From: Holdemania sp. Marseille-P2844
GTDB taxonomy: Bacteria; Bacillota_I; Bacilli_A; Erysipelotrichales; Erysipelotrichaceae
Assembly (NCBI RefSeq): GCF_900120005.1
Contig: NZ_LT635453.1
Span: 248,001 to 312,000, forward strand
Length of the DNA stretch: 64,000 nucleotides
Direction: 5' to 3'
Shown in pieces: positions 1 to 64,000 of the stretch. The notes below the pieces were generated by a model that saw only the letters and a list, made by a program, of their open reading frames with translations, was not told the DNA's origin and ran no database searches. The position numbers were made by a program, and so were the translations under genes. Numbering within the stretch: the first letter of the stretch is position 1; the number at the start of each line of letters is the position of its first letter.

Positions 1-138
1 GGGAACGATCAAGCGGTCAATCCGGGATCGGCGAATGAACCTCCCTTTCTAAACCGATCCCGGTTCCGACTGACTTGACAGGCAAAGGAATTGAAGAAGA
101 ATTCTAGAAGAAAAAAGGAAAATCAGAGAAAAATATGG

Positions 139-174
139 AAGGCGCGGTCTGTAACAAAACAGCCCGCCTTTTTT
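139..174 (+). terminator. Rho-independent terminator
   Basis: An imperfect GC-rich hairpin (GGCGCGGTCTGT against ACAGCCCGCC) is followed by six T residues. It would end a plus-strand gene lying left of the window. Bases 1-315 otherwise show no gene: two plus frames are open from the edge but stop at 50-52 and 76-78, so at most the last residues of an upstream protein are present. Confidence 0.6.
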
Positions 175-315
175 CCTGGCTTTTAGAATTCGGCGGAGGC
201 GGGATGAGGTTAGCGGCGTTAATCTTAACTTTTCCTGTTCGCAAGTGTCAGATCCTACAAGAAAAAAGGAAGGAAACGGCGTACAATAAAGCCAGAAGAA
301 AAAAGGGGGAAGTCC

Positions 316-1167
316 ATGCCATCGACACAGGAACAGCGGCATGTCTACTATGACCGCGATTTGGAAATCGAAGCGTACAATCTGGGCGGGATTGTTCAGA
401 AGTTTCCCAATCATTTTCATGAATTTTATGTCCTTGGTTTTATCGAAGGGGGAAAACGGCATCTGTGGTGCCGGGGCGAGGAATATGACGTGAGTGCCGG
501 GGATCTGATTCTGTTCAATCCGCGGGATAACCATTACTGCGCGCCGATCAACGGCGAGATTCTGGATTACCGGGCAGTGAACATCAATCCGGACGTTATG
601 CGCAAAGCCGTCAGGGAAATTACCGGACACGATCAGCTGCCGCGGTTTACGCGGAATGTCGTGCCGCAAAGTGAAATCGCCGCACTGATCGGGGATTTGT
701 ACGACGCAATCTTAAGCCGTGCGCCGAAGCTGAAAAAAGCCGAAGCTTTTTACTTTCTGATCGAACAGGTGCTGCAGGAGTGTGCGGTGGATTATGATCA
801 AAGTCCAATTCCGCAGCCCAATCCGCTGATTCAGGCGTTATGCCAATATATTGAGGAACACTTTGCGGAGAATATCACACTGGAAGAACTGGCCGCTCGG
901 GCCGGGTTTGGCAAGTCGTATCTGCTGCGCTGTTTTACCCAGCAGATTGGCGTGTCTCCGTACCGCTATTTGCAGACCATCCGGATTGATCGGGCAAAGA
1001 AACTGTTGGAACAAGGCGCAGCGCCGGTGGAGGCGGCAGGAATGACGGGATTTGCGGACCAGAGTCACTTCACTAATTATTTTAAAGAGTTTATCGGTCT
1101 GACACCGAAGCAGTATCAGCGGATTTTTACCCCGCCGCAGGAAAGCGCAAAAACGGATGAGGAATAA
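316..1167 (+). CDS. AraC-family transcriptional regulator
   Basis: A 283-residue DNA-binding regulator of the AraC/XylS family. The N-terminal part (about 20-140) reads as a cupin effector domain, with HFHEFY and a GDLILFNP-like turn. The C-terminal part (about 170-275) holds two helix-turn-helix units ending in the family signature around SHFTNYFKEFIGLTPKQY. Start ATG is preceded by AAGGGGG. It overlaps the downstream EamA exporter by 11 bases, and DUF2000 follows, so the three are probably one operon and the regulator probably controls the exporter. The ligand cannot be read from the sequence. Confidence 0.9.
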   Translation: MPSTQEQRHVYYDRDLEIEAYNLGGIVQKFPNHFHEFYVLGFIEGGKRHLWCRGEEYDVSAGDLILFNPRDNHYCAPINGEILDYRAVNINPDVMRKAVREITGHDQLPRFTRNVVPQSEIAALIGDLYDAILSRAPKLKKAEAFYFLIEQVLQECAVDYDQSPIPQPNPLIQALCQYIEEHFAENITLEELAARAGFGKSYLLRCFTQQIGVSPYRYLQTIRIDRAKKLLEQGAAPVEAAGMTGFADQSHFTNYFKEFIGLTPKQYQRIFTPPQESAKTDEE

Positions 1168-2074
1168 CAAATCGCTGCGGTCAGGTCAGGCTGCGGCGCT
1201 GGTGACAATTTTAATCTGGGGCACGACGTTCATTTCCACTAAGGTCCTGCTGAACACGCTCTCCCCGGTGGAAATTCTGTTTTTACGGTTTGGCATCGGC
1301 TATCTGGCTTTGTGGCTGGCCGCTCCGCGAAGGCTGCGGTTAACAGAGGGGCGGCAGGAAGGCTTATTCGCATTGGCTGGACTGTGCGGCGTTACCTTGT
1401 ATTATGGCTTTGAAAATCTGGCGCTGAGCGCAACCCGGGCATCGAACGTCGGCGTGATCATTTCCATCGCACCCTTCTTCACCGTTCTGTTCAGCAGTGC
1501 TTTCTTAAAAGAGAAACGGCCGGGCCTGCGGTTTTTTCTGGGCTTTGTGATCGCGATGGCGGGCATCATGTTGATCAGCTTCCATCAGGATGCGGTTGAG
1601 CTTCATCCTTTAGGCGATGGGCTGGCGGTGATCGCCGCGATGATCTGGGCGGTCTATTGCTTGTTAAGCCGGCGAATTTCCGAGCTGGGCTATAACGTGC
1701 TGTTAGCGACGCGAAGAACCTTTTTTTATGGCTTACTCTTCATGCTTCCGTTAGTTTACACACAATTCCCAATCCGGATCCAGACGATTCTCAGCCCGGA
1801 GGTCCTGTTCAATTTAGTCTTTTTAGGGCTGGGCGCTTCCGCGCTGTGCTTTGTCACCTGGAATCTGGCAGTCGGGATTTTGGGCTCGGTGAAGACCAGC
1901 GTTACCATTTATATCGTCCCGGTGATCACCGCGGTGGCTTCGGCTCTGGTTCTTCATGAACCGCTGACGGCGAAGGTGATCCTGGGGCTGGCTTTAACGC
2001 TGGGCGGCCTGGTGCTGTCGCAGAATACCAATCAGGAAAAGGAGAAAGAAGAAAACTATGGAACACTCGAATGA
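1157..2074 (+). CDS. EamA/DMT-family transporter
   Basis: A 305-residue inner-membrane protein of the drug/metabolite transporter superfamily. Two EamA repeats (about 12-145 and 155-290) give roughly ten hydrophobic segments; the C-terminus is a short charged tail. Members export metabolites or amino acids, but substrate is not predictable from sequence. The gene starts inside the end of the AraC gene and its 3' end overlaps the DUF2000 start, which indicates translational coupling in an AraC-EamA-DUF2000 operon. Confidence 0.9.
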   Translation: MRNNKSLRSGQAAALVTILIWGTTFISTKVLLNTLSPVEILFLRFGIGYLALWLAAPRRLRLTEGRQEGLFALAGLCGVTLYYGFENLALSATRASNVGVIISIAPFFTVLFSSAFLKEKRPGLRFFLGFVIAMAGIMLISFHQDAVELHPLGDGLAVIAAMIWAVYCLLSRRISELGYNVLLATRRTFFYGLLFMLPLVYTQFPIRIQTILSPEVLFNLVFLGLGASALCFVTWNLAVGILGSVKTSVTIYIVPVITAVASALVLHEPLTAKVILGLALTLGGLVLSQNTNQEKEKEENYGTLE

Positions 2075-2480
2075 AAAATGCGTGATGGTGATCAATGCAG
2101 AATTGCCCTTGGGCTTAATCGCAAACACTGCCGGAATTTTAGGCGTCACCTTAGGCAAGCTGGCGCCGCAGATCGTCGGCGAAGATGTTGTCGATCAAAG
2201 CGGAAATTCCCATCGGGGCGTCGTCGCAATCCCGATTCCGATTCTCAGCGTATCCAGGGAGAAGCTGAAAATGATTCGTGAACAGCTGTATCAGCCGGAG
2301 TTCTCCGACCTGATCGTCGTCGATTTCTCCGACGTCGCCCAGAGCTGCAAGAACTATCCGGAATACATTGAAAAGGCCGCGGCGGTAACCGAAGAAGAGA
2401 TCACATACTTTGGCATCGGAATTTACGGTTCGAAAAAACGCGTCAACAAGCTGACGGGCGATCTGCCGCTGCTGCGCTGA
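2058..2480 (+). CDS. DUF2000 family protein
   Basis: A 140-residue cytoplasmic protein matching the DUF2000 family (start MEHSNEKCVMVIN, a GLIANTAGILGVTLGK stretch, and a conserved IPIPIL region). The family fold resembles peptidyl-tRNA hydrolase II, but no activity is established. It is encoded with an AraC regulator and an EamA transporter, an association I recall for this family; it may act on the transported compound, which is inference. Its start overlaps the transporter by 17 bases, and a strong terminator follows. Confidence 0.8.
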   Translation: MEHSNEKCVMVINAELPLGLIANTAGILGVTLGKLAPQIVGEDVVDQSGNSHRGVVAIPIPILSVSREKLKMIREQLYQPEFSDLIVVDFSDVAQSCKNYPEYIEKAAAVTEEEITYFGIGIYGSKKRVNKLTGDLPLLR

Positions 2481-2514
2481 GCCGCGTTTTGTCACAATCA
2501 GAAATGGGGCTGCT

Positions 2515-2552
2515 GGCAAGGAACGGGGAAATAACCGGGCCTTGCCTTTTTC
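2515..2552 (+). terminator. Rho-independent terminator
   Basis: GGCAAGG (2515-2521) pairs with CCTTGCC (2540-2546) and is followed by a T-rich tract. It ends the AraC-EamA-DUF2000 unit. Confidence 0.85.
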
Positions 2553-2683
2553 TATCCGTTTTTTCGCAAGGACCAAAGAAGCTCCGGCTGAAATCATGAA
2601 TAATCCAGGAAATCACAAGACATTTTAATGCTTTTGCGTCCGCTTCGTGGTATATTATTGATGTGAAAACAGGAGGAAATATC

Positions 2684-4258
2684 ATGAACAGAAAACCTTT
2701 AGTTCTTGTTGTCATGGACGGCGTCGGATTAACCGATAAGGACAACGGCAATGCGGTCAAGCATGCCTACACTCCAAACCTGGACGCCTTGATGGCAACC
2801 TGCCCAAATACGAAAATCAAAGCGCACGGGACCGCGGTCGGTCTGCCGAGCGACGCCGATATGGGAAACTCTGAAGTCGGTCATAACGCGTTAGGCTGCG
2901 GCCAGATTTACAGCCAGGGCGCGAAGCTGGTCAACGAGTCGATTGAAACCGGCGCGATCTATACTTCGGATACCTGGAAAGAACTGATCGCCAACGCCAA
3001 GGGTCACACGCTGCATTTCTTAGGTCTGTTGTCGGACGGCAACGTCCATTCGCATATTGATCATCTGAAGGCGATGATCCGCGAAGCGAAGAAGGAAGGC
3101 GTGGAACGGGTCCGCCTGCACGTCCTGCTGGACGGCCGCGATGTTCCGGAAACCTCGGCGTTAATCTATGTTGAAGAAATTGAAAACCTGTTGGCGGAGC
3201 TGAGCGACGGCACCTTCGATGCGAAGATTGCCAGCGGCGGCGGACGCATGGTCATTACGATGGACCGTTACGAAGCCAACTGGAATATGGTCGAAAAGGG
3301 CTGGCATATCCATGTCCTGGGCGAAGGCCGTCAGTTTGCTTCGACCAAGGAAGCGATTGAAACCTATCGCGATGAGCTGCATTGTTCCGATCAGGATCTG
3401 CCGGGCTTTGTCATCGCAGAAAATGGCCAGCCGGTCGGTACAATCGAAGATGGCGACAGCGTGATCCTGTTCAACTTCCGCGGCGACCGTGCGATTGAAA
3501 TCTCCAAAGCGTTTGAAATGGCGAACTTCGACGCGTTTGACCGCGTGCGCTTCCCGAAGGTGGTTTACGCAGGCATGCTTCAGTATGACGGCGATCTGCA
3601 CATCCCGGAAAAATTCCTGGTTACCCCGCCGCACATCACCAACACGTTATCTGAATATCTGGTAAAGAAAGGCATTCGTTCCTACGCGATCTCGGAAACG
3701 CAGAAATTCGGTCACGTCACGTATTTCTGGAATGGCAACCGTTCTGAGAAATTCGATGAAAAGCTGGAAACCTGGGTTGAAATCCCTTCCGACGTCGTTC
3801 CATTTGAGCAGCGGCCTTGGATGAAGGGCGCGGAAATCAGTGACGAATTGATCAAAGCGATTGAATCCGGCGACTATGACTTCTACCGCGTTAATTATCC
3901 GAACGGCGACATGGTAGGGCATACGGGCAACTATGAAGCGACGATCATCGGTATGGAAACCGTCGATCTGTGCCTGAAGCGGCTGATGGATGCCTGCGAT
4001 AAAGCCGGGGCGATCATGATCGTTACCGCCGACCACGGCAATGCCGACGAGATGGAAGAAAAGAAGAAGAATCCGGAAGACAAGGCGAAACCGAAGACTT
4101 CGCATACGCTCAATCCGGTTCCGTTCATCATCCGCGGGGCGGACGTCGAATTGAAAGACGGCGAGTTCGGCTTAAGCAACGTTGCGGCAACGGCAGTCGA
4201 GCTGATGGGTCTGGAAGTTCCGGAAGGCTGGAACGAAAGCATGCTGGCAAAGAAATAA
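2684..4258 (+). CDS. gpmI: 2,3-bisphosphoglycerate-independent phosphoglycerate mutase
   Basis: Interconverts 3- and 2-phosphoglycerate in glycolysis; a two-Mn alkaline-phosphatase-fold enzyme of 524 residues, the usual length. The first metal site is in VVMDGVG (Asp12) and the phosphorylated serine is in MGNSEVGH (about Ser63); the C-terminal ADHGNADEM carries further metal ligands. An ATG lies 21 bases upstream at 2663, but it precedes the ribosome site AGGAGG; the ATG at 2684 sits seven bases after that site and starts MNRKPLVL, so it is preferred. The gene stands alone between two terminators, with a TATATT-like -10 around 2650. Confidence 0.96.
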   Translation: MNRKPLVLVVMDGVGLTDKDNGNAVKHAYTPNLDALMATCPNTKIKAHGTAVGLPSDADMGNSEVGHNALGCGQIYSQGAKLVNESIETGAIYTSDTWKELIANAKGHTLHFLGLLSDGNVHSHIDHLKAMIREAKKEGVERVRLHVLLDGRDVPETSALIYVEEIENLLAELSDGTFDAKIASGGGRMVITMDRYEANWNMVEKGWHIHVLGEGRQFASTKEAIETYRDELHCSDQDLPGFVIAENGQPVGTIEDGDSVILFNFRGDRAIEISKAFEMANFDAFDRVRFPKVVYAGMLQYDGDLHIPEKFLVTPPHITNTLSEYLVKKGIRSYAISETQKFGHVTYFWNGNRSEKFDEKLETWVEIPSDVVPFEQRPWMKGAEISDELIKAIESGDYDFYRVNYPNGDMVGHTGNYEATIIGMETVDLCLKRLMDACDKAGAIMIVTADHGNADEMEEKKKNPEDKAKPKTSHTLNPVPFIIRGADVELKDGEFGLSNVAATAVELMGLEVPEGWNESMLAKK

Positions 4259-4284
4259 AAAAGTGTTCCGCAAAATAAACAATC

Positions 4285-4322
4285 CCTCTGAGTTGTGGTA
4301 TCATAAACTCAGAGGTTTTCTT
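4285..4322 (+). terminator. Rho-independent terminator
   Basis: CCTCTGAGTT (4285-4294) pairs perfectly with AACTCAGAGG (4306-4315) and is followed by a T-rich tract. It ends gpmI. Confidence 0.9.
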
Positions 4323-4431
4323 TTTATTGAAGATGCCGGGGCCATGCCTGAGGATTTAGAACGTCTTTGGCTTCATTTCACAAGAAAACCATTCTCATTC
4401 TCTGCGGCGACCATCAAAAAGGAGGACAACT

Positions 4432-6384
4432 ATGCGAAAAGGATTATCATTCATCTTGGCCTGCGGGCTGCTGCTATGCGCCGGCTGTACGCCGGCTGCG
4501 GAAAAACGAACATTCAGCGAAGACGGGAAGAGCGCCGTCGCTTATCAGGAAACATTGTTGGAAACTCAGAACCAACAGACCGAACAAATCGCCGCGCAGG
4601 CGGTGGGCGGAACTCTGGACAATCCTGTTGTTCTCGTCAATCCCTATGGATTAAGTCCGCTGAGCGCGTTGATTCAATTCGATACCGAAACCGCGGAACC
4701 GGTCACGGTCATTGTCAAAGGCAAACAGGCGCAGGCGGATCTGAGCTGGACTTATGAACCATCAACCGCGCATTGCCTGCCGATCATCGGTTTGTATCCG
4801 CAGCAGAAAACGACGGTTCAGCTGATCGTCGATGATCAGGTGAAGGAGCTGGAGATTGAAGGTCAGGCGCTGCCGGAGGATGCTTTCAGGGCGGAGGTGA
4901 CGGTTGCCGATCAGAACCCGCAGCCGAATCAGCTGATCTTTACAACCCCTTCCAGCACCGGTTATGCCACCGGGTATGACAGTCAGGGCGAGATCCGCTG
5001 GATTTTAAATGTGATGATGTTATGGGATCTGAATTTACTGGAAGACGGCCGGATTACGCTGAGCACCAACCGCCTGCTGGACAGTCCATATTACACGACA
5101 GGATTTCTGACGATGGATTTGCTGGGGCATATCGACGCGGAATACAGTGTGCCGGGCGGGTATCATCATGATCTGGATCAGCTGCCTGACGGTAATTTCC
5201 TGATCGCTTCCGATGACTTCAGCGGATCGACCGTGGAGGATGTGATCGTTGAGATTGATCGGCAAACTGGGGCCGTAGTGAAATCCTTTGATTTGAAAAC
5301 AATTCTGCCGCAGGATCAGGGAAAGAGCTTGAACTGGACGGCAAAGGACTGGTTCCACAATAACAGCGTCGATTATAACCCGGCGCAGAATACGCTGACG
5401 GTGTCCGGCAGGCATCAGGACGCTGTGGCTGTGATCGACTACGACACTCAGAAATTGATCGCGATCATCGGCTCGCCAGAGGGATGGTCGGAAGAAATGC
5501 AGGATTATTTTCTGACGCCGGAAGGCGGGGACTTTGAATGGCAGTGGGCGCAGCATGCCGCGACCTGGCTGGACGATCAGCACATTATGATGTTTGACAA
5601 CGGGATGTACCGGTCGAAGACCGAAGAGAACGCGGTCAAAGCGGAGGATAATTATTCCCGGCTGGTCGTTTATGCGGTGGATCTGGAAGGCAAGACGATC
5701 CGGCAGGTCAGGGAATATGGCAAGGAGCGGGGATATGCTTATTATTCCCCCTATATCAGCGACGTTGATTTCCTGGGAAATGACCGGTGGCTGGTGACTT
5801 CGGGCGGAATTTCCTGGCTGGATGGCAAGATCAACAATATGCCGGGATCATTGACAGCTTTCGATCAGATGGAGGCGTATGTAACCGTGATCGACGGAGA
5901 TCAGGAACAGTTTGAGATGAAAATCCCGGCGAATATCTACCGGGCTGAGATGATCGACGTTTCCAAGACGACGATGACACCGCTGGAATCCGGAAGATTA
6001 TTAGGAAGTCTGGGTGTCACGGCATATCAAACGGAAGATGATCTGGATGCCAGACTGAAATTCAGCGAAGCTCGGCCGATTGATGAGAAACTGGCGGAAA
6101 AGCTGACGCTGACACATGAACAAGACCGCCTGATGGTGACGGCGACGTTAAATAAACATGATAATCTTGATCTCATTTTAGCGAATGAGGAAGGGCTGAG
6201 GATTTATCCGGTACAGACGGACACCCAGCCGGGAATGTGCGTGGCGGTTTTCAACCAGCCGAAATCGCCGGATGTCTCAACGTTAATTCAGACGATCAGC
6301 GCGGAAGGGCTGGATGGGACGTGGCATGTGTACTACCGGCTCAATAATCAGCTGATCGACGCGCGGCAGGTCTATCGGAATTGA
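4432..6384 (+). CDS. assT: Arylsulfate sulfotransferase lipoprotein
   Basis: A 650-residue exported lipoprotein of the AssT family, which moves sulfate from one phenolic ester to another phenol without PAPS. The N-terminal signal ends in the lipobox LCAGC (Cys19). An N-terminal beta domain (to about 150) is followed by a six-bladed propeller-type domain with the family stretches HHDLDQLPDGNFL, WFHNNSVDYN and QHAATWLDDQH, which carry candidate catalytic histidines. The start follows AAGGAGG. It stands alone between terminators. Likely role: desulfating or transferring sulfate on phenolic gut compounds at the cell surface; the substrate is inference. Confidence 0.85.
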   Translation: MRKGLSFILACGLLLCAGCTPAAEKRTFSEDGKSAVAYQETLLETQNQQTEQIAAQAVGGTLDNPVVLVNPYGLSPLSALIQFDTETAEPVTVIVKGKQAQADLSWTYEPSTAHCLPIIGLYPQQKTTVQLIVDDQVKELEIEGQALPEDAFRAEVTVADQNPQPNQLIFTTPSSTGYATGYDSQGEIRWILNVMMLWDLNLLEDGRITLSTNRLLDSPYYTTGFLTMDLLGHIDAEYSVPGGYHHDLDQLPDGNFLIASDDFSGSTVEDVIVEIDRQTGAVVKSFDLKTILPQDQGKSLNWTAKDWFHNNSVDYNPAQNTLTVSGRHQDAVAVIDYDTQKLIAIIGSPEGWSEEMQDYFLTPEGGDFEWQWAQHAATWLDDQHIMMFDNGMYRSKTEENAVKAEDNYSRLVVYAVDLEGKTIRQVREYGKERGYAYYSPYISDVDFLGNDRWLVTSGGISWLDGKINNMPGSLTAFDQMEAYVTVIDGDQEQFEMKIPANIYRAEMIDVSKTTMTPLESGRLLGSLGVTAYQTEDDLDARLKFSEARPIDEKLAEKLTLTHEQDRLMVTATLNKHDNLDLILANEEGLRIYPVQTDTQPGMCVAVFNQPKSPDVSTLIQTISAEGLDGTWHVYYRLNNQLIDARQVYRN

Positions 6385-6452
6385 TTAAGGGAGAAATCGA
6401 AAAACAGAAACAGACTGGCTGGACTGAAGTCCTTTGAAGTGTAATCATTAAA

Positions 6453-6486
6453 AAATCGGGAATGAAGAAGTTCCCGATTTTTTTGG
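6453..6486. terminator. Bidirectional terminator between convergent genes
   Basis: AAATCGGGAA (6453-6462) pairs with TTCCCGATTT (6471-6480). T runs occur on both strands, so the hairpin can serve both the sulfotransferase gene and the convergent GntR regulator. Confidence 0.9.
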
Positions 6487-6493
6487 CCTTTTT

Positions 6494-7222
6494 TTATTTT
6501 TCCTGACGGTAACACTGATAGCGGAATGAATACTGATCCGCATGATAATAGGTTTCCGTATATTCAAACGGGGTGTTGTCCGTCAGATAGGAAATATGCG
6601 TGCTCAGGACTACGTCCCGCTTTTCAGCCATTTCCAGAGCTTTTTGAATTTCCCTGCTTGGCATGACGACGCTGATTGTCGTATCATTATAAGCCAGCTG
6701 TAAATTTAATTTTTCTTCCAGATACTGATAAAGTGATTTTTCCAGATAGGTAATATCCAGATAGGGCACTTTAAGAACAGAAATGTAATTGTAGCTGACG
6801 GCCATCGGCTTGCCATCTCCTAAGCGCAATCGAATAAAATAATGGATAAAATCATTCTCTTTCAGACCAAGCTTCTCCATGATCTCGGGAACCTCTTTAG
6901 CGCAGATCACGGAATAATGAAGCAATTTTGCTTCCGTTTTAATACCGACACGCCGATGTTCTTCAGAAAAGGAAAGCATCTCCGGAATTTTCCGCTCGAT
7001 CCGCGGTCCTCGTACAAAACTCCCCTTGCCTGGAATTCGTTCAATGTATTCCTGATCGGAAAGGTGAGTCAGCGCTTTATTCACGGTCATGCGGCTGACG
7101 TTAAACTGGGCGCACAGCTCGTTTTCAGAAGGAAGCTTATCTCCACGATGCACTTTTCCGTGTTTAATCTGTTTTATGATATAATCTTCGATCTTCTGAT
7201 ATTGAAGCTGTTTTTTCGCCAT
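6494..7222 (-). CDS. GntR/HutC-family regulator with UTRA domain
   Basis: A 242-residue repressor. The N-terminal winged helix (about 5-75) shows DKLPSENELCAQFNVSR and ends in IPGKGSFVRG; the C-terminal UTRA ligand domain covers about 95-235. An in-frame GTG at 7291 lacks a ribosome site; the ATG at 7222 follows GAGGGA and starts MAKKQLQYQ. It is the last gene of a minus-strand unit with nagA and a SIS protein. UTRA regulators of this kind (NagR, AgaR2) commonly respond to amino-sugar phosphates, which fits these neighbours; the exact ligand is inference. Confidence 0.92.
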   Translation of the reverse strand: MAKKQLQYQKIEDYIIKQIKHGKVHRGDKLPSENELCAQFNVSRMTVNKALTHLSDQEYIERIPGKGSFVRGPRIERKIPEMLSFSEEHRRVGIKTEAKLLHYSVICAKEVPEIMEKLGLKENDFIHYFIRLRLGDGKPMAVSYNYISVLKVPYLDITYLEKSLYQYLEEKLNLQLAYNDTTISVVMPSREIQKALEMAEKRDVVLSTHISYLTDNTPFEYTETYYHADQYSFRYQCYRQEK

Positions 7223-7293
7223 GGTGTCCCTCAACTCTCTATTTGAAATTATTTTACCATAAATATCCAGCAAATCATCATTCTTCCGCACAA

Positions 7294-8385
7294 TTACGAA
7301 GCGACGAATTTGCTTCCTGCTTTTTTATGGAAAAGCGGATCTGCGGCGAGGAAGGGATTGATGCCCAGCCGGTAGGGAATTCGTGATGAAATAATCTGCA
7401 GCGGCAGGATATACTCCAGAACATGAAAGTCCGGATCGTCAATCATTGGCAGCAGACAGTCTTTTTCCGTTGTCATCGACGAGTGCTGGTCAGGACCGAT
7501 GATAAATTGATGGGAAGTCGTTTCCCGGATCACAGAATGGATTTGGACCAGTCTGTCTTTTTCATAAGGATCCGGACTGGCCAGATAGATCAGGCGGGTC
7601 TCTTTCTGAACGGAATTATAAATCCCATGACAGAACTCTTCCAGTTCATAGCCGACAATCCCGAAGCGGAGAGTTTCCAACATTTTCAGCGCGCCTTCTA
7701 AAACATTGGCATAGTTATTTCCATAACCTAAAACCAGGATTCGCCGGCCTTCAATCAATTCTTCCTGAATTGCATCTACCCAGGCGGTCGCTGCCGGGAT
7801 AATTGCGTCATAATTTACAATCACAGTTTTCAGCCGTGTGAGCAGATCATTGACTTCCGCGTGGCTGATCCGGTTCAAGCACAACGCACCTTCAATTCCA
7901 AGCAGCCATAAAATTAAAACAGTAGCGGTATATCCCTTGGTTTTGGCGATGCTCAGCTCCGCGCCGCATTCCATAAGCAGATGCACATCGGAAAGCTGGA
8001 AGATCAGACTTTTGGGATTTTCGCTTAAACCGGCGGTCATGCATTGATGTGTCTTCGCTTTTTCCAGGGCGTCGGCGGTAGAGTAGCTGTTTCCACCCTG
8101 GGAAATTCCCAGAACCAGCGTATTTTTTGAATAGATCTTCTGCTGGGTTGTAAATAGAGAAGGCAATTCTGCCCGAACCCGGATCTGAAGCAGATTTTCC
8201 ATAACCCGCCGGGCTGCCAGCGCCGCGTGATAAGAAGTTCCTGATCCGCACAGAACAAGCTCATCCACGTTTTTTTCATGAAGCATTGTGCAGAATGGAC
8301 GGGTGATCGTTTTTCGTTTCTGGAGAATATTCAATAACACGTCTTTTTCTTCCAGAATATAATCGTACATCGTAATCTCGGTCAT
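7294..8385 (-). CDS. SIS-domain sugar isomerase/deaminase-like protein (AgaS/GlmS-C type)
   Basis: A 363-residue cytoplasmic protein made of two sugar isomerase (SIS) domains, about 30-165 and 195-350. It resembles the C-terminal half of GlmS but has no glutaminase domain. The phosphosugar-binding stretches LCGSGTSYHAAL and LGISQGGNSYSTADAL are visible. Members (AgaS, FrlB-like) deaminate or isomerise amino-sugar phosphates. It overlaps nagA by four bases and precedes the GntR gene, which supports a step after deacetylation of a phosphorylated N-acetyl-sugar. Whether the sugar is glucosamine or galactosamine cannot be told. Confidence 0.85.
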   Translation of the reverse strand: MTEITMYDYILEEKDVLLNILQKRKTITRPFCTMLHEKNVDELVLCGSGTSYHAALAARRVMENLLQIRVRAELPSLFTTQQKIYSKNTLVLGISQGGNSYSTADALEKAKTHQCMTAGLSENPKSLIFQLSDVHLLMECGAELSIAKTKGYTATVLILWLLGIEGALCLNRISHAEVNDLLTRLKTVIVNYDAIIPAATAWVDAIQEELIEGRRILVLGYGNNYANVLEGALKMLETLRFGIVGYELEEFCHGIYNSVQKETRLIYLASPDPYEKDRLVQIHSVIRETTSHQFIIGPDQHSSMTTEKDCLLPMIDDPDFHVLEYILPLQIISSRIPYRLGINPFLAADPLFHKKAGSKFVAS

Positions 8386-9536
8386 CGTATTTCCTCCTGC
8401 TTCAACATGGGAATACCGGAAACAAATGTCTGAAGAATCTGATAATCCTCGTCATAAACCGTAAGATCCGCCTGATAACCGGTTTTGATCAGACCTAAAT
8501 GATCGTCCAGCTTTAACATCCGCGCCGGATTGATCGTCGCCGCGTTGATGGCGCAGGCTTCGCTGAGCTTTCCCAGAGTTTGAAGATTGCGGACCGACTG
8601 AATCATCGTGATGCAGGAACCGGCCAGCCGGCCGTCTGAAAGCCGACCGACGCCGTCTTCTCCGATTGTGACCTTGCGGTCGACGGACTCATAATAGCCC
8701 GGTTTTAATCCTTTATAACGAGAGGAATCAGTAATGACAACCAGACGGTCACTGCCTTTGCATCGGCCAATGATATTGATAACGGAGGGATGGACGTGAA
8801 TGCCGTCGGCGATGACCTCAGAGTACAAAGCATCGCAGGATAATGCGGCTCCCGGCAATCCCGGTTTGCGATGATGCAGCGGATTCATACTGTTGAAGCA
8901 ATGGACGACAGACGAGGCGCCCTCCTCGACGGCCTGCATCATTTCCTCATAGCTGACGCCGGAGAAGCCAACCGCAACTTCCAGACCAAGCTCTGCGCAA
9001 TGTTTTAATACCTGATGCCCTTCATCTTTTTCCACAGCGAGGCCCACGCGGAGAATGTGGCCGCCGGAGGCTTCCATGAAACGGTCAAATTGTGCAATCT
9101 CCGGTTTTTGGATCAAGTATTTATCATAGGCGCCGGGATATTCGTGAGAGGTATAGGGACCCTGCAGGAAAATACCCGGGATGTGAGCGCCGTCTTCATT
9201 TTTTTCCTCAATGACGGTGCGGATGGCCTGAAGCGCCTGAATAATTCGAGGTTCTGAACGGGTTACTGTACCTGGCAGAAAAGAAGTAACCCCTTCCTGC
9301 GGCAAATATCGCTGCCAGACCCGAAGGGTTTCCGGGTCTCCGTCAGAAGCGTCGCCGCCCGCGTAACCGTGGGTATGCACATCAATTAAACCGGGGATAA
9401 TCCGGGCATTCTCATAGAATTGAGAATTTTCCAGGATGCCATTGTGAATTTCTGTGATTTTTCCATCTTCCAGTTTTAAGGTGGCAGGAATAAATTGCTC
9501 GTCAATCCAGACGCGCTGACTGCTGATAAAGGTCAT
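8382..9536 (-). CDS. nagA: N-acetylglucosamine-6-phosphate deacetylase
   Basis: Removes acetate from GlcNAc-6-phosphate (or GalNAc-6-phosphate in AgaA-like members). It has 384 residues and an amidohydrolase fold. Visible motifs are the DVHTHG metal site, FNSMNPLHHRKPG, the HVH of DGIHVHP and the catalytic aspartate in VITDSS. An ATG at 9575 is possible, but the ATG at 9536 follows AAAGGAG at good spacing and begins MTFISSQRVW. First gene of the nagA-SIS-GntR unit, divergent from the PTS operon. An AgaA role is possible given the SIS and mannose-family PTS neighbours. Confidence 0.9.
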   Translation of the reverse strand: MTFISSQRVWIDEQFIPATLKLEDGKITEIHNGILENSQFYENARIIPGLIDVHTHGYAGGDASDGDPETLRVWQRYLPQEGVTSFLPGTVTRSEPRIIQALQAIRTVIEEKNEDGAHIPGIFLQGPYTSHEYPGAYDKYLIQKPEIAQFDRFMEASGGHILRVGLAVEKDEGHQVLKHCAELGLEVAVGFSGVSYEEMMQAVEEGASSVVHCFNSMNPLHHRKPGLPGAALSCDALYSEVIADGIHVHPSVINIIGRCKGSDRLVVITDSSRYKGLKPGYYESVDRKVTIGEDGVGRLSDGRLAGSCITMIQSVRNLQTLGKLSEACAINAATINPARMLKLDDHLGLIKTGYQADLTVYDEDYQILQTFVSGIPMLKQEEIR

Positions 9537-9679
9537 GAACGATTCTCCTTTCTGCTGAGGCGAAGAGCTCAGCACTTGACTGCTTATCTGATAAACAAAT
9601 TATATACCACTGCATTTTAAAATGGAATAAAAATATATACAAGTTTATAAAAATGTATTTCATAACTGCAAATTTTATT

Positions 9680-9685
9680 TATAAT
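9680..9685 (+). promoter_or_regulatory. Candidate -10 of the PTS operon
   Basis: TATAAT with only a weak -35. The 305 bases between nagA and the PTS genes are AT-rich and must hold both divergent promoters. I saw no clean TGGTCTAGACCA-type GntR site here. A second strong ribosome-site sequence, AAAGGAGGAT at 9775-9784, has no ATG, GTG or TTG at usable spacing after it. Confidence 0.4.
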
Positions 9686-9702
9686 GAAATCATAACAAAC
9701 CT

Positions 9703-9749
9703 GATGAAGTAAGGAAAAGTAATCATTTTTTAATGAATAATACTTCATC
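9703..9749. repeat. Inverted repeat in the PTS leader
   Basis: GATGAAGTA (9703-9711) and TACTTCATC (9741-9749) are perfect inverted copies 29 bases apart, in the transcribed leader of the PTS operon. It could be an operator or an mRNA hairpin; no T tract follows, so it is not a standard terminator. Confidence 0.5.
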
Positions 9750-9841
9750 GAGAAAACAGGACGTTAATAAATAGAAAGGAGGATCGGGGCTGTTCAGTAT
9801 TACGACAAGAAGCAATCCATCATAATGAAAGGGGCAGACTT

Positions 9842-10603
9842 ATGACAATCTTCCAGATTTTGTTACTTACTCTGTGGGCAGGCTTATCGCAGGTTGATCA
9901 GATGACGTTCAATCTGCTGCCCAGCGGTATTATCCCGACGGCAATTTTTACCGGACTTGTGGTTGGAAAACCAGAATTGGGGCTGCTTGTCGGCGGCACG
10001 CTGCAATCCTATGCCTTGGGCTTGGGGATGTTCGGCGGTGCTTCCATACCGAATTACCCGGTTACGGCGATTATCGTTGTTGCTTTATCAGCTTCGGCGG
10101 CGGATGTGCCGGCAACGATCGCTTTGATCGGCATTCCAGTCGCGACGCTGACGGTTCAAATTGACGTTTTCGGACGTTTCTTAAACACATTCTTTCAACA
10201 CCGCGCGGATAAATACGCAGCGCTGGGAAATTCCCGGCAAGTCGCATACAGTAATTATTTGGGTGTTTTAAGCTGGTCTTTATCGCGAATGATTCCGGTC
10301 TTTGTCGCCTTGTGCTTAGGTCCAACTTTCGTCGATATGTTAAATGCGATCATGCCGCCATGGCTCAGCTCCGGGCTGTCGATCGCCGCGGGTATGTTCC
10401 CGGCTGTCGGATTCGCAATCTTATTGAAATACCTGCCGATTCGCTCTAATCTTCATTTCCTGATCCTGGGCTTTGCGTTAACGGCGTGGGCGGGAATGCC
10501 GACGCTGGCCGTAGCGACGTTTGGCGCAGCGGCCGCGATCGCTGTTTATTATCAGACGGGAAAGACCGATAAATCCAATGCAGGGGGTGAAGTCGATGAG
10601 TAA
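9842..10603 (+). CDS. PTS mannose/fructose/sorbose-family IIC subunit
   Basis: A 253-residue membrane channel subunit of a mannose-class phosphotransferase permease, with about seven to eight hydrophobic segments and the family-like segments LLPSGIIPTAIFTGL and GGTLQSYALGLGMFGG. The start follows GAAAGGGG. Its stop overlaps the IID start by eight bases. Together with IID it forms the membrane part; the phosphate-carrying IIA and IIB proteins are not encoded in the window and must come from elsewhere for transport to work. Confidence 0.92.
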   Translation: MTIFQILLLTLWAGLSQVDQMTFNLLPSGIIPTAIFTGLVVGKPELGLLVGGTLQSYALGLGMFGGASIPNYPVTAIIVVALSASAADVPATIALIGIPVATLTVQIDVFGRFLNTFFQHRADKYAALGNSRQVAYSNYLGVLSWSLSRMIPVFVALCLGPTFVDMLNAIMPPWLSSGLSIAAGMFPAVGFAILLKYLPIRSNLHFLILGFALTAWAGMPTLAVATFGAAAAIAVYYQTGKTDKSNAGGEVDE

Positions 10604-11399
10604 GCAGTTCACAAAAAAAGAAATCCGCAGGTTATCCTATCGCTGGTCATGGAATCGTTCATTAGCCTGGAACTATGAAAAAATGATGACAGCCGGCTAT
10701 ATGACGACGATGCTTCCGGTTATTGACAAGCTATATCAGGATGATCCGGAAGGCCGGAAGAAAGCCTTTGAAACGCACAGTGTGTTCTTCAACTGCGAAC
10801 CTAATCTGACCAATATCATTCTGGGAATGGATATCGCAATCGAAGAAGAAATGGGCGCGGAAGGGCTGGAAACTGTCGCGGGGATTAAAGCCAGCTTAAT
10901 GGGGCCGTTTGCGGGGATCGGAGATACGTTGTTTACCAGCGTCTTAGCGACAATCTTCGGTTCAATCGCGGTTACGACCGCTCTGGACGGCAGCTATTTT
11001 GGAATTGTATTGTGGGAGATCTGGTTATTCTTCGTGATGTTCGGGTTACGGCCTTATCTGATGCAGCTGGGTTATACGCAAGGCATTAAGCTGGTCACAA
11101 CGCTCAGTGGAAAATTGAATCAGATTACGCAGGCTGCCAGCGTTTTGGGAATTATGGTAGTCGGCTCGATGGTCGCTTCCTTAGTAAAAGTCAAATTTGG
11201 TACCTTGACGATCATGGGGACGGAATTTGATCTGCAAACTAAATTATTCGATGCGATCATGCCGAAGTTCGGCGCAGTGCTGGTTGTCGCTTTGTGCTAT
11301 TGGATTTTAGGCAAGATCGGGATGAAATCTTCACGGCTGATCCTGATGATTATGGCGCTTGCCATTCTCTGTTCCTTCCTTGGCATTTTGGTGCCTTAA
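10596..11399 (+). CDS. PTS mannose/fructose/sorbose-family IID subunit
   Basis: A 267-residue partner of the IIC subunit. Typical features are an N-terminal SWNRSLAWNYEKMM region, the GPFAGIGDTLF motif in the middle and hydrophobic C-terminal helices. The ATG at 10596 lies just after GGGGGTGAAG and inside the end of the IIC gene; an upstream in-frame start at 10521 would overlap IIC by 83 bases and is unlikely. Followed one base later by the ChbG-like deacetylase, so the three are cotranscribed. Confidence 0.92.
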   Translation: MSKQFTKKEIRRLSYRWSWNRSLAWNYEKMMTAGYMTTMLPVIDKLYQDDPEGRKKAFETHSVFFNCEPNLTNIILGMDIAIEEEMGAEGLETVAGIKASLMGPFAGIGDTLFTSVLATIFGSIAVTTALDGSYFGIVLWEIWLFFVMFGLRPYLMQLGYTQGIKLVTTLSGKLNQITQAASVLGIMVVGSMVASLVKVKFGTLTIMGTEFDLQTKLFDAIMPKFGAVLVVALCYWILGKIGMKSSRLILMIMALAILCSFLGILVP

Positions 11400-11400
11400 A

Positions 11401-12144
11401 ATGAAAATTATCGTCAACGCTGATGACATGGGGTATACCTGCGGCGTAACAGAAGGAATTATCGAAGGATATGAAAAAGGAATCGTTACTTCAACCACCG
11501 TCATGTGCAATATGCCGAATGCTGCGCAGGCAGCTCAACGATTACGATCAGTTCCGGGTCTTGGAACCGGCGTTCATTTAACGCTGACCTGCGGCCGTCC
11601 GCTGACGAGAGCGAAAACGTTGACGGATCAGCATGGTGATTTCCTGAAAAACACGCAGTTTTATAAAGTTTATGTCGATCCCGCTGAGGTGGAAGCCGAA
11701 TTTCGGGCCCAGATTGAGAAGTTTATGGAGTTATTTGGCCGCCAGCCGACGCATCTGGATTGCCATCAGGGCTGCTATGACGGACAGACATTGACAATGG
11801 CCCGTGTCGGAGGCATCGGCGAGGAACACAATACCGAGGAAATTCTGGCCGTGACGCTGGATCTGGCTAAAGAATATCACCTTCCGCTGCGGCGTCATTG
11901 CGAATACCTGTGGCTGAGCTCTTACCATGGCGAACAGGCAACGCCTGAGCATTTCATAAAAATGCTGGACGAGCACGCCGATGCCGAAAAACTGGAGTTT
12001 ATGGTTCATCCGGGATGGTGCGATTTAGAACTTTATCAGAAAAGCTCGTATAGTTTGGAACGAGTTCAGGAACTGGCCGGACTTTGCGATCTCAGACTGA
12101 AAGAAGCGCTGCAGGTGCGAAATATTGAATTAGTTCATTTTTGA
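11401..12144 (+). CDS. ChbG/HpnK (YdjC) family carbohydrate deacetylase
   Basis: A 247-residue metal-dependent deacetylase of the YdjC family, which removes acetyl groups from chitooligosaccharide phosphates in E. coli ChbG. The family start KIIVNADDMGYT supplies the metal aspartates, and HLTLTCGRPL and HLDCHQGCYDG provide histidines. It begins one base after IID stops. In this operon it suggests that the imported sugar is an N-acetylated disaccharide or oligosaccharide (chitobiose-like or mucin-derived) that needs deacetylation before hydrolysis. A terminator follows. Confidence 0.88.
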   Translation: MKIIVNADDMGYTCGVTEGIIEGYEKGIVTSTTVMCNMPNAAQAAQRLRSVPGLGTGVHLTLTCGRPLTRAKTLTDQHGDFLKNTQFYKVYVDPAEVEAEFRAQIEKFMELFGRQPTHLDCHQGCYDGQTLTMARVGGIGEEHNTEEILAVTLDLAKEYHLPLRRHCEYLWLSSYHGEQATPEHFIKMLDEHADAEKLEFMVHPGWCDLELYQKSSYSLERVQELAGLCDLRLKEALQVRNIELVHF

Positions 12145-12155
12145 TATTTATAAGC

Positions 12156-12189
12156 AGGCGTTTGTGCTTAACACACAACGCCTTTTTTT
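12156..12189 (+). terminator. Rho-independent terminator
   Basis: GGCGTTTGTG pairs with CACACAACGCC around a short loop and runs into seven T residues. It ends the PTS-deacetylase operon. Confidence 0.88.
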
Positions 12190-12421
12190 GGCTTAATTTG
12201 TAAAGTTTCAGACTAAAACAAGGCAGGAAGAGTTTTGATTTTCATGAATATTGGAGTGGAAATTCAGACGGCAAAAACAGGGAAATCAGATTGATAAAAG
12301 GACGCATTTGAGTTATAATGAAATTGTAAAATTAACTCAGAAAAGTATTTTTAATTTTTTTAATTATTTTAGGAGGCTTTTTCCGATTTTCCGCAATATT
12401 AATGATAGGAGGTTTCCTATT

Positions 12422-13540
12422 ATGCAGAAAATCGATCGGCTCAGAACTTTAAACAGACAGGAAATTCAAAAAATCAGATTTGTGTACACTCCCACCCATC
12501 CCGTCTTAGCGGCTTTGGATTATCGCAATAACGATCTGTTTCGTTGTACTTTTGGCTCGGAGGACGAACTCTCCCCAAAAATTTTGACCGCTTTTTTATC
12601 CGATCTGCTTGACTTTCAGATTACATGGCTGCGGTTTCGGAATACGGAACCGGTTAAGACGAGTGAAAAAGAGAAAGGCATTCGCTTTGATCTGTTAGTA
12701 GAGATTTACGATGATCAGGGGAGAATGATGCTGGTAAATCTGGAAATGCAGAATTACCGCATGAAGGATTCCTTATCTCTGCGTTCTCAGGTTTATTTGT
12801 CACGGATAGTCAGTGATGAGGTTGTTGCCGGGGAGGATTATGAATTCTGTCCGGTTATTCAGATTATGATCGTTAACCGGCTGCCCAACATGAAAAAGCA
12901 TTCTCATTTTACTCATCAGAGCCGATATTTCGTGATTGAAGATCACATCATGATGCCGGATGAGCGCTGCCGGATCCTCTGGGTAGAGATGGATTATCTA
13001 AGTGAGCTGGCGAAGAAACCAATCGAAGAGTGGCGGATGGCAGAAAAGATTCTTTATATGACACGGTACAGTTTAGATGCCGAAAAACAGGAAATCATTC
13101 GGGAGTTAAAAGAAAAAGAGGAGGTCATACAAATGATGGAAGAAAAGAAGATGGAGTTTTTGAGGAACACAAGTTTGTCTATCGCATTGATGAGGACACG
13201 ATTTGATGAAATTGACGAACAGAAGATTTATGAAAAAGGGCAGCGGTTAGGGAAGAAGATCGGGGAATGCATTGGAGAGCGCATAGGCAGACAGCAAGGG
13301 GAACGCGTTGGCGAGCTTAATGGGCAGAGAATGATGCTTCGACAGATGTTGAGCTTCCAGATTTCGATCGGAGAAAAAGAAACAGATTTGCTTCAACAGT
13401 TAAATGGTGATGAGTTGCTGATATTATCAGAGCGGTATGAGATGATAAAAACGCCGGACGATCTGGCAGAACAGGTTCATCAGATTGTAAATCAGAGAAC
13501 AAACTCAACCCCACAGCCTAAGCTGGCGGCCACGGTTTAA
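12422..13540 (+). CDS. Rpn/PD-(D/E)XK nuclease family protein
   Basis: A 372-residue protein of the Rpn (PDDEXK_2) group of putative transposase-like nucleases. The nuclease core (about 45-190) has an aspartate in IRFDLLVEIYD followed by the LVNLEMQNY strand (E-x-Q), the expected catalytic pattern. A hinge (about 220-270) leads to a charged, coiled-coil-like tail with repeats such as GERIGRQQGERVGE. The ATG at 12422 follows AGGAGG; an upstream open frame from 12251 lacks such a site. No inverted ends were seen, so a transposing unit is not proven. The tail is repeated in the next gene. Confidence 0.8.
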   Translation: MQKIDRLRTLNRQEIQKIRFVYTPTHPVLAALDYRNNDLFRCTFGSEDELSPKILTAFLSDLLDFQITWLRFRNTEPVKTSEKEKGIRFDLLVEIYDDQGRMMLVNLEMQNYRMKDSLSLRSQVYLSRIVSDEVVAGEDYEFCPVIQIMIVNRLPNMKKHSHFTHQSRYFVIEDHIMMPDERCRILWVEMDYLSELAKKPIEEWRMAEKILYMTRYSLDAEKQEIIRELKEKEEVIQMMEEKKMEFLRNTSLSIALMRTRFDEIDEQKIYEKGQRLGKKIGECIGERIGRQQGERVGELNGQRMMLRQMLSFQISIGEKETDLLQQLNGDELLILSERYEMIKTPDDLAEQVHQIVNQRTNSTPQPKLAATV

Positions 13541-13563
13541 AACTATCTTCAGAGGTGATTCCA

Positions 13564-14007
13564 ATGATCAGAATGACAGAAGAACAGCGGATGGAGTTTT
13601 TGAGAAGTACAAGCTTGGACATCGCATTGATGAGGACACGGTTTGATGAAATTGATGAACAGAAGATTTACGAAAAAGGGCAGCGGTTAGGGAAGAAGAT
13701 CGGGGAATGCATTGGAGAGCGCATAGGCAGACAGCAAGGGGAACGTAAAGGGGAAGCAAGACAAAGAATGATGCTTCGACAGGTGCTGAGTATCCGGATT
13801 CCGATGGGTGAAGAAGAAACGGCGCTGCTTCAGCAGTTAAATGGTGATGAGTTGCTGATATTATCGGAGCGGTATGAGATGATCAAGACATCCGAAGATC
13901 TGGCAGAACAGGTTCGTCAGATTGTAAGCCAAAGAAGAGAGCGAAAAATCAATTTAAACGAGTTTCCAGAGTCGGAAGCTTATAGAGAAATCGGAGAAAT
14001 ACTTTAA
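13564..14007 (+). pseudogene. Duplicated C-terminal tail of the Rpn nuclease
   Basis: A 147-codon frame that repeats the C-terminal third of the preceding nuclease almost word for word (RMEFLRSTSLDIALMRTRFD, then the GQRLGKKIGECIGERIGRQQ stretch and LLQQLNGDELLILSERYEM) but lacks the catalytic domain. The blocks about 13142-13500 and 13580-13935 are near-identical DNA. It has its own ribosome site (AGAGG before the ATG at 13564), so it may be translated as a stand-alone tail able to mix with the full protein; equally it may be debris from an unequal crossover. Substitutions near the end show the copies have diverged. Confidence 0.7.
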
Positions 14008-14315
14008 AAATTTTATTTTGTCTGTACCGTTATATTTCATAACTTAAACAATAGCGGTAAAGCAGGCAAGATGTATCGTATTCATGAGGACATACCGTTT
14101 AGATATGTGGGTTGGTATTCAATTTTTGATACCCCGTTAAAAAACACAGTCTGGTTCAGTTCAACAGTTCAACTGAATGAGAGGCTCTTCGATAAGATCT
14201 TAAATATCCGGACTAAAGCAGACATAGTTTTTTCACAAAAACTTTAATAAGATTTAAGAGTTGCCAGGATTGAATCATGATATACTCCTATCATGAACCG
14301 GAAAGAAGGGATACT
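14008..14315. other. Intergenic stretch with no recognised gene
   Basis: About 300 bases. No open frame with a ribosome site and no clear terminator was seen. A -10-like TATACT at 14281-14286 and TTGCCA at 14261-14266 (spacing only 14) may be part of the promoter for the CPBP protease gene. Confidence 0.4.
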
Positions 14316-15362
14316 GTGTTTAAAAATAAAAATGGAGAACTTCGTTCCGGCTGGAAAATCGCAGGAATGCTGGGAACGGTTTTCGGCGTTTTGTTTCTTC
14401 TTATGTTTCTCATTCAGTTTGGATTTGTGTTTATCATGACCACAACCGGGAATCTGGATCCGACGACTGCGGCCGCGACGCCGCTGGCTTTTCAGACAGC
14501 AGCGATCATCAACAGTTCCATGATGTTCTTACAGACGATCGTTATGATCACGATTCCGATTCTGTTATGGACGAAGGTGCTGAAAAAGGATAAGGCGTCG
14601 CTGGGACTTCCGCCGCTGGCGAAGCAGAGAAGGACAATGAGACAAGGACTGGCGATGGGCGCTGGCTCCATGACGTTAGTTTTTCTGCTTCTCATAGTCA
14701 CGGACAGCGCACAGGTTTTGACTTGGATTCCCCAAGGCTCACCTTCGCTGCTGATCATGTTCTTCCTGTATATTCTGATTGGCTATTCGGAAGAAATCAT
14801 CTGCCGCGGCTATATTCAGGGCGTTATGCGGCAGACACACAATCCAGGGCTGATCATTTTGGTGCCTTCCCTGATCTTTTCGCTGCTTCACTCAGCGAAT
14901 CAGGGGATCGGGTGGCTTCCCTATCTCAATCTCTTTCTGATCGGCTTGTTTCTGTCGCTGATCACACTTTCCAGCGGCAACCTGTATTCGGCCATCGGTT
15001 TTCATATTTTCTGGAATTTCTTCCAGGGACCAATTTACGGCTTTTCTGTCAGCGGCGGTCAGGAAAGCGGTCTGCTGACAACCTATATGAAAGGCAATTC
15101 CCTGCTTAATGGCGGAACCTTCGGACCAGAAGGCGGGTTGATCGTAACGGCGGTCATGTTATTCATGATTGGCGCCTGGTATTGGCGGACAAAAGAACAG
15201 CTGCCGGAAATGATTGCCATGTTGAAAACTGAGGAGAATTCCGTCGCAAAACCGGTTTTCGTTAATGACGACACAAAATTCAGGCCATCGGGAATGAATA
15301 CAGAGGAAAAGGCCAACGCAGAATCCATCCACATCAGTCAGGCTGAAACGCCGATCCGGTAA
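14316..15362 (+). CDS. CPBP-family intramembrane metalloprotease
   Basis: A 348-residue multi-spanning membrane protein with the CPBP (Abi/CAAX-protease) glutamic motif in SEEIICRGYIQ and the second motif in FSLLHSANQG, which together hold the metal-binding Glu and His residues. About eight hydrophobic segments are followed by a 60-residue polar tail. The GTG at 14316 comes after AAGAAGGG and is preferred; an ATG at 14277 overlaps a -10-like sequence. Family members process prenylated or bacteriocin-type peptides, but no substrate gene is adjacent. A bidirectional terminator follows. Confidence 0.85.
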   Translation: MFKNKNGELRSGWKIAGMLGTVFGVLFLLMFLIQFGFVFIMTTTGNLDPTTAAATPLAFQTAAIINSSMMFLQTIVMITIPILLWTKVLKKDKASLGLPPLAKQRRTMRQGLAMGAGSMTLVFLLLIVTDSAQVLTWIPQGSPSLLIMFFLYILIGYSEEIICRGYIQGVMRQTHNPGLIILVPSLIFSLLHSANQGIGWLPYLNLFLIGLFLSLITLSSGNLYSAIGFHIFWNFFQGPIYGFSVSGGQESGLLTTYMKGNSLLNGGTFGPEGGLIVTAVMLFMIGAWYWRTKEQLPEMIAMLKTEENSVAKPVFVNDDTKFRPSGMNTEEKANAESIHISQAETPIR

Positions 15363-15374
15363 AAGCCTGAAGTA

Positions 15375-15413
15375 AAACGCGTTCACCCCTGAACTGACAG
15401 GATGAACGCGTTT
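15375..15413. terminator. Bidirectional terminator
   Basis: AAACGCGTTCA (15375-15385) and TGAACGCGTTT (15403-15413) are perfect inverted copies between convergent genes. Confidence 0.85.
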
Positions 15414-15451
15414 ATTTTAAATAAATCTGAACTTTGTAATCTGATTCCGGT

Positions 15452-16063
15452 TTAGTCTGCCGTTTTGGAGTCCGCTAACAGCCGGATTTCACTGCGGTAT
15501 AAGAACAGGATGTAAACGAAGGTGATCGCCATATTCACGACGTTGCTGACAAGCGACAGGACGCTGGACCAATCGGATACAAACAGCAGTAAGACGGAAA
15601 ACAGAATATTGAGCCCATAGCTGATAATCATCAATTTCCAGGTTGTTTCCCCATGCTTGACCAGCGCTTCTTCCTGCAGTTCACCCAGGAATTTCGTCGT
15701 TCCCTTGATGATGAAGAAATTCTGAAGAAATCCAAACACGGCGGCGACGACAGACAGGATCAGCGCCACGATCATAAAGGTTTGAGCCGCGCCGAGATTT
15801 CCATCGGCATACAGGCTGGAAAAGTAAACTGTCGCCATAGACAGAACCAGACTGCAGCCCAAGCTGCACAGAACCATGATAAAAGCCCGGTTATATAAAG
15901 CATCCGCTTTGCGGATTTTGACAATACCGACTAAAATGGTAATTCCGGCGATCAAGCTGATGAGATTTCCCACATTGGGCAAACTGACGAACAGCGCGAT
16001 GACCTGACCGATGAAAATCAATTTCAGGGCTTTTCCGGCTGTGAAAAAACGTTCTTCTAACAT
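15452..16063 (-). CDS. Membrane protein of unknown function
   Basis: A 203-residue protein with about six hydrophobic helices and short loops; I do not recognise the family. The ATG at 16063 follows AGAGGAG and gives MLEERFFTAGKAL; an upstream frame to 16144 has no ribosome site. It stands alone on the minus strand, convergent with the CPBP protease gene. The even helix spacing without charged pore residues does not suggest a known transporter class. Confidence 0.75.
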   Translation of the reverse strand: MLEERFFTAGKALKLIFIGQVIALFVSLPNVGNLISLIAGITILVGIVKIRKADALYNRAFIMVLCSLGCSLVLSMATVYFSSLYADGNLGAAQTFMIVALILSVVAAVFGFLQNFFIIKGTTKFLGELQEEALVKHGETTWKLMIISYGLNILFSVLLLFVSDWSSVLSLVSNVVNMAITFVYILFLYRSEIRLLADSKTAD

Positions 16064-16228
16064 AAAATGCTCCTCTCTGCGTGAATTTGCATGAAATTGC
16101 GATTGTACAACGGGAATTCTACCATAGAAAAGGGCGCAGGACAAGGCGGGGACCGGAATTGGGGTAGCGGCAAAAGGGATAAGCGGCAGAATTCAGGAAA
16201 GAATAGCGGATAAGGGAGGATTTGCGCA

Positions 16229-16441
16229 ATGTACTTTAATTATCATGCCAAAGCGATGCGTCTGATCCGTCAGGGACATTGCACCCATTTTGAACTGGTC
16301 GAGCGATGGAATCAGATTGCTCCGGCGCTGGTGCTCTACTTTGACAACGAACCGCCGATGCCAATCCGTGAAGAGCGCTGGGCAGATTATTTTGAATTGA
16401 TCGACGAAATTCATAACAAGACCATAAAGGAAGGGGAATAA
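16229..16441 (+). CDS. Small conserved-looking hypothetical protein
   Basis: A 70-residue soluble protein beginning MYFNYHAKAMRLI and rich in aromatic and charged residues, with no signal peptide. The start is well placed after GGGAGGA. It ends 56 bases before a HAD phosphatase on the same strand and may share its transcript. No function can be assigned; the clean ribosome site and codon pattern argue that it is real. Confidence 0.65.
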   Translation: MYFNYHAKAMRLIRQGHCTHFELVERWNQIAPALVLYFDNEPPMPIREERWADYFELIDEIHNKTIKEGE

Positions 16442-16497
16442 TCCTTTACTCTGGTTGGGAAATCCGCTAAACTAGAAGCGATTGAGAGGGTGATGAC

Positions 16498-17157
16498 ATG
16501 ACGCAGATCAAAGCGGTTGTGTTCGATATGGACGGGGTTCTGATCGATTCGGAACAGTATTATCAGGATAGACTGATGGAATATTTCAGAGCGATGAAGG
16601 TGGATCTGCCGCCGCAGCGATTAAATCTGCTGGTCGGCGCGAATGGCAAGATGAACCTGTGGCCGAAAATTCTGGAAGGCATTGAACTGCCGCAGCCGTA
16701 TGACGAATTCATGGTCGGGATGCGGGAATATCGCCATGCGCAGCGAATTGAAGATTATCAGGCGCTGTTGTTTCCGGGAGTGGAAGAGACGTTGAAAGCG
16801 TTGAAGGCGCAGGGAAAGAAACTGGCGCTGGCGTCTTCCAGTTCGTTTGCCATGATTGAGAAGATGTTGTCGGACACCGGTCTGTATCCTTATTTTGAAC
16901 TGGTCACCTCCGGCGGAATGTTTAAAGAATCGAAGCCGAATCCGGAAATCTATCTGTTCACGGCGGAGAAATTGAAATTGGATCCGCGGCAATGCGTCGT
17001 TGTGGAGGATTCGCCGTATGGGATCCAGGCGGGCGTCTCGGCAGGAATGACGGTAATTGCCCGGCAGGGCGAACGATTCCCGATGGATCAGTCGAAAGCC
17101 CATTATTTTGTAAAACAACTGCCGGAAATACTGGCAATTCTGGCTCAGCTGGGCTGA
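16498..17157 (+). CDS. HAD-superfamily phosphatase/phosphoglucomutase-like
   Basis: A 219-residue HAD hydrolase of the beta-phosphoglucomutase-like subgroup. Motif I is DMDGVLIDSE, motif II is the serine of ALASSSS, motif III is the lysine near KPNPEIY and motif IV is VVEDSPYG. The helical cap is inserted after motif I. Such enzymes act on sugar phosphates; the exact substrate is not evident. The start follows GAGAGGGTG, and a terminator-like hairpin lies about 230 bases beyond the stop. Confidence 0.88.
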   Translation: MTQIKAVVFDMDGVLIDSEQYYQDRLMEYFRAMKVDLPPQRLNLLVGANGKMNLWPKILEGIELPQPYDEFMVGMREYRHAQRIEDYQALLFPGVEETLKALKAQGKKLALASSSSFAMIEKMLSDTGLYPYFELVTSGGMFKESKPNPEIYLFTAEKLKLDPRQCVVVEDSPYGIQAGVSAGMTVIARQGERFPMDQSKAHYFVKQLPEILAILAQLG

Positions 17158-17386
17158 ATCGGCAAAAACAAATCAGGAAGTCAAGGCGATCGCCAACAGA
17201 TCCTGATAGCCGCATGATTCCTGATTTTATTTCTATCCCTTTCGAAGTTTATCTGGAATTCAAGTCACAACCAGGCATAATGAGTCTTAAATCCAAGCGT
17301 AAAGCTTGAATATTACGTTTGATCCTGACTCATAGGCGTCAGCCGTGAAGGGCTGTGGATTTTGAAAAATCATCAAAAAAAACTGA

Positions 17387-17423
17387 AATCTGTTCCGGGC
17401 GATGCTTCTGGACAGATTTTTAT
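17387..17423 (+). terminator. Probable terminator
   Basis: AATCTGT (17387-17393) pairs with ACAGATT (17412-17418) and a T-rich tract follows. It separates the HAD gene from the serine hydrolase promoter. Confidence 0.6.
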
Positions 17424-17440
17424 TTGTGAAAAAACAAGTT

Positions 17441-17455
17441 TGTAAGCGCTTCACA
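17441..17455. promoter_or_regulatory. cre-like catabolite-control site (imperfect)
   Basis: TGTAAGCGCTTCACA centres on AAGCGCTT, the core of CcpA-type sites, but one arm has an extra base, so it does not fit the consensus exactly. It lies just upstream of the -35 of the serine hydrolase promoter, where CcpA could act. Confidence 0.4.
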
Positions 17456-17462
17456 TTTTCTC

Positions 17463-17492
17463 TTGACTGGTCTGACCAGATCCTGCTATGAT
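17463..17492 (+). promoter_or_regulatory. Promoter with embedded operator palindrome
   Basis: TTGACT (17463-17468) and the extended -10 TGCTATGAT (hexamer 17487-17492) are 18 bases apart. The spacer holds CTGGTCTGACCAG (17467-17479), a perfect 6-1-6 inverted repeat like sites of GntR/HutC repressors (TGGTCTAGACCA type). A repressor there would block RNA polymerase directly. Confidence 0.75.
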
Positions 17493-17547
17493 GGAAGAGT
17501 CGAAAAGGAAATCTCTGGAAAGAGATCGTCGAAAGAGAGGAACAAGG

Positions 17548-19500
17548 ATGAAAAAACTGATGATTTTAGTCCTGGCTGCCGTGTTAGCCACCACGGCGGC
17601 AGGCTGCAGCGCAAACAACTCGTCATCCGCCGGCCAGCCTTCGGCGCAGACGAATGAAACGCGCGGCGTTACGCTGAGCGAAGGCGTCAGCGTTAAAGGC
17701 GTTCAGGCAGATGTCACCTATCCGCTGGAGGGATTGGACGACACGCTGGCGATGAACAATCTGACAACAATCAAAACGTATGCCGGACAAGGCCAGGTTT
17801 CCGTGACGCCGAAGGGAGCGGAAAGCTTCGATCTGTTCATCAACGGAACAGCCGTCGATCACAGCGAATTTGCGGGGAAAGCCTTCACGGTCGATTTCTC
17901 GGCTCTGGCAACCAACGAGATCAACACGATTCAGGTAACCAACATTCTTCCGGAAACCGCAAGCGTCAATATTAAAGTTGACTATCCGACGGTGATCGAA
18001 GGGACACCGGAGGAAGTCGGCTTCAGCAGCGAGAAGCTCAGCTTTATTGACGATCTGCTGAACAAGGAAGTGGAATATGGATTCCCGGGTGGTCAGCTGG
18101 TCATCATCAAAGACGGAAAGATGATCAAAAACACGGCTTACGGCTATGCCAATTCCTACAATCAGGATGGAACGCGGATTGAAAATCCGGTGCCAAGCAC
18201 TCCGGAAACCTTATATGATTTAGCGTCCAACACCAAAATGTACGCGACCAACTATGCGCTGCAAATGCTGGTCAGCGAAGGCAAGGTCAACATTACCGAT
18301 ACGATTCAAAGCTATTTCCCGGAATTCAAGGATGAAGCAGGCGCTGCCATCCGGGGCAAGGACACGATGACTCTCCAGAACATTCTGGAACATCAGGCCG
18401 GATTCCCGGCCGATCCGCAGTATCATAACGATACCTACGACAAGGATGATGGAATTGTCAACGGCGTCAACGATCTGTATTCAGTGGAAAAAGCCACGAC
18501 CAGGGAAATGATACTGAAGACTCCGCTGCAGTATGAGCCGGGAAGCAAGACCGTATACTCTGATGTCGACTACATGCTTCTGGGACTGATCGTCGAACAG
18601 GTTACCGGCATGGATCTCGATGTCTTTGTCGAAGAAAATATCTACAAGCCGCTGGGCCTCGATCACATCGTCTTCAATCCGCTGCAGAAGGGATTTGAAA
18701 AAGACCAGTGCGCGGCAACCGAGCTGAACGGCAATTCCCGCGACGGCGCGATTTCGTTTACGGTTAACCGTACCGATACGATTCAGGGCGAAGTCCATGA
18801 TGAAAAAGCTTTCTATGCGATGAACGGTGTTTCCGGTCATGCCGGTCTGTTTGCCGACGCGCAGGATCTGGCGCGCTTAGCGCAGGTCATGCTGAACCAG
18901 GGCGGTTATGGCGATGTCAAGCTGTTCTCGAAACAGACGATTGATCAATTCACCAAGCCGAAGTTCACAAGCCAGACCTATGGATTAGGCTGGCGGCGCA
19001 TGGGCGATCATGGTTACAGCTGGTATTTCGGACCACAGGCCGGAGCTTCAACGTATGGTCATACCGGTTGGACAGGTACACTGAGTTTAATCGACCCGGA
19101 AAATGATATGATCGTCATCTGGCTGTCCAACAAGATCAACAGTCCGGTTGTCGATCCGACGGTCAATCCGAATTATTTCTATGGCAACCATTTCATCGGC
19201 GGAACCCTGGGCGGTGTGGCGACGCTTGCTTATGACGCACTGAATCCGACATCCATGGACAGCATCGATTCCCTGTTGGCGCAGATGGTTGCGAACAAGC
19301 TGACATTGATCGAAACTGACGAAGGCTATCAGAACGCGGCGGACGAACAATCGCTGCAAGCCTTGATGGATCTGCTGGTCAGCCGTGTGGAAAAGACCGG
19401 CTCGGCCGCCGTGAAGAGTCAGGCCGAACGGCTGGTTGAAAAACTGAGCGATGAAGCGGCGAAAACGGCGCTGAACGAACGGCTGGCTGCGGTGAAATAA
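17548..19500 (+). CDS. Secreted serine hydrolase lipoprotein (beta-lactamase class C fold)
   Basis: A 650-residue exported lipoprotein. The signal peptide ends in TAAGC (Cys20). After a beta-rich region (about 40-150), the beta-lactamase/PBP4*-type domain shows the catalytic S-x-x-K in ASNTK (Ser227, Lys230), the tyrosine motif YSD (Tyr337) and a C-terminal GHTGWTGT triad. A helical C-terminal tail follows. The ATG at 17548 follows AGAGAGGAACAAGG; in-frame ATGs at 17488 overlap the -10 and are excluded. Members are esterases, D-amino-acid peptidases or amidases. The promoter suggests control by a GntR-type repressor and perhaps CcpA, so a role in cell-surface glycan or peptide use is plausible but unproven. 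Confidence 0.85.
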   Translation: MKKLMILVLAAVLATTAAGCSANNSSSAGQPSAQTNETRGVTLSEGVSVKGVQADVTYPLEGLDDTLAMNNLTTIKTYAGQGQVSVTPKGAESFDLFINGTAVDHSEFAGKAFTVDFSALATNEINTIQVTNILPETASVNIKVDYPTVIEGTPEEVGFSSEKLSFIDDLLNKEVEYGFPGGQLVIIKDGKMIKNTAYGYANSYNQDGTRIENPVPSTPETLYDLASNTKMYATNYALQMLVSEGKVNITDTIQSYFPEFKDEAGAAIRGKDTMTLQNILEHQAGFPADPQYHNDTYDKDDGIVNGVNDLYSVEKATTREMILKTPLQYEPGSKTVYSDVDYMLLGLIVEQVTGMDLDVFVEENIYKPLGLDHIVFNPLQKGFEKDQCAATELNGNSRDGAISFTVNRTDTIQGEVHDEKAFYAMNGVSGHAGLFADAQDLARLAQVMLNQGGYGDVKLFSKQTIDQFTKPKFTSQTYGLGWRRMGDHGYSWYFGPQAGASTYGHTGWTGTLSLIDPENDMIVIWLSNKINSPVVDPTVNPNYFYGNHFIGGTLGGVATLAYDALNPTSMDSIDSLLAQMVANKLTLIETDEGYQNAADEQSLQALMDLLVSRVEKTGSAAVKSQAERLVEKLSDEAAKTALNERLAAVK

Positions 19501-19680
19501 ACAATCTCGATTCATCAAAATCAGGATTTCACGCAAACTGTTGGAATGCAGAAATCTGCGGCAGGGAGCCTGCTTTCAGGCGCAGGGTGCTGAAAGGGCA
19601 GAGCTTGCCAAAAAAGAATCAGGATCAGGAAAAGGTTCTTCCTCAGCTTAGGGCAGACCTGAAATTTTCATGCAAAGAAG

Positions 19681-19726
19681 CAGGGGGTATGAAGCGTTAT
19701 CAAAACTTCGTACCCCTGTCTTTTTA
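19681..19726 (+). terminator. Rho-independent terminator
   Basis: CAGGGGGTATGAAG pairs with CTTCGTACCCCTG with one bulge, then a T tract. It lies 180 bases after the serine hydrolase; the rest of 19501-20059 shows no supported gene. Confidence 0.8.
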
Positions 19727-19933
19727 TCTTTCCTCAAGTTTAAGAAAGAACACGGGAAAAGGAGCGGATTGAATTTCGCTTCTTTTTGCTTTTGTGCAGA
19801 TGAAAAATTGAAGTCTTCATTGAACCCGCTCTAACTCGCCTCTTCGCTCCATCGTGCGGTAATCATTTTTCAGCCATTCCCCTTCCCCTATTTACCTGTT
19901 TCTTCATCAGAAACAGGAAAATGAGAGATAAAA

Positions 19934-19976
19934 AGCGGACTGCCCGGGCGTTATGTACACCGTCAGGCAATCCGCT
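19934..19976 (-). terminator. Rho-independent terminator (minus strand)
   Basis: Read on the minus strand, AGCGGATTGCC pairs with GGCAGTCCGCT (one mismatch) and runs into TTTTATC. It ends the LtaS-like gene. Confidence 0.8.
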
Positions 19977-20059
19977 GTTTTCGTAAGCAGCATTAGAGAT
20001 AAAACGGAAATCTTTGAGCGAAAATCTTATTCTCTGCTCATCGGTTTCCAAGATCCGGC

Positions 20060-21895
20060 TCAGGGATGGGATAAAGTTTCGGCCTTTTCCGTTAATTGAT
20101 CCTGAAAATAACCGCTGCCAAACAGCCGCTCATATTGCAGGGTCTGATAATCCTCAAGGACAGCGGTGAAATCCGTAGATTCCCAATGACTGTACGCATT
20201 TCCCTGCGAATCCATATAGCCCGCAAAGGTAACGACCGGCAGCGATGTGCGCAGAGTCTGTAAATACTGACCATAAGCATCCGTTTCCAATCCGGCATAG
20301 TCTAACAGAAGCGACGATAGAAAATTAAGACTGATTTCCGGCAGCGCTGTTTCCGGCAGGGGGTAATTAGCCCAGAGGACAAACGGAACCCGAAATTTGT
20401 TCATATACTCTTCCATGGATAATGTGCCGTCTTCCACGCCATAAGCTTTGTTCAGAAATGCCGGTTCCACGGAAGGCTGGTGATCGCCGAACATCAGAAT
20501 CAGCACCGGTTCATCCTGTCGGCTGAAATATTCAGTCAGCCGCAGAAACTGGTCTTCCGTTTTGTGAACGAGCGTCAGATACTGTTCGGCCATCGGATAA
20601 ACGCCCGGCTGATCCATCAGGCGAATTTCCGCCGGATAGTCCTTGACAGTGTACGCGCCATGATTCTGAATGGTGACGTTAAACAGAAATAACGGTTTGT
20701 CGGGATCACGATGTTCATAGTCCCACACAATCTGATCAAAATCTGTTTCATCGCTGACATAGCCATGTTCTGTGATGATCGGAACGTCCAGTTCGTCCGC
20801 GCTTTTAAATGAGTCGAAGCCCAGCCGCGGATAAGCCTGATCCCGCTGCCAGGAACTCCGCTCGCCCGGATGAAACGCCGCCGTTTGATAGCCGAGCTGT
20901 TTCAGCTGGGAAGCCAGAGAAAAGGAATCCTTTAAAATATATTGTTGATAAGGGATGCTTCCAGAGGGCAGAAAGGCCATCGAATTTCCGGTGAGAAACT
21001 CAAATTCACTGGCGCTGGTACCCGCGCCGAAAACGGAAGCATAGGCGTGGGAGAACCGGGCGTTATCCAGCTTGGAAATACCGTCGATGACGCTTTCGCT
21101 GAGCTGAAGATTGCCGAATTCTTCAAAATCTGCCCACGATTCATTCATGATTGCGATGATATGCGGTTTCTGATTCAAAGTCAGAGCCGGCTCCTTTGCA
21201 AAGACGGAGCTTAAGATCTGATCCAGCTTTTCTCTGGAGGTATCGGAAGGAACTTCAACGTTCATGAATTCGGTATTGCGCAGGAAGGTAGCGAGGATTC
21301 CGCTTTTCTGATAAGCGCCGCGCTGATCCCAGACATCTGTCTGAACGTTGAAGCGGGCCAGGTTTTTCGGAGAGGTGAAGACCGCGCAAAGCAGCGCCAG
21401 CGTCAGGCAGAGAAGCCGCAGCGGCAGGGGAAAGCGTCGGCAGAGCGCATGGGGCAGTACGTCAAATCTGCGGAAATGAAGGAGAACGATCAACGCTCCG
21501 ATCAAAACTACCGCAGCGATGATCATGGGCCCGGTCGGCGTAAAATCATAGGTGGAAGAGACGGCCAGCGCCGTGTTCAGCGCCGTCAGGTCCCAGGGCA
21601 GAACCGGCGTGCCGCGGAAGACGGAGACGAAATAATTGATCGCGCCTAAAAGCGCGCAGGCCGTGTGGATCATAACGCTGGCGGCGGCCGGTTTGCGGAT
21701 CAGGGCGCAAAGCAGATAATAAAGCACGCCGACGCAGATCGCGTTGGCCAGAAAGGCGGACGCGGAAATTTGCCACGGATCGCCGCAGTAGACATACTGC
21801 ATCAGAAAGACGGCGGTAAAGGGCGTCGCGCTCATCAGGCACAAGCCTCCGATCCGAAGCCGATGCTTATTTATATTTTTTAACACGTGGTTCAA
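20060..21895 (-). CDS. LTA synthase family membrane sulfatase
   Basis: A 611-residue protein with about five N-terminal membrane helices and an extracellular sulfatase-fold domain from about 240. Expected catalytic sites are visible: MNESW (Glu252), the nucleophile threonine in GAGTSASEFE (Thr293) and FGDHQPS near 460. LtaS enzymes polymerise glycerol-phosphate from phosphatidylglycerol on lipoteichoic acid; relatives modify other surface polymers, so the product is uncertain. The start is TTG at 21895 behind an AAAGGGGGAT ribosome site; a GTG two codons on is the alternative. Confidence 0.85.
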   Translation of the reverse strand: MNHVLKNINKHRLRIGGLCLMSATPFTAVFLMQYVYCGDPWQISASAFLANAICVGVLYYLLCALIRKPAAASVMIHTACALLGAINYFVSVFRGTPVLPWDLTALNTALAVSSTYDFTPTGPMIIAAVVLIGALIVLLHFRRFDVLPHALCRRFPLPLRLLCLTLALLCAVFTSPKNLARFNVQTDVWDQRGAYQKSGILATFLRNTEFMNVEVPSDTSREKLDQILSSVFAKEPALTLNQKPHIIAIMNESWADFEEFGNLQLSESVIDGISKLDNARFSHAYASVFGAGTSASEFEFLTGNSMAFLPSGSIPYQQYILKDSFSLASQLKQLGYQTAAFHPGERSSWQRDQAYPRLGFDSFKSADELDVPIITEHGYVSDETDFDQIVWDYEHRDPDKPLFLFNVTIQNHGAYTVKDYPAEIRLMDQPGVYPMAEQYLTLVHKTEDQFLRLTEYFSRQDEPVLILMFGDHQPSVEPAFLNKAYGVEDGTLSMEEYMNKFRVPFVLWANYPLPETALPEISLNFLSSLLLDYAGLETDAYGQYLQTLRTSLPVVTFAGYMDSQGNAYSHWESTDFTAVLEDYQTLQYERLFGSGYFQDQLTEKAETLSHP

Positions 21896-22443
21896 GGTGT
21901 TTATCCCCCTTTCATGTTCGCTTTCACAGAACGAACAACTTGGCTTATTTTAAACGAGTTCCCCGGAAAGATCAAGAAAGCCCGGGGAATTCACTAAAAA
22001 TTCCCATATTTAAAAGGCTGCTTGCGATTGGCGTAGGGGGGAAAACCGCTGAATTCAGCAAGCGGATAGCGGCCGAGAACAAGGAAATATGAAATGGTTA
22101 AACAGCGATCAGAATCAATCGGCGAGTTTAACTGCTGCAGGATTTGCGGAGATAGGGAAGCAAATTCGGGAAAGCGGAAAGAAGCGAAGCTTGACAACAA
22201 GCCGGACACCCTTCTTATCGTGCCTGCTCTCTGGGATATGGCGGGCTTCAATGAGTTTGTCAATCAGAGGGAAAAATTGAGTTCAGGCAACGATGCAAGG
22301 CAGCGATCCTCTCTGGAAAGCTGCAATATTGATCCCAAAAATACGGCGCCCATTCTCTGCGGACGTTTCCCGCCGTCTTGCATTCATTGTGATTTCGCCT
22401 TACAATATCTCTCATAACCAGCTTGAATAAGGGGGAATTCAGG
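21896..22443. other. Intergenic region without a supported gene
   Basis: About 550 bases between a divergent LtaS-like gene and a MATE transporter gene. A 107-codon frame (22094-22417, plus) has no ribosome site and resembles no family, so it is not called. No promoter was convincing. The stretch may contain decayed sequence. Confidence 0.4.
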
Positions 22444-23814
22444 ATGAAGCGGGAAAACTGGGCGTTTTTAAAACGGGTAATTTTACTCTCGCTGCCGGTC
22501 ATGATCCAGCAGCTTTTAACGAATATGCTGAACCTGTGCGATACGATGATGATCGGCGGGATCGGGGAGAATGCGATCAGCGCGGTGGCGATCGTCAACA
22601 AAGTCTTTTTTGTTTATCAGCTGATTTTATTCGGATTAAGCAATGGGATCGGAATCTTCATCTCGCAATACATGGGGGCGCGGCAGGAGGATCAGATTAC
22701 CGATCTGTATAATTTTGGACTTGGCTTGTGCTGTGTGATGGGGATTCTGGTGACCGGAATTCTGGTCATTTTCCCGCAGCCGATTCTCGGTTTATTCGTT
22801 CAGAATCCGCTGGTGCTGGCAGATGCGGAAGCGTATTTAGGCGTGCTGCTGTGGACGCTGCTGCCGTTTGCCTGCACGTCGATGATCAGCGTGGCGTGCC
22901 GCGTCATGGGCCGGCCGGCGATTCCGATGGTGTCCGGCGTGATTTCCTGCCTTGTCAACATTGTTTTAAACGCGCTGCTGATTTATGGTTTATTCCACTT
23001 TCCGCGCTGGGGAGTGATCGGCGCAGCGGCCGCAACGATGATCGCGCGGTTTTTGGAAGCGGCTTATTTGTTCTATGCCTCCCGCAAATATCTGCCAACG
23101 CTGAAGCTGCGGTTAAAAAATCATCTGCCCTCTTCGATGCGTTGGACGGTTATCCGCAAGGCGCTGCCGCTGATGGGAAACGAATTGATCTGGTCGCTGG
23201 GGCTGAACATGATCTTTATTAATTACAGCTTTATCGCGGAACAGTACATTCCGGCGATCACGGTGGTCGACAACATCAGCAATCTGGTCTACGTTGCCTT
23301 CAGCGGCTGTTCGGTGGCGGTCGGGGTGATCATCGGTCAGGCGTTAGGTTCAGGGAAGCTGGACCAGGCAAAGCAGGATGCAAAGAAAATGATCGGCTTT
23401 GCGCTGACGGTGTATCTGGCAGGAGGTCTGATTTTAGTGGCGATCCATCGCTGGGCGCCGGTCTGGTTCTCGCTGAGTCCGGCGAATGTTTCGATGGCGG
23501 CGGTTTTAATTCTGGCGAAGGCGTTTCTGGCCTGGACGCAGGGCTACGCGAACACGGTTTATTATATTCTGCGGGCGGGCGGCGACACGAAGTCGGTGCT
23601 GATCATCGACGGCCTGTTTACCTGGTTTGGCCCGGTGCTGCTGAGCTTTCTTGTCGCGCGGGTATTCCGGGTTTCGTTGTTTCCCGCTTACTGCATCGTC
23701 GAAGGCGCGGGTTTAGTCAAAGTTTGCCTGGCCACGGGTTTTCTGAAAAAAGGCAACTGGCTGAAAAACTTAACGGACAGTTCGTCAGAAAGAATTCAGG
23801 CCGGGCAGGCGTAA
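22444..23814 (+). CDS. MATE-family efflux transporter
   Basis: A 456-residue protein with about twelve membrane helices in two MatE repeats (about 15-175 and 240-400). The early segment SLPVMIQQLLTNMLNLCDTM and the GENAISAVAIVNKVFF loop are typical. It exports cationic drugs or metabolites by Na+ or H+ antiport; substrate unknown. The ATG at 22444 lies after AAGGGGGAATTCAGG; an ATG at 22423 overlaps that site and is less likely. It stands alone and is followed by a very long hairpin. Confidence 0.92.
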   Translation: MKRENWAFLKRVILLSLPVMIQQLLTNMLNLCDTMMIGGIGENAISAVAIVNKVFFVYQLILFGLSNGIGIFISQYMGARQEDQITDLYNFGLGLCCVMGILVTGILVIFPQPILGLFVQNPLVLADAEAYLGVLLWTLLPFACTSMISVACRVMGRPAIPMVSGVISCLVNIVLNALLIYGLFHFPRWGVIGAAAATMIARFLEAAYLFYASRKYLPTLKLRLKNHLPSSMRWTVIRKALPLMGNELIWSLGLNMIFINYSFIAEQYIPAITVVDNISNLVYVAFSGCSVAVGVIIGQALGSGKLDQAKQDAKKMIGFALTVYLAGGLILVAIHRWAPVWFSLSPANVSMAAVLILAKAFLAWTQGYANTVYYILRAGGDTKSVLIIDGLFTWFGPVLLSFLVARVFRVSLFPAYCIVEGAGLVKVCLATGFLKKGNWLKNLTDSSSERIQAGQA

Positions 23815-23923
23815 TCTTTCTATAATAAAGCAAGGCAGACGCGTGATACAGGATTGTGAGGAACAGATTGACGGAAAATAATCAATGAATTTGAACAACG
23901 AATCAAAGAAATAAAGGAGTTAA

Positions 23924-24013
23924 AAAAAGCATCTCTTCCTGCCGCGAATAAGCGCTCCCGGAACAGCGGGACGCAAAATTGCCGCGGGAGCATCAGGACA
24001 GATATGCTTTTTA
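23924..24013. terminator. Long nested bidirectional hairpin
   Basis: Outer arms AAAAAGCAT and ATGCTTTTT enclose CCTG/CAGG and an inner GCTCCCG/CGGGAGC pair, about 90 bases in all, between the convergent MATE and DUF554 genes. It can terminate both strands. Confidence 0.7.
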
Positions 24014-24052
24014 TTTCGTTTTAACAGGGAAAAAATCGTTTAATCATATTGA

Positions 24053-24772
24053 TTAAAATAATGGCGTCAATAAGAGCGCGATCAGTAAGGCGGGAAGCAG
24101 ATTAGCGACCCGAATTTTAGTGTTAAACATCAGATTGACGCCGACGCAGAAGATTAACATGGAACCGGTCATGGCCAGATTGGCGATCATCCCATCCGTC
24201 AGCACCGGGGCGATCAGCCGCGCCAGGAAAGTGATCGAGCCTTGGAACAAAACGAGCGGAATGACGGAAAAGACCGCGCCTTTACCCAAAGCCGAAGTAA
24301 AGATCATGATGATCAGACAATCCAGCACTGCTTTAGTGATCAACAGCGACGGGTTGGCGGACAAGCCGTCCTGCAGCGCGCCGACAATCGCCATCGCTCC
24401 GACGCAGATCGTCAGCGAAGCGGTGAGGAACGCCTCCATAAACTGATCGTCCTGATCGCTGCCGGTTTTCTTTTTCAGCCAGCTTCCGAATTGCTCAAAC
24501 CGGAATTCAAGGTTAATTCCTTCGCCCACCAGCGCGCCGGCAGCCAGGCTGATCACCGACAACATTGTGCCCTGTACGCTGACAGCACTATTTTGAATCA
24601 CCAACATTTTTTCCAGGGCTCCGGAAATTCCGATAAAGATCGAAGACAAGCCCAGCGCCTGCATTAACGTGTCCTGAAACCGCTGCGGCAGACCTTTACG
24701 GAAGATCAGACCCAGCAGCCCGCCGCCGATGACCGCCAATCCGTTTATCAATGTCCCTAAACCTGGTATCAT
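24053..24772 (-). CDS. DUF554 family membrane protein
   Basis: A 239-residue protein with about six to seven hydrophobic segments, starting MIPGLGTLINGLAVIGGGLLG, which is the DUF554 (YqgA/YdfK) signature. The family is a putative transporter of unknown substrate. The start follows AGAGGGA. It stands alone on the minus strand, and the 139 bases to the next gene hold nothing recognised. Confidence 0.85.
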   Translation of the reverse strand: MIPGLGTLINGLAVIGGGLLGLIFRKGLPQRFQDTLMQALGLSSIFIGISGALEKMLVIQNSAVSVQGTMLSVISLAAGALVGEGINLEFRFEQFGSWLKKKTGSDQDDQFMEAFLTASLTICVGAMAIVGALQDGLSANPSLLITKAVLDCLIIMIFTSALGKGAVFSVIPLVLFQGSITFLARLIAPVLTDGMIANLAMTGSMLIFCVGVNLMFNTKIRVANLLPALLIALLLTPLF

Positions 24773-24911
24773 TGTTATCCCTCTCTCTGTTTACCGGCTT
24801 CTTGTTTTCCCTCGCACGTTGCGCTCAGAGGCTTTAATCGGCGCAGTGAGAAACAGTGGAATTCCATCGCTGAGATAGTGAAGAAAACCGCAGTCTATCG
24901 CATTCCCGCAC

Positions 24912-25964
24912 CTATTTCTTGAATTCCCCATAAGTTTTATAGATTTTTTCTTCATTGTTCATGACGGTCTGACTTGGCTGATAATCCGTATCACCGTAAA
25001 TATTCGCATGCAGATGACGCACCATATCACTGTAACTGCGCACCAGATAACCACCCAGTCCCGGACAGCGCATGATATCGTCATATTCGCCGCTCGGTTC
25101 TTTATACGTTTCAATTCTGGTCAGATCGAAGCTCAACAATGAAACGAGATATTTTTTGATCTCGGAATTCGTCAGGTTCGTCGTGATATAGGGAAGCATG
25201 TCGTTGACGATCTCCATCAATTCCAGAATATTCTTATGCTTCAGTTTGGCGATGATCGCGTTAATCACGTTGTTCTGGCGGTCCATCCGCACGAAATCAC
25301 TGTCGATGTAGCGCTGCCGGCAGTACATCATCGCGTCGTAGCCATTGAGCGTATTGGTTCCCGTCTGCACGCTGTGCTTCGTTTTTCCTGTCAGCGCCCC
25401 GACTTCCCTGGCCGTCAGATCAATGTCGACGCCGCCGATCAGATCGACAAGCCTTTCCACCGCGTTAAAACTGAATGTCACATACTGCGTGATGTCCAGG
25501 TCCAAGTTGTAATTCAGGGTCTGAACGGCCAGCGTTGCGCCGCCGAACCAGTAAGCCCAGTTGAAATGTCCGTATTTTTGATGATCGCCGGGAATCCAGA
25601 CGACGACATCCCGTTCCACGGACGTAATTTTTAATTTTTTGTTATCAAAATCAAGCGATACAATTTTCATCGCGTCGCTGCGGTCCTCGTCGGTGCCCGT
25701 CGGCCCCTGGCTGTTATCCGCGCCAAACAAAGCGATATTCACCAGCTTCCGTTCTTTCACCGCTTCGCTGACTTCCGGCGCGATCGCTGCCGTTTCGCTC
25801 TCGATGGTTTCGCCATGTTCCATTTTGTTAAGCATCGCATCCATCGCCCAGTTGGCCGCGCCATAGCCGCAGCCGCCGGTCAACAGGATGACGGCGATGA
25901 TAATGCATCCTGTTTTTACCCCTTTTTTCAATTCCTTCACCTCTGCGATAATAAACGAGTTCAT
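24912..25964 (-). CDS. LytR-CpsA-Psr (LCP) family protein
   Basis: An about 350-residue membrane-anchored phosphotransferase. One N-terminal helix is followed by the LCP domain, with DRSDAMKIVSLDF, the SVERDVVVWIPG pyrophosphate-binding arginine region and RQRYIDSDFVRMDRQ. LCP enzymes attach teichoic acids or capsule to peptidoglycan. The start is uncertain: ATG at 25964 lies only one base after AAAGGA, while TTG at 25931 sits behind GAGGTGAAGG and gives LKKGVKTGC, a typical membrane anchor. An even longer frame to 26000 is unsupported. The gene stands alone. Confidence 0.88.
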   Translation of the reverse strand: MNSFIIAEVKELKKGVKTGCIIIAVILLTGGCGYGAANWAMDAMLNKMEHGETIESETAAIAPEVSEAVKERKLVNIALFGADNSQGPTGTDEDRSDAMKIVSLDFDNKKLKITSVERDVVVWIPGDHQKYGHFNWAYWFGGATLAVQTLNYNLDLDITQYVTFSFNAVERLVDLIGGVDIDLTAREVGALTGKTKHSVQTGTNTLNGYDAMMYCRQRYIDSDFVRMDRQNNVINAIIAKLKHKNILELMEIVNDMLPYITTNLTNSEIKKYLVSLLSFDLTRIETYKEPSGEYDDIMRCPGLGGYLVRSYSDMVRHLHANIYGDTDYQPSQTVMNNEEKIYKTYGEFKK

Positions 25965-26200
25965 TCCTTTATCTTTTTCATTATACCAGTTTGAAGCCAA
26001 AGCGAAATGATAAAAGCAGAAAACCGGCGACGCAGGAACATCTCAGCAGCTATTTTGTAAATATAATTCAACTCATCCCTGAAAATAATAAACAGGAATG
26101 AAACGCAGGGATAACCACACAGATTTTTTGAATAACAGGTTAAATCCGCAGGCAGCGATCGGGATGAAGCCGGTTGACGAAGGGGCAAAATCAACTGGAG

Positions 26201-27097
26201 TTATGATTTTAATCTTTCGGTTTGTGAATCTGGTTTTTTCTTTCCGGCAAGAATGTATAAAATCACTGCCAGAATAATGATCAGGCAGCCGAGGATCTTC
26301 GCCGTCGTTAATTCTTCGTGCAATAACAATGCGCCGCAGATCACGCTGCCGATCGGTTCAAACAGGCAGAAAATCGAAGCGGTTGAGGAACCCAGAGCTT
26401 CAATACCTTTTTGAAGCAGGACTACCGCCAGAAACGAGGTCATCATGGCGATCACAATCATCGTCAGATAGGAAATGACCGGCTGTTGATAATGCAGACC
26501 ATCGGTAAACGTTCCGACGAGAAAGAGATCGGCGGCCGCAAACAAAGCCAGCCAGAATGAACAAAGAAATGGATTCATCCGGGATAATCCTTTCTTTTCC
26601 AGCAAGACCAGATAAAATGCATAGGTCATTCCTGAAGCCAGCGCTATCGCGACGCCCGTCAGGTTTTTCAGATTGCCGAAGTCCATGAAAAACAAGGTGC
26701 CGGTCAAGGCCAGGATTAACGCCAGAACTTTAATTTTGCCCAATTTCTCGTGATAGAAAAAACGGCAGAACAAAGCGACGAACAGTGGGTAGAAAAAATG
26801 CAGCGTGGTGCCGGCGCCGACGCCGATATAGGAATAACTGCTGTATAAAAGCAGCGGCGTAAGACAGGATCCCATTGTTGCAACGAACAACAGGGCGAGA
26901 AACTGATCCCGCGGCAGCTTAACCGAAACCCGGCTGCGCCGCATCAGAACGAACAAAACCGGAAGCACAAACAAATTACGGAACATGACCATGGTCAGCG
27001 GATTATTACCCCAATCATAAGTCCAACTGACGAAAACCGGCGAGATGGCAAACAAGAGAGCGGAGAGGATCGTTAAAACGATGCCTGTCGTTTTCAT
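26201..27097 (-). CDS. EamA/DMT-family transporter
   Basis: A 298-residue inner-membrane protein with about ten helices in two EamA repeats. It is only distantly like the exporter at 1.2-2.1 kb. The start ATG follows GGAAGAAGGAATG. It is divergent from the NUDIX operon and has no regulator beside it; the substrate is unknown. Confidence 0.9.
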   Translation of the reverse strand: MKTTGIVLTILSALLFAISPVFVSWTYDWGNNPLTMVMFRNLFVLPVLFVLMRRSRVSVKLPRDQFLALLFVATMGSCLTPLLLYSSYSYIGVGAGTTLHFFYPLFVALFCRFFYHEKLGKIKVLALILALTGTLFFMDFGNLKNLTGVAIALASGMTYAFYLVLLEKKGLSRMNPFLCSFWLALFAAADLFLVGTFTDGLHYQQPVISYLTMIVIAMMTSFLAVVLLQKGIEALGSSTASIFCLFEPIGSVICGALLLHEELTTAKILGCLIIILAVILYILAGKKKPDSQTERLKS

Positions 27098-27302
27098 GAC
27101 GCATTCCTTCTTCCTTTTCTCCTTTTATTATAAACCTCTGGAAAGTCAGGTGAAGCAAGATGATTGCACGAATATTGAGGAAGTCGATTTTCATCTTGAT
27201 TTTTCCATGAAATCTCTCTATAACTAAATCAGAGCCTGAAAAGGAATTCCGTCAGGACGCTCCAAAGTCATGGAGACGGGAAACGGAAAACAGGGGGGAA
27301 TA

Positions 27303-27845
27303 ATGAAACTGATTGAACAAACCAATTCACAAAAACGGGTTTTTACCGGACGGCTGATTCATGTGCGGCATGATGAAGTTACCTTGCCCGACGGGACGGA
27401 AACGATCCGTGAGGTCGTTGAACATCCCGGCGGCGTGGCGATCGCAGCGCTGACCGATCAGAATGAGCTGCTTCTCGTCGATCAATTCCGCTATGCCCAA
27501 CAGCGGATCATGCGCGAAGTCCCGGCAGGCAAACGAGAACCTGGCGAGGATCCGTTAGTCACCGCGAAGCGGGAGCTGCAGGAAGAAACCGGCTATACCG
27601 CTGAAACCTTTGAGTTTATGGGCGAGATGGTGCCGACCGGCGCGTATCTGGAAGAAACAATACAGATGTATTGGGCAAAGGGACTGACCTTTGTCGGTAC
27701 GCATCTGGATGAAGATGAATTCCTGAACTGCGTAAAGGTGCCGTTGAAGGACGTCGTCGATCAGGTGATGCGCGGTGAGATTATCGACGGGAAAACGATC
27801 GCGATGACGCTGAAATTACAAGCTTTATTGGAGGAAGAACAATGA
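27303..27845 (+). CDS. nudF: ADP-ribose pyrophosphatase (NUDIX hydrolase)
   Basis: A 180-residue NUDIX enzyme of the NudF type, hydrolysing ADP-ribose to AMP and ribose 5-phosphate. The full Nudix box is present from GKREPGED through RELQEETGYT, matching G-x5-E-x7-REUxEExGU. The preceding loop VDQFRYAQQR and the segment PTGAYLEETIQMY are typical. The ATG at 27303 follows GGGGGG; an upstream start at 27270 is unsupported. Its stop overlaps the gamma-glutamyltransferase start by four bases. Confidence 0.88.
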   Translation: MKLIEQTNSQKRVFTGRLIHVRHDEVTLPDGTETIREVVEHPGGVAIAALTDQNELLLVDQFRYAQQRIMREVPAGKREPGEDPLVTAKRELQEETGYTAETFEFMGEMVPTGAYLEETIQMYWAKGLTFVGTHLDEDEFLNCVKVPLKDVVDQVMRGEIIDGKTIAMTLKLQALLEEEQ

Positions 27846-29455
27846 TGAATTTCGACTGTTTTGATCAACCGTTTTCATCCAACCGCTATCCGGTGATGGC
27901 GCGCAGAGGGATGGTCTGTACCGGTTCCGCGCTGGCGTCGGCAGCCGGCTTGGAAATGCTGCGGCAAGGCGGCAATGCGATCGACGCGGCGGTGGCGACG
28001 GCGGCTGCCCTGACGGTCGTGGAACCGACGGCCAACGGACTGGGCAGCGACGCGTTTGCGATCGTCTGGCATAAAGGAGAATTGATCGGGCTGAATTCTT
28101 CCGGCTTTGCACCGCAGGCGATCAGTGCTGAACAGGTCAAAGCTCAGGGTCATTCGACGATGCCGACCTTCGGCTGGACGCCGGTCACGGTGCCGGGCGC
28201 GGTCAAAGCCTGGAAAAGCCTGAACGAGCGCTTTGGAAAGCTGACGCTGGCGCAATGCCTGGCCCCGGCGATCCGCTATGCCCAAGAAGGCTATCCATGT
28301 TCCCCGGTTTTAGCGCATTACTGGCAGGCGGCTTTTGACAAGTACAAAAAAGAATTTGCCGGGAAACCGGAGTTTGACGAATGGTTTGCGACGTTCGCTC
28401 CGCAGGGACAAGCGCCGCAGGCGGGGGATGTGATCACCTTGAAAAATCATGCGGAAACATTAAAAGAAATCGGCCGCACGCAGGCGGACAGCTTTTACCA
28501 TGGCCCGCTTGCCGATCAGATCGACGCCTGCAGCCGCAAATATGGCGGGTACCTCCGCAAAGCGGATCTGGAAGCGTTTGAAAATGAATGGGTCACTCCG
28601 ATCCGGCTGAATTACCGCGGCTATGAAATCTGTGAAATTCCGCCGAATGGGCAGGGGATCGTCGCCCTGATGGCGCTGAATATTCTGAAAGAATTCCAAT
28701 TTCATGAGAAGCTGCACGTGGAAACGGTTCACCGTCAGCTGGAAGCAATGAAGATGGCGTTCAAGGATGGCTTGTTCTATATTACAGATCCGAAGGCAAT
28801 GAAGGTGAAAACGGAACACCTGCTTGATCCGCAGCTGGGGCGTCTGCGCGCCGCTCAGATCACGGACATTGCGCAGGATCCACAGGTCAGCGAGCTGCCG
28901 CAGAGCGGAACGGTGTATTTATGCACGGCGGATGAGGAAGGCAACATGGTGTCCTATATTCAGAGTAATTATATGGGCTTCGGCAGCGGCATCGTCGTTG
29001 AGGGCACCGGCATTTCCTTGCAGAACCGGGGTCATGATTTCTCGCTGGATGACAAGCATGCCAATTATTTAGAGCCGCGCAAGCGGACGTATCACACGAT
29101 CATTCCGGGATTTTTGATGAAAGAGGGGAAAGCAGTCGGACCGTTCGGCGTCATGGGCGGCTATATGCAGCCGCAGGGGCATGTCCAGGTGGCGATGAAC
29201 CTGATCGACTTTCATCTCAATCCGCAGATGGCGCTGGATGCGCCGCGCTGGCTGTGGGAACGGGACAACCGGATTCTCGTTGAACCGCACTTCCCGACCG
29301 CTTTAGCGAAGGCGCTGCAGAAGCGGGGACACCGGATTGAGGTTTGTCTGGATCCCGGCGTTTTCGGCAGGGGACAGATGATTCTCAGAATGGAGAACGG
29401 CACGTTGATCGGCGGGACAGAATCCCGTACCGATAGCAACATTGCCTGTTTCTGA
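27842..29455 (+). CDS. Gamma-glutamyltransferase family protein
   Basis: A 537-residue Ntn-hydrolase of the gamma-glutamyltranspeptidase family. The large-subunit part has GGNAIDAAVATAAALTVVEP and NGLGSDAF; the small subunit would begin at the nucleophile in SGTVYL (Thr357), followed by GNMVSYIQSNYMGFGSG. There is no signal peptide, so the protein is probably cytoplasmic, unlike classical GGT; it may act on another gamma-glutamyl or amide compound. It is translationally coupled to nudF and followed two bases later by a TfoX-type gene. Confidence 0.88.
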   Translation: MMNFDCFDQPFSSNRYPVMARRGMVCTGSALASAAGLEMLRQGGNAIDAAVATAAALTVVEPTANGLGSDAFAIVWHKGELIGLNSSGFAPQAISAEQVKAQGHSTMPTFGWTPVTVPGAVKAWKSLNERFGKLTLAQCLAPAIRYAQEGYPCSPVLAHYWQAAFDKYKKEFAGKPEFDEWFATFAPQGQAPQAGDVITLKNHAETLKEIGRTQADSFYHGPLADQIDACSRKYGGYLRKADLEAFENEWVTPIRLNYRGYEICEIPPNGQGIVALMALNILKEFQFHEKLHVETVHRQLEAMKMAFKDGLFYITDPKAMKVKTEHLLDPQLGRLRAAQITDIAQDPQVSELPQSGTVYLCTADEEGNMVSYIQSNYMGFGSGIVVEGTGISLQNRGHDFSLDDKHANYLEPRKRTYHTIIPGFLMKEGKAVGPFGVMGGYMQPQGHVQVAMNLIDFHLNPQMALDAPRWLWERDNRILVEPHFPTALAKALQKRGHRIEVCLDPGVFGRGQMILRMENGTLIGGTESRTDSNIACF

Positions 29456-29457
29456 CA

Positions 29458-29793
29458 ATGGCTTCGACATTGGAATTTGTCAGGTATGTGTGCGATCAGC
29501 TGGCTTTGGCCGGCACAATTACCTGGAAACGAATGTTCGGGGAGGTTGGCCTGTATTGCGATCAGGTGTTCTTTGCGGTGATCTGCGACGATCAGCTGTT
29601 TATTAAAATCACGCCGGAGGTGGCGGCCAGGATGCCGGATTGTCCAAAAGCGCCGGCTTATCCGGGCGCGAAGGAAAGTTTTTTGATGGAAGATCTGGAT
29701 GACCGGGAAAGACTGGCACAGATCGTCCGAGCGACCTGTGACGCTTTGTCCAAGCCAAAGACGCGGCGGCCGAAAACCGCAAAATCCGAATGA
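29458..29793 (+). CDS. TfoX/Sxy N-terminal domain protein
   Basis: A 111-residue protein with the TfoX N-terminal fold (FVRYVCDQLALAG, then WKRMFGEVGLYCDQVFFAV) and no C-terminal TfoX domain. In gammaproteobacteria TfoX aids competence-gene activation, but stand-alone N-terminal domains are widespread in Firmicutes with no proven role. It starts two bases after the gamma-glutamyltransferase stop and has a basic C-terminal tail. Confidence 0.85.
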   Translation: MASTLEFVRYVCDQLALAGTITWKRMFGEVGLYCDQVFFAVICDDQLFIKITPEVAARMPDCPKAPAYPGAKESFLMEDLDDRERLAQIVRATCDALSKPKTRRPKTAKSE

Positions 29794-29812
29794 TGTCTAA
29801 AAATGATGTCTA

Positions 29813-29850
29813 AGATAGAACGGCAGGTTATGCTCTGTTCTATCTTTTTT
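29813..29850 (+). terminator. Rho-independent terminator
   Basis: AGATAGAAC (29813-29821) pairs with GTTCTATCT (29837-29845), then T residues. It ends the NUDIX operon. The 300 bases beyond it (to 30147) show no supported gene. Confidence 0.9.
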
Positions 29851-30142
29851 TCTTTTTTTCCTGAATCCGGCAGTCAGTAAGCGGGGATGAACCTGTCGTC
29901 GCCGGCAGCGGTGGGTTAAAGAAGAAATTTCGGCAGAATTCGTCTTATTGGAAATCCGGTTTTGCGGTTTTGTCGTAATCGTCCGGGCTTGCGTGAGCGT
30001 CGTGCAATGCTCCTGCTGAACGGTATTGGAAGATGCGAAATTCCCATCGGGAGATAAACCGCGGAATAACTTTGACTTCTTCGCAGCACCAGACAGTACC
30101 GAAAGTAAAATAAAAGGGGACAGGGAAGCTGTGCTTTAAAAG

Positions 30143-30176
30143 AAAAACGAGGGAAATCCAAAACGGGAATCCCTCG
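30143..30176 (-). terminator. Rho-independent terminator (minus strand)
   Basis: CGAGGGA (30148-30154) and TCCCTCG (30170-30176) pair; on the minus strand the stem is followed by TTTTTCTTTT. It ends the MoxR-DUF58 operon. Confidence 0.85.
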
Positions 30177-30223
30177 CTTTCCATCCAGATAACGGATGTT
30201 CAAATCCTTAATGTTACAAGCCG

Positions 30224-31399
30224 TTAAGGACGATAACGTTCTTCATTATAAGCGTGCGTCAGTTTTTTGAACTGATCGTCCGGTTCTTCGTCCTGAACTT
30301 CCTGCCAATATTCCCATGGCGTCGCAGAAGGGGCGAACGGATGTCCTTTCCGAATTCGCTCGTCAACCGCTTCTTTATATTGTTTTCTTACGGGCGAAAG
30401 TGCTTCCGGATGCAGCCAGGAATGCAGACGCTGACGCAGTGTCGGCCGGGGTTCCAGCGCGGAGGCCGCGATTTTCTCACTGCGGAAGTTGCCTTCCAGA
30501 GAAGGGTAATGCGTTTTCCGGATTAAACGAATGAACCAGCGAAGTAAGAGAAAAAGCAGAAGCCCGGCGGCGATGATGAGGATCAAAGTCAGAATTCCAT
30601 TGAAAAGCGGCGAAGTCGTCATTGCGGATTCTGGGTTCTGCGTGATCGTTGCTTCGCTCTGGGGCGGCTGCATCGTGACTTCTGTTCCTGTTTGATGCGC
30701 CAGAATCCAGCGGATCAGACTTTGCAGCGACAGGATGATCGCCGAGAAGACAAACGCGAAAATTTCGATCAGACGGCTTAAAATCCAGGTCAGCACCTGG
30801 CCTGCTCCCTCAGCGGCGGCAAGAATCAAAGCGCTCAGCGGCCCGATCGCCAACGTGGCCGCAAGCTGAATTCCAGCCATCCTGAGCAACAGTTTTTCCT
30901 GATCGGGATCGAGCTGGTACAGGGATGCCGGATCAGCCGGATTGAATAGTTGAGACTGCACGCGCAGGCATAACGCCGCCAGTGCCAGCAGCAATGAGCT
31001 GCGGATCAGGTCCGGACTGGCGCTGACCGTATTGATGAGGATCAGGATTAAGCCGCCGATCCCCAACCGTCCCCAGGAACAATCCCGGAAATTTTCCAGC
31101 GTCAGGATCAGGCCGGTTTCCAGAATCAGTCCGACGGCGGTTAACGCAATCGCCGGAATATTTTTCTGCAAGGGAAGCAGAAGCGCAAAGATCACGATGT
31201 TCAGCCACAACAGGCCAGAGCGCAGCGCTGGTTTTTTCTTGTTGGAAAGCAGCGACAGGCCCCATTGCAGGATGAAGAACAGGACACATCCCGGCAGGAA
31301 AAGCATTCCGGACAGAAACGCCTGCGCCAAGACAAGCATGATCCACAATCCGCACAGAACCTGTTGGAAGGCGATCAGATAAGGAAAGCACCGTTTCAT
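30224..31399 (-). CDS. DUF4129-like membrane protein of a MoxR operon
   Basis: A 391-residue protein with about five to seven hydrophobic segments, then a cytoplasmic C-terminal domain resembling DUF4129 (from VRKQYKEAVDERI to FKKLTHAYNEERY), often found in transglutaminase-type proteins next to MoxR and DUF58 genes. The ATG at 31399 follows GAAGGAGGG and overlaps the DUF58 stop by four bases. No transglutaminase core is present. Probably a membrane partner of the MoxR/DUF58 pair. Confidence 0.7.
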   Translation of the reverse strand: MKRCFPYLIAFQQVLCGLWIMLVLAQAFLSGMLFLPGCVLFFILQWGLSLLSNKKKPALRSGLLWLNIVIFALLLPLQKNIPAIALTAVGLILETGLILTLENFRDCSWGRLGIGGLILILINTVSASPDLIRSSLLLALAALCLRVQSQLFNPADPASLYQLDPDQEKLLLRMAGIQLAATLAIGPLSALILAAAEGAGQVLTWILSRLIEIFAFVFSAIILSLQSLIRWILAHQTGTEVTMQPPQSEATITQNPESAMTTSPLFNGILTLILIIAAGLLLFLLLRWFIRLIRKTHYPSLEGNFRSEKIAASALEPRPTLRQRLHSWLHPEALSPVRKQYKEAVDERIRKGHPFAPSATPWEYWQEVQDEEPDDQFKKLTHAYNEERYRP

Positions 31400-32517
31400 T
31401 CTGTTCCCTCCTTCCGCAGCGGCAGCGCCTGACAACGCGCCGGCAGTGTCCTGGGATCGGGCAGCGTCCAGCAGACCAGCGTGACGGCCGTGCCCTGGGC
31501 GCAGAGTTTCATCACCCATTCGCGGATGGCGTCCGTCAATGAATTGAGAATGAACAGGCAATGATGCGAGGCATCCAACAGCTGTGGATATCGCTGAAAT
31601 AACCGCGTCGGTTCACCCAGCGGATAGGGTGCGGCACAAGCTAACAGATCCAGACAGCTGACCGTATGGTTCAGACTGGTATCGCACGCCGAGGTATCCG
31701 CGACGGTAAAGCGCACGACGGCATTGGTGACCAGCGCTGCAGACAGCTGTTGGCGCTGGCTCTGGTCCAGTACGGCGGCCGCGAACTGCACCGCGCTTTC
31801 CATAAATTCTGTATCATCCGCAAACAGATTCTGAATCGACTGCAGGATTAAGAAAATCGAAAATGCCGGATCGGAGGTATGATCGTATTCTTTGACATAA
31901 AACGATTGATACCGCGCCGTCGCCCGCCAGTCGATATCGCGGAAGCTGTCCTGCGGCTGATAGGGACGCACGCCGGTATAAAAGATCGAATCCGGATAGA
32001 GCCAGCGGCGTACTGACTGCTGCCCCTGAAGACCGCACGGACGGGCATCCAGCGCCGCCGGGAATTGTCGCAGGGGATGGACGACGCATAAACGCGGCGC
32101 AGCCTGCGGACCGTCCAGCTGGGTCAGATTCAGATAATCGGAAAGCGTTGTTGCGGCCCGGAATTCGCCAGCCCCACGCTGCTTCGCAGTGAATTGCAGC
32201 GTGCGGGTTTTCTTCTGGCGTCCACTCAGCGTCGTATGCAGGACAAACGCATTCGTCGCGCTTTCGCCGGTCAGGGACAGATCGGTTTCCTCGCATTCCA
32301 GAATCGCGGGAAAAGTGATCCGCACCGCGGCATGCGGCACGCTCATCCGCTTTTTATTCTCCAGAATCACCGTCAGCGTCAGCGTCTGTCCCGGTTCCAG
32401 CCGGCTGACGTCGCTGAGCAGCGTGACCGTTAACTCCCGAGCGCCGCGGCGTTCAAAATCATAGCGTCCCAGCTGGGCGAGAATCAGACCGAGGACGAAG
32501 ATGAACAACAATGTCAT
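31396..32517 (-). CDS. DUF58 domain protein
   Basis: A 373-residue protein with one N-terminal hydrophobic segment and a vWA-like DUF58 domain whose signature YQPQDSFRDIDWRATAR is near residue 200. DUF58 proteins work with MoxR ATPases, probably in assembly or activation of surface or metal-bound complexes. The gene begins six bases after the moxR stop and overlaps its downstream neighbour, as in classical MoxR operons. Confidence 0.9.
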   Translation of the reverse strand: MTLLFIFVLGLILAQLGRYDFERRGARELTVTLLSDVSRLEPGQTLTLTVILENKKRMSVPHAAVRITFPAILECEETDLSLTGESATNAFVLHTTLSGRQKKTRTLQFTAKQRGAGEFRAATTLSDYLNLTQLDGPQAAPRLCVVHPLRQFPAALDARPCGLQGQQSVRRWLYPDSIFYTGVRPYQPQDSFRDIDWRATARYQSFYVKEYDHTSDPAFSIFLILQSIQNLFADDTEFMESAVQFAAAVLDQSQRQQLSAALVTNAVVRFTVADTSACDTSLNHTVSCLDLLACAAPYPLGEPTRLFQRYPQLLDASHHCLFILNSLTDAIREWVMKLCAQGTAVTLVCWTLPDPRTLPARCQALPLRKEGTE

Positions 32518-32523
32518 GAGGAA

Positions 32524-33471
32524 TCAACCCTGAAACTTTTCAACCGGAACCGGGATCTCTTCCAGAATCTGCGCCAGCACGGCTTCCGCCTGCCGGTCCG
32601 ATCCGAGGCTTAATCCGCCCAGAATCAAACGATGCGCCAGCACCGGCTGGGCACAGGCTTTCAAATCATCCGGCAGCACATAATCGCGCCCCTGGATCGC
32701 GGCCGTTGCTTTCGCGCAGCGCACCCACGCCAGCGCTCCGCGGGGACTGACGCCTAATTGAATCCGCTCATGCGCCCGCGTTCTGCCTACGACCTGCAGC
32801 GCATACGCCAACAGCTCATCATGGATCTGAACTGCGTCGACCTCACTGCGCAATGTAAGCAGCTGTTTTCCGTCGAGCACCGGCGAGAGCTGCGGCGCGG
32901 CCGCCTGTGCGCTGAGATTTTTCAGCATTCGCTGTTCCTCCTGCGGCGAAGGATAGCCGGGATGAATGCGAATCATAAACCGGTCGATCTGCGCTTCCGG
33001 CAGCGGGAAGGTTCCCTGATTTTCAATCGGGTTCTGTGTTGCGATGACAAAGAACGGCTCTGGCAGCGGATAGGTTGTACCCTCCACGCTGATCTGGTGT
33101 TCTTCCATCGCTTCCAATAAGCTTGACTGGGTGCGCGGGGCGGCGCGGTTGATCTCATCCGCCAGCACAAGCTGGGTAAATAACGGACCCGGCCGGAACT
33201 CAAATTCCCCTTTGGCCTGATTGTAGAACTGAATGCCGATCAAATCGGACGGCATCAGATCCGGGGTAAACTGAACCCGTTTAAACGAGAGGTTCAGCGA
33301 TTGGGCGACTGCTTTGGCCAGCGTCGTCTTTCCGGTGCCGGGCACGTCTTCTAACAGAATGTGGCCTCCGGCTAATAAACTCATCATGATCAGGTCGCAG
33401 CTCTGTTCGCTGCCGACCATGATCTGTTCGATATTCTTCTTTAATAAGGATGCGGCTTCCTGACATTTCAT
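32524..33471 (-). CDS. MoxR-family AAA+ ATPase
   Basis: A 315-residue chaperone-like ATPase. Walker A is GTGKT (45-49), Walker B is LVLADEINRAAP near 108, and sensor regions follow (ATQNPIENQGTFPLPEAQ). A C-terminal lid covers about 230-310. Start ATG follows CAGGAGGA. First gene of the MoxR-DUF58-DUF4129-like operon; its clients are presumed to be products of that operon. Confidence 0.93.
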   Translation of the reverse strand: MKCQEAASLLKKNIEQIMVGSEQSCDLIMMSLLAGGHILLEDVPGTGKTTLAKAVAQSLNLSFKRVQFTPDLMPSDLIGIQFYNQAKGEFEFRPGPLFTQLVLADEINRAAPRTQSSLLEAMEEHQISVEGTTYPLPEPFFVIATQNPIENQGTFPLPEAQIDRFMIRIHPGYPSPQEEQRMLKNLSAQAAAPQLSPVLDGKQLLTLRSEVDAVQIHDELLAYALQVVGRTRAHERIQLGVSPRGALAWVRCAKATAAIQGRDYVLPDDLKACAQPVLAHRLILGGLSLGSDRQAEAVLAQILEEIPVPVEKFQG

Positions 33472-33571
33472 GGATATTCCTCCTGCGATTTTATTTATTT
33501 TATCACGAATTGCGTCTCGTATTTGAAAAGTCCTCTGAAAATTGTCTGGGAAAATGATTGAAATTTGTAAA

Positions 33572-33587
33572 ATTGAAATATTTCAAT
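33572..33587. promoter_or_regulatory. Perfect 16-base palindrome
   Basis: ATTGAAATATTTCAAT is fully palindromic. A further ATTGAAAT copy lies just to the left, and CATTGAA/TTCAATG form another inverted repeat at 33626-33650. It sits between the divergent moxR and DUF3788 genes and may be an operator. Confidence 0.45.
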
Positions 33588-33733
33588 GAAATTAGACAAA
33601 AAGTCCCAAACTGTTCACCGCTCCTTCATTGAATCTGAAAGCATTCAATGAGATAATAAAGCCAATCGGAAATTGGTGTTTCCTGTCGCAGGAAAGGACT
33701 GATGACCAATAAGGAAGACAGGAGGCGGATGAA

Positions 33734-34174
33734 ATGTATGAACGCATGCTGGACGGCGGGCATCGTCCCTCCACTCTGGAAATTCAAAATACGCTGGGCA
33801 TGAAAGCTTGTGCTTATCTGAACCTGTTGGAAACACGGCTTGCGGATCTTTACGATCTGCGCAAAGAATTCCGCTTCCCTTTTGGCAACGATTACGGTTG
33901 GGGTGTGAAGTACAGTCACAAGGCTGTTCACTTAGTTTACGTCTTTTTTGAACAGGGAGCGTTCACCGTGATGCTTCAGATCGGCGACGCGCGCGTGCCG
34001 TTGATGAAAGAGAGCCTGTCCTCATGGAGTGAAAAGGCGCGGACTCTGTGGGAAAACCGGTATCCGTGCGGGGAGGAAGGCGGCTGGATCCGTTATCGAA
34101 TTCTGGAACAAGAGGAAATTGAGGAAATAATCCGGCTGATCATGATAAAAAAAGCGCCGCCGAAAAAACGGTGA
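33734..34174 (+). CDS. DUF3788 family protein
   Basis: A 146-residue soluble protein of the DUF3788 family. The central region GNDYGWGVKYSHKAVHLVYVFFEQGAFTV (written as two parts: GNDYGWGVKYSHK and VYVFFEQGAFTV) is characteristic. No enzymatic role is known. The start follows AGGAGGCGGATGAA. It lies 38 bases ahead of an unrelated membrane gene on the same strand. Confidence 0.75.
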   Translation: MYERMLDGGHRPSTLEIQNTLGMKACAYLNLLETRLADLYDLRKEFRFPFGNDYGWGVKYSHKAVHLVYVFFEQGAFTVMLQIGDARVPLMKESLSSWSEKARTLWENRYPCGEEGGWIRYRILEQEEIEEIIRLIMIKKAPPKKR

Positions 34175-34212
34175 AATACCATTGGAAACCAACGATAGAA
34201 AGGGGCTGACTT

Positions 34213-35037
34213 ATGCGAAAAGGCAATCGTTTATTACTGATTTTGACCGGCATACTGGGATTGTGCGCCGTGGTGCTGCTGCTTCTGGTCAGCGTGTTCC
34301 GGGTGGAAAGCCTGACGATTATCGAACAGAATACCGAATTGATCTATCAGAGCAGTTCGGCGGAAATGATGGGCTTTGAATTCAGTTATTTAAGCGCTCA
34401 GGACGAACCGAAAACCGTCGCAACGATGCGCTTTGTCGCCAGGGATTTTCCGGTCTATGTGATCGGGCGCACGACGCAGAGCTTCGGTCCGTTTGAAGTG
34501 ACGACGGTGCAGGCGGTCATCGCGCCGATGGACACGGAGTGGCCGGAAAGCGGCGGGCTGGACTTGTCCGACGCGATCCTGACGTTCACCGACGGCAGTG
34601 AGGAACAGATCCGGCTGGGCAAGCTGAAGCTGGTGCCGAAAGAAAAAAATGAAGGTCCGTATGAAATTACGGAAATGACGTCCAAGGATGACGGAAGCTT
34701 TACGATTCGGTTAAACGCGACGAAAATGCTGCATTTTGCCAGTATTTCCAGTACGACCACGGAAAATGTGCTGGATGTGCTGGAACTGATTATCAACGAC
34801 AAGCCGGTGGAGGAATGGAAAGGGTTGCTTGTGCCGCAGGGCGAGATCGTGATTCAGGGCAGCTTTAAGGACAAAACGGTCGATCCGCTGCAATCCATGC
34901 GGCTCAGCCCGACGATGGTTCTGGAAGATGAAAAAGGCAATCCGTTCGATCTTCAGTTTTCCACCCAGCGCAAGCGGCAGGAAGGGTTTAACGTCTTCAA
35001 CCTGTTGTCGACCACGCGGAAGGGAGGCAGCGAATGA
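34213..35037 (+). CDS. Membrane-anchored extracellular protein, unknown function
   Basis: A 274-residue protein with one N-terminal helix (LLLILTGILGLCAVVLLLLV) and an exported beta-rich domain; I do not recognise a family. There is no lipobox, so it stays anchored by the helix. It overlaps the next membrane gene by four bases (ATGA), so the two are translated together and probably work together. The start follows AAAGGGG. Confidence 0.75.
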   Translation: MRKGNRLLLILTGILGLCAVVLLLLVSVFRVESLTIIEQNTELIYQSSSAEMMGFEFSYLSAQDEPKTVATMRFVARDFPVYVIGRTTQSFGPFEVTTVQAVIAPMDTEWPESGGLDLSDAILTFTDGSEEQIRLGKLKLVPKEKNEGPYEITEMTSKDDGSFTIRLNATKMLHFASISSTTTENVLDVLELIINDKPVEEWKGLLVPQGEIVIQGSFKDKTVDPLQSMRLSPTMVLEDEKGNPFDLQFSTQRKRQEGFNVFNLLSTTRKGGSE

Positions 35038-35594
35038 AAAAGGGAATGCTTCTGATTTTCTGGGGCCTGATGTTTCTGACCCTGACGATCGTAAAACTGC
35101 CTTGGGAAGGGCTGGTTTGGGGTTTTAATATGATCGGCTACGGCTTGTGCGCAGCAGGCATGCTGATGAGCTTCAGAGCCAGCGAAATCCGCGCGTTTCT
35201 GATCTCCGGCGTCGGTCTTTTAGGCGCGATGATCTGCTGTCTGTTGTCGTTGGCGGCCAGTCTGCCGCTGCGGTACAGCGGCATTCTGATGCTGGTATGC
35301 AGGATCTTTGAACTGTTCGGCTTTGCGAAAATGTTTGAAGGGTGCTGGCGGCAGTTCCGCCGTCGGCGGCTGCGGGAAAAAGCGAAGGAAACGGATCTCC
35401 GCATGAAAATCTACATGCTGGCGTTCACGTTATGCGCCATCGCCGAGGCGGCCTGTTGGTTCATCGGCGCGGCCTGGGCCTCGCAGATCGTCCAGCTGAT
35501 CATCCGGCTGGTTTACGGCATGTTGATGGCGTGCGTTATGCTGTATTCGGAAAGCGACTCGCTGCTGCCGCGCGAGGAAGAATCGAGAATTTGA
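35034..35594 (+). CDS. Polytopic membrane protein, unknown function
   Basis: A 186-residue protein with about five hydrophobic helices and a basic loop near 110-125 (FRRRRLREKAKE). No family was recognised. It is coupled to the preceding anchored protein by a four-base overlap and is followed by a strong terminator, so the pair closes an operon. Confidence 0.75.
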   Translation: MKKGMLLIFWGLMFLTLTIVKLPWEGLVWGFNMIGYGLCAAGMLMSFRASEIRAFLISGVGLLGAMICCLLSLAASLPLRYSGILMLVCRIFELFGFAKMFEGCWRQFRRRRLREKAKETDLRMKIYMLAFTLCAIAEAACWFIGAAWASQIVQLIIRLVYGMLMACVMLYSESDSLLPREEESRI

Positions 35595-35604
35595 ATTTGA
35601 TCAG

Positions 35605-35627
35605 AAAACCGGTTCGCCGGTTTTTTG
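35605..35627 (+). terminator. Rho-independent terminator with UUCG loop
   Basis: AAAACCGG and CCGGTTTT pair around a TTCG tetraloop and are followed by T residues. Confidence 0.9.
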
Positions 35628-35874
35628 TCCTTTTGGCGAGTGAAAATTGAAAAAATGATAAAACGGAATCGCACGATTAGGGAAGTGTGTTTTCAGATGT
35701 GAAGAAAGAGCTTCTGATTTCATTCGGATGATTCGATTTTATAAAAGAAGCGTTAGCAAGTTGATTAGACAGTTTATCTTACAAATATCAATATGATTTT
35801 TTCCAGAATCCTACTTAACCAGACGATTGGGAAAACAATCGTTTTCTTCCTCTTTATAAGTTCATAAAATCTGT

Positions 35875-35880
35875 TATAAT
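35875..35880 (+). promoter_or_regulatory. Extended -10 of queT
   Basis: TGTTATAAT with a weak -35 region; transcription would start just before the preQ1 leader. The 240 bases upstream, back to the terminator, show no gene. Confidence 0.55.
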
Positions 35881-35903
35881 AGTAAACGTTTTGAGAGAAG
35901 ACA

Positions 35904-35945
35904 TGTCAGTCGCAATCCCCTGACAATAAACAAAACACGAAAGGA
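35904..35945 (+). promoter_or_regulatory. preQ1-I riboswitch (translational)
   Basis: Stem TGTCAG (35904-35909) and CTGACA (35920-35925) enclose the loop TCGCAATCCC. An A-rich tail then leads to CGA (35938-35940), which can pair with the loop TCG (35910-35912) to form the H-type pseudoknot of class I preQ1 riboswitches. The ribosome site AAGGA (35941-35945) abuts that pairing, so ligand binding would block translation of the queuosine precursor transporter that follows. Confidence 0.8.
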
Positions 35946-35958
35946 ATTCAATAAGATA

Positions 35959-36486
35959 ATGAAAAACAAAACTTTAGTTCGTTTTTGTATCAGCGCGGTG
36001 ATCGCCGCGTTGTACGCCGCCGTTTCTCTGGCGTTAGCGCCGCTTTCATTCGGACCGGTTCAGATCCGGATCGCGGAAGCGATGACGCTGCTTCCGGTTT
36101 TATTCCCGGAGGCGATTGCCGGCGTGACGCTGGGCTGTTTTCTGACTAACTTGATCGGCGCGATCATGGGCGTCAATTTGTTAGGCTTTTTTGATGTGCT
36201 GGCGGGGACGCTGGCGACTTTCCTGGCCGCTCTTCTGACCTGGAAGTTCCGCAAGCTCTGCGTCAAAGGACTGCCGCTCGTTTCAGCGCTGATGCCGGTG
36301 CTGTTCAACGCCGTGATCGTGGGCGCGGAATTGGCGTATGTTCTCTATCCAACCGCTTTGGTTACCGGCTTTATGATCAATGCGCTGGAAGTCGGTTTTG
36401 GCGAGCTGATCGCCTGCTTCGTTCTGGGCTTGCCGTTAGTCAAAGCGCTGGATAAAGCGCAGGTGGCCAGGCGCTTCGGATTATAA
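35959..36486 (+). CDS. queT: Queuosine precursor transporter QueT
   Basis: A 175-residue integral membrane S-component of the ECF transporter type, with about six helices and the family start FCISAVIAALYAAVSLALAP followed by QIRIAEAMTLLPVLFPEAI. It binds preQ1 or a related precursor and needs a shared energising module encoded elsewhere. A preQ1-I leader precedes it, which supports the assignment independently of the protein. A terminator follows at 36544. Confidence 0.92.
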   Translation: MKNKTLVRFCISAVIAALYAAVSLALAPLSFGPVQIRIAEAMTLLPVLFPEAIAGVTLGCFLTNLIGAIMGVNLLGFFDVLAGTLATFLAALLTWKFRKLCVKGLPLVSALMPVLFNAVIVGAELAYVLYPTALVTGFMINALEVGFGELIACFVLGLPLVKALDKAQVARRFGL

Positions 36487-36543
36487 AGGTAAGATCGACT
36501 CTGTTGAAAAGACCTCTCAAGACAGACTGCTAAAGGGATTTCG

Positions 36544-36566
36544 GACGCTTTCGGGCGTCTTTTTTT
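36544..36566 (+). terminator. Rho-independent terminator
   Basis: GACGC (36544-36548) pairs with GCGTC (36555-36559) around a short loop and runs into seven T residues. Confidence 0.9.
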
Positions 36567-36686
36567 GTACCATTCCTGATAACCACTTTTTAATTCTTCT
36601 AATTTCATGAAAGACCTTGCCTTCCTTCCCCTCTATCCTTTACAATGAGGGGAAAGAAGGAATGTAAGAATTACGGGGGGGAAAGA

Positions 36687-38126
36687 ATGGGCCGGGAAAG
36701 AAGGCAAAGGAAGAAACAACATCATTGGACAAGAACGCTCACAGTCATGATGATCGGGATTTTGCTTTGCGGCTGCAGCGTGAAGCCGACATCGGATGTG
36801 CCGATGCCTTCGTTGGTGCCAACGCCGACAGCGAATGAAGAAACTCTATTACGGCAGTTCCTGAATGATAAAGGTGTGATGGATCGCCTGAATGCAGCCT
36901 GGTATGATTTTAGTCATCAATATGAACTGGACATCACTGAAGCGGCATGGGTCTTTACAGATACATTGGGTCAAGGAGATATTGTCGTCAATCTAATTAA
37001 TTCTGAAATCACTTTTGGTTTTCCTGATGTGACGATCGAATACAAAAAGAAAGATCGCGTTATTAAAACAGCAGTATTTTCAGCGCAGCTTATGATGAAT
37101 TTGAAGAGCTCTGATTCTGTTTGGCAATCGGAAATCGTTACAGAAGACCATCAGCGGTTCCTCATTCAATTCGACCCGCAAACTTTGGAGCTTCAAGACG
37201 CAGAATTGAATTCTAAGACGTTAGGGAAGAAAATGAATTTTGCACCATCGCTTTATGGTCAGTGTTTGAGTTATTTTAAACGATATTGGAATCAATCGCT
37301 GACTCAGCGCACTCTGATTCAACAAATGGTGGCAGTCGCTGCTGAAATTAAACCAGGAATGAATCTGAATGAACTGGCAGAAAACTTTGCTATACTTTAT
37401 GATCAGCATGTTGATATTCTGGAACCTGGGGCGATCACGCCGGATATCACGCTGGAAGTGGAAATGAATTTTAATGATAAGGATACGCTATATCTGAAGG
37501 ATACGACAAAGCTTGAGAAAACATTGTACCTGTTCACCGCGATGGATCAGGGCTTCGACGATCCCTCTGCGATTGATTGGGAAGCGCTGGCGCCAACCTT
37601 GATGAGCGCGATTCCTGACTATGGCTGCGATGGCCGATATTGCAGGAATGCCGAAGGACAGGTGCGGTTTGCGGACTTCGCGATCCGCGAGGGCTATGGC
37701 TCGCTGGTTACCCAGCCAGACATGAACAAGGCGGCAAAGGTGCTGAGCGGGCAGGATTATGTTTATGACGATTATGATAACCGGAAGTTAAGCAGCGGTG
37801 TCGTTTACAGCCAAAGTGTGAACAGCTATGTCGCCTATTCCCGCGAAGGCGACTGGCTGCCAGCCAGTCCCGGTGTGATCGTTTTGGATCAAAAGCAATC
37901 AGATAATCGAATCACCGTGGATTTTGTGACCTATGTGCCTCATTGGGATAACAAGCTGATTGTAGAAGGGATTCCGATCGAAGCCGAAAATGGATTGAAC
38001 AATGCCAATCAAAAGATTATTCAGACGGTGAAAGACAATCTCGACCGCATGCCGCACTGGACTGCGGAGCTGGAAGATACCGGTGATGATCAGTTTTACC
38101 ACCTGCTTTGGGCTGTCCGGTATTAA
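36687..38126 (+). CDS. Lipoprotein of unknown function
   Basis: A 479-residue exported lipoprotein. After a basic N-terminus of about 17 residues, the hydrophobic signal ends in the lipobox LLCGC; a Pro/Thr-rich linker follows. The rest is a large acidic-to-neutral domain with no family I recognise. The ATG at 36687 comes after a run of seven G residues that serves as the ribosome site. It stands alone, with a terminator after it. Confidence 0.75.
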   Translation: MGRERRQRKKQHHWTRTLTVMMIGILLCGCSVKPTSDVPMPSLVPTPTANEETLLRQFLNDKGVMDRLNAAWYDFSHQYELDITEAAWVFTDTLGQGDIVVNLINSEITFGFPDVTIEYKKKDRVIKTAVFSAQLMMNLKSSDSVWQSEIVTEDHQRFLIQFDPQTLELQDAELNSKTLGKKMNFAPSLYGQCLSYFKRYWNQSLTQRTLIQQMVAVAAEIKPGMNLNELAENFAILYDQHVDILEPGAITPDITLEVEMNFNDKDTLYLKDTTKLEKTLYLFTAMDQGFDDPSAIDWEALAPTLMSAIPDYGCDGRYCRNAEGQVRFADFAIREGYGSLVTQPDMNKAAKVLSGQDYVYDDYDNRKLSSGVVYSQSVNSYVAYSREGDWLPASPGVIVLDQKQSDNRITVDFVTYVPHWDNKLIVEGIPIEAENGLNNANQKIIQTVKDNLDRMPHWTAELEDTGDDQFYHLLWAVRY

Positions 38127-38159
38127 GCGCAGGGAAAAAAGAGAGCGTTAACAAAAGAA

Positions 38160-38195
38160 AACTATCCGTTTATCCGGGCGGATAGTTCTTTTCTA
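38160..38195 (+). terminator. Rho-independent terminator
   Basis: AACTATCCG (38160-38168) pairs with CGGATAGTT (38179-38187), followed by CTTTTCT. Confidence 0.8.
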
Positions 38196-38253
38196 TGGAG
38201 AAATTCAGCGTTCTATCCCGCCTGCGCAGGAAGGGAAAGGTTGTAGCGTAACT

Positions 38254-38273
38254 ACGGTTAACCGTGATATAAT
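38254..38273 (+). promoter_or_regulatory. Promoter of tmk operon with palindrome
   Basis: ACGGTTAACCGT (38254-38265) is a perfect 12-base palindrome two bases upstream of the -10 TATAAT (38268-38273). The -35 is unclear. A regulator bound there would overlap the promoter. Confidence 0.5.
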
Positions 38274-38300
38274 AGCACAGGAGATCAAGGGTGAGCGTAT

Positions 38301-38936
38301 ATGAAAAAAGGTTATTTTATTACATTTGAAGGCCCGGACGGCAGCGGGAAAACCACAGTCAGCACGGCGGTGGCGAAGCGGCTGCAGGAAATGGGCGTTG
38401 ATTCCCTATATACCCGGGAACCGGGAGGGATTGAGATTGCGGAGCAAATCCGCCGCGTGATTCTCGATCCTGCCAACACGGCAATGGATAGCAAGACCGA
38501 AGCGCTGCTTTACGCCGCGGCCCGGCGGCAACATTTGATCGAAAAAGTACTGCCGGCCTTAGCCGAAGGCAAGGTCGTAATCTGCGACCGCTTCGTCGAC
38601 AGCTCGCTGGCTTATCAAGGCGTCGGCCGGTATTTGGGGATCGAAGAAGTTTTGTCGATCAACGAGTTTGCGATCGAAGGCCATTGGCCGGATAAAACCT
38701 TGTATCTCGACCTGGCTCCTCAACAGGGGCTGGACCGGATCGCCAGCCGGCAGGACAAAGACCGGCTCGATCAGGAAAAGATTGATTTCCATCTGCGCGT
38801 CTGTGAAGGCTATCGCCAGGTGCGTCGGCGGTTTGCCGAACGGATGATCGTGATCGACGCCTCCCAGCCGGTTGAGCAGGTGATTGACGATTGTGTGAAA
38901 ACGATTGGAGCGCTGATCCAACGTGAAGTTCGCTGA
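38301..38936 (+). CDS. tmk: Thymidylate kinase
   Basis: Phosphorylates dTMP to dTDP in DNA precursor supply; 211 residues. The P-loop is GPDGSGKTT, the DRY-like motif is ICDRFVDSSLAYQG, and the lid region is near SRQDKDRLDQ. It is the first gene of the conserved tmk-holB-ricT-rsmI operon and overlaps holB by 14 bases. Confidence 0.96.
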   Translation: MKKGYFITFEGPDGSGKTTVSTAVAKRLQEMGVDSLYTREPGGIEIAEQIRRVILDPANTAMDSKTEALLYAAARRQHLIEKVLPALAEGKVVICDRFVDSSLAYQGVGRYLGIEEVLSINEFAIEGHWPDKTLYLDLAPQQGLDRIASRQDKDRLDQEKIDFHLRVCEGYRQVRRRFAERMIVIDASQPVEQVIDDCVKTIGALIQREVR

Positions 38937-39918
38937 ACGCTTACAGGCTCAGCAGCCGGTCGTTTATCAGACGCTGAAACACGCGTTAATGCAGAAGAAA
39001 CTGGCGCATGCGTTTCTGTTTGTCGGGCAGAAGGGAACGCCGCGTCTGGAAACGGCGCTTCTGTTAGCGCAAAGCCGGATCTGTCAGCACGTTCACGACG
39101 GATTCGCCTGTGAAGAATGCATCGACTGCCAGCGGATTGCGGAGGGCAACTATGCCGATCTGATTCTTTTGGACGGCGCGTCCAAGTCGATTAAAAAAGA
39201 GGAAATTCGCTCGCTGCAGGAACGTTTCAATAAAACCGGACTGGAGCGCAGCGGACAGAAAGTCTATATTCTCAACAACGCGGAGAACACGACGCCCGAA
39301 GCACTTAACAGCCTGTTGAAGTTTCTGGAAGAGCCGCAAGGCTCTGATACTCTCGCGATTCTGATTGTGGAAAATCAGGACCGGATTCTGCCGACGATCG
39401 TCTCCCGCTGCCAGACGCTGACCTTTCGGCCGCTGACGCAGCGTCAGATACATCAGATCGCATTGGAAGAACAGCTTGACGAAACCGACGGCTATCTGTT
39501 GTCGCACATGATCCGCGACGTCGATCAGATCAAACAGACGGCTGAGGATGAAGCGTACCAGAATGGAATGCTGATGATGCGCCGGTTTATCCGTGAATTC
39601 CCATTGCGTGAAGAAGAAGTGCTGGTGTGGATGCAGACCGAGTATCTGGGAAGCAAGGATAAGGAGAAGGACAAACGAACCTTCGGTTATTTTATCGACT
39701 GTCTGCTTCAATTTCTCCGCGACGCCGCGGTAGGGCATACGGAAGGCCCGGCCTGGATGGCGGAGGAAATAGGAAACTGGAATCAGCGTCCGCTGCGGCT
39801 GGATCGGCTGATTATCGTTTTGCTTGAATGCCGGGACAAGCTGTCCCGTAGTTATAATCTGCCATTGTTGGCGGATCAGTTAATTTATCAAATGAAGGAG
39901 GGAATGAAAGATGAGTGA
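38923..39918 (+). CDS. holB: DNA polymerase III delta-prime subunit
   Basis: Clamp-loader subunit of DNA polymerase III, 331 residues. An AAA+-like domain starts with LAHAFLFVGQKGT, with a degenerate P-loop as expected; the Zn-binding cysteines are in CQHVHDGFACEECIDC, and the downstream LLKFLEEPQ and SRCQTL are family markers. The GTG start at 38923 lies within tmk. In B. subtilis yaaQ and ricF-like yaaR lie between tmk and holB; here they do not. Confidence 0.94.
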   Translation: MKFAERLQAQQPVVYQTLKHALMQKKLAHAFLFVGQKGTPRLETALLLAQSRICQHVHDGFACEECIDCQRIAEGNYADLILLDGASKSIKKEEIRSLQERFNKTGLERSGQKVYILNNAENTTPEALNSLLKFLEEPQGSDTLAILIVENQDRILPTIVSRCQTLTFRPLTQRQIHQIALEEQLDETDGYLLSHMIRDVDQIKQTAEDEAYQNGMLMMRRFIREFPLREEEVLVWMQTEYLGSKDKEKDKRTFGYFIDCLLQFLRDAAVGHTEGPAWMAEEIGNWNQRPLRLDRLIIVLLECRDKLSRSYNLPLLADQLIYQMKEGMKDE

Positions 39919-41254
39919 AAATCAGGAAGCTGTAAAAACGGAAGAATCCAAACCGGCTCCGGCTTACCGCTATGTCGTCTCCGTGCGGTTTAAGAATTCG
40001 CGTAAGGCGTACAGCTTTGGCGCGAACGATGAAACGCTGGAATATGGCGATTATGTCGTCGTGGAAACTATCCGGGGCGTCGAGATGGGCGAGATCATCA
40101 GCAACCTGCGCGACGTGTCGATGCACACCCAGAATACGCCGCTCAAGCCGGTGCTGCGCAAAGCGACCCGGCATGACCGCGAGATGTATGCCGAAAATAA
40201 AGATCTGGCCAAAGAAGCGCTGGCCCGCTGTCAGGAAGCAGTGGCCCGGCTCAAGCTGGATATGAATCTGATCAGCTGCGAATACACGCTGGATCGAAGC
40301 AAGATCATCTTCGTCTATGTCGCCGACGAGCGTGTCGATTTCCGCGAGCTGTTAAAGGAACTGGCGGGGATCTTCAAGTGCCGGATCGAGCTGCGTCAGA
40401 TCGGTCCGCGCGATAAAGCGAAGATCATCGGCGGTCTGGGCACCTGCGGCATGGAAACCTGCTGCTCGCGGTTCATGGATGATTTTGACGTCGTGTCGAT
40501 CAACATGGCGAAGAACCAGCTGCTGGCTCTGAACATTCAGAAATTGTCGGGACAGTGCGGCAAGCTGATGTGCTGTCTGAAATTTGAGGATGAGAATTAC
40601 AAACAGCTGCGCGCCGGATTACCGAAGATGAACGCTCAGGTCGAATATGAAGGCAAGCTGTACCGCGTGACGTCGATGAACGTGATCAACGGGACCGCCA
40701 AGCTGGAAAATCGGGAAAACGTACAGTTTATTACGCTTGCGGATTTAATGGAAAAGGGCGTGTTCCGTCGCCCGGAAGCCCAGAACGCAAAAAACAAAGA
40801 GAAAGAAAACCGGCCTGGCGAACGCAAGGATGACCGCCGGGATAACGAACGGAAAGAAAACAACCGTAAGGAAACGCACGAGCGTCGGGAAGCGGAGGCG
40901 AAGGAAACCGAGCGTCAGGACGATCGGAAAGTAACCGATCGAAAACCTGCCGAAGAGAAAAAGCAGGAACGCAGAGAACCTGCCCGGCGTCCGGCTGAGA
41001 AAAAAACGGAAAAGAAGCCGGAAGAAAGAAAACCGGAAGAAAAGCGCCGCGAGGATCGCAAACCGCAGGAGAACCGCAGACATCAGAAGCCGCGGGAGAG
41101 CGGGAAGGAAGTCAAACCGGAAGGCGAAGTTAAGGCGCAGGAAGGTGATGGCGAGGCGAAAACTCAGGAGCGGAAACGGCCGAATCGCCGCCGGCGGCAC
41201 CCTGGCCGCAAAGAGGGTCAGCCGAAAAATGCGCCGGGAGAGGATCAGAAATGA
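39911..41254 (+). CDS. ricT: RicT (PSP1/YaaT) with long charged C-terminal tail
   Basis: A 447-residue protein. The PSP1 domain (about 20-270) holds the cysteine clusters of RicT, around GTCGMETCCSRF (Cys179, 184, 185) and GQCGKLMCCLKF (Cys216, 221, 222), which bind an iron-sulfur cluster in the B. subtilis RicAFT complex that assists RNase Y. From about 295 the protein is an Arg/Lys/Glu-rich low-complexity tail, about 150 residues longer than the classical RicT. It overlaps holB by eight bases and rsmI by four. No ricA, ricF or yabA is beside it. Confidence 0.92.
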   Translation: MSENQEAVKTEESKPAPAYRYVVSVRFKNSRKAYSFGANDETLEYGDYVVVETIRGVEMGEIISNLRDVSMHTQNTPLKPVLRKATRHDREMYAENKDLAKEALARCQEAVARLKLDMNLISCEYTLDRSKIIFVYVADERVDFRELLKELAGIFKCRIELRQIGPRDKAKIIGGLGTCGMETCCSRFMDDFDVVSINMAKNQLLALNIQKLSGQCGKLMCCLKFEDENYKQLRAGLPKMNAQVEYEGKLYRVTSMNVINGTAKLENRENVQFITLADLMEKGVFRRPEAQNAKNKEKENRPGERKDDRRDNERKENNRKETHERREAEAKETERQDDRKVTDRKPAEEKKQERREPARRPAEKKTEKKPEERKPEEKRREDRKPQENRRHQKPRESGKEVKPEGEVKAQEGDGEAKTQERKRPNRRRRHPGRKEGQPKNAPGEDQK

Positions 41255-42102
41255 TTCGCCAGCAAAGCTTTTCCAATGAAAAACCGACGCTGTATCTCGT
41301 ACCGACGCCGATTGGGAATCTTGAAGAAATGACGCCTCGGGCGATTGAGATTTTGCGCACAGTGGATGTGATCGCCGCGGAGGATACCCGCAACACGATG
41401 AAGCTGCTTCAAGTGTTCGATATTCATACCCGCATGATCGCCCATCATTCTCATAACGAACGGGAAAGCGCCAAAGGATTGTTAAATCTGCTTGAACAAG
41501 GTCAGTCCGTCGCGGTGGTTTCCGACGCCGGGTATCCCCTGATTTCCGATCCGGGGCAGAATATCGTCGAGCAGGTAACGGCCGCGGGGTATAACGTCGT
41601 GCCGGTGTCTGGCTGCAGTGCTTCGATCAACGCGCTGGTCGCGTCCGGTTTGAAAGCTCAGCCATTCTTGTTCAAAGGATTTCTTTCCAGCAATGACCGC
41701 GAGTGCGTGAAGGAGCTGGAAGGGTTGAAATCCTTGCCGTTCACCATGATCTTCTATGAAGCGCCGCATCGGATTGAGCGGATGCTGGGGCATTGTCTGG
41801 ACGTTCTGGGCGACCGCAAAGCATGTCTGGCCCGGGAAATCACCAAGCGGCATGAGGAATTTCTGCGCGGAACCTTAAGCGAGCTGAAAGCGGCGGCGGC
41901 CGGTCTGAAAGGCGAAATGGTCCTCGTTGTGGAGGGCTGCGGACAGGAAAGCCAGCCGGCTCTGGATATGGCGCAGATCACCGATCAGATTAACGAACGG
42001 ATCCGTTCCGGGATGTCCGCCGCTGATGCGATCAGGCAGATTGCGAAGGAATCCGGCGTGTCCAAGAATGAGATTTACCGCGCATATCATCAGGAATCAT
42101 AA
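41251..42102 (+). CDS. rsmI: 16S rRNA (cytidine1402-2'-O)-methyltransferase
   Basis: Methylates C1402 in the ribosomal P site; 283 residues of the tetrapyrrole-methylase fold. Typical motifs: LYLVPTPIGNLEEMTPRA, the AEDTRNT motif and the SDAGYPLISDPG loop. It is the last gene of the operon with a four-base overlap and is followed by a terminator. Confidence 0.96.
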   Translation: MIRQQSFSNEKPTLYLVPTPIGNLEEMTPRAIEILRTVDVIAAEDTRNTMKLLQVFDIHTRMIAHHSHNERESAKGLLNLLEQGQSVAVVSDAGYPLISDPGQNIVEQVTAAGYNVVPVSGCSASINALVASGLKAQPFLFKGFLSSNDRECVKELEGLKSLPFTMIFYEAPHRIERMLGHCLDVLGDRKACLAREITKRHEEFLRGTLSELKAAAAGLKGEMVLVVEGCGQESQPALDMAQITDQINERIRSGMSAADAIRQIAKESGVSKNEIYRAYHQES

Positions 42103-42107
42103 AGAAG

Positions 42108-42155
42108 AAAGCTCTTTTTGGATCGGAAATCCCCGATACCGAAAGAGCTTTTTAT
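42108..42155 (+). terminator. Rho-independent terminator
   Basis: AAAGCTCTTT pairs with GAAAGAGCTTT, with an inner ATCGG/CCGAT pairing, then TTTTAT. Confidence 0.85.
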
Positions 42156-42213
42156 ATCGAATTGGGAAATAATGAAAAAAATGCCGAAAGGATCAGAACG
42201 GATTCAACATAGA

Positions 42214-42414
42214 CTAATGCGTTTTCTGCCGGATTTCCTTAAGTAAAGTTTTGAGGAAGCACAGGCAGAAACCGGTCAGCCCTGAAGCAAGAACTGTAAA
42301 AAAGATTCCCTGCGCACCTTTCTGCCTGGCAAACAGAACAATCGCCAGAGAACCGGATCCAAGGGTGATGACGGTAAGCACAAGAAATAAGCCGCTGAAG
42401 AAAATCAACCCCAA
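42214..42414 (-). CDS. Doubtful small membrane protein
   Basis: A 66-codon frame with two hydrophobic helices (GLIFFSGLFLVLTVITLGS and a later segment). The only start is TTG at 42414 without a ribosome site, and a plus-strand frame overlaps it. Its composition looks like a small membrane protein, but the call is weak. Confidence 0.25.
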   Translation of the reverse strand: MGLIFFSGLFLVLTVITLGSGSLAIVLFARQKGAQGIFFTVLASGLTGFCLCFLKTLLKEIRQKTH

Positions 42415-42506
42415 AATACGCAGCGGCCGGGGCGCGGAAGGATTTTAGGCAGACCAGCCTGACAAACGCACGAGCATTGCCGCGGCAAAATCAAGGAACA
42501 GCTGCA

Positions 42507-42734
42507 TCATTCCACCTTCTTTTCATGGTTCTTTCCTTTATCTGCTTTCACAGCTTTTATAAACTTACGGCAGAAGGAAACAAAATCAACAGCCCGATCA
42601 ACCAGAAAGCTGTAAAAAAGACTGATCCAAAAACAAAACGTCAGGGCCCGGATTATCCGGTATACCTGATTTTTTGTTTTCTTTTGTTCCACGGCAGAAG
42701 TCTGCCTGTCAACTTCTGTTTCCATTTTTGGCAA
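42507..42734 (-). CDS. Doubtful small membrane protein with a possible mini-gene behind it
   Basis: A 75-codon frame with one hydrophobic segment (LTFCFWISLFYSFLV) between charged ends. Starts available are TTG at 42734 or ATG three codons later; neither has a clear ribosome site. Just at its stop, an ATGATG at about 42508-42513 begins a 22-codon frame on the minus strand, after AAGAAGGTGG. Together the 830 bases between rsmI and perR may encode tiny membrane proteins or nothing; evidence is poor. Confidence 0.3.
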   Translation of the reverse strand: MPKMETEVDRQTSAVEQKKTKNQVYRIIRALTFCFWISLFYSFLVDRAVDFVSFCRKFIKAVKADKGKNHEKKVE

Positions 42735-42870
42735 TGCGCTTCATTCAGGATTTTTCCCCTCGTTGCCCACCGGAAGATCCCGGTTCTCAAACGTCGGCGT
42801 CCAAGGGGGGATATTCAGCATATCCGTTCGGAAAACCAATCAAAAATTTAAAAAATTTGAACGCAGCGGC

Positions 42871-42914
42871 TTGACTCTCAGAAAACTTATGCTATAATGA
42901 TAACAGTTATCGTT
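42871..42914 (+). promoter_or_regulatory. perR promoter with Fur/PerR-type operator
   Basis: TTGACT (42871-42876) and TATAAT (42893-42898) are 16 bases apart. GATAACAGTTATC (42899-42911) is a perfect 6-1-6 repeat; extended to 42896-42914 it is 8 of 9 per arm, close to PerR/Fur boxes. It begins at the end of the -10, so binding would repress the perR-rubrerythrin operon. Confidence 0.85.
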
Positions 42915-42930
42915 ATTAGGAGGTGAGATG

Positions 42931-43353
42931 ATGATTCGCAGGAATTCAAGGCAACGCCAGCTGATCCTGGATGTGATGCGCGGCGAAGGAATTCACATGA
43001 ATGCCGAGCAGGTTTACCAGAAGGTAAAAGAAGCTGATCCTTCCATTGGAATCGCAACCGTCTATCGCAACCTGAATCTGTTGTCGGAACTGGGTGAAAT
43101 CCAGAAGTTCCAGGACCGCAGCGCTGGATTCATGTACGATGGAAATCCGAAAAAGCATCATCACTTCTATTGTCGATACTGCAAGCGGTATTTCGACGTT
43201 TCCTTCTCCGTTGAGGAGCAGATGATCAGCCAGGTGGAAGACCAGATGGGCGTCAGCGTGGAAGATCTGAATATCTCGTTGGAAGGCTGCTGCAACCAGT
43301 GTAAAGACAAACAGGAAAAAGAGAAAGAAAGAGGTAAAGAACAATGGAATTAA
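42931..43353 (+). CDS. perR: Fur-family peroxide regulator PerR
   Basis: A 140-residue metal-dependent repressor. The winged helix covers about 1-80 ([16 protein letters not shown]). The structural zinc pairs are CRYC and CNQC, and the regulatory site includes HHH with the PerR-type aspartate in CKRYFDV, where Fur has Glu. This fits PerR, as does the coupled rubrerythrin. ATG codons occur at 42928 and 42931; the second is seven bases from AGGAGG and is preferred. A Fur/PerR operator overlaps its promoter, so it is likely self-regulated. Confidence 0.82.
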
Positions 43354-43883
43354 AAGGATCAAGAACTGAACAGAACTTAATGAGCGCTTTCGCCGGCGAA
43401 TCTCAGGCCCGCAACAAGTACACTTACTATGCAATGAAGGCTCGTGCCGAAGGCATGGAGCAGATCGCGAATATCTTTGAGGAAACAGCGCGCAACGAAC
43501 AGGAACATGCGATGCTGTGGTTCAAGGCTCTGCATGGCGATCAGATTCCTTCGACAGACGTTAACCTGCAGGATGCGGCCAATGGCGAAAACTACGAATG
43601 GACTGACATGTACGCTGAATTCGCCAAGATTGCGCGTGAAGAAGGCTTCAACAAGATCGCGGCCCAGATGGATATGGTTGCCAAAATCGAAAAGCGTCAT
43701 GAAGAACGTTATCTGGCTCTGTTAAGCAATGTGAAGGAAGACAAAGTCTTCAAGAAGGAAGAAGACGTCATGTGGAAATGCCAGATCTGCGGTTATACTC
43801 TGGTCGGCAAGAACGCTCCGGGTCTGTGCCCGCTGTGCGGCTATGCGAAGTCTTTCTTCGAAGTTGAAAAAGCCAACTATTAA
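43344..43883 (+). CDS. rbr: Rubrerythrin
   Basis: A 179-residue peroxide-reducing protein of anaerobes. The N-terminal ferritin-like domain has the di-iron motifs [26 protein letters not shown] and EKRHEERY; the C-terminal rubredoxin domain has CQIC (146, 149) and CPLC (162, 165). It overlaps perR by ten bases, so both respond together to peroxide. A terminator follows. Confidence 0.95.
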
Positions 43884-43898
43884 TTTCTCTGATTCACA

Positions 43899-43925
43899 GG
43901 ATCCGCTCGCCGGGTCCTTTTTCTT
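43899..43925 (+). terminator. Rho-independent terminator
   Basis: GGATCCG pairs with CGGGTCC around a short loop, followed by TTTTTCTTTT. Confidence 0.75.
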
Positions 43926-44043
43926 TTAATCCTTATTTCTATTTCAAGCTTTCGCTTCAGATTCCGCTCCGGTTTATCACCGATCTCATACATATTTATG
44001 GATTCCGGGACATACATTGGAAACAGAATCGGAGGAAAACGCA

Positions 44044-44637
44044 ATGAAAATCAGAATCCTGCAATGCGATCCGATTGACCCGCAGGCCGAGGATCAGGTT
44101 CACCGGATCCGCCATCAGACGGGCGATCTCGTCATTGAGTACATCCAAATTCAAGATGCCGGCAGCCGTCCCGAAAAATGGGATCAGACAATTCTATGTT
44201 CCTCGAAAGCTGTGGATCCGCAGCTGGCCGCTTCCTTTCCCCAGCCAATTTTAATTATCAGTCCTCAACCGCTGGCTGATTATCCATCCTGGCAGATTCG
44301 CAGCCGATTGACGGACCCCTGGAATGGCGAATGGCTGGTCAAAATGATCAGTCAATTAGTGCATAACGGACAGCCGCTGAACCAAAGTCAATGCCTGGAA
44401 TTTGTTAAAGTGAAAAAGGAGCGTAAAATCAGCGCGGAACTGGAACATCTGCTTTCTGGCATCAAGTCCCGGGATTATCCTGCGGCGTTATGGCTGTTTG
44501 TGCAGGATCGGCAGAATGAGGCGATGGAGCCGGAGGGAGAGGCGCTGCCTTTTCCTGTCCATTGTTACTGGATGAAACAGAAAGCAGACGTGAACGTCGC
44601 TTGTCTGATCTATCCCCAAGTTCCCTCAACTGTCTGA
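44044..44637 (+). CDS. Hypothetical protein
   Basis: A 197-residue soluble protein; I recognise no family. The ATG at 44044 follows GGAGG at eight bases; an ATG at 44017 has no such site. Its N-terminal half has alternating beta and alpha segments, with ILIISPQPLADYP in the middle, resembling a response-regulator-like fold only loosely. It stands alone between terminators. Confidence 0.65.
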   Translation: MKIRILQCDPIDPQAEDQVHRIRHQTGDLVIEYIQIQDAGSRPEKWDQTILCSSKAVDPQLAASFPQPILIISPQPLADYPSWQIRSRLTDPWNGEWLVKMISQLVHNGQPLNQSQCLEFVKVKKERKISAELEHLLSGIKSRDYPAALWLFVQDRQNEAMEPEGEALPFPVHCYWMKQKADVNVACLIYPQVPSTV

Positions 44638-44669
44638 GGCAGGGGACAGGCTCAGACATTTCTCTTTTA
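44630..44669 (+). terminator. Terminator of the 44.0 kb gene
   Basis: GTCTGAG and CTCAGAC pair around the stop codon region, followed by a T-rich stretch. Confidence 0.65.
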
Positions 44670-44686
44670 AACCCTGAACCAAGAAG

Positions 44687-44710
44687 AAAAGCACTCGCAG
44701 GAGTGCTTTT
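44687..44710. terminator. Terminator of the cold-shock gene
   Basis: AAAAGCACTC and GAGTGCTTTT pair perfectly around GCAG; T runs on both strands. Confidence 0.88.
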
Positions 44711-44734
44711 CGCATGTCTGATTCGAAAAGACAA

Positions 44735-44935
44735 TTAAAGCTTGCAGACGTTCGCAGCCTGTTCGCCGCGATCGCTCTGGACGACTTCAAAGCTTACCGC
44801 TTCGCCATCGTCTAAGGTTTTAAAACCTTCTGTCTGAATCGCGGAATAATGAACGAAGACGTCTTTTCCTTCATCCGTCGTGATGAATCCGTAGCCTTTT
44901 TCAGCATTAAACCATTTGACTTTTCCTGTAACCAT
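44735..44935 (-). CDS. Cold-shock protein
   Basis: A 66-residue single-domain CspA-type RNA chaperone. The RNP motifs KGYGFIT and VFVHYSAI are intact. The start follows AGGAGG. It sits behind a leader of about 60-100 bases containing an inverted repeat, as often seen for csp genes, where leader folding controls expression with temperature. Confidence 0.95.
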
Positions 44936-44967
44936 GAGCTGTCCTCCTATGCCACTATAATAAAAGA

Positions 44968-45005
44968 CACATGAGCGCGGGAATTAACTATCCTTTCCTC
45001 ATGTG
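44968..45005 (-). promoter_or_regulatory. Inverted repeat in the csp leader
   Basis: CACATGAG (44968-44975) and CTCATGTG (44998-45005) are perfect inverted copies near the likely transcription start. They could fold as a 5' hairpin in the csp mRNA. The wider gap to 45364 has no other gene; a TATAAT-like -10 lies around 45005-45012 on the minus strand. Confidence 0.45.
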
Positions 45006-45364
45006 AAATTATAGTTATAGCCTTGAAAATCTAACTACAATATAGCACGATTTCCTGGCGGAATCAATCCGGATTTCATGATAAATTTGGACGAAATAGT
45101 CGGTTATTGTTCGAAATTGTAATAATTTTAATGGATTCCCGATAAAAATCAGAAGCGAAAAGAAGACAGAATCAGTCCTTTTTTCAAAGCTCTGCATCCT
45201 TGTTTGAAAGAGAATTCCCCGGGTCTGAAAGACCCCGCAAAATTGATCAGCAGGAAGCATTCTGATAGAAATTTGTTCAGAATTTGACTATGATAATCAG
45301 GAAAGAAAAGATTTCTGTTAATTTCCAGAATATTGGGAAAGAATGAATAAAGGAGTGATGCAGG

Positions 45365-46558
45365 ATGGCAATCAATCAACAAATAACCAACGACCTGACC
45401 TGGGTAGGTGTCCAGGATCCGCAGCTGAAGGTATTTGATATCATCATGGAAACGGAATATGGAACGACGTACAACGCGTATATCCTTAAAGGTACAGCGA
45501 AAACGGCGCTGATCGAAACGGTCAAGCTTCCGTTTTTTGATGAGTTTGAAAAGCGTGTTGAAGCGGTGCTGCCAGTCGATCAAATCGACTATTTGATCGT
45601 GAATCACACCGAGCCGGATCATGCCGGTTCGATCGCGAAGTTGTTGGAAGTGAATCCGAATCTGACCATCGTCGGCAGTCCGGCGGCGCTGCAATTCTTA
45701 AAGGAAATCGTCAATCAGGATTTCCGCTCACTGACAGCGGCAGAAGGCATGACGCTGGATCTTGGCAAAAAGACGCTGCGGTTTATCATGGCGCCCAATC
45801 TGCATTGGCCGGATACGATGGTTACATTGGCACAGGAAGATGGGATTTTGTTTACCTGTGATTCGTTTGGCGCACATTATGCGTTTGAAGGGCTGCGCGT
45901 GAGTGAGGTCGAGGATCAAACGGCCTATCAGAGTGCGTTAAAATACTATTATGATCATATTTTAAAGCCATTTCGCCCATTCATGCGGAAAGCGCTGGAC
46001 AAAGTGGCCGGGCTGGATGTGAAGATGATCTGTCCGGGTCATGGACCGGTGCTGGATTGCGGGCTGGAGGAGATTTTAAACCAATATCGTAGGTGGAGCG
46101 CGGAACCGCAGTTGGAAAACAAGCTGATTCTGGCCTATGTCAGCGCTTATGGCTACACGGAACAGCTGGCGCAGGCGATCGCCCGGGGCATTGAAAGTGC
46201 CGGCTGGAAAGCGGAATTGATGGAACTGACGCAGATCCCGGTGACGGAAGTGGTGGAAAAGCTGGAACAGGCCCGGGGATTTCTGTTGGGATCGCCGACG
46301 ATTCTGGCGGAAGCACTGCCGCCGGTCTGGATGCTTCTCTCTTATTTGAATCCGGTCGTGCACGGCGGAAAGTTTGCGGCAGTCTTCGGCAGCTATGGCT
46401 GGAGCGGGGAAGCGTTCGCTCATCTGGAAGAACGGTTAAAACAGCTGCGGATTACGGTCATGCCAGCCTTGAAAGTGCGGTTTAAGCCGTCCATGGCGCA
46501 GCTTGAGGAAGCAGAACAGGCCGGACGGCGCTGGGTGGAACAGATCGCCGGGAAATAA
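45365..46558 (+). CDS. Flavodiiron protein (FprA, A-type flavoprotein)
   Basis: Reduces O2 or NO to water or N2O with electrons from rubredoxin. It has 397 residues: a metallo-beta-lactamase-like di-iron domain (1-245) with HTEPDHAGS, NLHWPDT and CPGHGPVL, then a flavodoxin domain (about 250-395) with the FMN loop SAYGYTEQLA and the GSPT and GSYGWSGEA stretches. The start follows AAGGAGTG. Close to perR and rubrerythrin, it forms part of an oxygen-defence neighbourhood, but its own promoter shows no clear PerR box. Confidence 0.95.
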   Translation: MAINQQITNDLTWVGVQDPQLKVFDIIMETEYGTTYNAYILKGTAKTALIETVKLPFFDEFEKRVEAVLPVDQIDYLIVNHTEPDHAGSIAKLLEVNPNLTIVGSPAALQFLKEIVNQDFRSLTAAEGMTLDLGKKTLRFIMAPNLHWPDTMVTLAQEDGILFTCDSFGAHYAFEGLRVSEVEDQTAYQSALKYYYDHILKPFRPFMRKALDKVAGLDVKMICPGHGPVLDCGLEEILNQYRRWSAEPQLENKLILAYVSAYGYTEQLAQAIARGIESAGWKAELMELTQIPVTEVVEKLEQARGFLLGSPTILAEALPPVWMLLSYLNPVVHGGKFAAVFGSYGWSGEAFAHLEERLKQLRITVMPALKVRFKPSMAQLEEAEQAGRRWVEQIAGK

Positions 46559-46703
46559 ACTGGGTTTATTAAGCAAACGGACTTCCTTTCAATTAAAGAA
46601 GGAGCTGCTTTCTTTCAAATTCATTTCAAGCGCATAATGGGAAGTCACGAAAACAGATGGCTGCCGCTGGGGAGGTTCTTAGTCGAATTTGCATGATGAA
46701 ATG

Positions 46704-46745
46704 GGCAGGATAAACGGTTATACAACGCTTTATCCTGCCTGTTTC
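46704..46745 (+). terminator. Rho-independent terminator
   Basis: GGCAGGATAAA (46704-46714) pairs with TTTATCCTGCC (46729-46739), then TGTTTCTTT. The rest of 46559-46995 has no supported gene; a 110-codon plus frame at 46689 overlaps this hairpin. Confidence 0.8.
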
Positions 46746-47006
46746 TTTGTATGGAAATTCTATTCTTACCCTGAGCCAGGGAAGAATTACTGCGGATACC
46801 GTCTGTTTTTTAATTGTCCTCAATCTTCAGAATCGCAGAGGGACTTTTGCCATAAGGAAAGTTTAAAACGCAGGGGAATGCCGCCGCTAAGAAAACGGTT
46901 CCGTCTGAAATATGATTCTTTTCGCCAGATTACAGGAACTTCCAGAAATCCGGTGAAAGGACGCTTGCTTTTTTTTCACAGTCATGGTAAGCTGATTACG
47001 CTTAAG

Positions 47007-47022
47007 GTTAGATATGGCTAAC
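47007..47022. promoter_or_regulatory. DtxR-like operator 1
   Basis: GTTAG (47007-47011) and CTAAC (47018-47022) with a six-base spacer. This matches the second site in arms and spacing and lies about 105 bases ahead of the siderophore permease start. Confidence 0.6.
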
Positions 47023-47025
47023 TAA

Positions 47026-47067
47026 AAAATAAAAGAATCGATCTGACGTCGACTCTTTTATTTTTCC
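47026..47067. repeat. Hairpin between the two operators
   Basis: AAAAATAAAAGA and TCTTTTATTTTT, with an inner TCGA/TCGA pairing, form a long AT-rich inverted repeat ending in T residues on the plus strand. It may be a terminator or attenuator ahead of the siderophore genes. Confidence 0.6.
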
Positions 47068-47070
47068 ATC

Positions 47071-47092
47071 AATGTTAGATTAAACTAACATT
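47071..47092. promoter_or_regulatory. DtxR-like operator 2
   Basis: AATGTTAG (47071-47078) and CTAACATT (47085-47092) form a perfect eight-base inverted repeat with a six-base spacer, immediately upstream of the ribosome site of the first permease gene. GTTAG/CTAAC arms are typical of iron- or manganese-responsive DtxR-family repressors. Confidence 0.65.
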
Positions 47093-47113
47093 CAACGATG
47101 AAAGGAGAACGTT

Positions 47114-48118
47114 ATGCTTCAACGATTTAAAAGTACGCTGATTCTGACCGCAGTTCTCTTGGGCTGTTCCGGGATTTCGTTATTGATCGGCGCGGCGGAT
47201 TTCGGCGTATCCGACGTGCTGAATGGAAACTGGGAGGCGCTGGAGATTCTGGTTCTTTCCCGCCTGCCGCGGCTGCTGGCGATTTTATGCACTGGCATGG
47301 GCATGAGCGTGGCCGGCTTGATCATGCAGCAGCTGTGCATGAATAAATTTGTTTCCCCCTCGACCGGCGCGACGATTTCCTCCGCTCAGCTGGGAATTCT
47401 GTTCGCTTTTCTGTTCATGCCCGGCTCGACGCTGTGGGTGCGCGCGGGCTTTGCCTTCGTCAGCGCGATTGCGGGAACCTGGATCTTTGTGGCGTTTATC
47501 CAGCGGATTCAGTTCAAGGACGTTGTGATGGTGCCGTTAGTCGGCATTATGTTCGGCAATGTCATCGGCGGAATTACGAACTATCTGGCGTATAAATACG
47601 AAATGACGCAGGCGCTCTCCTCGTGGCTGGTCGGCCACTTCTCCCTGGTGATGAAGGGGCGCTATGAGCTGGTCATTCTGGTTGTGCCGTTAGTTCTGGC
47701 GGCGTTTGTGTTTGCCAACCATTTCAATATCGTCGGCATGGGCAAAGACTTCTCAAAGAACCTCGGCGTGCCCTATAACGCCGTGTTGTTTCTGGGATTG
47801 ACGATCGCCGCGATGATCACCGCCAGCATCGTCGTGGTGGCCGGCAGTATTTCCTATGTTGGACTGATCGTTCCCAATCTGGTCACGATGTTCAAGGGTG
47901 ATAAGCTGCGCGGAACATTAGCCGATACCGCGCTGTTCGGAGCGCTGTTCGTGCTGGTCTGCGACATGCTCGGCCGGATCGTGATCGCTCCGTATGAACT
48001 GCCGATCGAGCTGATCGTCGGGATTTTGGGCAGCCTGATCTTCATCGGCCTGCTTTGGATGCGGCTTAACGGAAAAGCCCGTATCGTCAGAAAACCGGAA
48101 GGAGGCTGCAGAGGATGA
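47114..48118 (+). CDS. Siderophore ABC transporter permease 1 (FecCD family)
   Basis: A 334-residue FecCD-type permease with about nine to ten helices. Typical stretches: LSRLPRLLAILCTGMGMSVAGLIMQQL, written here as LSRLPRLLAIL and AGLIMQQL, plus the ATPase-contact loop near GSISYVGLIVPNLV. First of four genes in the order permease, permease, ATPase, binding protein, the same as B. subtilis YclNOPQ (petrobactin uptake). The start follows AAAGGAG. Two DtxR-like operators lie upstream. Confidence 0.9.
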   Translation: MLQRFKSTLILTAVLLGCSGISLLIGAADFGVSDVLNGNWEALEILVLSRLPRLLAILCTGMGMSVAGLIMQQLCMNKFVSPSTGATISSAQLGILFAFLFMPGSTLWVRAGFAFVSAIAGTWIFVAFIQRIQFKDVVMVPLVGIMFGNVIGGITNYLAYKYEMTQALSSWLVGHFSLVMKGRYELVILVVPLVLAAFVFANHFNIVGMGKDFSKNLGVPYNAVLFLGLTIAAMITASIVVVAGSISYVGLIVPNLVTMFKGDKLRGTLADTALFGALFVLVCDMLGRIVIAPYELPIELIVGILGSLIFIGLLWMRLNGKARIVRKPEGGCRG

Positions 48119-49083
48119 AGCGCTGTGATGCCAATCATTTTAAAGCGGCGGTTCTGATCACGCTGGCTATTCTGGCGGTGATCGGCTATCTGACGCTCAA
48201 CGTCAATCCGAAATATGTCGAATTCGCAATGCGCCTGCGCGTGCCGAAATTATCAGTTATGCTCGTGACAGCCTTCTGTATCGGCGGCGCGTCGATCGTC
48301 TTCCAGACATTGATTCAAAACACGATTGTGACCCCCTGCCTGCTGGGGATGAATTCGTTGTACGCCCTGATCCATACCGCAGTGGTGTTCTTTCTTGGCT
48401 CCGGCAGTCTGATCGCCCGCCATCCGCAGCTTTCGTTTCTTGTCGATCTGACGATCATGGGGGCAGCCGCGATCCTGATTTACGGGACGTTGTTTAAGAA
48501 GATGAAGCATCAGATTCTCTATGTGCTGCTGGCGGGCACGGTCATGTCGACGTTGTTCTCCAGCATGCAGACGACGCTGACCCGGATCATGGATCCCAAC
48601 GAATACGACGCGCTGTTAAGCTCGCTGGTCGCCAGCTTTTCCAACGTCAATTCCAGTCTGTTGGCGATCTCAGCCGTGCTGATCGGCTTGGTGATCTTCG
48701 CGCTGCGGAAGGAGCTGAAGCTGCTCGATGTGATCGCGCTGGGGAAGAATCAGGCGATAAATCTGGGCGCGGATGTGGACAAAACGATCCGCCGGTTATT
48801 GCTGGGCGTAACGGTGCTGATCGCGATCGCCACGGCGCTGGTCGGTCCGATTTCCTTTCTGGGCCTGATCATCGCGAATCTGTCGCGGCAGCTGTTTAAG
48901 ACATACAGGCATACCTGGCTGATTTTTGGCGCGGCTGTGCTGGGGATGATCATTCTGGTCGGCGGACAGCTGATCGTCGAGCATGGTTTTTCTTACAGCA
49001 TGCCGGTCAGCGTGTTCATCACGATCGGCGGCGGTTTGTATTTTTTGATTCTGTTATTTGGAAAAGGGAGGCAGCGGGCATGA
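48115..49083 (+). CDS. Siderophore ABC transporter permease 2 (FecCD family)
   Basis: A 322-residue FecCD-type permease, the likely heterodimer partner of the preceding one. Helical layout is similar, with RLRVPKLSVMLVTAFCIGG at the start and the coupling loop near GPISFLGLIIANLSRQ. It overlaps permease 1 by four bases and the ATPase gene by four bases. Confidence 0.9.
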   Translation: MKRCDANHFKAAVLITLAILAVIGYLTLNVNPKYVEFAMRLRVPKLSVMLVTAFCIGGASIVFQTLIQNTIVTPCLLGMNSLYALIHTAVVFFLGSGSLIARHPQLSFLVDLTIMGAAAILIYGTLFKKMKHQILYVLLAGTVMSTLFSSMQTTLTRIMDPNEYDALLSSLVASFSNVNSSLLAISAVLIGLVIFALRKELKLLDVIALGKNQAINLGADVDKTIRRLLLGVTVLIAIATALVGPISFLGLIIANLSRQLFKTYRHTWLIFGAAVLGMIILVGGQLIVEHGFSYSMPVSVFITIGGGLYFLILLFGKGRQRA

Positions 49084-49832
49084 TTATTAAACAACTGACA
49101 AAGCACTATGGCGCAAAACGGGTCGTCGACGAGGTGAGCTTCGAAATTCCCAAGGGCAAGGTCCTGTCCCTGATCGGTCCCAACGGCGCGGGCAAGTCGA
49201 CGGTCATGGGGATGATTTCCCGGCTGGTCGCTAAAGATGCGGGACTGGTGCAGTTTGAAGGAAAGGATCTGGCGAAGTGGAACAGCCGCGACCTGTCCAA
49301 ACGGCTGGCGATCCTGACGCAGTCCAACAACATTCAGATGAAGCTCACGGTGCGCGAACTGGTCAGCTTCGGCCGTTTCCCTTATTGTCAGGGGCGGCTG
49401 CAGGAAGAAGACCGGCGGAAAGTGGATGAAGCGCTGGCCTACATGGAGCTGGAAGCGATCGCTGATCAATTTATCGACGAGCTGTCCGGCGGGCAGCGGC
49501 AGCGGGCAATGATCGCGATGGTGATCGCTCAGGATACGGATTATATTCTGTTGGACGAACCGACGAATAACCTCGATATCTACCACGCGTCAAACATGAT
49601 GAAAATCGTACGCCGGCTGTGCGATGAATTGGGAAAAACGGTGATTCTGGTTCTGCATGAAATCAACTACGCGGCGTTCTACTCGGATTATATCTGCGCG
49701 TTTGTCGGCGGTAAGGTAGCACGATTCGGGACTGTTGAGGACGTGATCACCAAGGAAAACCTTTCGGCGATCTACGGCGTGAATTTCGAGATTCAACAGG
49801 TCGCGGGCCGGCCGCTGTCGATCTATTATTAA
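49080..49832 (+). CDS. Siderophore ABC transporter ATPase
   Basis: A 250-residue ABC ATPase that powers the importer. Walker A is GPNGAGKST, the Q-loop is near LTQSNN, the signature is LSGGQRQRA, Walker B is YILLDEPTNNLD and the H-loop is VLHEINYA. It closely fits the YclP/FepC group. Overlaps permease 2 by four bases; the binding-protein gene follows after 140 bases. Confidence 0.94.
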   Translation: MIIKQLTKHYGAKRVVDEVSFEIPKGKVLSLIGPNGAGKSTVMGMISRLVAKDAGLVQFEGKDLAKWNSRDLSKRLAILTQSNNIQMKLTVRELVSFGRFPYCQGRLQEEDRRKVDEALAYMELEAIADQFIDELSGGQRQRAMIAMVIAQDTDYILLDEPTNNLDIYHASNMMKIVRRLCDELGKTVILVLHEINYAAFYSDYICAFVGGKVARFGTVEDVITKENLSAIYGVNFEIQQVAGRPLSIYY

Positions 49833-49972
49833 TAGGTTTCTAAAATTTGAAAAAAGGCGAGAGAGAAATTTCAGCTGAATCGGAAAGGAAAGTCAGTTTG
49901 AATGATGTGAATCACAGGTTTTCCCGCAACAAATCATAGTTCACAAAGGAAAAACAAAAAGGAGAAAAGAAT

Positions 49973-50935
49973 ATGAAGAAATTAACGGGTTTCATGGTCG
50001 TCGGCTTGTTGATGCTGAGCGCCTGCACCGCAAAACCGCAGAAGGAGGAGCAGCCGAATCAACAACCAGTTGCGACGATGACGATCACCACACTCAACGG
50101 AAATCAGGAAAAAGGTCCGCTGGAAGTCCCGGTCGATCCGCAGCGGATCGCAATTCTGGACATGGCGGCGCTGGATATGCTGGACAGCTGGGGATTGGGC
50201 AACCGCGTCGTCGGCATGCCGAAATCCTCAACGGTCGATTATCTGAAAGCATATAATGAAAATAAAGCGATCGTAAATCTGGGGACGCTGAAAGAAGTCG
50301 ATATGGAAGCGCTGATGGCCAGCGAACCGGATGTGATTTTCATCGGCGGCCGGCTGAGCGCGCAGTACGACGCGTTGTCTGAGATCGCTCCGGTTGTGTA
50401 TCTGAGCACCGATGCCGAGCTGGGCATAGTGGAAAGCGTGAAGCAGAACGCCATGACTATCGCTTCTTTATTTAATATGGAAGACAAAGCGAAGGAACAG
50501 CTGGCTGGTTTCGACAGCCGAATTGAAACGCTGCGTCAGGCGGCCAAAGGCAAAACCGCGGTGATCGGCATGGTGACCTCCAGCAACTTCAATACCCTTG
50601 GCAACGGCAGCCGCTGCTCGCTGATTGGCAATGAAATCGGCTTTATCAATCTGGCGAACGATGTGGATTCCACCCATGGCAACGAATCGTCGATGGAATT
50701 GTTAGTCAAGCTGAATCCGGAATATCTCTTCGTGCTCGACCGTGATTCCGCGATCAATACCGAAGGGGCGAAGCTGGCGGAGGAAGTCATGAACAATGAA
50801 CTGACCGCCAGGACGCTGGCCGCGCAGAACGGTAATATCGTCTACCTCACGCCGACGGTCTGGTATCTGGCAGAAGGCGGGATTACCGCGTTAGACGTGA
50901 TGCTTCAGGATCTGGAAGCGGCGTTATTGAAATAA
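49973..50935 (+). CDS. Siderophore-binding lipoprotein
   Basis: A 320-residue extracellular binding protein with a lipoprotein signal ending in LSAC, then an iron-siderophore binding (periplasmic-binding class III) fold: RIAILDMAALDMLDSWGLG, the helix-linked halves around 170-190, and PTVWYLAEGG near the end. It delivers a ferric siderophore, possibly a catecholate, to the two permeases. It is separated from the ATPase gene by 140 bases holding an own ribosome site (AAGGAG); a terminator follows. Confidence 0.92.
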   Translation: MKKLTGFMVVGLLMLSACTAKPQKEEQPNQQPVATMTITTLNGNQEKGPLEVPVDPQRIAILDMAALDMLDSWGLGNRVVGMPKSSTVDYLKAYNENKAIVNLGTLKEVDMEALMASEPDVIFIGGRLSAQYDALSEIAPVVYLSTDAELGIVESVKQNAMTIASLFNMEDKAKEQLAGFDSRIETLRQAAKGKTAVIGMVTSSNFNTLGNGSRCSLIGNEIGFINLANDVDSTHGNESSMELLVKLNPEYLFVLDRDSAINTEGAKLAEEVMNNELTARTLAAQNGNIVYLTPTVWYLAEGGITALDVMLQDLEAALLK

Positions 50936-50942
50936 ACAAAGC

Positions 50943-50996
50943 AAAAAGGATGAAGGTGACTTCCCTCAATGAGAAGTGCATGTTCATCCTTTTTTG
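50943..50996. terminator. Bidirectional terminator
   Basis: AAAAAGGATGAA (50943-50954) pairs with TTCATCCTTTTT (50983-50994), serving the siderophore operon and the convergent binding-protein gene. Confidence 0.88.
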
Positions 50997-51043
50997 TGAA
51001 AAGATTGGGAGGGAGTGTGAAGCAGGGAGAGAGAATCGGGATG

Positions 51044-52672
51044 TTATTGCAGCGTGACGTAGCCGTAATACGGTGTGGTTCCTTTCTTCGTGGCATTCTG
51101 GACTTTCTCACTCTTGAGGATCGGTGTGTTATAGCTGAACAGCGGAATGATATAGGCCTGCTGCTCAATCAGGTATTCTTCAGCCGCATGCAGTGCATTC
51201 ATATACTCCGTATGATCCACAATCTTCGCAGCGTCCTCAATCATCTGATCATAAGCGGGATCCTCGACCGCAGGAACGACTTGTTGTCCAATAGTCCACA
51301 AGGTCAAAAACTGGGATGGATCATCGCTGGCGGTGTAGCCGTACCGGGAGAGTTCAAAGTCGCCGTTGTCGATCTGATTATAGAAGACGCCGGATTCCAC
51401 AACCTCCAGTTCGCAGTCGATTCCGATATTTTTCCACATCGCTTCCAAAATCTGCGCAACGTCGGCGTGGATGAAGGAAGAAGAATATTTGTATTTGATT
51501 TTTAACGAATGGGCTTCGTCATAACCGGCTTCTTTCAGCAGCGTCTTCGCCTGTTCCGGGTCATACGCCTGCAGAGTCCCTTTCGCGTCGGCTTCCTTCC
51601 GGAAATCCCCATCTGCGCCGTTAAGTCCGGATGGGACATAGCCGCCTAATGCCTGATAGTATTCCTCAGGGCCCAGGGTGGAAGCCAGAGCTTTTTTGTC
51701 GATGGCAAGGGCCAGTGCTTTCCGGACCCGGCTGTCTTTCAGGCTTTCCGGAGCGGTAGAACCAGAGTTTATTGCGATGAAGTAGGAGGTTGGAGACGGA
51801 ATATTCCAGACTTCGTTCTGGTTTGGATAATTGACGCCAACATCAACCGGAACGTTTAACGCGACATCAACTTCGCCATTTTTATAAGCGAGCGACTGGG
51901 CGTCGCTGTCCGGCATGACCAGAAATGTAATCTGATCCAGCGTGATTTCATCAGCTTTGTAATAGCTGTCATTTTTGACGATGACGGCTTTTTCGTTCTC
52001 ATTGCATTCCGCCAGCTGGTAAGCGCCGATGCTTGGATAACCGGGTTTTAATGCCCATGTGGAATCGTGCGCATCCGCAAAATCTGGTCTTAACGGCGCA
52101 AAGACGTTGCCAGTTAACAGATTCAGGAAAAAGGCGCAGGGTTGTTTCAGAGTTAAAACCAGCGTAGACTCATCCGGCGTCTGGACTCCGTCAATTTCGA
52201 TCGTTTCCGCGTCCAGATCGGTATTTGCCGCAATTTCTTCCGCGCCTTTTAAATAGGTGGTCAGATTGTAAATCGTCAGGGAGTTTTCCGCGCCATAGGT
52301 CAGGTTGCGCAGGATGGCATATTTAAAATCCTGTGAAGTCAGAGCTTTTCCATCACTCCAGGTCAGCCCTTCCTTGATTTTTATAGTATAGGTCAGACCA
52401 TCGTCGCTTACGGTGCAGTTCTCGGCAAGCTCAGGAATGACGTTGCCATTTTCATCCTTGGTCATCAGACTGGAAAGGGTATGGGCAAGAATGTAATTGT
52501 TGACAGTCTCTGTATTGAAACCGGGGTCGAGCGTTGTGATCTGGCCTCCAACCGCGACGACAATGGAATTTTGTTTTGTTTCCGGTTCTGGTGAAGAAAC
52601 ATTAGCGTTGGAAGAACAGGCGGTGTTCAGGATGAATAAGCCTGCGCAGAGAAGCATATTTAATTTTTTCAT
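51044..52672 (-). CDS. Oligopeptide-type ABC substrate-binding lipoprotein (orphan)
   Basis: A 542-residue extracellular binding protein of the OppA/DppA family (SBP_bac_5). The lipoprotein signal ends in NTAC. Family features: TLDPGFNTETVN near the start, GLTWSDGKALTSQDFKYA, and KDSRVRKALALAIDK. No permease or ATPase gene is beside it, so it must use a transporter encoded elsewhere. The ATG follows AAGAAAGGA. It is preceded by a T-box leader, so its expression should rise when an amino acid runs short, and by an upstream frame that overlaps its start. Confidence 0.92.
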   Translation of the reverse strand: MKKLNMLLCAGLFILNTACSSNANVSSPEPETKQNSIVVAVGGQITTLDPGFNTETVNNYILAHTLSSLMTKDENGNVIPELAENCTVSDDGLTYTIKIKEGLTWSDGKALTSQDFKYAILRNLTYGAENSLTIYNLTTYLKGAEEIAANTDLDAETIEIDGVQTPDESTLVLTLKQPCAFFLNLLTGNVFAPLRPDFADAHDSTWALKPGYPSIGAYQLAECNENEKAVIVKNDSYYKADEITLDQITFLVMPDSDAQSLAYKNGEVDVALNVPVDVGVNYPNQNEVWNIPSPTSYFIAINSGSTAPESLKDSRVRKALALAIDKKALASTLGPEEYYQALGGYVPSGLNGADGDFRKEADAKGTLQAYDPEQAKTLLKEAGYDEAHSLKIKYKYSSSFIHADVAQILEAMWKNIGIDCELEVVESGVFYNQIDNGDFELSRYGYTASDDPSQFLTLWTIGQQVVPAVEDPAYDQMIEDAAKIVDHTEYMNALHAAEEYLIEQQAYIIPLFSYNTPILKSEKVQNATKKGTTPYYGYVTLQ

Positions 52673-52793
52673 GGTTATTTTCCTTTCTTAGATGAGTTTC
52701 GTTAAAGATGCAGAAACATCGTCGATAACGTTTCCTGGAATGTTGGATTTCTGATTTCTGTTTATGAATTGATATGTTTACAGCGGGAATCAT
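52602..52793 (-). CDS. Possible upstream ORF in the T-box leader
   Basis: A 63-codon frame starting at ATG 52793, eight bases after GGAG, between the T-box terminator and the binding-protein start, and running past that start in another frame by about 70 bases. The peptide is basic, with several Cys, and matches nothing known. It may modulate translation of the binding protein, or be chance. Confidence 0.3.
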   Translation of the reverse strand: MIPAVNISIHKQKSEIQHSRKRYRRCFCIFNETHLRKENNHEKIKYASLRRLIHPEHRLFFQR

Positions 52794-52827
52794 CAACATC
52801 ACTCCTTTCCAGAATCCTGAGGGAAAA

Positions 52828-53057
52828 TAAAAATCGTCCCCAGCCTATGCTAGAGACGATGGATTCGCGGTGCCACTCTAATTGCCGGTTTATTCCGGCC
52901 TCCTCAAATCCTTAACGCGGATATTCGGACTTTCCTACTGAATTCAGAAAGTCATCTCCCAGATGCGTTTTCATTGGAAACGTGCCGCTGACCTTCCACT
53001 CTGTATCAGCTCGCTGATGGATTTTTCCAATTACTTTTTCTGTTCATTGATTTTATG
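52828..53057 (-). promoter_or_regulatory. T-box leader (tRNA-sensing riboswitch)
   Basis: Read on the minus strand. The conserved T-box AGAGTGGCACCGCG lies at 52866-52879. Stem I carries AGTA (53032-53035) opposite GAA, the AGCGAG and GTGGAAG loop motifs (53010-53015 and 52993-52999), and stem III GACTTTC/GAAAGTC. The terminator (52828-52860) has ATCGTC/GACGAT arms and a U tract. The codon after GAA in the specifier loop is AAC (52967-52969), suggesting asparagine, but neighbouring frames are not excluded. Uncharged tRNA would favour readthrough into the peptide-binding lipoprotein gene. Confidence 0.9.
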
Positions 53058-53063
53058 GTTCTT

Positions 53064-53092
53064 AGTTTAAACGAGAAATGAAAAGATGTCAA
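53064..53092 (-). promoter_or_regulatory. Promoter of the T-box transcript
   Basis: On the minus strand TTGACA (53087-53092) and TAAACT (53064-53069) are 17 bases apart, and transcription would start near 53057. Confidence 0.75.
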
Positions 53093-53223
53093 TGCTAGAA
53101 TGATTATATTTTCATAAAATAAGAAATATTTTTCATGCGGAAAAGAAAGAGAAATTCATACTCTTTATTTTATTCCGGTCTCGTTTTGCTGACTATCAAA
53201 TTTCTAAAAGCAGACAAAGAAAA

Positions 53224-53245
53224 ATGAGGAGTAGTTCATCCTCAT
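53224..53245 (-). terminator. Rho-independent terminator (minus strand)
   Basis: ATGAGGA and TCCTCAT pair, then TTTTTC on the minus strand. It ends the small lipoprotein gene. Confidence 0.75.
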
Positions 53246-53270
53246 CTGTTCGTAAGTAAAGTTCTTCGGA

Positions 53271-53663
53271 TCAGTTTGCTTTTTCAACTTTGACGGTAGT
53301 AAATTCAGTATCGCCGGTGACGCTGAGTTCGCCTGTGTAGGTGACTGTTACCTGATCACCATCTTTGATACCCTCCATTTTGAAATTTTCATCAATCGGG
53401 AAAACATAGGCGTCTTTTCCATCATCCAGAATAAACATGACATTTTTGATATCGCTGATTTTTCCGGTGATGGTTTTTTCTTCACCTTGTTTCGCTTCGG
53501 GAGCCATTGTCGGTTCTGTGGTTTCCGGCTTATCCGCCGGCGTTGCCTCCGGCATACTGGACGTTGCTTCCGGTGTCGGCGTTGTTTTGTCTTCCTTGGA
53601 TTGGCAAGCGGCAGCCCCGAATAACAGACCTGCGGCTAAGATGATCATCACTATCTTTTTCAT
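53271..53663 (-). CDS. Small lipoprotein with OB-like domain
   Basis: A 130-residue exported lipoprotein. The signal ends in AAAC; a Thr/Pro/Glu-rich linker (about 28-55) joins a small beta domain beginning KTITGKISDIKNVMFIL, which looks like an OB or YgiW-type fold. The ATG at 53663 follows GGAGG at seven bases; an ATG at 53678 precedes that site and is rejected. Function unknown. It is the last intact gene before the mobile element. Confidence 0.75.
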   Translation of the reverse strand: MKKIVMIILAAGLLFGAAACQSKEDKTTPTPEATSSMPEATPADKPETTEPTMAPEAKQGEEKTITGKISDIKNVMFILDDGKDAYVFPIDENFKMEGIKDGDQVTVTYTGELSVTGDTEFTTVKVEKAN

Positions 53664-53767
53664 TTCTTTATCCTCCATGTATCCTTTTGGGTGATACTAT
53701 AAGATTAGAGAAATTGAAAAAGGAAAAAATTGAAGGAAGCAGGAAATGTCATGAATTTGTCATAATT

Positions 53768-53894
53768 TTATTCGCTGTATTCGACAGGCTTCCAATTATT
53801 AGCCTGCATTTGAGTCCAAATATCATCCCAAGTACTGTTCATTACTTGAATATTTGCTGATGTGTGATAAAGAAGTAGTAGAAGTGTAAAAAAT
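53768..53894 (-). pseudogene. Possible 3' remnant of a host gene cut by the element
   Basis: On the minus strand a frame without a clear start ends with MNSTWDDIWTQMQANNW and a short tail, stopping at 53768. It is open leftward from the element's terminal hairpin; the protein-like composition (Trp-rich) suggests the C-terminus of a real protein whose remainder may lie past the right end of the element. Family not recognised. Confidence 0.35.
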
Positions 53895-53901
53895 TTTGCC
53901 G

Positions 53902-53934
53902 TTCCTATCCGGCGTTTGCGCATTGCGCCGGATA
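53902..53934. repeat. Terminal hairpin at the element's left end
   Basis: CCTATCCGGCG (53902-53912) and CGCCGGATAGG (53924-53934) are perfect inverted copies. The preceding TGCCGTTCCTATC (53895-53907) recurs at 57644-57656 inside the element. It lies just behind the recombinase gene, where the attachment site of such elements is expected; it may also act as its terminator. Confidence 0.6.
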
Positions 53935-53944
53935 GGTCGGGCGG

Positions 53945-55555
53945 TCATTCGGGCAGGTCTACCTTGCCAACGAAAGAGTAATAAATATCAATGTCCTGTC
54001 TGCGTGTGCCGTTCTCGTCATAGCTGCACTCATGCACAACGATTTTCTCCACAAACTCACGCAAAAGGGTAGGGGTAAGTTCTTCAAAGCTGGTGTACTT
54101 GCGGACAACATTCATAAACTTTTCTGCGTTTACCGTGGCTTCCTGCGCTTTGGAAAGCTCTGCCCGGATAGCGGCGGCTCTCTCTTTCAGTTCTTTCTGC
54201 TCGGCTTCATAGTCTGCCGACAGCTCCGTGAAACGCTCGTCTGAAATGCGCCCGGTCACGCTGTCCTCATACAGCCGCTTGAAGATAGCGGATAACTCGC
54301 TGATACGCTTCTCGGCGGCTTCCAGCTCCTTTTTCCTTGCGGCGTTCCTGCGCTTGCCCCCGTCCTCGTTCTGCTCGATCAGCAGCTTCATAAACCGGGC
54401 TTCGTGCTTCGCTGCATAGCTGGTGACTTTCCGCAGATTGTCGGTCACTCCGGCGGTCAACAGGTCGGTGCGGATAAAGTGCGCCGTACAGTCACGGGTA
54501 CGCTTCTTGTAGCTCCCGCAGATATAACAATCCTGCTTGCGGGTGGCGTTCTGGTAACGCTGCTGGTAAAGGACGCTGCCGCAGTCGGCACAAAAGAGTA
54601 TGCCGGAGAATAAGCCCACTTCATCATAGCGGTTCGGGCGTTTGCGCTGCTTGCGTAACTCCTGCACACGCTCCCACATCTGGGTGTCAATGATAGGCTC
54701 ATGGTGGTTCTCGAAAATCGCCTGTTTCTCAATGGGGTTCTCTACGCTGTGCTTGGTCTTGTAGGACGGCTTCTCCGTCTTGAAGTTTACCAGACAGCCC
54801 GTGTACTCCCTGTTTTCAAGGATATGTACCACGGTATTGGTCGCCCACTTGCACTCATAGCCGGGGTGGTAGCGGCGGGTGCTTCCCGTCCGACGGTATT
54901 CCAGCGTTCCCGGCGTGGGGATCTCCTGCTCTGTGAGCATACGGGCTATCTTGGTCGGCCCGTTCCCGGCAAGGCACAAGCTGTAAATCTGCCGCACAAC
55001 AGGGGCGGCTTCCCCGTCAATGATAAAATTTTCGTCCTCGTCCATAAAGTAGCCGTATACGGGTTTGCTCGTGACGGGCTTCCCGCTCATACCCTTAGAC
55101 CGTTTTACTGCTTTGATTTTCTTGCTCGTATCTCTCACCAGCCATTCGTTAAAAATGTTCCGCAGAGGGGCAAAATCATTGTCGCCCTGTGCGCTGTCCA
55201 CTCCGTCATTGATAGCGATAAAGCGGACGCCTTTCTGTGGGAAAATCATTTCCGTATACATTCCCACTTGCAGATAGTTTCGCCCTAACCGTGACATATC
55301 CTTGACGATAACGGTGCCGACTTTTCCGGCTTCAATGTCCGCAAGCATGGCTTGAAAACCGGGTCTTTGGAAGTTCGCCCCAGAATAACCGTCATCTGTG
55401 TACCATTGCAGATTGGAAAAGCCGTTCTGCTTCGCATAGGTTTCAAGAATACGCTTCTGGTTTGAAATAGAATTGCTCTCACCTTGCAGCTCGTCCTCGT
55501 GGGATAATCTCGGATAAAGGGCGGTAATAAGGTTTCGGGTGGTCTGTCTTAACAT
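53945..55555 (-). CDS. Large serine recombinase (TnpX/CTn type integrase)
   Basis: A 536-residue recombinase for excision and integration. The resolvase domain (about 8-155) has YPRLS with the nucleophile Ser18; the recombinase domain (about 160-285) and a zinc ribbon (CADCGSVLY and CYICGSYKKRTRDC) follow, then a coiled-coil of about 370-460. It can insert elements by a two-base staggered exchange, without an IS-type target duplication. Two ATGs are in frame; GGAGG lies between them and six bases before the second, so the start is 55555 rather than 55567. Confidence 0.95.
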   Translation of the reverse strand: MLRQTTRNLITALYPRLSHEDELQGESNSISNQKRILETYAKQNGFSNLQWYTDDGYSGANFQRPGFQAMLADIEAGKVGTVIVKDMSRLGRNYLQVGMYTEMIFPQKGVRFIAINDGVDSAQGDNDFAPLRNIFNEWLVRDTSKKIKAVKRSKGMSGKPVTSKPVYGYFMDEDENFIIDGEAAPVVRQIYSLCLAGNGPTKIARMLTEQEIPTPGTLEYRRTGSTRRYHPGYECKWATNTVVHILENREYTGCLVNFKTEKPSYKTKHSVENPIEKQAIFENHHEPIIDTQMWERVQELRKQRKRPNRYDEVGLFSGILFCADCGSVLYQQRYQNATRKQDCYICGSYKKRTRDCTAHFIRTDLLTAGVTDNLRKVTSYAAKHEARFMKLLIEQNEDGGKRRNAARKKELEAAEKRISELSAIFKRLYEDSVTGRISDERFTELSADYEAEQKELKERAAAIRAELSKAQEATVNAEKFMNVVRKYTSFEELTPTLLREFVEKIVVHECSYDENGTRRQDIDIYYSFVGKVDLPE

Positions 55556-55655
55556 AGTGTCCTCCATTTCCGACAGCCAGCCCCACTATTCCGTATGACT
55601 ATCATACCACACGCCGGGGCTGGCTGTACAGTCCTTTCTGCTTCTTTACGTCCCG

Positions 55656-55838
55656 TCAAATTGCCGATTTTTGTGTAGCAGCTTCCGCTTCCAGCACTTT
55701 CAGCATTTTATCGGCGGCGGTGGCGGTGGTGTCCTGCTTGAAATAGCCGGAAACGACAAGGACAGAATTACCTATGCGGATTTCCGTCACGCAATCCGGG
55801 CGGCGGGTGCTGCGGTCATTCTTTGGGGTGTTGGTCAT
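55656..55838 (-). CDS. Transposon-encoded TnpW-family protein
   Basis: A 60-residue protein starting MTNTPKNDRSTRRPDC, with VTEIRIGNSVLVVSGYF and a C-terminal helix, matching the small TnpW proteins found next to large serine recombinases in clostridial elements. Role unproven. The ATG follows AGGAG and overlaps the stop of the DnaC-like gene (ATGA). A longer in-frame extension to 55940 would lie inside that gene and is rejected. Confidence 0.75.
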   Translation of the reverse strand: MTNTPKNDRSTRRPDCVTEIRIGNSVLVVSGYFKQDTTATAADKMLKVLEAEAATQKSAI

Positions 55839-56692
55839 AGGCGGCTCTCCTTTCTGTTCATCAGCTTTTTCAGTTGTCCCATTTTCTCCTGCGCCGTGGC
55901 TTTTCGGAAGTTGCTCCCGGTAAAGCGGACAGGAGAACACATTTCAATCAGACGGTCATAAATGCGGGCGTGGGCGGTGTCCTCCGGGTGCTGCAAGTCC
56001 TCCAGCGTGAGATTAGTCGTGACGATCAGCGGCCTGCCGCTGCGGTAACGGCTGTCAATCACGTTGTAGACCTGCTCTAAGCCGTATTCCGTTCCCCGTT
56101 CCATTCCAAAATCGTCAAGGATAAGCAGCGGGAAGCTGCAAAGTCGGGAGATATATTCATTCCTGCCCTCAAAGCTGGCGGCAAGGTCACCCAATATCAA
56201 TGCAAAGTTTGTCATGCACACGGGGATTTCACGCTCCATAAGGGCATTTGCGATACAGCCCGCAAAATAGCTCTTGCCTGTGCCAACGCCGCCCCATAGC
56301 AGATAGCCAATGTTGCGCTCTTTCATGGTTTCCCAGTTCTCCACATAGAAATGGGCGTGTTCCATTTGCGGGCACTTGCCGTTGTCGTTCTCAAACGTCC
56401 AGCCCTGCATAGCCGGGTCTGTAAAGCCCCGCCGCTTCAACCGCTCGACAGTTTCAAGGTGACTGCGCTGTTTATCTGCGGCTTCCCGTTCCTCACGCTC
56501 TGCCCGCTGGCAGTCACATTCTGCCGGGTGGCGGTCACGCCCCAGCCATGCGGCGGTTTCTTTGGGGAAATAGCCCTCTTTGGGCTTGTGGCACTTCCCG
56601 CAGTATAAAAGCCCGTCCTCGCCGGTGTAGTCCTCCGGCTCCGGCGTGGTGTCGGTCATATTCAAAATCATTTCATCAAATCCATTCGTCAT
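55835..56692 (-). CDS. DnaC-like helicase loader ATPase
   Basis: A 285-residue AAA+ ATPase of the DnaC/IstB type. An N-terminal zinc-finger-like region (CGKC and CDC near 31-61) precedes the AAA core with Walker A GGVGTGKS (134-141) and Walker B LLILDDFG (189-196); RFTGSNFRK near the end is typical. It probably loads the host helicase on the element for replication after excision or transfer. Coupled by ATGA overlaps to the replication organizer before it and TnpW after it. Confidence 0.9.
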   Translation of the reverse strand: MTNGFDEMILNMTDTTPEPEDYTGEDGLLYCGKCHKPKEGYFPKETAAWLGRDRHPAECDCQRAEREEREAADKQRSHLETVERLKRRGFTDPAMQGWTFENDNGKCPQMEHAHFYVENWETMKERNIGYLLWGGVGTGKSYFAGCIANALMEREIPVCMTNFALILGDLAASFEGRNEYISRLCSFPLLILDDFGMERGTEYGLEQVYNVIDSRYRSGRPLIVTTNLTLEDLQHPEDTAHARIYDRLIEMCSPVRFTGSNFRKATAQEKMGQLKKLMNRKESRL

Positions 56693-57447
56693 AAGCTCTC
56701 GCCCTCCTTACAGGTATAATCGGGTATGCCCTTTTTCGGGGCTTTCTTGGCTGCGTCCTCCTGCGCCCACTTGAAAATCGTGGCTGCATGGCTCTTGTAT
56801 TTCCTCCCGCTGGAAGCGATATGGCAGGATAGGCGGTCAATGTAATACTCCCACTTGCCGGGAAGCTCTGTTTTCAGCCCGTCAAGCTCCGTATCGGAAA
56901 GAATGACATTGTGGTATCTGCCATAGGCGGCGGGGGCGGGGTGTCCCGTTTCTAACTCTCTCTCTTTTTCTATTTCTATATCTATCTCTTTCTCTATCTC
57001 TATCTCTGGTGGACAAATGTCCGCTCGATATGGTGGACATTTGTCCGCCCCTGTCTGCGGCAGGGCTTTTTGTTCCTGCAAAGCCAGCCGCGCCCTGCGC
57101 TTGCGCTCCCCCTCGGTAGAGGACTGGCCGATTAAAAGCTCAATGTTGCTCATGTAGAGTGCGCCGCTTGGCAAAGGCTCCACAAGCCCCAGCTTCATAA
57201 AGATTTTCAAAGCTCTCTCTACGGTACCTACCTGCTGGCGGGTAATGGTCGCAATCATCTGGGCGGTGTAGGGGATATTCTCGTCAAGCTGCAATTTCCC
57301 GCCGTTTTTCAGCGATTTCAAGTACAGCTTCAAGAGAATGTTGGAATAGATAACGCCGTCCTGCATACTTTCCAGCAGAACGATTGCATCATCGTCAAAA
57401 TAGCTCTCTTTCAGCTTGAGGTAGTAATATTTGCGGTTATCTGCCAT
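56689..57447 (-). CDS. Replisome organizer (phage-type N-terminal domain) / DnaD-like replication protein
   Basis: A 252-residue protein. The N-terminal part (about 1-125) fits the phage replisome organizer domain, with YYYLKLKESYFDDDAIVLL and MQDGVIYSNILLKLYLKSL. A Glu/Ile-rich repeat (EIEIEKEIDIEIEKEREL) forms a linker, and the C-terminal part is DnaD-like. The ATG at 57447 follows GGAGG; the longer frame to 57531 is rejected. It likely marks the origin for the DnaC-like loader. Confidence 0.85.
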   Translation of the reverse strand: MADNRKYYYLKLKESYFDDDAIVLLESMQDGVIYSNILLKLYLKSLKNGGKLQLDENIPYTAQMIATITRQQVGTVERALKIFMKLGLVEPLPSGALYMSNIELLIGQSSTEGERKRRARLALQEQKALPQTGADKCPPYRADICPPEIEIEKEIDIEIEKERELETGHPAPAAYGRYHNVILSDTELDGLKTELPGKWEYYIDRLSCHIASSGRKYKSHAATIFKWAQEDAAKKAPKKGIPDYTCKEGESL

Positions 57448-57628
57448 AGGCTGCGTCCTCCTTTTTCCAGCGTTTGGAATAATAGCGAGGGCATAGTATG
57501 ATAACCGCCCGGAAGCTCTGTTTGCAGTCACGGGTGCAGCCCCGGCATAGGTCGTTGTAAGTGATACGGTTGCGGTGGTTGAGGAAGAAAGACCATTCCA
57601 GCCGCCGCTTCTTGCTCATTCTCGGCAA
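57437..57628 (-). CDS. Small cysteine-containing protein
   Basis: A 63-residue basic protein with four cysteines (CRGCTRDC and a later Cys), possibly a zinc-binding module. It overlaps the replication organizer start by 11 bases. The start may be TTG at 57628, seven bases from AAGGAG, or ATG at 57619, which is rather far. Similar small proteins occur at this place in related elements as far as I recall; function unknown. Confidence 0.6.
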   Translation of the reverse strand: MPRMSKKRRLEWSFFLNHRNRITYNDLCRGCTRDCKQSFRAVIILCPRYYSKRWKKEDAAYGR

Positions 57629-57691
57629 TGGTAAGCTCCTTTCTGCCGTTCCTATCGGTGTAGCGGGATAGGGGGCATTTTCTGTATGTTC

Positions 57692-57803
57692 TCGGTATCA
57701 TTTTCGGGCTTTTTCTGCCCTGTAAGCCCCGTTTGGAAGTCGGGGAGTATTGCGGTAAGGGTTCATATCATACCTGTATTTTTGTAGGGTTTCGGTATCA
57801 TTT
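57692..57803. repeat. Direct repeat pair ahead of the replication genes
   Basis: TCGGTATCATTT occurs at 57692-57703 and 57792-57803, exactly 100 bases apart, each followed by a CGGG-containing stretch. It lies between the relaxase stop and the replication genes and might be an origin or regulatory repeat. Confidence 0.45.
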
Positions 57804-57814
57804 CGGGGCGGTCT

Positions 57815-59446
57815 TTAACGCTCCTGTTCACGCTTTTTCTGCTGGCTCGGTGCGCCCCTTAAAATCTGGTCGATATTGCGTCTGACTGTCTGAAGCTCCT
57901 GCGCCCGCTGGCGTTTCTCCCGGTAGTCGTTATATCCGGCGTTCTTCTGGACGGTAAGCTGCTCAATCTCCCTTTGCAGGGCTTTGCTGGCTGGCAGCTT
58001 GGTTATTCCATGCTCCCGGAAATAACGGGCGGCTGTGTCCGCTATGATAAAATCGCTTTCGTGCTGTTCCCGGTAGGCTCTCCGGGCTTTCTCCGATTTC
58101 TGCGCTTTCAGACCGTCACGGGCGGGCTTCGTGCCGATATAGCCCAAAAGGTTGCGCTGCAATTCCTTTTTCTCCCGGATAGCGGCTTCCAGCCCTTTCA
58201 GTCCGGCAAGGCTCTCCTGCGTGGCGGTGTTGGCTGCGGAAATGGCAGCGTCCAGCTCGTCCGGGGAAGAAAAGCCATACTGCTGGTAGAGCATGAGGGT
58301 AGCCGACATCTGTTTGAGGTTGTGCATGGTCGCCCACTTCTCATAGCCCCGTCCTTTCCCCTCGGCTCGCTTGGCGGCTATGTCTACCATGCGCTGTACA
58401 GCGTCATTGTTCGGGGCGTTTTTCGCTTCTTTTTTCGTCCGTAAGCGGTCTTTGATACTGCCGGGGTATTCCGCTATGGCTGCGGGTTTTTCGGCGGCTC
58501 TGGCGGCGTTCTGCTCCAAAACGGAGAGGACAGCAGCCCGGTCAAAATCGTCCCCCAGCTTCCGGGCGGTAATTGGCTTCGTCCTGTCCGGCGTGAGGTA
58601 ACTTAGCCGCCCCCGGCTCTCCTTGACGGTCACACCATGCCGGAGAAGCAGGGCGGCAAACTCATCAAAGCCGGAAGCAGCGGCAAGGGCTTCCCGGATA
58701 GTCCGGCGCAGCTTCGCCTTATCCGTTTCAAACTTGGTCTGCCGGGGCGCGATACCGTCCGCAGCAATAGGGGCGTTGGCTCTGTCAAGGGCAGCCTGTC
58801 CTTTCTTCTGCGCCCAATACTCACGCTCGGTAATGCGTTCTTTGCTGCCGTTCAAAAGGTCTATCTGGTAAAGCCCCTCGCTGTGGCACATCTCCATGAC
58901 TTCGGCTTTCAGATAGTTCATAGCTGCGTCCGTACAGCGGTGCTTGCAGCCTGCTTTCCTGTCCGCTGGCCTGTCCATGTGGGGCAGCATGGGAACCTCC
59001 GCAATCCGCAGACTGTTAATGACGATATGCACATGGATATTTTCGGTGTGGCTGTGTCCGTCCGGGTGGGTGCAGACAAGGGCCTGGTGTCCGGGGAAAT
59101 GCTCGGCGCAGAACTTCTCGCCCAGCTCCTGCGCCCGATCAACGGTCAAGCCGTTGTCCGGGCCGTCCCGTGGGTCAAAGCTGATGATGTAGTGGTGGCT
59201 CTTTACGTCCTCCCGTTTCTGGTTCTTGCCGTAGCGGAGATTGGAGCGCATACAGGCAACGGCAAAATCCTCCCCGCCACAATTCAGAGAGGATATGCGG
59301 TAGTCTACCCTCGGTATGAGCCGCCCGTCTGCGTCAAGGGTGGGCTTCATGGTAAACTCGTCATGCTCGAATGTGAGGTATTTTTCAGCGTCCCCGTAGT
59401 TGGCATTTTTAGAGCTGATATGTTTGAGTATCGCCAACGGCTTCAC
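57815..59446 (-). CDS. Relaxase, MobP-type mobilization nuclease
   Basis: A 543-residue relaxase that nicks oriT and pilots the strand. Motif III is HSHTENIHVHIVINS (His131, 133, 138, 140), with SHHYIISFDP just before; the N-terminal tyrosine is in NYGDAEKYL. The C-terminal half is helical and basic. MobC overlaps its start by 38 bases, the usual arrangement. It needs a helper conjugative system for transfer. Confidence 0.92.
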   Translation of the reverse strand: MKPLAILKHISSKNANYGDAEKYLTFEHDEFTMKPTLDADGRLIPRVDYRISSLNCGGEDFAVACMRSNLRYGKNQKREDVKSHHYIISFDPRDGPDNGLTVDRAQELGEKFCAEHFPGHQALVCTHPDGHSHTENIHVHIVINSLRIAEVPMLPHMDRPADRKAGCKHRCTDAAMNYLKAEVMEMCHSEGLYQIDLLNGSKERITEREYWAQKKGQAALDRANAPIAADGIAPRQTKFETDKAKLRRTIREALAAASGFDEFAALLLRHGVTVKESRGRLSYLTPDRTKPITARKLGDDFDRAAVLSVLEQNAARAAEKPAAIAEYPGSIKDRLRTKKEAKNAPNNDAVQRMVDIAAKRAEGKGRGYEKWATMHNLKQMSATLMLYQQYGFSSPDELDAAISAANTATQESLAGLKGLEAAIREKKELQRNLLGYIGTKPARDGLKAQKSEKARRAYREQHESDFIIADTAARYFREHGITKLPASKALQREIEQLTVQKNAGYNDYREKRQRAQELQTVRRNIDQILRGAPSQQKKREQER

Positions 59447-59807
59447 CTACTTTCTGCAAGACTTCAAACTTCAAGGCGGCAAGGTCGGCGGCGGCTCCCC
59501 GCACTTCCTTTTCCAGCCCCCGGTAGGGGCTTCCGTATTCGTTCAGGCTCCGGGCAATCTGGTTTAAGTTGCCGCCGATTTTCCCGTACTCTGCCGTGAG
59601 CTTGGAGAGGGCGGCAAGCAGCCCGTCATTGACCGGGGAAACGGTGACAATGGGGCGTATGGTCGCTTTCCGTATGGCTTGCCGGATAAACTCGGACTGG
59701 CTGATTTCATAAGCCGCCAGCCGCCCGGTGAAGTCGGCGTATTCTTCATCGGTCATGCGGGTCTTTACCACATGACGGCGGTGGGGCGTATTGTATTTCT
59801 TTCGCAT
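59409..59807 (-). CDS. mobC: MobC relaxosome accessory protein
   Basis: A 132-residue protein with an N-terminal ribbon-helix-helix (about 15-50, RMTDEEYADFTGRL) and the MobC motif GKIGGNLNQIARSLN. It would bind oriT and help the relaxase. The ATG at 59807 follows AAAGGAGGT; a frame extending to 59981 is rejected. Its upstream non-coding block carries the oriT candidates. Confidence 0.9.
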   Translation of the reverse strand: MRKKYNTPHRRHVVKTRMTDEEYADFTGRLAAYEISQSEFIRQAIRKATIRPIVTVSPVNDGLLAALSKLTAEYGKIGGNLNQIARSLNEYGSPYRGLEKEVRGAAADLAALKFEVLQKVGEAVGDTQTYQL

Positions 59808-59826
59808 GGTCTGTGACCTCCTTTCT

Positions 59827-60130
59827 CGCCCGACAGGGCGCATAGCAGGGTTTGGGGAAGGCACTCCCCAACAAGATTCCCGCAGGGGCAAAAATAAGCG
59901 GAGAGCGAATTTTGGCACCTCGGTAGAATCTTGCTCTGAAAAACTCCGGCGTTCCCCGGCTCCCGTCCTTTCCGCTAACAAAACGTTTCAAAAGGGCTTT
60001 GCTACCCGCTATTCCGGCTTATCTTGAAAATTTTCCTTTCACTACCTACAACACCACGCAAAGCAAAATGGACGGAGATTTTTAGAATTTCCCCTCTATT
60101 CCCTACAACACCACGCAAGCCGGAATAGGC
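59827..60130. other. oriT/ori-like non-coding block
   Basis: The 533 bases between mobC and the HTH gene hold no gene. Structures: CGCCC/GGGCG (59827-59840), TTGGGGA/TCCCCAA (59852-59871), a 17-base direct repeat CCTACAACACCACGCAA (60045-60061 and 60102-60118), and a 12-base inverted repeat CTATTCCGGCTT (60009-60020) with its exact complement at 60117-60128. Placement upstream of mobC fits an origin of transfer; the direct repeats could be iterons. Confidence 0.55.
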
Positions 60131-60340
60131 GGACAATGGCAGTATTTTTTTCTTTGATACCCTCTACGGATAAGTAAGGGATTTTGCCAACTGCGGCGGC
60201 TATTTTCCCTTTTGTTTTTTCATACTGGGGATTTTCAAAAATGCCAAACAGGAACGAAAAAAAGCAGCAAATCTGTTGAATAGATTTACTGCTTTCTGGT
60301 TGCCGGCGAAGCGGCGGTTATTCAGTTGTAGGCGGTAGGG

Positions 60341-60544
60341 CTATCTCCCAAAGCGGAACTTGAAAATAGCTGTGAGAAGCGTCTGGGTGATGTAGTCCTC
60401 TGTATCTTGGTCTACCCGTCCATTCACACGGGCGGCACATTGTATGCGGCGGCGGTAATACTGCAATACAGTTCCCACCGCTTCCGGCTCCCCGCTGGCG
60501 GCTTGGACGATTGTTTCATAGGGGAGAAGCCTATTATTTCTCAT
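60341..60544 (-). CDS. HTH protein (Tn916 orf8-like)
   Basis: A 67-residue protein starting MRNNRLLPYETIVQAASGE, like the helix-turn-helix proteins after the sigma-like gene in Tn916-type elements. The ATG at 60544 overlaps the sigma-like gene by 11 bases. Probably regulates the element. Confidence 0.8.
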   Translation of the reverse strand: MRNNRLLPYETIVQAASGEPEAVGTVLQYYRRRIQCAARVNGRVDQDTEDYITQTLLTAIFKFRFGR

Positions 60545-60980
60545 ATGCCATTCCCTCCATTTCCGCTTGGAGCTGCCGTAGGGCTTTTCGGATATGGTAG
60601 CCCGCTGTGCTGCGGCTGCGCCCGTACTGTCTGCCAATTTCGTGCTGTGGAATACGCTTGAAAAAGGACAGGTAAATCATTTCCCGCTCCCGTTCGTCCA
60701 GCCGTGACAGGGCTTCCGCAAGTAAACCGCTGCTGAAAATGACCGTATCGCCGCAAAGGGTAAGTATGTATTCCTCGTCCGGCTCCGGGGCTTGGAAATA
60801 TTCATCTGTCGTGCCTAAAGGGTAGTGCTTTTCGTCTGTGAGGTATTCAAGGGATATTTCTCTTTTGTGCTTCCTGCTCCGTGTCCTCGCTGCGTTGATC
60901 GTTGCATTTCGGATAACGACTTTGCAAAAGGCATGGAAAGTGTACTCGATATGTTCCCGATATTCTTCTGTACAGGTCAT
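60534..60980 (-). CDS. Sigma-70-like factor (Tn916 orf7-like)
   Basis: A 148-residue protein with a conserved region 4: ALSRLDEREREMIYLSFFKR, followed by the recognition helix EIGRQYGRSRSTAGYHIRKA. Region 2 is short, as in Tn916 ORF7. It may direct transcription of element genes. A tandem pair with the HTH gene is standard. The start follows GGGAGGAAAGGGGG. A fragment of a related gene lies at 62.05 kb. Confidence 0.88.
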   Translation of the reverse strand: MTCTEEYREHIEYTFHAFCKVVIRNATINAARTRSRKHKREISLEYLTDEKHYPLGTTDEYFQAPEPDEEYILTLCGDTVIFSSGLLAEALSRLDEREREMIYLSFFKRIPQHEIGRQYGRSRSTAGYHIRKALRQLQAEMEGMAYEK

Positions 60981-61090
60981 GGAAAATCCCCCTTTCCTCC
61001 CAAAAGGGCTGTGGCTGGTTAGTAGTTGCTTTTTATGATAGTAAGGGGCGGCAGCACTTTAGGCTGTCGCTCCTTGACTGCCTAACTGCA

Positions 61091-61161
61091 AAACCGGGCG
61101 GGGCTGTCAACGGCGGGCGAAGCCCGTTCATCTTGACCGTTGACTGGCTCGGCCGGGTTTG
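61091..61161. repeat. Large imperfect inverted repeat
   Basis: GTCAACGG (61106-61113) and CCGTTGAC (61137-61144) enclose CGGGC-GAA-GCCCG; flanking AAACCGGGC-like sequence extends the pairing to about 23 bases per side with mismatches. It separates the sigma-like gene from the AT-rich cargo. Confidence 0.6.
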
Positions 61162-61184
61162 CTATTTATCCGGCAAACTTGAAT

Positions 61185-61952
61185 TTATTTTAAGCTATCA
61201 CGTTTTACCTTTTTAAGCCTTACTATCATTACCATAGGAATTTCTTTATTGTTTTTGAAACATTCTTCATAAAATCCATCAATGACAAATCCAGCTCTGA
61301 AACAAAGGTTAAAAATATCTTGTATGGAACGATGATAATAAATCTGCTCCTCCGGCTGCCCTTCGATCGCTATATCATAGTAACTGTGCGGTGTCATATA
61401 TTTTTCAGTCAATGTGATAAAACAAGGGTGCTGCGTTGCAAAGACAAAAATCCCGTTTTCCTCCAATAGTTCATAAACAGCCATAAAAAGCGGTTCAATA
61501 TCCGTAATATCCATAATTGCCATATTAGAAACTGCTTTCGTAAAGGCTCGATTTCTTTTTAATCCTAATAAGCTTTCTCTATTGGTCGCATCCGCTACGC
61601 AAAACTCAATTTGTTTTGCATATTGTGATCGCCGTCTTTTAGCCAATTCTATCATTTTTTTGCTGTAATCAAAAGCGACGACCGAAGCGCCTCTCTGTGC
61701 AAGATACGAAGAATAATTTCCATTGCCGCACGCAATATCCAAAATGTAATCCGAAGGATCAGGAGAGAGAAGTTCCGTTACTTTGGGACGTACTACCTCT
61801 CTGTGAAATTCATTGGATTCGTCACCCATTGCATCATCCCAAAATTGTGCGTTTTTCTCCCAGATCTTTTTGCTTTCCTCTGTTCCCATGTTCTCTCCCA
61901 CTCCCAAAATTTGCCTTTTTGCTTCCATTAAATCTTCCTTACTATATTCCAT
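61185..61952 (-). CDS. Class I SAM-dependent methyltransferase
   Basis: A 255-residue methyltransferase. Motif I is LDIACGNGNYSSYLA, followed by VVAFDYSKKMIELAK and a motif IV-like SNMAIMDI. Composition is AT-richer than the element backbone. The substrate is unknown; it could be small-molecule or regulatory. ATG at 61952 follows GGAGGG; a second in-frame ATG at codon 22 also has a fair site. It lies downstream of the XRE and tet genes. Confidence 0.85.
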   Translation of the reverse strand: MEYSKEDLMEAKRQILGVGENMGTEESKKIWEKNAQFWDDAMGDESNEFHREVVRPKVTELLSPDPSDYILDIACGNGNYSSYLAQRGASVVAFDYSKKMIELAKRRRSQYAKQIEFCVADATNRESLLGLKRNRAFTKAVSNMAIMDITDIEPLFMAVYELLEENGIFVFATQHPCFITLTEKYMTPHSYYDIAIEGQPEEQIYYHRSIQDIFNLCFRAGFVIDGFYEECFKNNKEIPMVMIVRLKKVKRDSLK

Positions 61953-62050
61953 TGTTACCCTCCATAACTTCTGATTGTTGCCGTCTTGACTATTATGTAT
62001 CTTTTCTTTCCAAAATGGTATAGGCTTTTATTTTTATAATGCTGCAAAAC

Positions 62051-62091
62051 TTTTCTTCTGTAAGGTATTCAAAGGATATTTCCCTTTGCCG
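62051..62091 (-). pseudogene. Fragment of a sigma-like (orf7) gene
   Basis: On the minus strand the bases encode RQREISFEYLTEEK, matching KREISLEYLTDEK in the intact sigma-like protein at 60.5-61.0 kb. The homology covers only about 14 codons and then breaks. It is a leftover of a second copy. Confidence 0.6.
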
Positions 62092-62165
62092 CCGCTATTG
62101 GAAAGCCAAAAGCAGCGGCTTTTTTACGCGATATGACCGAAAAGACTAGAAAGCAGGATATGTCA

Positions 62166-62620
62166 TCATTTGTCATTTCTTCTCAATGTAATAACTGCAT
62201 GGCATATCAAGCCAAATACAAGAGAAAAACAGCCACCGCCAAATAGTGATGCTCCCCACCCTGCACCCGACATTGTCATAAAACCGCCAACAAAGAAAAT
62301 ACCAATGCCAAGAAATATCCCGACACCATAAAAAAGTCCAATTGCCATATCATACTTATTAAATTGTCGTTTCTCTTTTTTTCACATGTTTCCATTTTTG
62401 TTATTACCTCCTTCGCAAAATCGTCCATGTGGACTCCAAAAAGAAAACAAATTTTTTTCAACGTATTTAAATCGGGTTCATTAACATCTCTCTCCCAATT
62501 CGATAGCGCCTGCCGGGTAACATTCAATTTCCCAGCCAGTTCTTCCTGTGTCATTCCCGATTGTGTTCGCAGATGACGTATTTGCTTTCCTGTTGTAATA
62601 TCCGTCTGTTTCTGGTTCAA
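62166..62620 (-). pseudogene. XRE-family regulator with membrane tail, split by a frameshift
   Basis: The first frame (62276-62620) gives an HTH_3 domain with SGMTQEELAGKLNVTRQALSNWE and then a garbled tail. The second frame (62166 onward) continues with KYDMAIGLFYGVGIFLGIGIF and two or three membrane helices. Adding one A to the A7 run (T7 on plus at 62376-62382) joins them into one protein with a membrane-associated C-terminus. It may be inactivated, slippage-controlled or a sequencing error. The start is TTG behind GAGGAGGAA. It adjoins the tet gene. Confidence 0.7.
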
Positions 62621-62701
62621 AATGGTTCCTCCTCTCTGATGCTGATTTTATCAATGATATTTCGCAATAGCCAGCAATGAACGTTTGCATTGCGCAAGAT
62701 G

Positions 62702-64000
62702 TTACATTATCTTCTGAAACATATGCCGGATCTTGTCTAAACGGCTGTTCGGGCGGCGTGGCTGAAACACAGGCTCGCCGGAAGTTTCCTGATACCCTTT
62801 TAATTCTGTAATGCAGACACTTCTTCCATTTGTATAAAAATTCAAATCATTTCTATATTCACCAATACAACGGGCAGGGATTTCCCCCTTAAAAATAACT
62901 TCATCTTTTTCAAGTCTGGTTGATTCAATGATTGCGCAATACTTTGGTGCGTCATTATAAGCCCGTGAAAGATATTCCTGCGGTGCAAAAAGGGTAAAGG
63001 AAAGGTATGGTTCCAACAGTTGTGTTCCTGCTTTTTTCAATGCCTGCTCCAACACGACAGGCGCAAGAAAACGAAAATCAGCGGGGGTGCTGACCGGGCT
63101 GTAATAAACTCCATAATCAAAACAAATTTGGCAGTCTGTCACTCCCCAGCCATATAAGCCCTGCTCCATTCCATAACGCACACCCTCCATGACGGCATTT
63201 TGAAAACTTTGGTTTAAATAGCCGAGAGATACCTCGCTTTTATATTGTGTTCCGCTTCCAACAGGAAGCGGTGTTACAGTCAAACCAATAGATGCCCAAA
63301 ACGGATTCGGCGGCACTTCAATATGAATCGTGTAGCTCGCTTTTTTTTGCGGTCTTTCCAGATAAATAACCGAAGGCTCTTTCATAGCCACGCCCACATG
63401 ATATTTTTCTTCTAATAGCGAACAAATAACTTCTAACTGTACTTTTCCCAAAAAAGATAATATAATCTCATGTGTAACAGTATCAATGTCAAAATGCAAA
63501 AGAGGGTCTGTATCAGCAATCTCTGTGAGGGCATTTAACAGGGCTTCCCTTTGCTCCGGCTTTTGCGGCTCTACCGTTGTCCGAAGTAATGGCATGGGAT
63601 TATCAATCCGTGTTTTGTGAGGCAGGAGTTTTTCATTTCCCAGAATGTCGTTCAGTTTCAAAGTATCATCAGCTAAAATAACAATTTCTCCCGGACAGGC
63701 ATGGTCAACCGGGACGATTTCACCATTTGACGGAATACACATTTCTGTAATCTTTATTTTTTCCTTTTTTGACAGCAGCAGGGTATCCCGTAAATGGAGC
63801 GTCCCATGATACAGGCGTAAATAAGAAAGCCGTTTTTTCCGCTCTGTATACTCAACCTTAAAAACATATCCACATAATTCAGACTGAATATCGTCTGTTT
63901 CTGTAATGAAAGTTTCTGTAATCGCTTCAATCAGTTTTTCTGTTCCTAAATTGTCTTTTGCACTCCCATGATAAACAGGAAACAAAGAGCAGCATCTGGT
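62702..64000 (-). CDS. Tetracycline resistance ribosomal protection protein (5' end outside window)
   Basis: The last 432 codons of an EF-G-like GTPase that frees ribosomes from tetracycline. The frame is open to the window edge; the first visible start-like codon at 63985 is an internal leucine ([11 protein letters not shown]), so about 200 N-terminal residues with the G domain are missing. Family landmarks: [48 protein letters not shown] and the end [18 protein letters not shown]. It resembles Tet(W) and Tet(O) but equals neither in my memory; Tet(32) or a mosaic is possible. The allele needs a database comparison. Confidence 0.9.

Follow-up and report, generated by a model that had tools for sequence, protein, structure and literature searches.

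A peptide-binding protein whose gene stands by itself behind a T-box leader raises two questions: which amino acid the leader senses, and which permease the protein serves. Such a gene lies in the 64 kb of DNA analysed here (the window), whose source is, as judged from sequence comparison, a Holdemania species. A first-pass annotation had described the leader as a complete T-box with terminator and promoter, had favoured asparagine as the sensed amino acid, and had proposed that the orphan receptor is lent to a permease encoded elsewhere. All features of this locus given below are on the minus strand.

The leader is a genuine and complete T-box, in agreement with that description. RF00230 is the sole Rfam family to reach its gathering score within the window, and its match at 53056-52849 covers the complete model (positions 1-219) with 126.1 bits (gathering score 93 bits) and an E value of 1.5e-27. 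Stem I, the Stem III region and the antiterminator are thereby placed at 52849..53056, as delimited by the covariance model and by the orthologous leaders of Holdemania massiliensis and Holdemania filiformis. A consensus scan gives a sigma-70-type promoter, TTGACA-17 bp-TAAACT, at 53064..53092 (10/12); promoter-like sites around the leader are not more frequent than in shuffled sequence, and TTGACA and TA(A/G/C)ACT are retained in the three orthologous leaders. The intrinsic terminator, a 12-bp hairpin of the form ATCGTCTCTAGC-ATAG-GCTGGGGACGAT followed by a T-run, lies at 52860-52833 and shares sequence with the antiterminator's 3' arm, and the T-box bulge UGGC (52872..52875) is complementary to a GCCA end with discriminator G73.

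The pairing of both hairpins was followed through eight leaders: that of the window, its two orthologues, the opp leaders from four Holdemania genomes and the leader of the SBP3 operon of the same genome. In these leaders, which are kin and for which the shuffle figures are not probabilities, 98.9% of the terminator pairs are retained and six have changed on both sides (slid controls, 33-50%), while the antiterminator pairs are retained to 100% with three changed on both sides (slid controls, 35-48%). Columns 216-220 are common to the antiterminator and the terminator, and the hairpins are thus mutually exclusive; at column 216 a change from C to U is matched both at the antiterminator partner, column 194, and at the terminator partner, column 233. 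This double compensation is the behaviour that should be expected from a real two-state switch.

The specifier codon of this leader is, by its alignment, CGC for arginine (52965..52967). On the 3' side of the specifier loop the RF00230 model aligns GAA-AA-CGC-A-UCUG, with GAA at 52972-52970, a spacer AA at 52969-52968, A at position N+1 (52964) and the helix UCUG at 52963-52960. The first-pass annotation had stated that the triplet following GAA reads AAC, and those letters are indeed present at 52969-52967, but CGC starts two bases after the GAA-adjacent position proposed there, the two triplets overlapping as AACGC. The fit of a covariance model, which the annotation itself had named as the check that could overturn its assignment, yields another codon. 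Its proviso that the true cognate might be a different amino acid left the necessary room; asparagine as the first choice does not stand. The rule used in TBDB, in which the codon is formed by bases 2-4 counted from the end of the specifier bulge, with alternative frames noted (PMC7778990), gives CGC in frame 0 and ACG and GCA in the side frames, and AAC lies outside all three. The UGGC bulge fits G73 of tRNA-Arg(ACG), as it should if UGGN matches the cognate discriminator; the side frames ACG (Thr) and GCA (Ala) were rejected, their tRNAs carrying A73, which does not fit UGGC. However, tRNA-Asn also has G73, so that the bulge alone cannot separate arginine from asparagine. Because the anticodon GCG was not seen among the tRNAs examined, reading of CGC would need I34 in tRNA-Arg(ACG).

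Both ways of finding the specifier were calibrated on the organism's own genome, in which 18 of the 23 T-boxes have a clear target gene (valS, metS, alaS, serS, cysS, leuS, tyrS, thrS, trpS, ileS, hisS, lysS, pheS, asnS, metN, metQ, brnQ and trpX). The model register, in which a single base separates the codon from the lower helix, is correct in 18/18, where hisS was scored as correct by accepting GAC (Asp) on the assumption that aspS follows hisS, and where the registers of leaders L021-L023, like the five-base helix chosen for trpS, were set by hand; the triplet after GAA is correct in 9/18. In the hisS leader (L017:1501-1714), GAC in the model register overlaps the His codon CAC (GACAC). 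The two-base spacer of the window leader recurs in the leaders of valS (GAA-CA-GUC) and metQ (GAA-AG-AUG), both of which are read correctly. Taking the triplet straight after GAA thus mis-assigns half of the checkable T-boxes in the Holdemania genome.

The sister leaders of the same genome give a similar picture. Two of these on C10, one heading a complete oppA-oppA2-BCDF operon and the other an operon in which an M14 carboxypeptidase accompanies an ABC importer for amino acids, both read GAA-G-CGC-A and are without AAC; their identity to the window leader is 61-66%, as compared with a genome mean of 38%, and the CGC leaders form a single clade with a support of 0.91. Relative to these sisters (GAAG with UGGU), the window clade (GAAAA with UGGC) has one additional base on each strand of the specifier loop, located above the codon, so that the distance from codon to lower helix is unchanged. 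The segment GAAAACGCAUCUG is identical in the three orthologous leaders. The C10 operon for the amino-acid importer is the SBP3 operon (L070:3279-7395, minus strand); it codes for a fused SBP and permease, a GlnQ-like ATPase and a zinc carboxypeptidase of the M14 type, and looks as if it combined peptide trimming with arginine import.

A leader specific for asparagine would draw on the position of AAC directly behind GAA, which does not vary among the three orthologous leaders, and on the bulge, since G73 of tRNA-Asn fits UGGC and the asnS leader uses UGGC too. Yet AAC stands three bases above the lower helix, as opposed to one base in the 18 calibrated leaders, and neither AAC nor AAU occupies the position one base above the helix, where an arginine codon does; the genuine asnS leader reads AAC-A-CUCU, in the usual register. 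With the model register, the one-base distance, the two sister leaders and the calibration all giving CGC, and with the rule that yields AAC failing so often, we regard asparagine specificity as highly improbable. The overlap of the two triplets could also allow the leader to answer to both tRNA-Asn and tRNA-Arg, which share G73, and the orphan clade has kept the two additional bases that give rise to AAC. There is a precedent in the lysK T-box of Bacillus cereus, which is partly induced by lowered charging of Asn-tRNA (PMC2916919), and alternative frames are recognized in TBDB, although a slip of two bases goes beyond those that it allows (PMC7778990). The geometry and the clade favour CGC alone, and we give a dual response the same very small chance as asparagine by itself.

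The gene behind the arginine leader (51044..52672) encodes an OppA-type protein of 542 aa that matches SBP_bac_5 (PF00496) over the whole length of the family with 251.9 bits; its PDB relatives are OppA, OppA3, MppA and DppE, with PrgZ also among the matches, and it falls below the NCBIfam equivalog cut-offs. Its N-terminus, inspected by eye, has a hydrophobic stretch and then a cysteine (LNTA-C), an imperfect lipobox with an unusual Asn at -3, and the protein is a probable lipoprotein. No permease gene adjoins it: it is flanked on one side by a siderophore ABC operon of FecCD/SstD-like type, which is convergent with it, and on the opposite side by the gene of a small lipoprotein and by a mobile element whose first gene encodes a serine recombinase. 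The earlier view of an orphan peptide-binding protein, probably a lipoprotein, is upheld by family and local gene content. Orthologues of the protein are present in H. massiliensis (86% identical) and H. filiformis (91%), and in H. massiliensis the conservation extends to the promoter, the leader and the siderophore neighbours, at 78% over 6.2 kb; by these comparisons the arrangement of T-box and orphan OppA is conserved within Holdemania. The H. massiliensis match stops at about 53810, and the mobile element, with the serine recombinase and further genes, starts about 1 kb upstream of the leader (window about 53810-53945 onward).

Between the terminator and oppA, and overlapping the oppA start, is a possible small ORF of 65 aa (52602..52799), with the core RKRYRRC and a good ribosome-binding site, AAAGGAGTG, preceding its ATG. 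We considered this arginine-rich ORF as a second sensor; the core KRYRRC has only synonymous changes in three species, but over the whole ORF there are 6 synonymous and 11 non-synonymous changes, and the case is not convincing. In H. filiformis, which has one A fewer, the ORF runs in frame into oppA, with a stop soon after the usual oppA ATG.

Which permease the receptor serves is indicated by a comparison within the genome, with its 12 genes for SBP_bac_5 proteins and its two permeases of the OppC type. Four of the binding proteins form one subfamily with 57-61% identity, comprising the window OppA, two from the C10 operon and a fourth at C17:306 kb; the remaining eight, at C17:385-415 kb, are 21-31% identical to the window OppA. 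The C10 operon, itself behind an Arg T-box, encodes OppB, OppC, OppD and OppF together with its two OppA proteins, which are 57-60% identical to that of the window, and the sole other OppC is at C17:398 kb, amid the distant cluster. Given this relatedness and the setting of the second OppC, the C10 OppBCDF is very probably the partner on which the window OppA docks; the proposal that the receptor is lent to a permease encoded elsewhere is thus probably right, and the question of which Opp permease is used finds a likely answer. It is unlikely, but less so than an asparagine response, that the T-box senses arginine as described while OppA works with the C17 permease or serves as a sensor or signalling receptor. 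The window OppA has no physical link to a permease, and some OppA-like proteins, such as PrgZ, serve pheromone uptake and signalling; on the other hand, the C17 binding proteins are a distant subfamily, whereas the C10 proteins share both close identity and arginine regulation with the window gene. Elsewhere in the genome, the T-box at L018:1501-1756 precedes another SBP_bac_5 gene, at C17:385 kb, and its specifier readings differ (ACU, Thr, by the model; CUG, Leu, by the helix rule; AAC as the triplet after GAC), and the T-box at L008:1501-1759 precedes an SBP_bac_3 amino-acid receptor and reads CAC (His), with a UGGA bulge that would fit U73.

We therefore favour, with a probability of about 0.9, a transcription-attenuating arginine T-box (CGC, read by tRNA-Arg ACG/ICG) that controls an OppA feeding an OppBCDF encoded elsewhere. 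When arginine is short, uncharged tRNA-Arg would pair with CGC in Stem I and, by its GCCA end, with the UGGC bulge, and would hold the antiterminator, so that RNA polymerase could read into oppA; charged tRNA-Arg would leave the terminator to form. The OppA so made would capture peptides, probably containing arginine, and hand them to the C10 OppBCDF. The T-box, its register, the exclusive covarying hairpins, the sister leaders, the gene families and their conservation are computed features, from which we infer induction by arginine starvation through the response to Arg-tRNA, the peptide ligand and the shared permease.

The subfamily member at C17:306 kb is without a T-box and has instead a lysine riboswitch (79.7 bits; L071:12037-12207, minus strand) upstream of its gene (L071:10327-11997). 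The riboswitch is present in three other Holdemania genomes with 78-83 bits, and in H. massiliensis and H. filiformis a distance of about 13 kb separates the sibling and the opp operon. Lysine-bound riboswitches of this kind turn expression off. With uncharged Arg-tRNA, the two receptor loci that have an Arg T-box would be switched on, and the sibling with the lysine riboswitch would be off when lysine is plentiful. Arginine- and lysine-sensing switches over one OppA family suggest a shared importer for peptides containing arginine or lysine. More tentatively, at slightly less than even odds, OppBCDF could be a single importer of basic peptides that is served by several interchangeable receptors, each controlled by a separate RNA sensor, the limiting amino acid choosing the receptor. 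No argininosuccinate synthase scored above the cut-off in the genome (there is one sub-threshold partial match) and arginine deiminase was not found in it, although the genome is 96.6% complete and such absences are not proof; argS is without a T-box. From its gene content this Holdemania seems unable to make arginine, and the picture fits an arginine-dependent organism that scavenges basic peptides.

The leader resembles the arginine class of RF00230 in its full model match, Stem I specifier loop, UGGN antiterminator, intrinsic terminator and amino-acid transporter target, and differs in its lone OppA-type target, the two-base spacer above the codon and a CGC that would have to be read by ICG. 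The protein, for its part, resembles OppA, MppA and DppE in family match and PDB relatives, but its permease is not encoded alongside and an amino-acid-specific RNA controls the lone receptor gene. A further parallel, TrpXYZ of Streptococcus suis, likewise has a T-box on the substrate-binding protein of an importer and is induced by amino-acid limitation, but it imports the free amino acid, forms one operon and is specific for Trp (PMC9382623). The lysine riboswitch (RF00168) on the C17 sibling controls the same protein family through an RNA sensor of a basic amino acid, but binds free lysine and switches off, whereas the tRNA sensor of the window gene switches on. Neither a T-box nor a lysine riboswitch was found on homologous OppA genes among 10 homologues from related genera, and in the 900 bases upstream of 80 loci a T-box core was found in Holdemania only, apart from one distant match at -844. 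No paper was found that describes a T-box or a lysine riboswitch on OppA, and a receptor family controlled by both Arg T-boxes and a Lys riboswitch was not met in the literature covered, which did not include the two main T-box surveys.

The T-box is thus a known kind of regulator with an informative set of targets. The ligand of an OppA-type protein is not readable from its sequence, and peptide-binding proteins are hard to match to ligands in this way. RNA leaders may serve as labels, since the arginine and lysine switches on the OppA siblings predict the peptides that each receptor would take, and the window locus offers a clean case for the study of specificity and receptor sharing in a gut bacterium.
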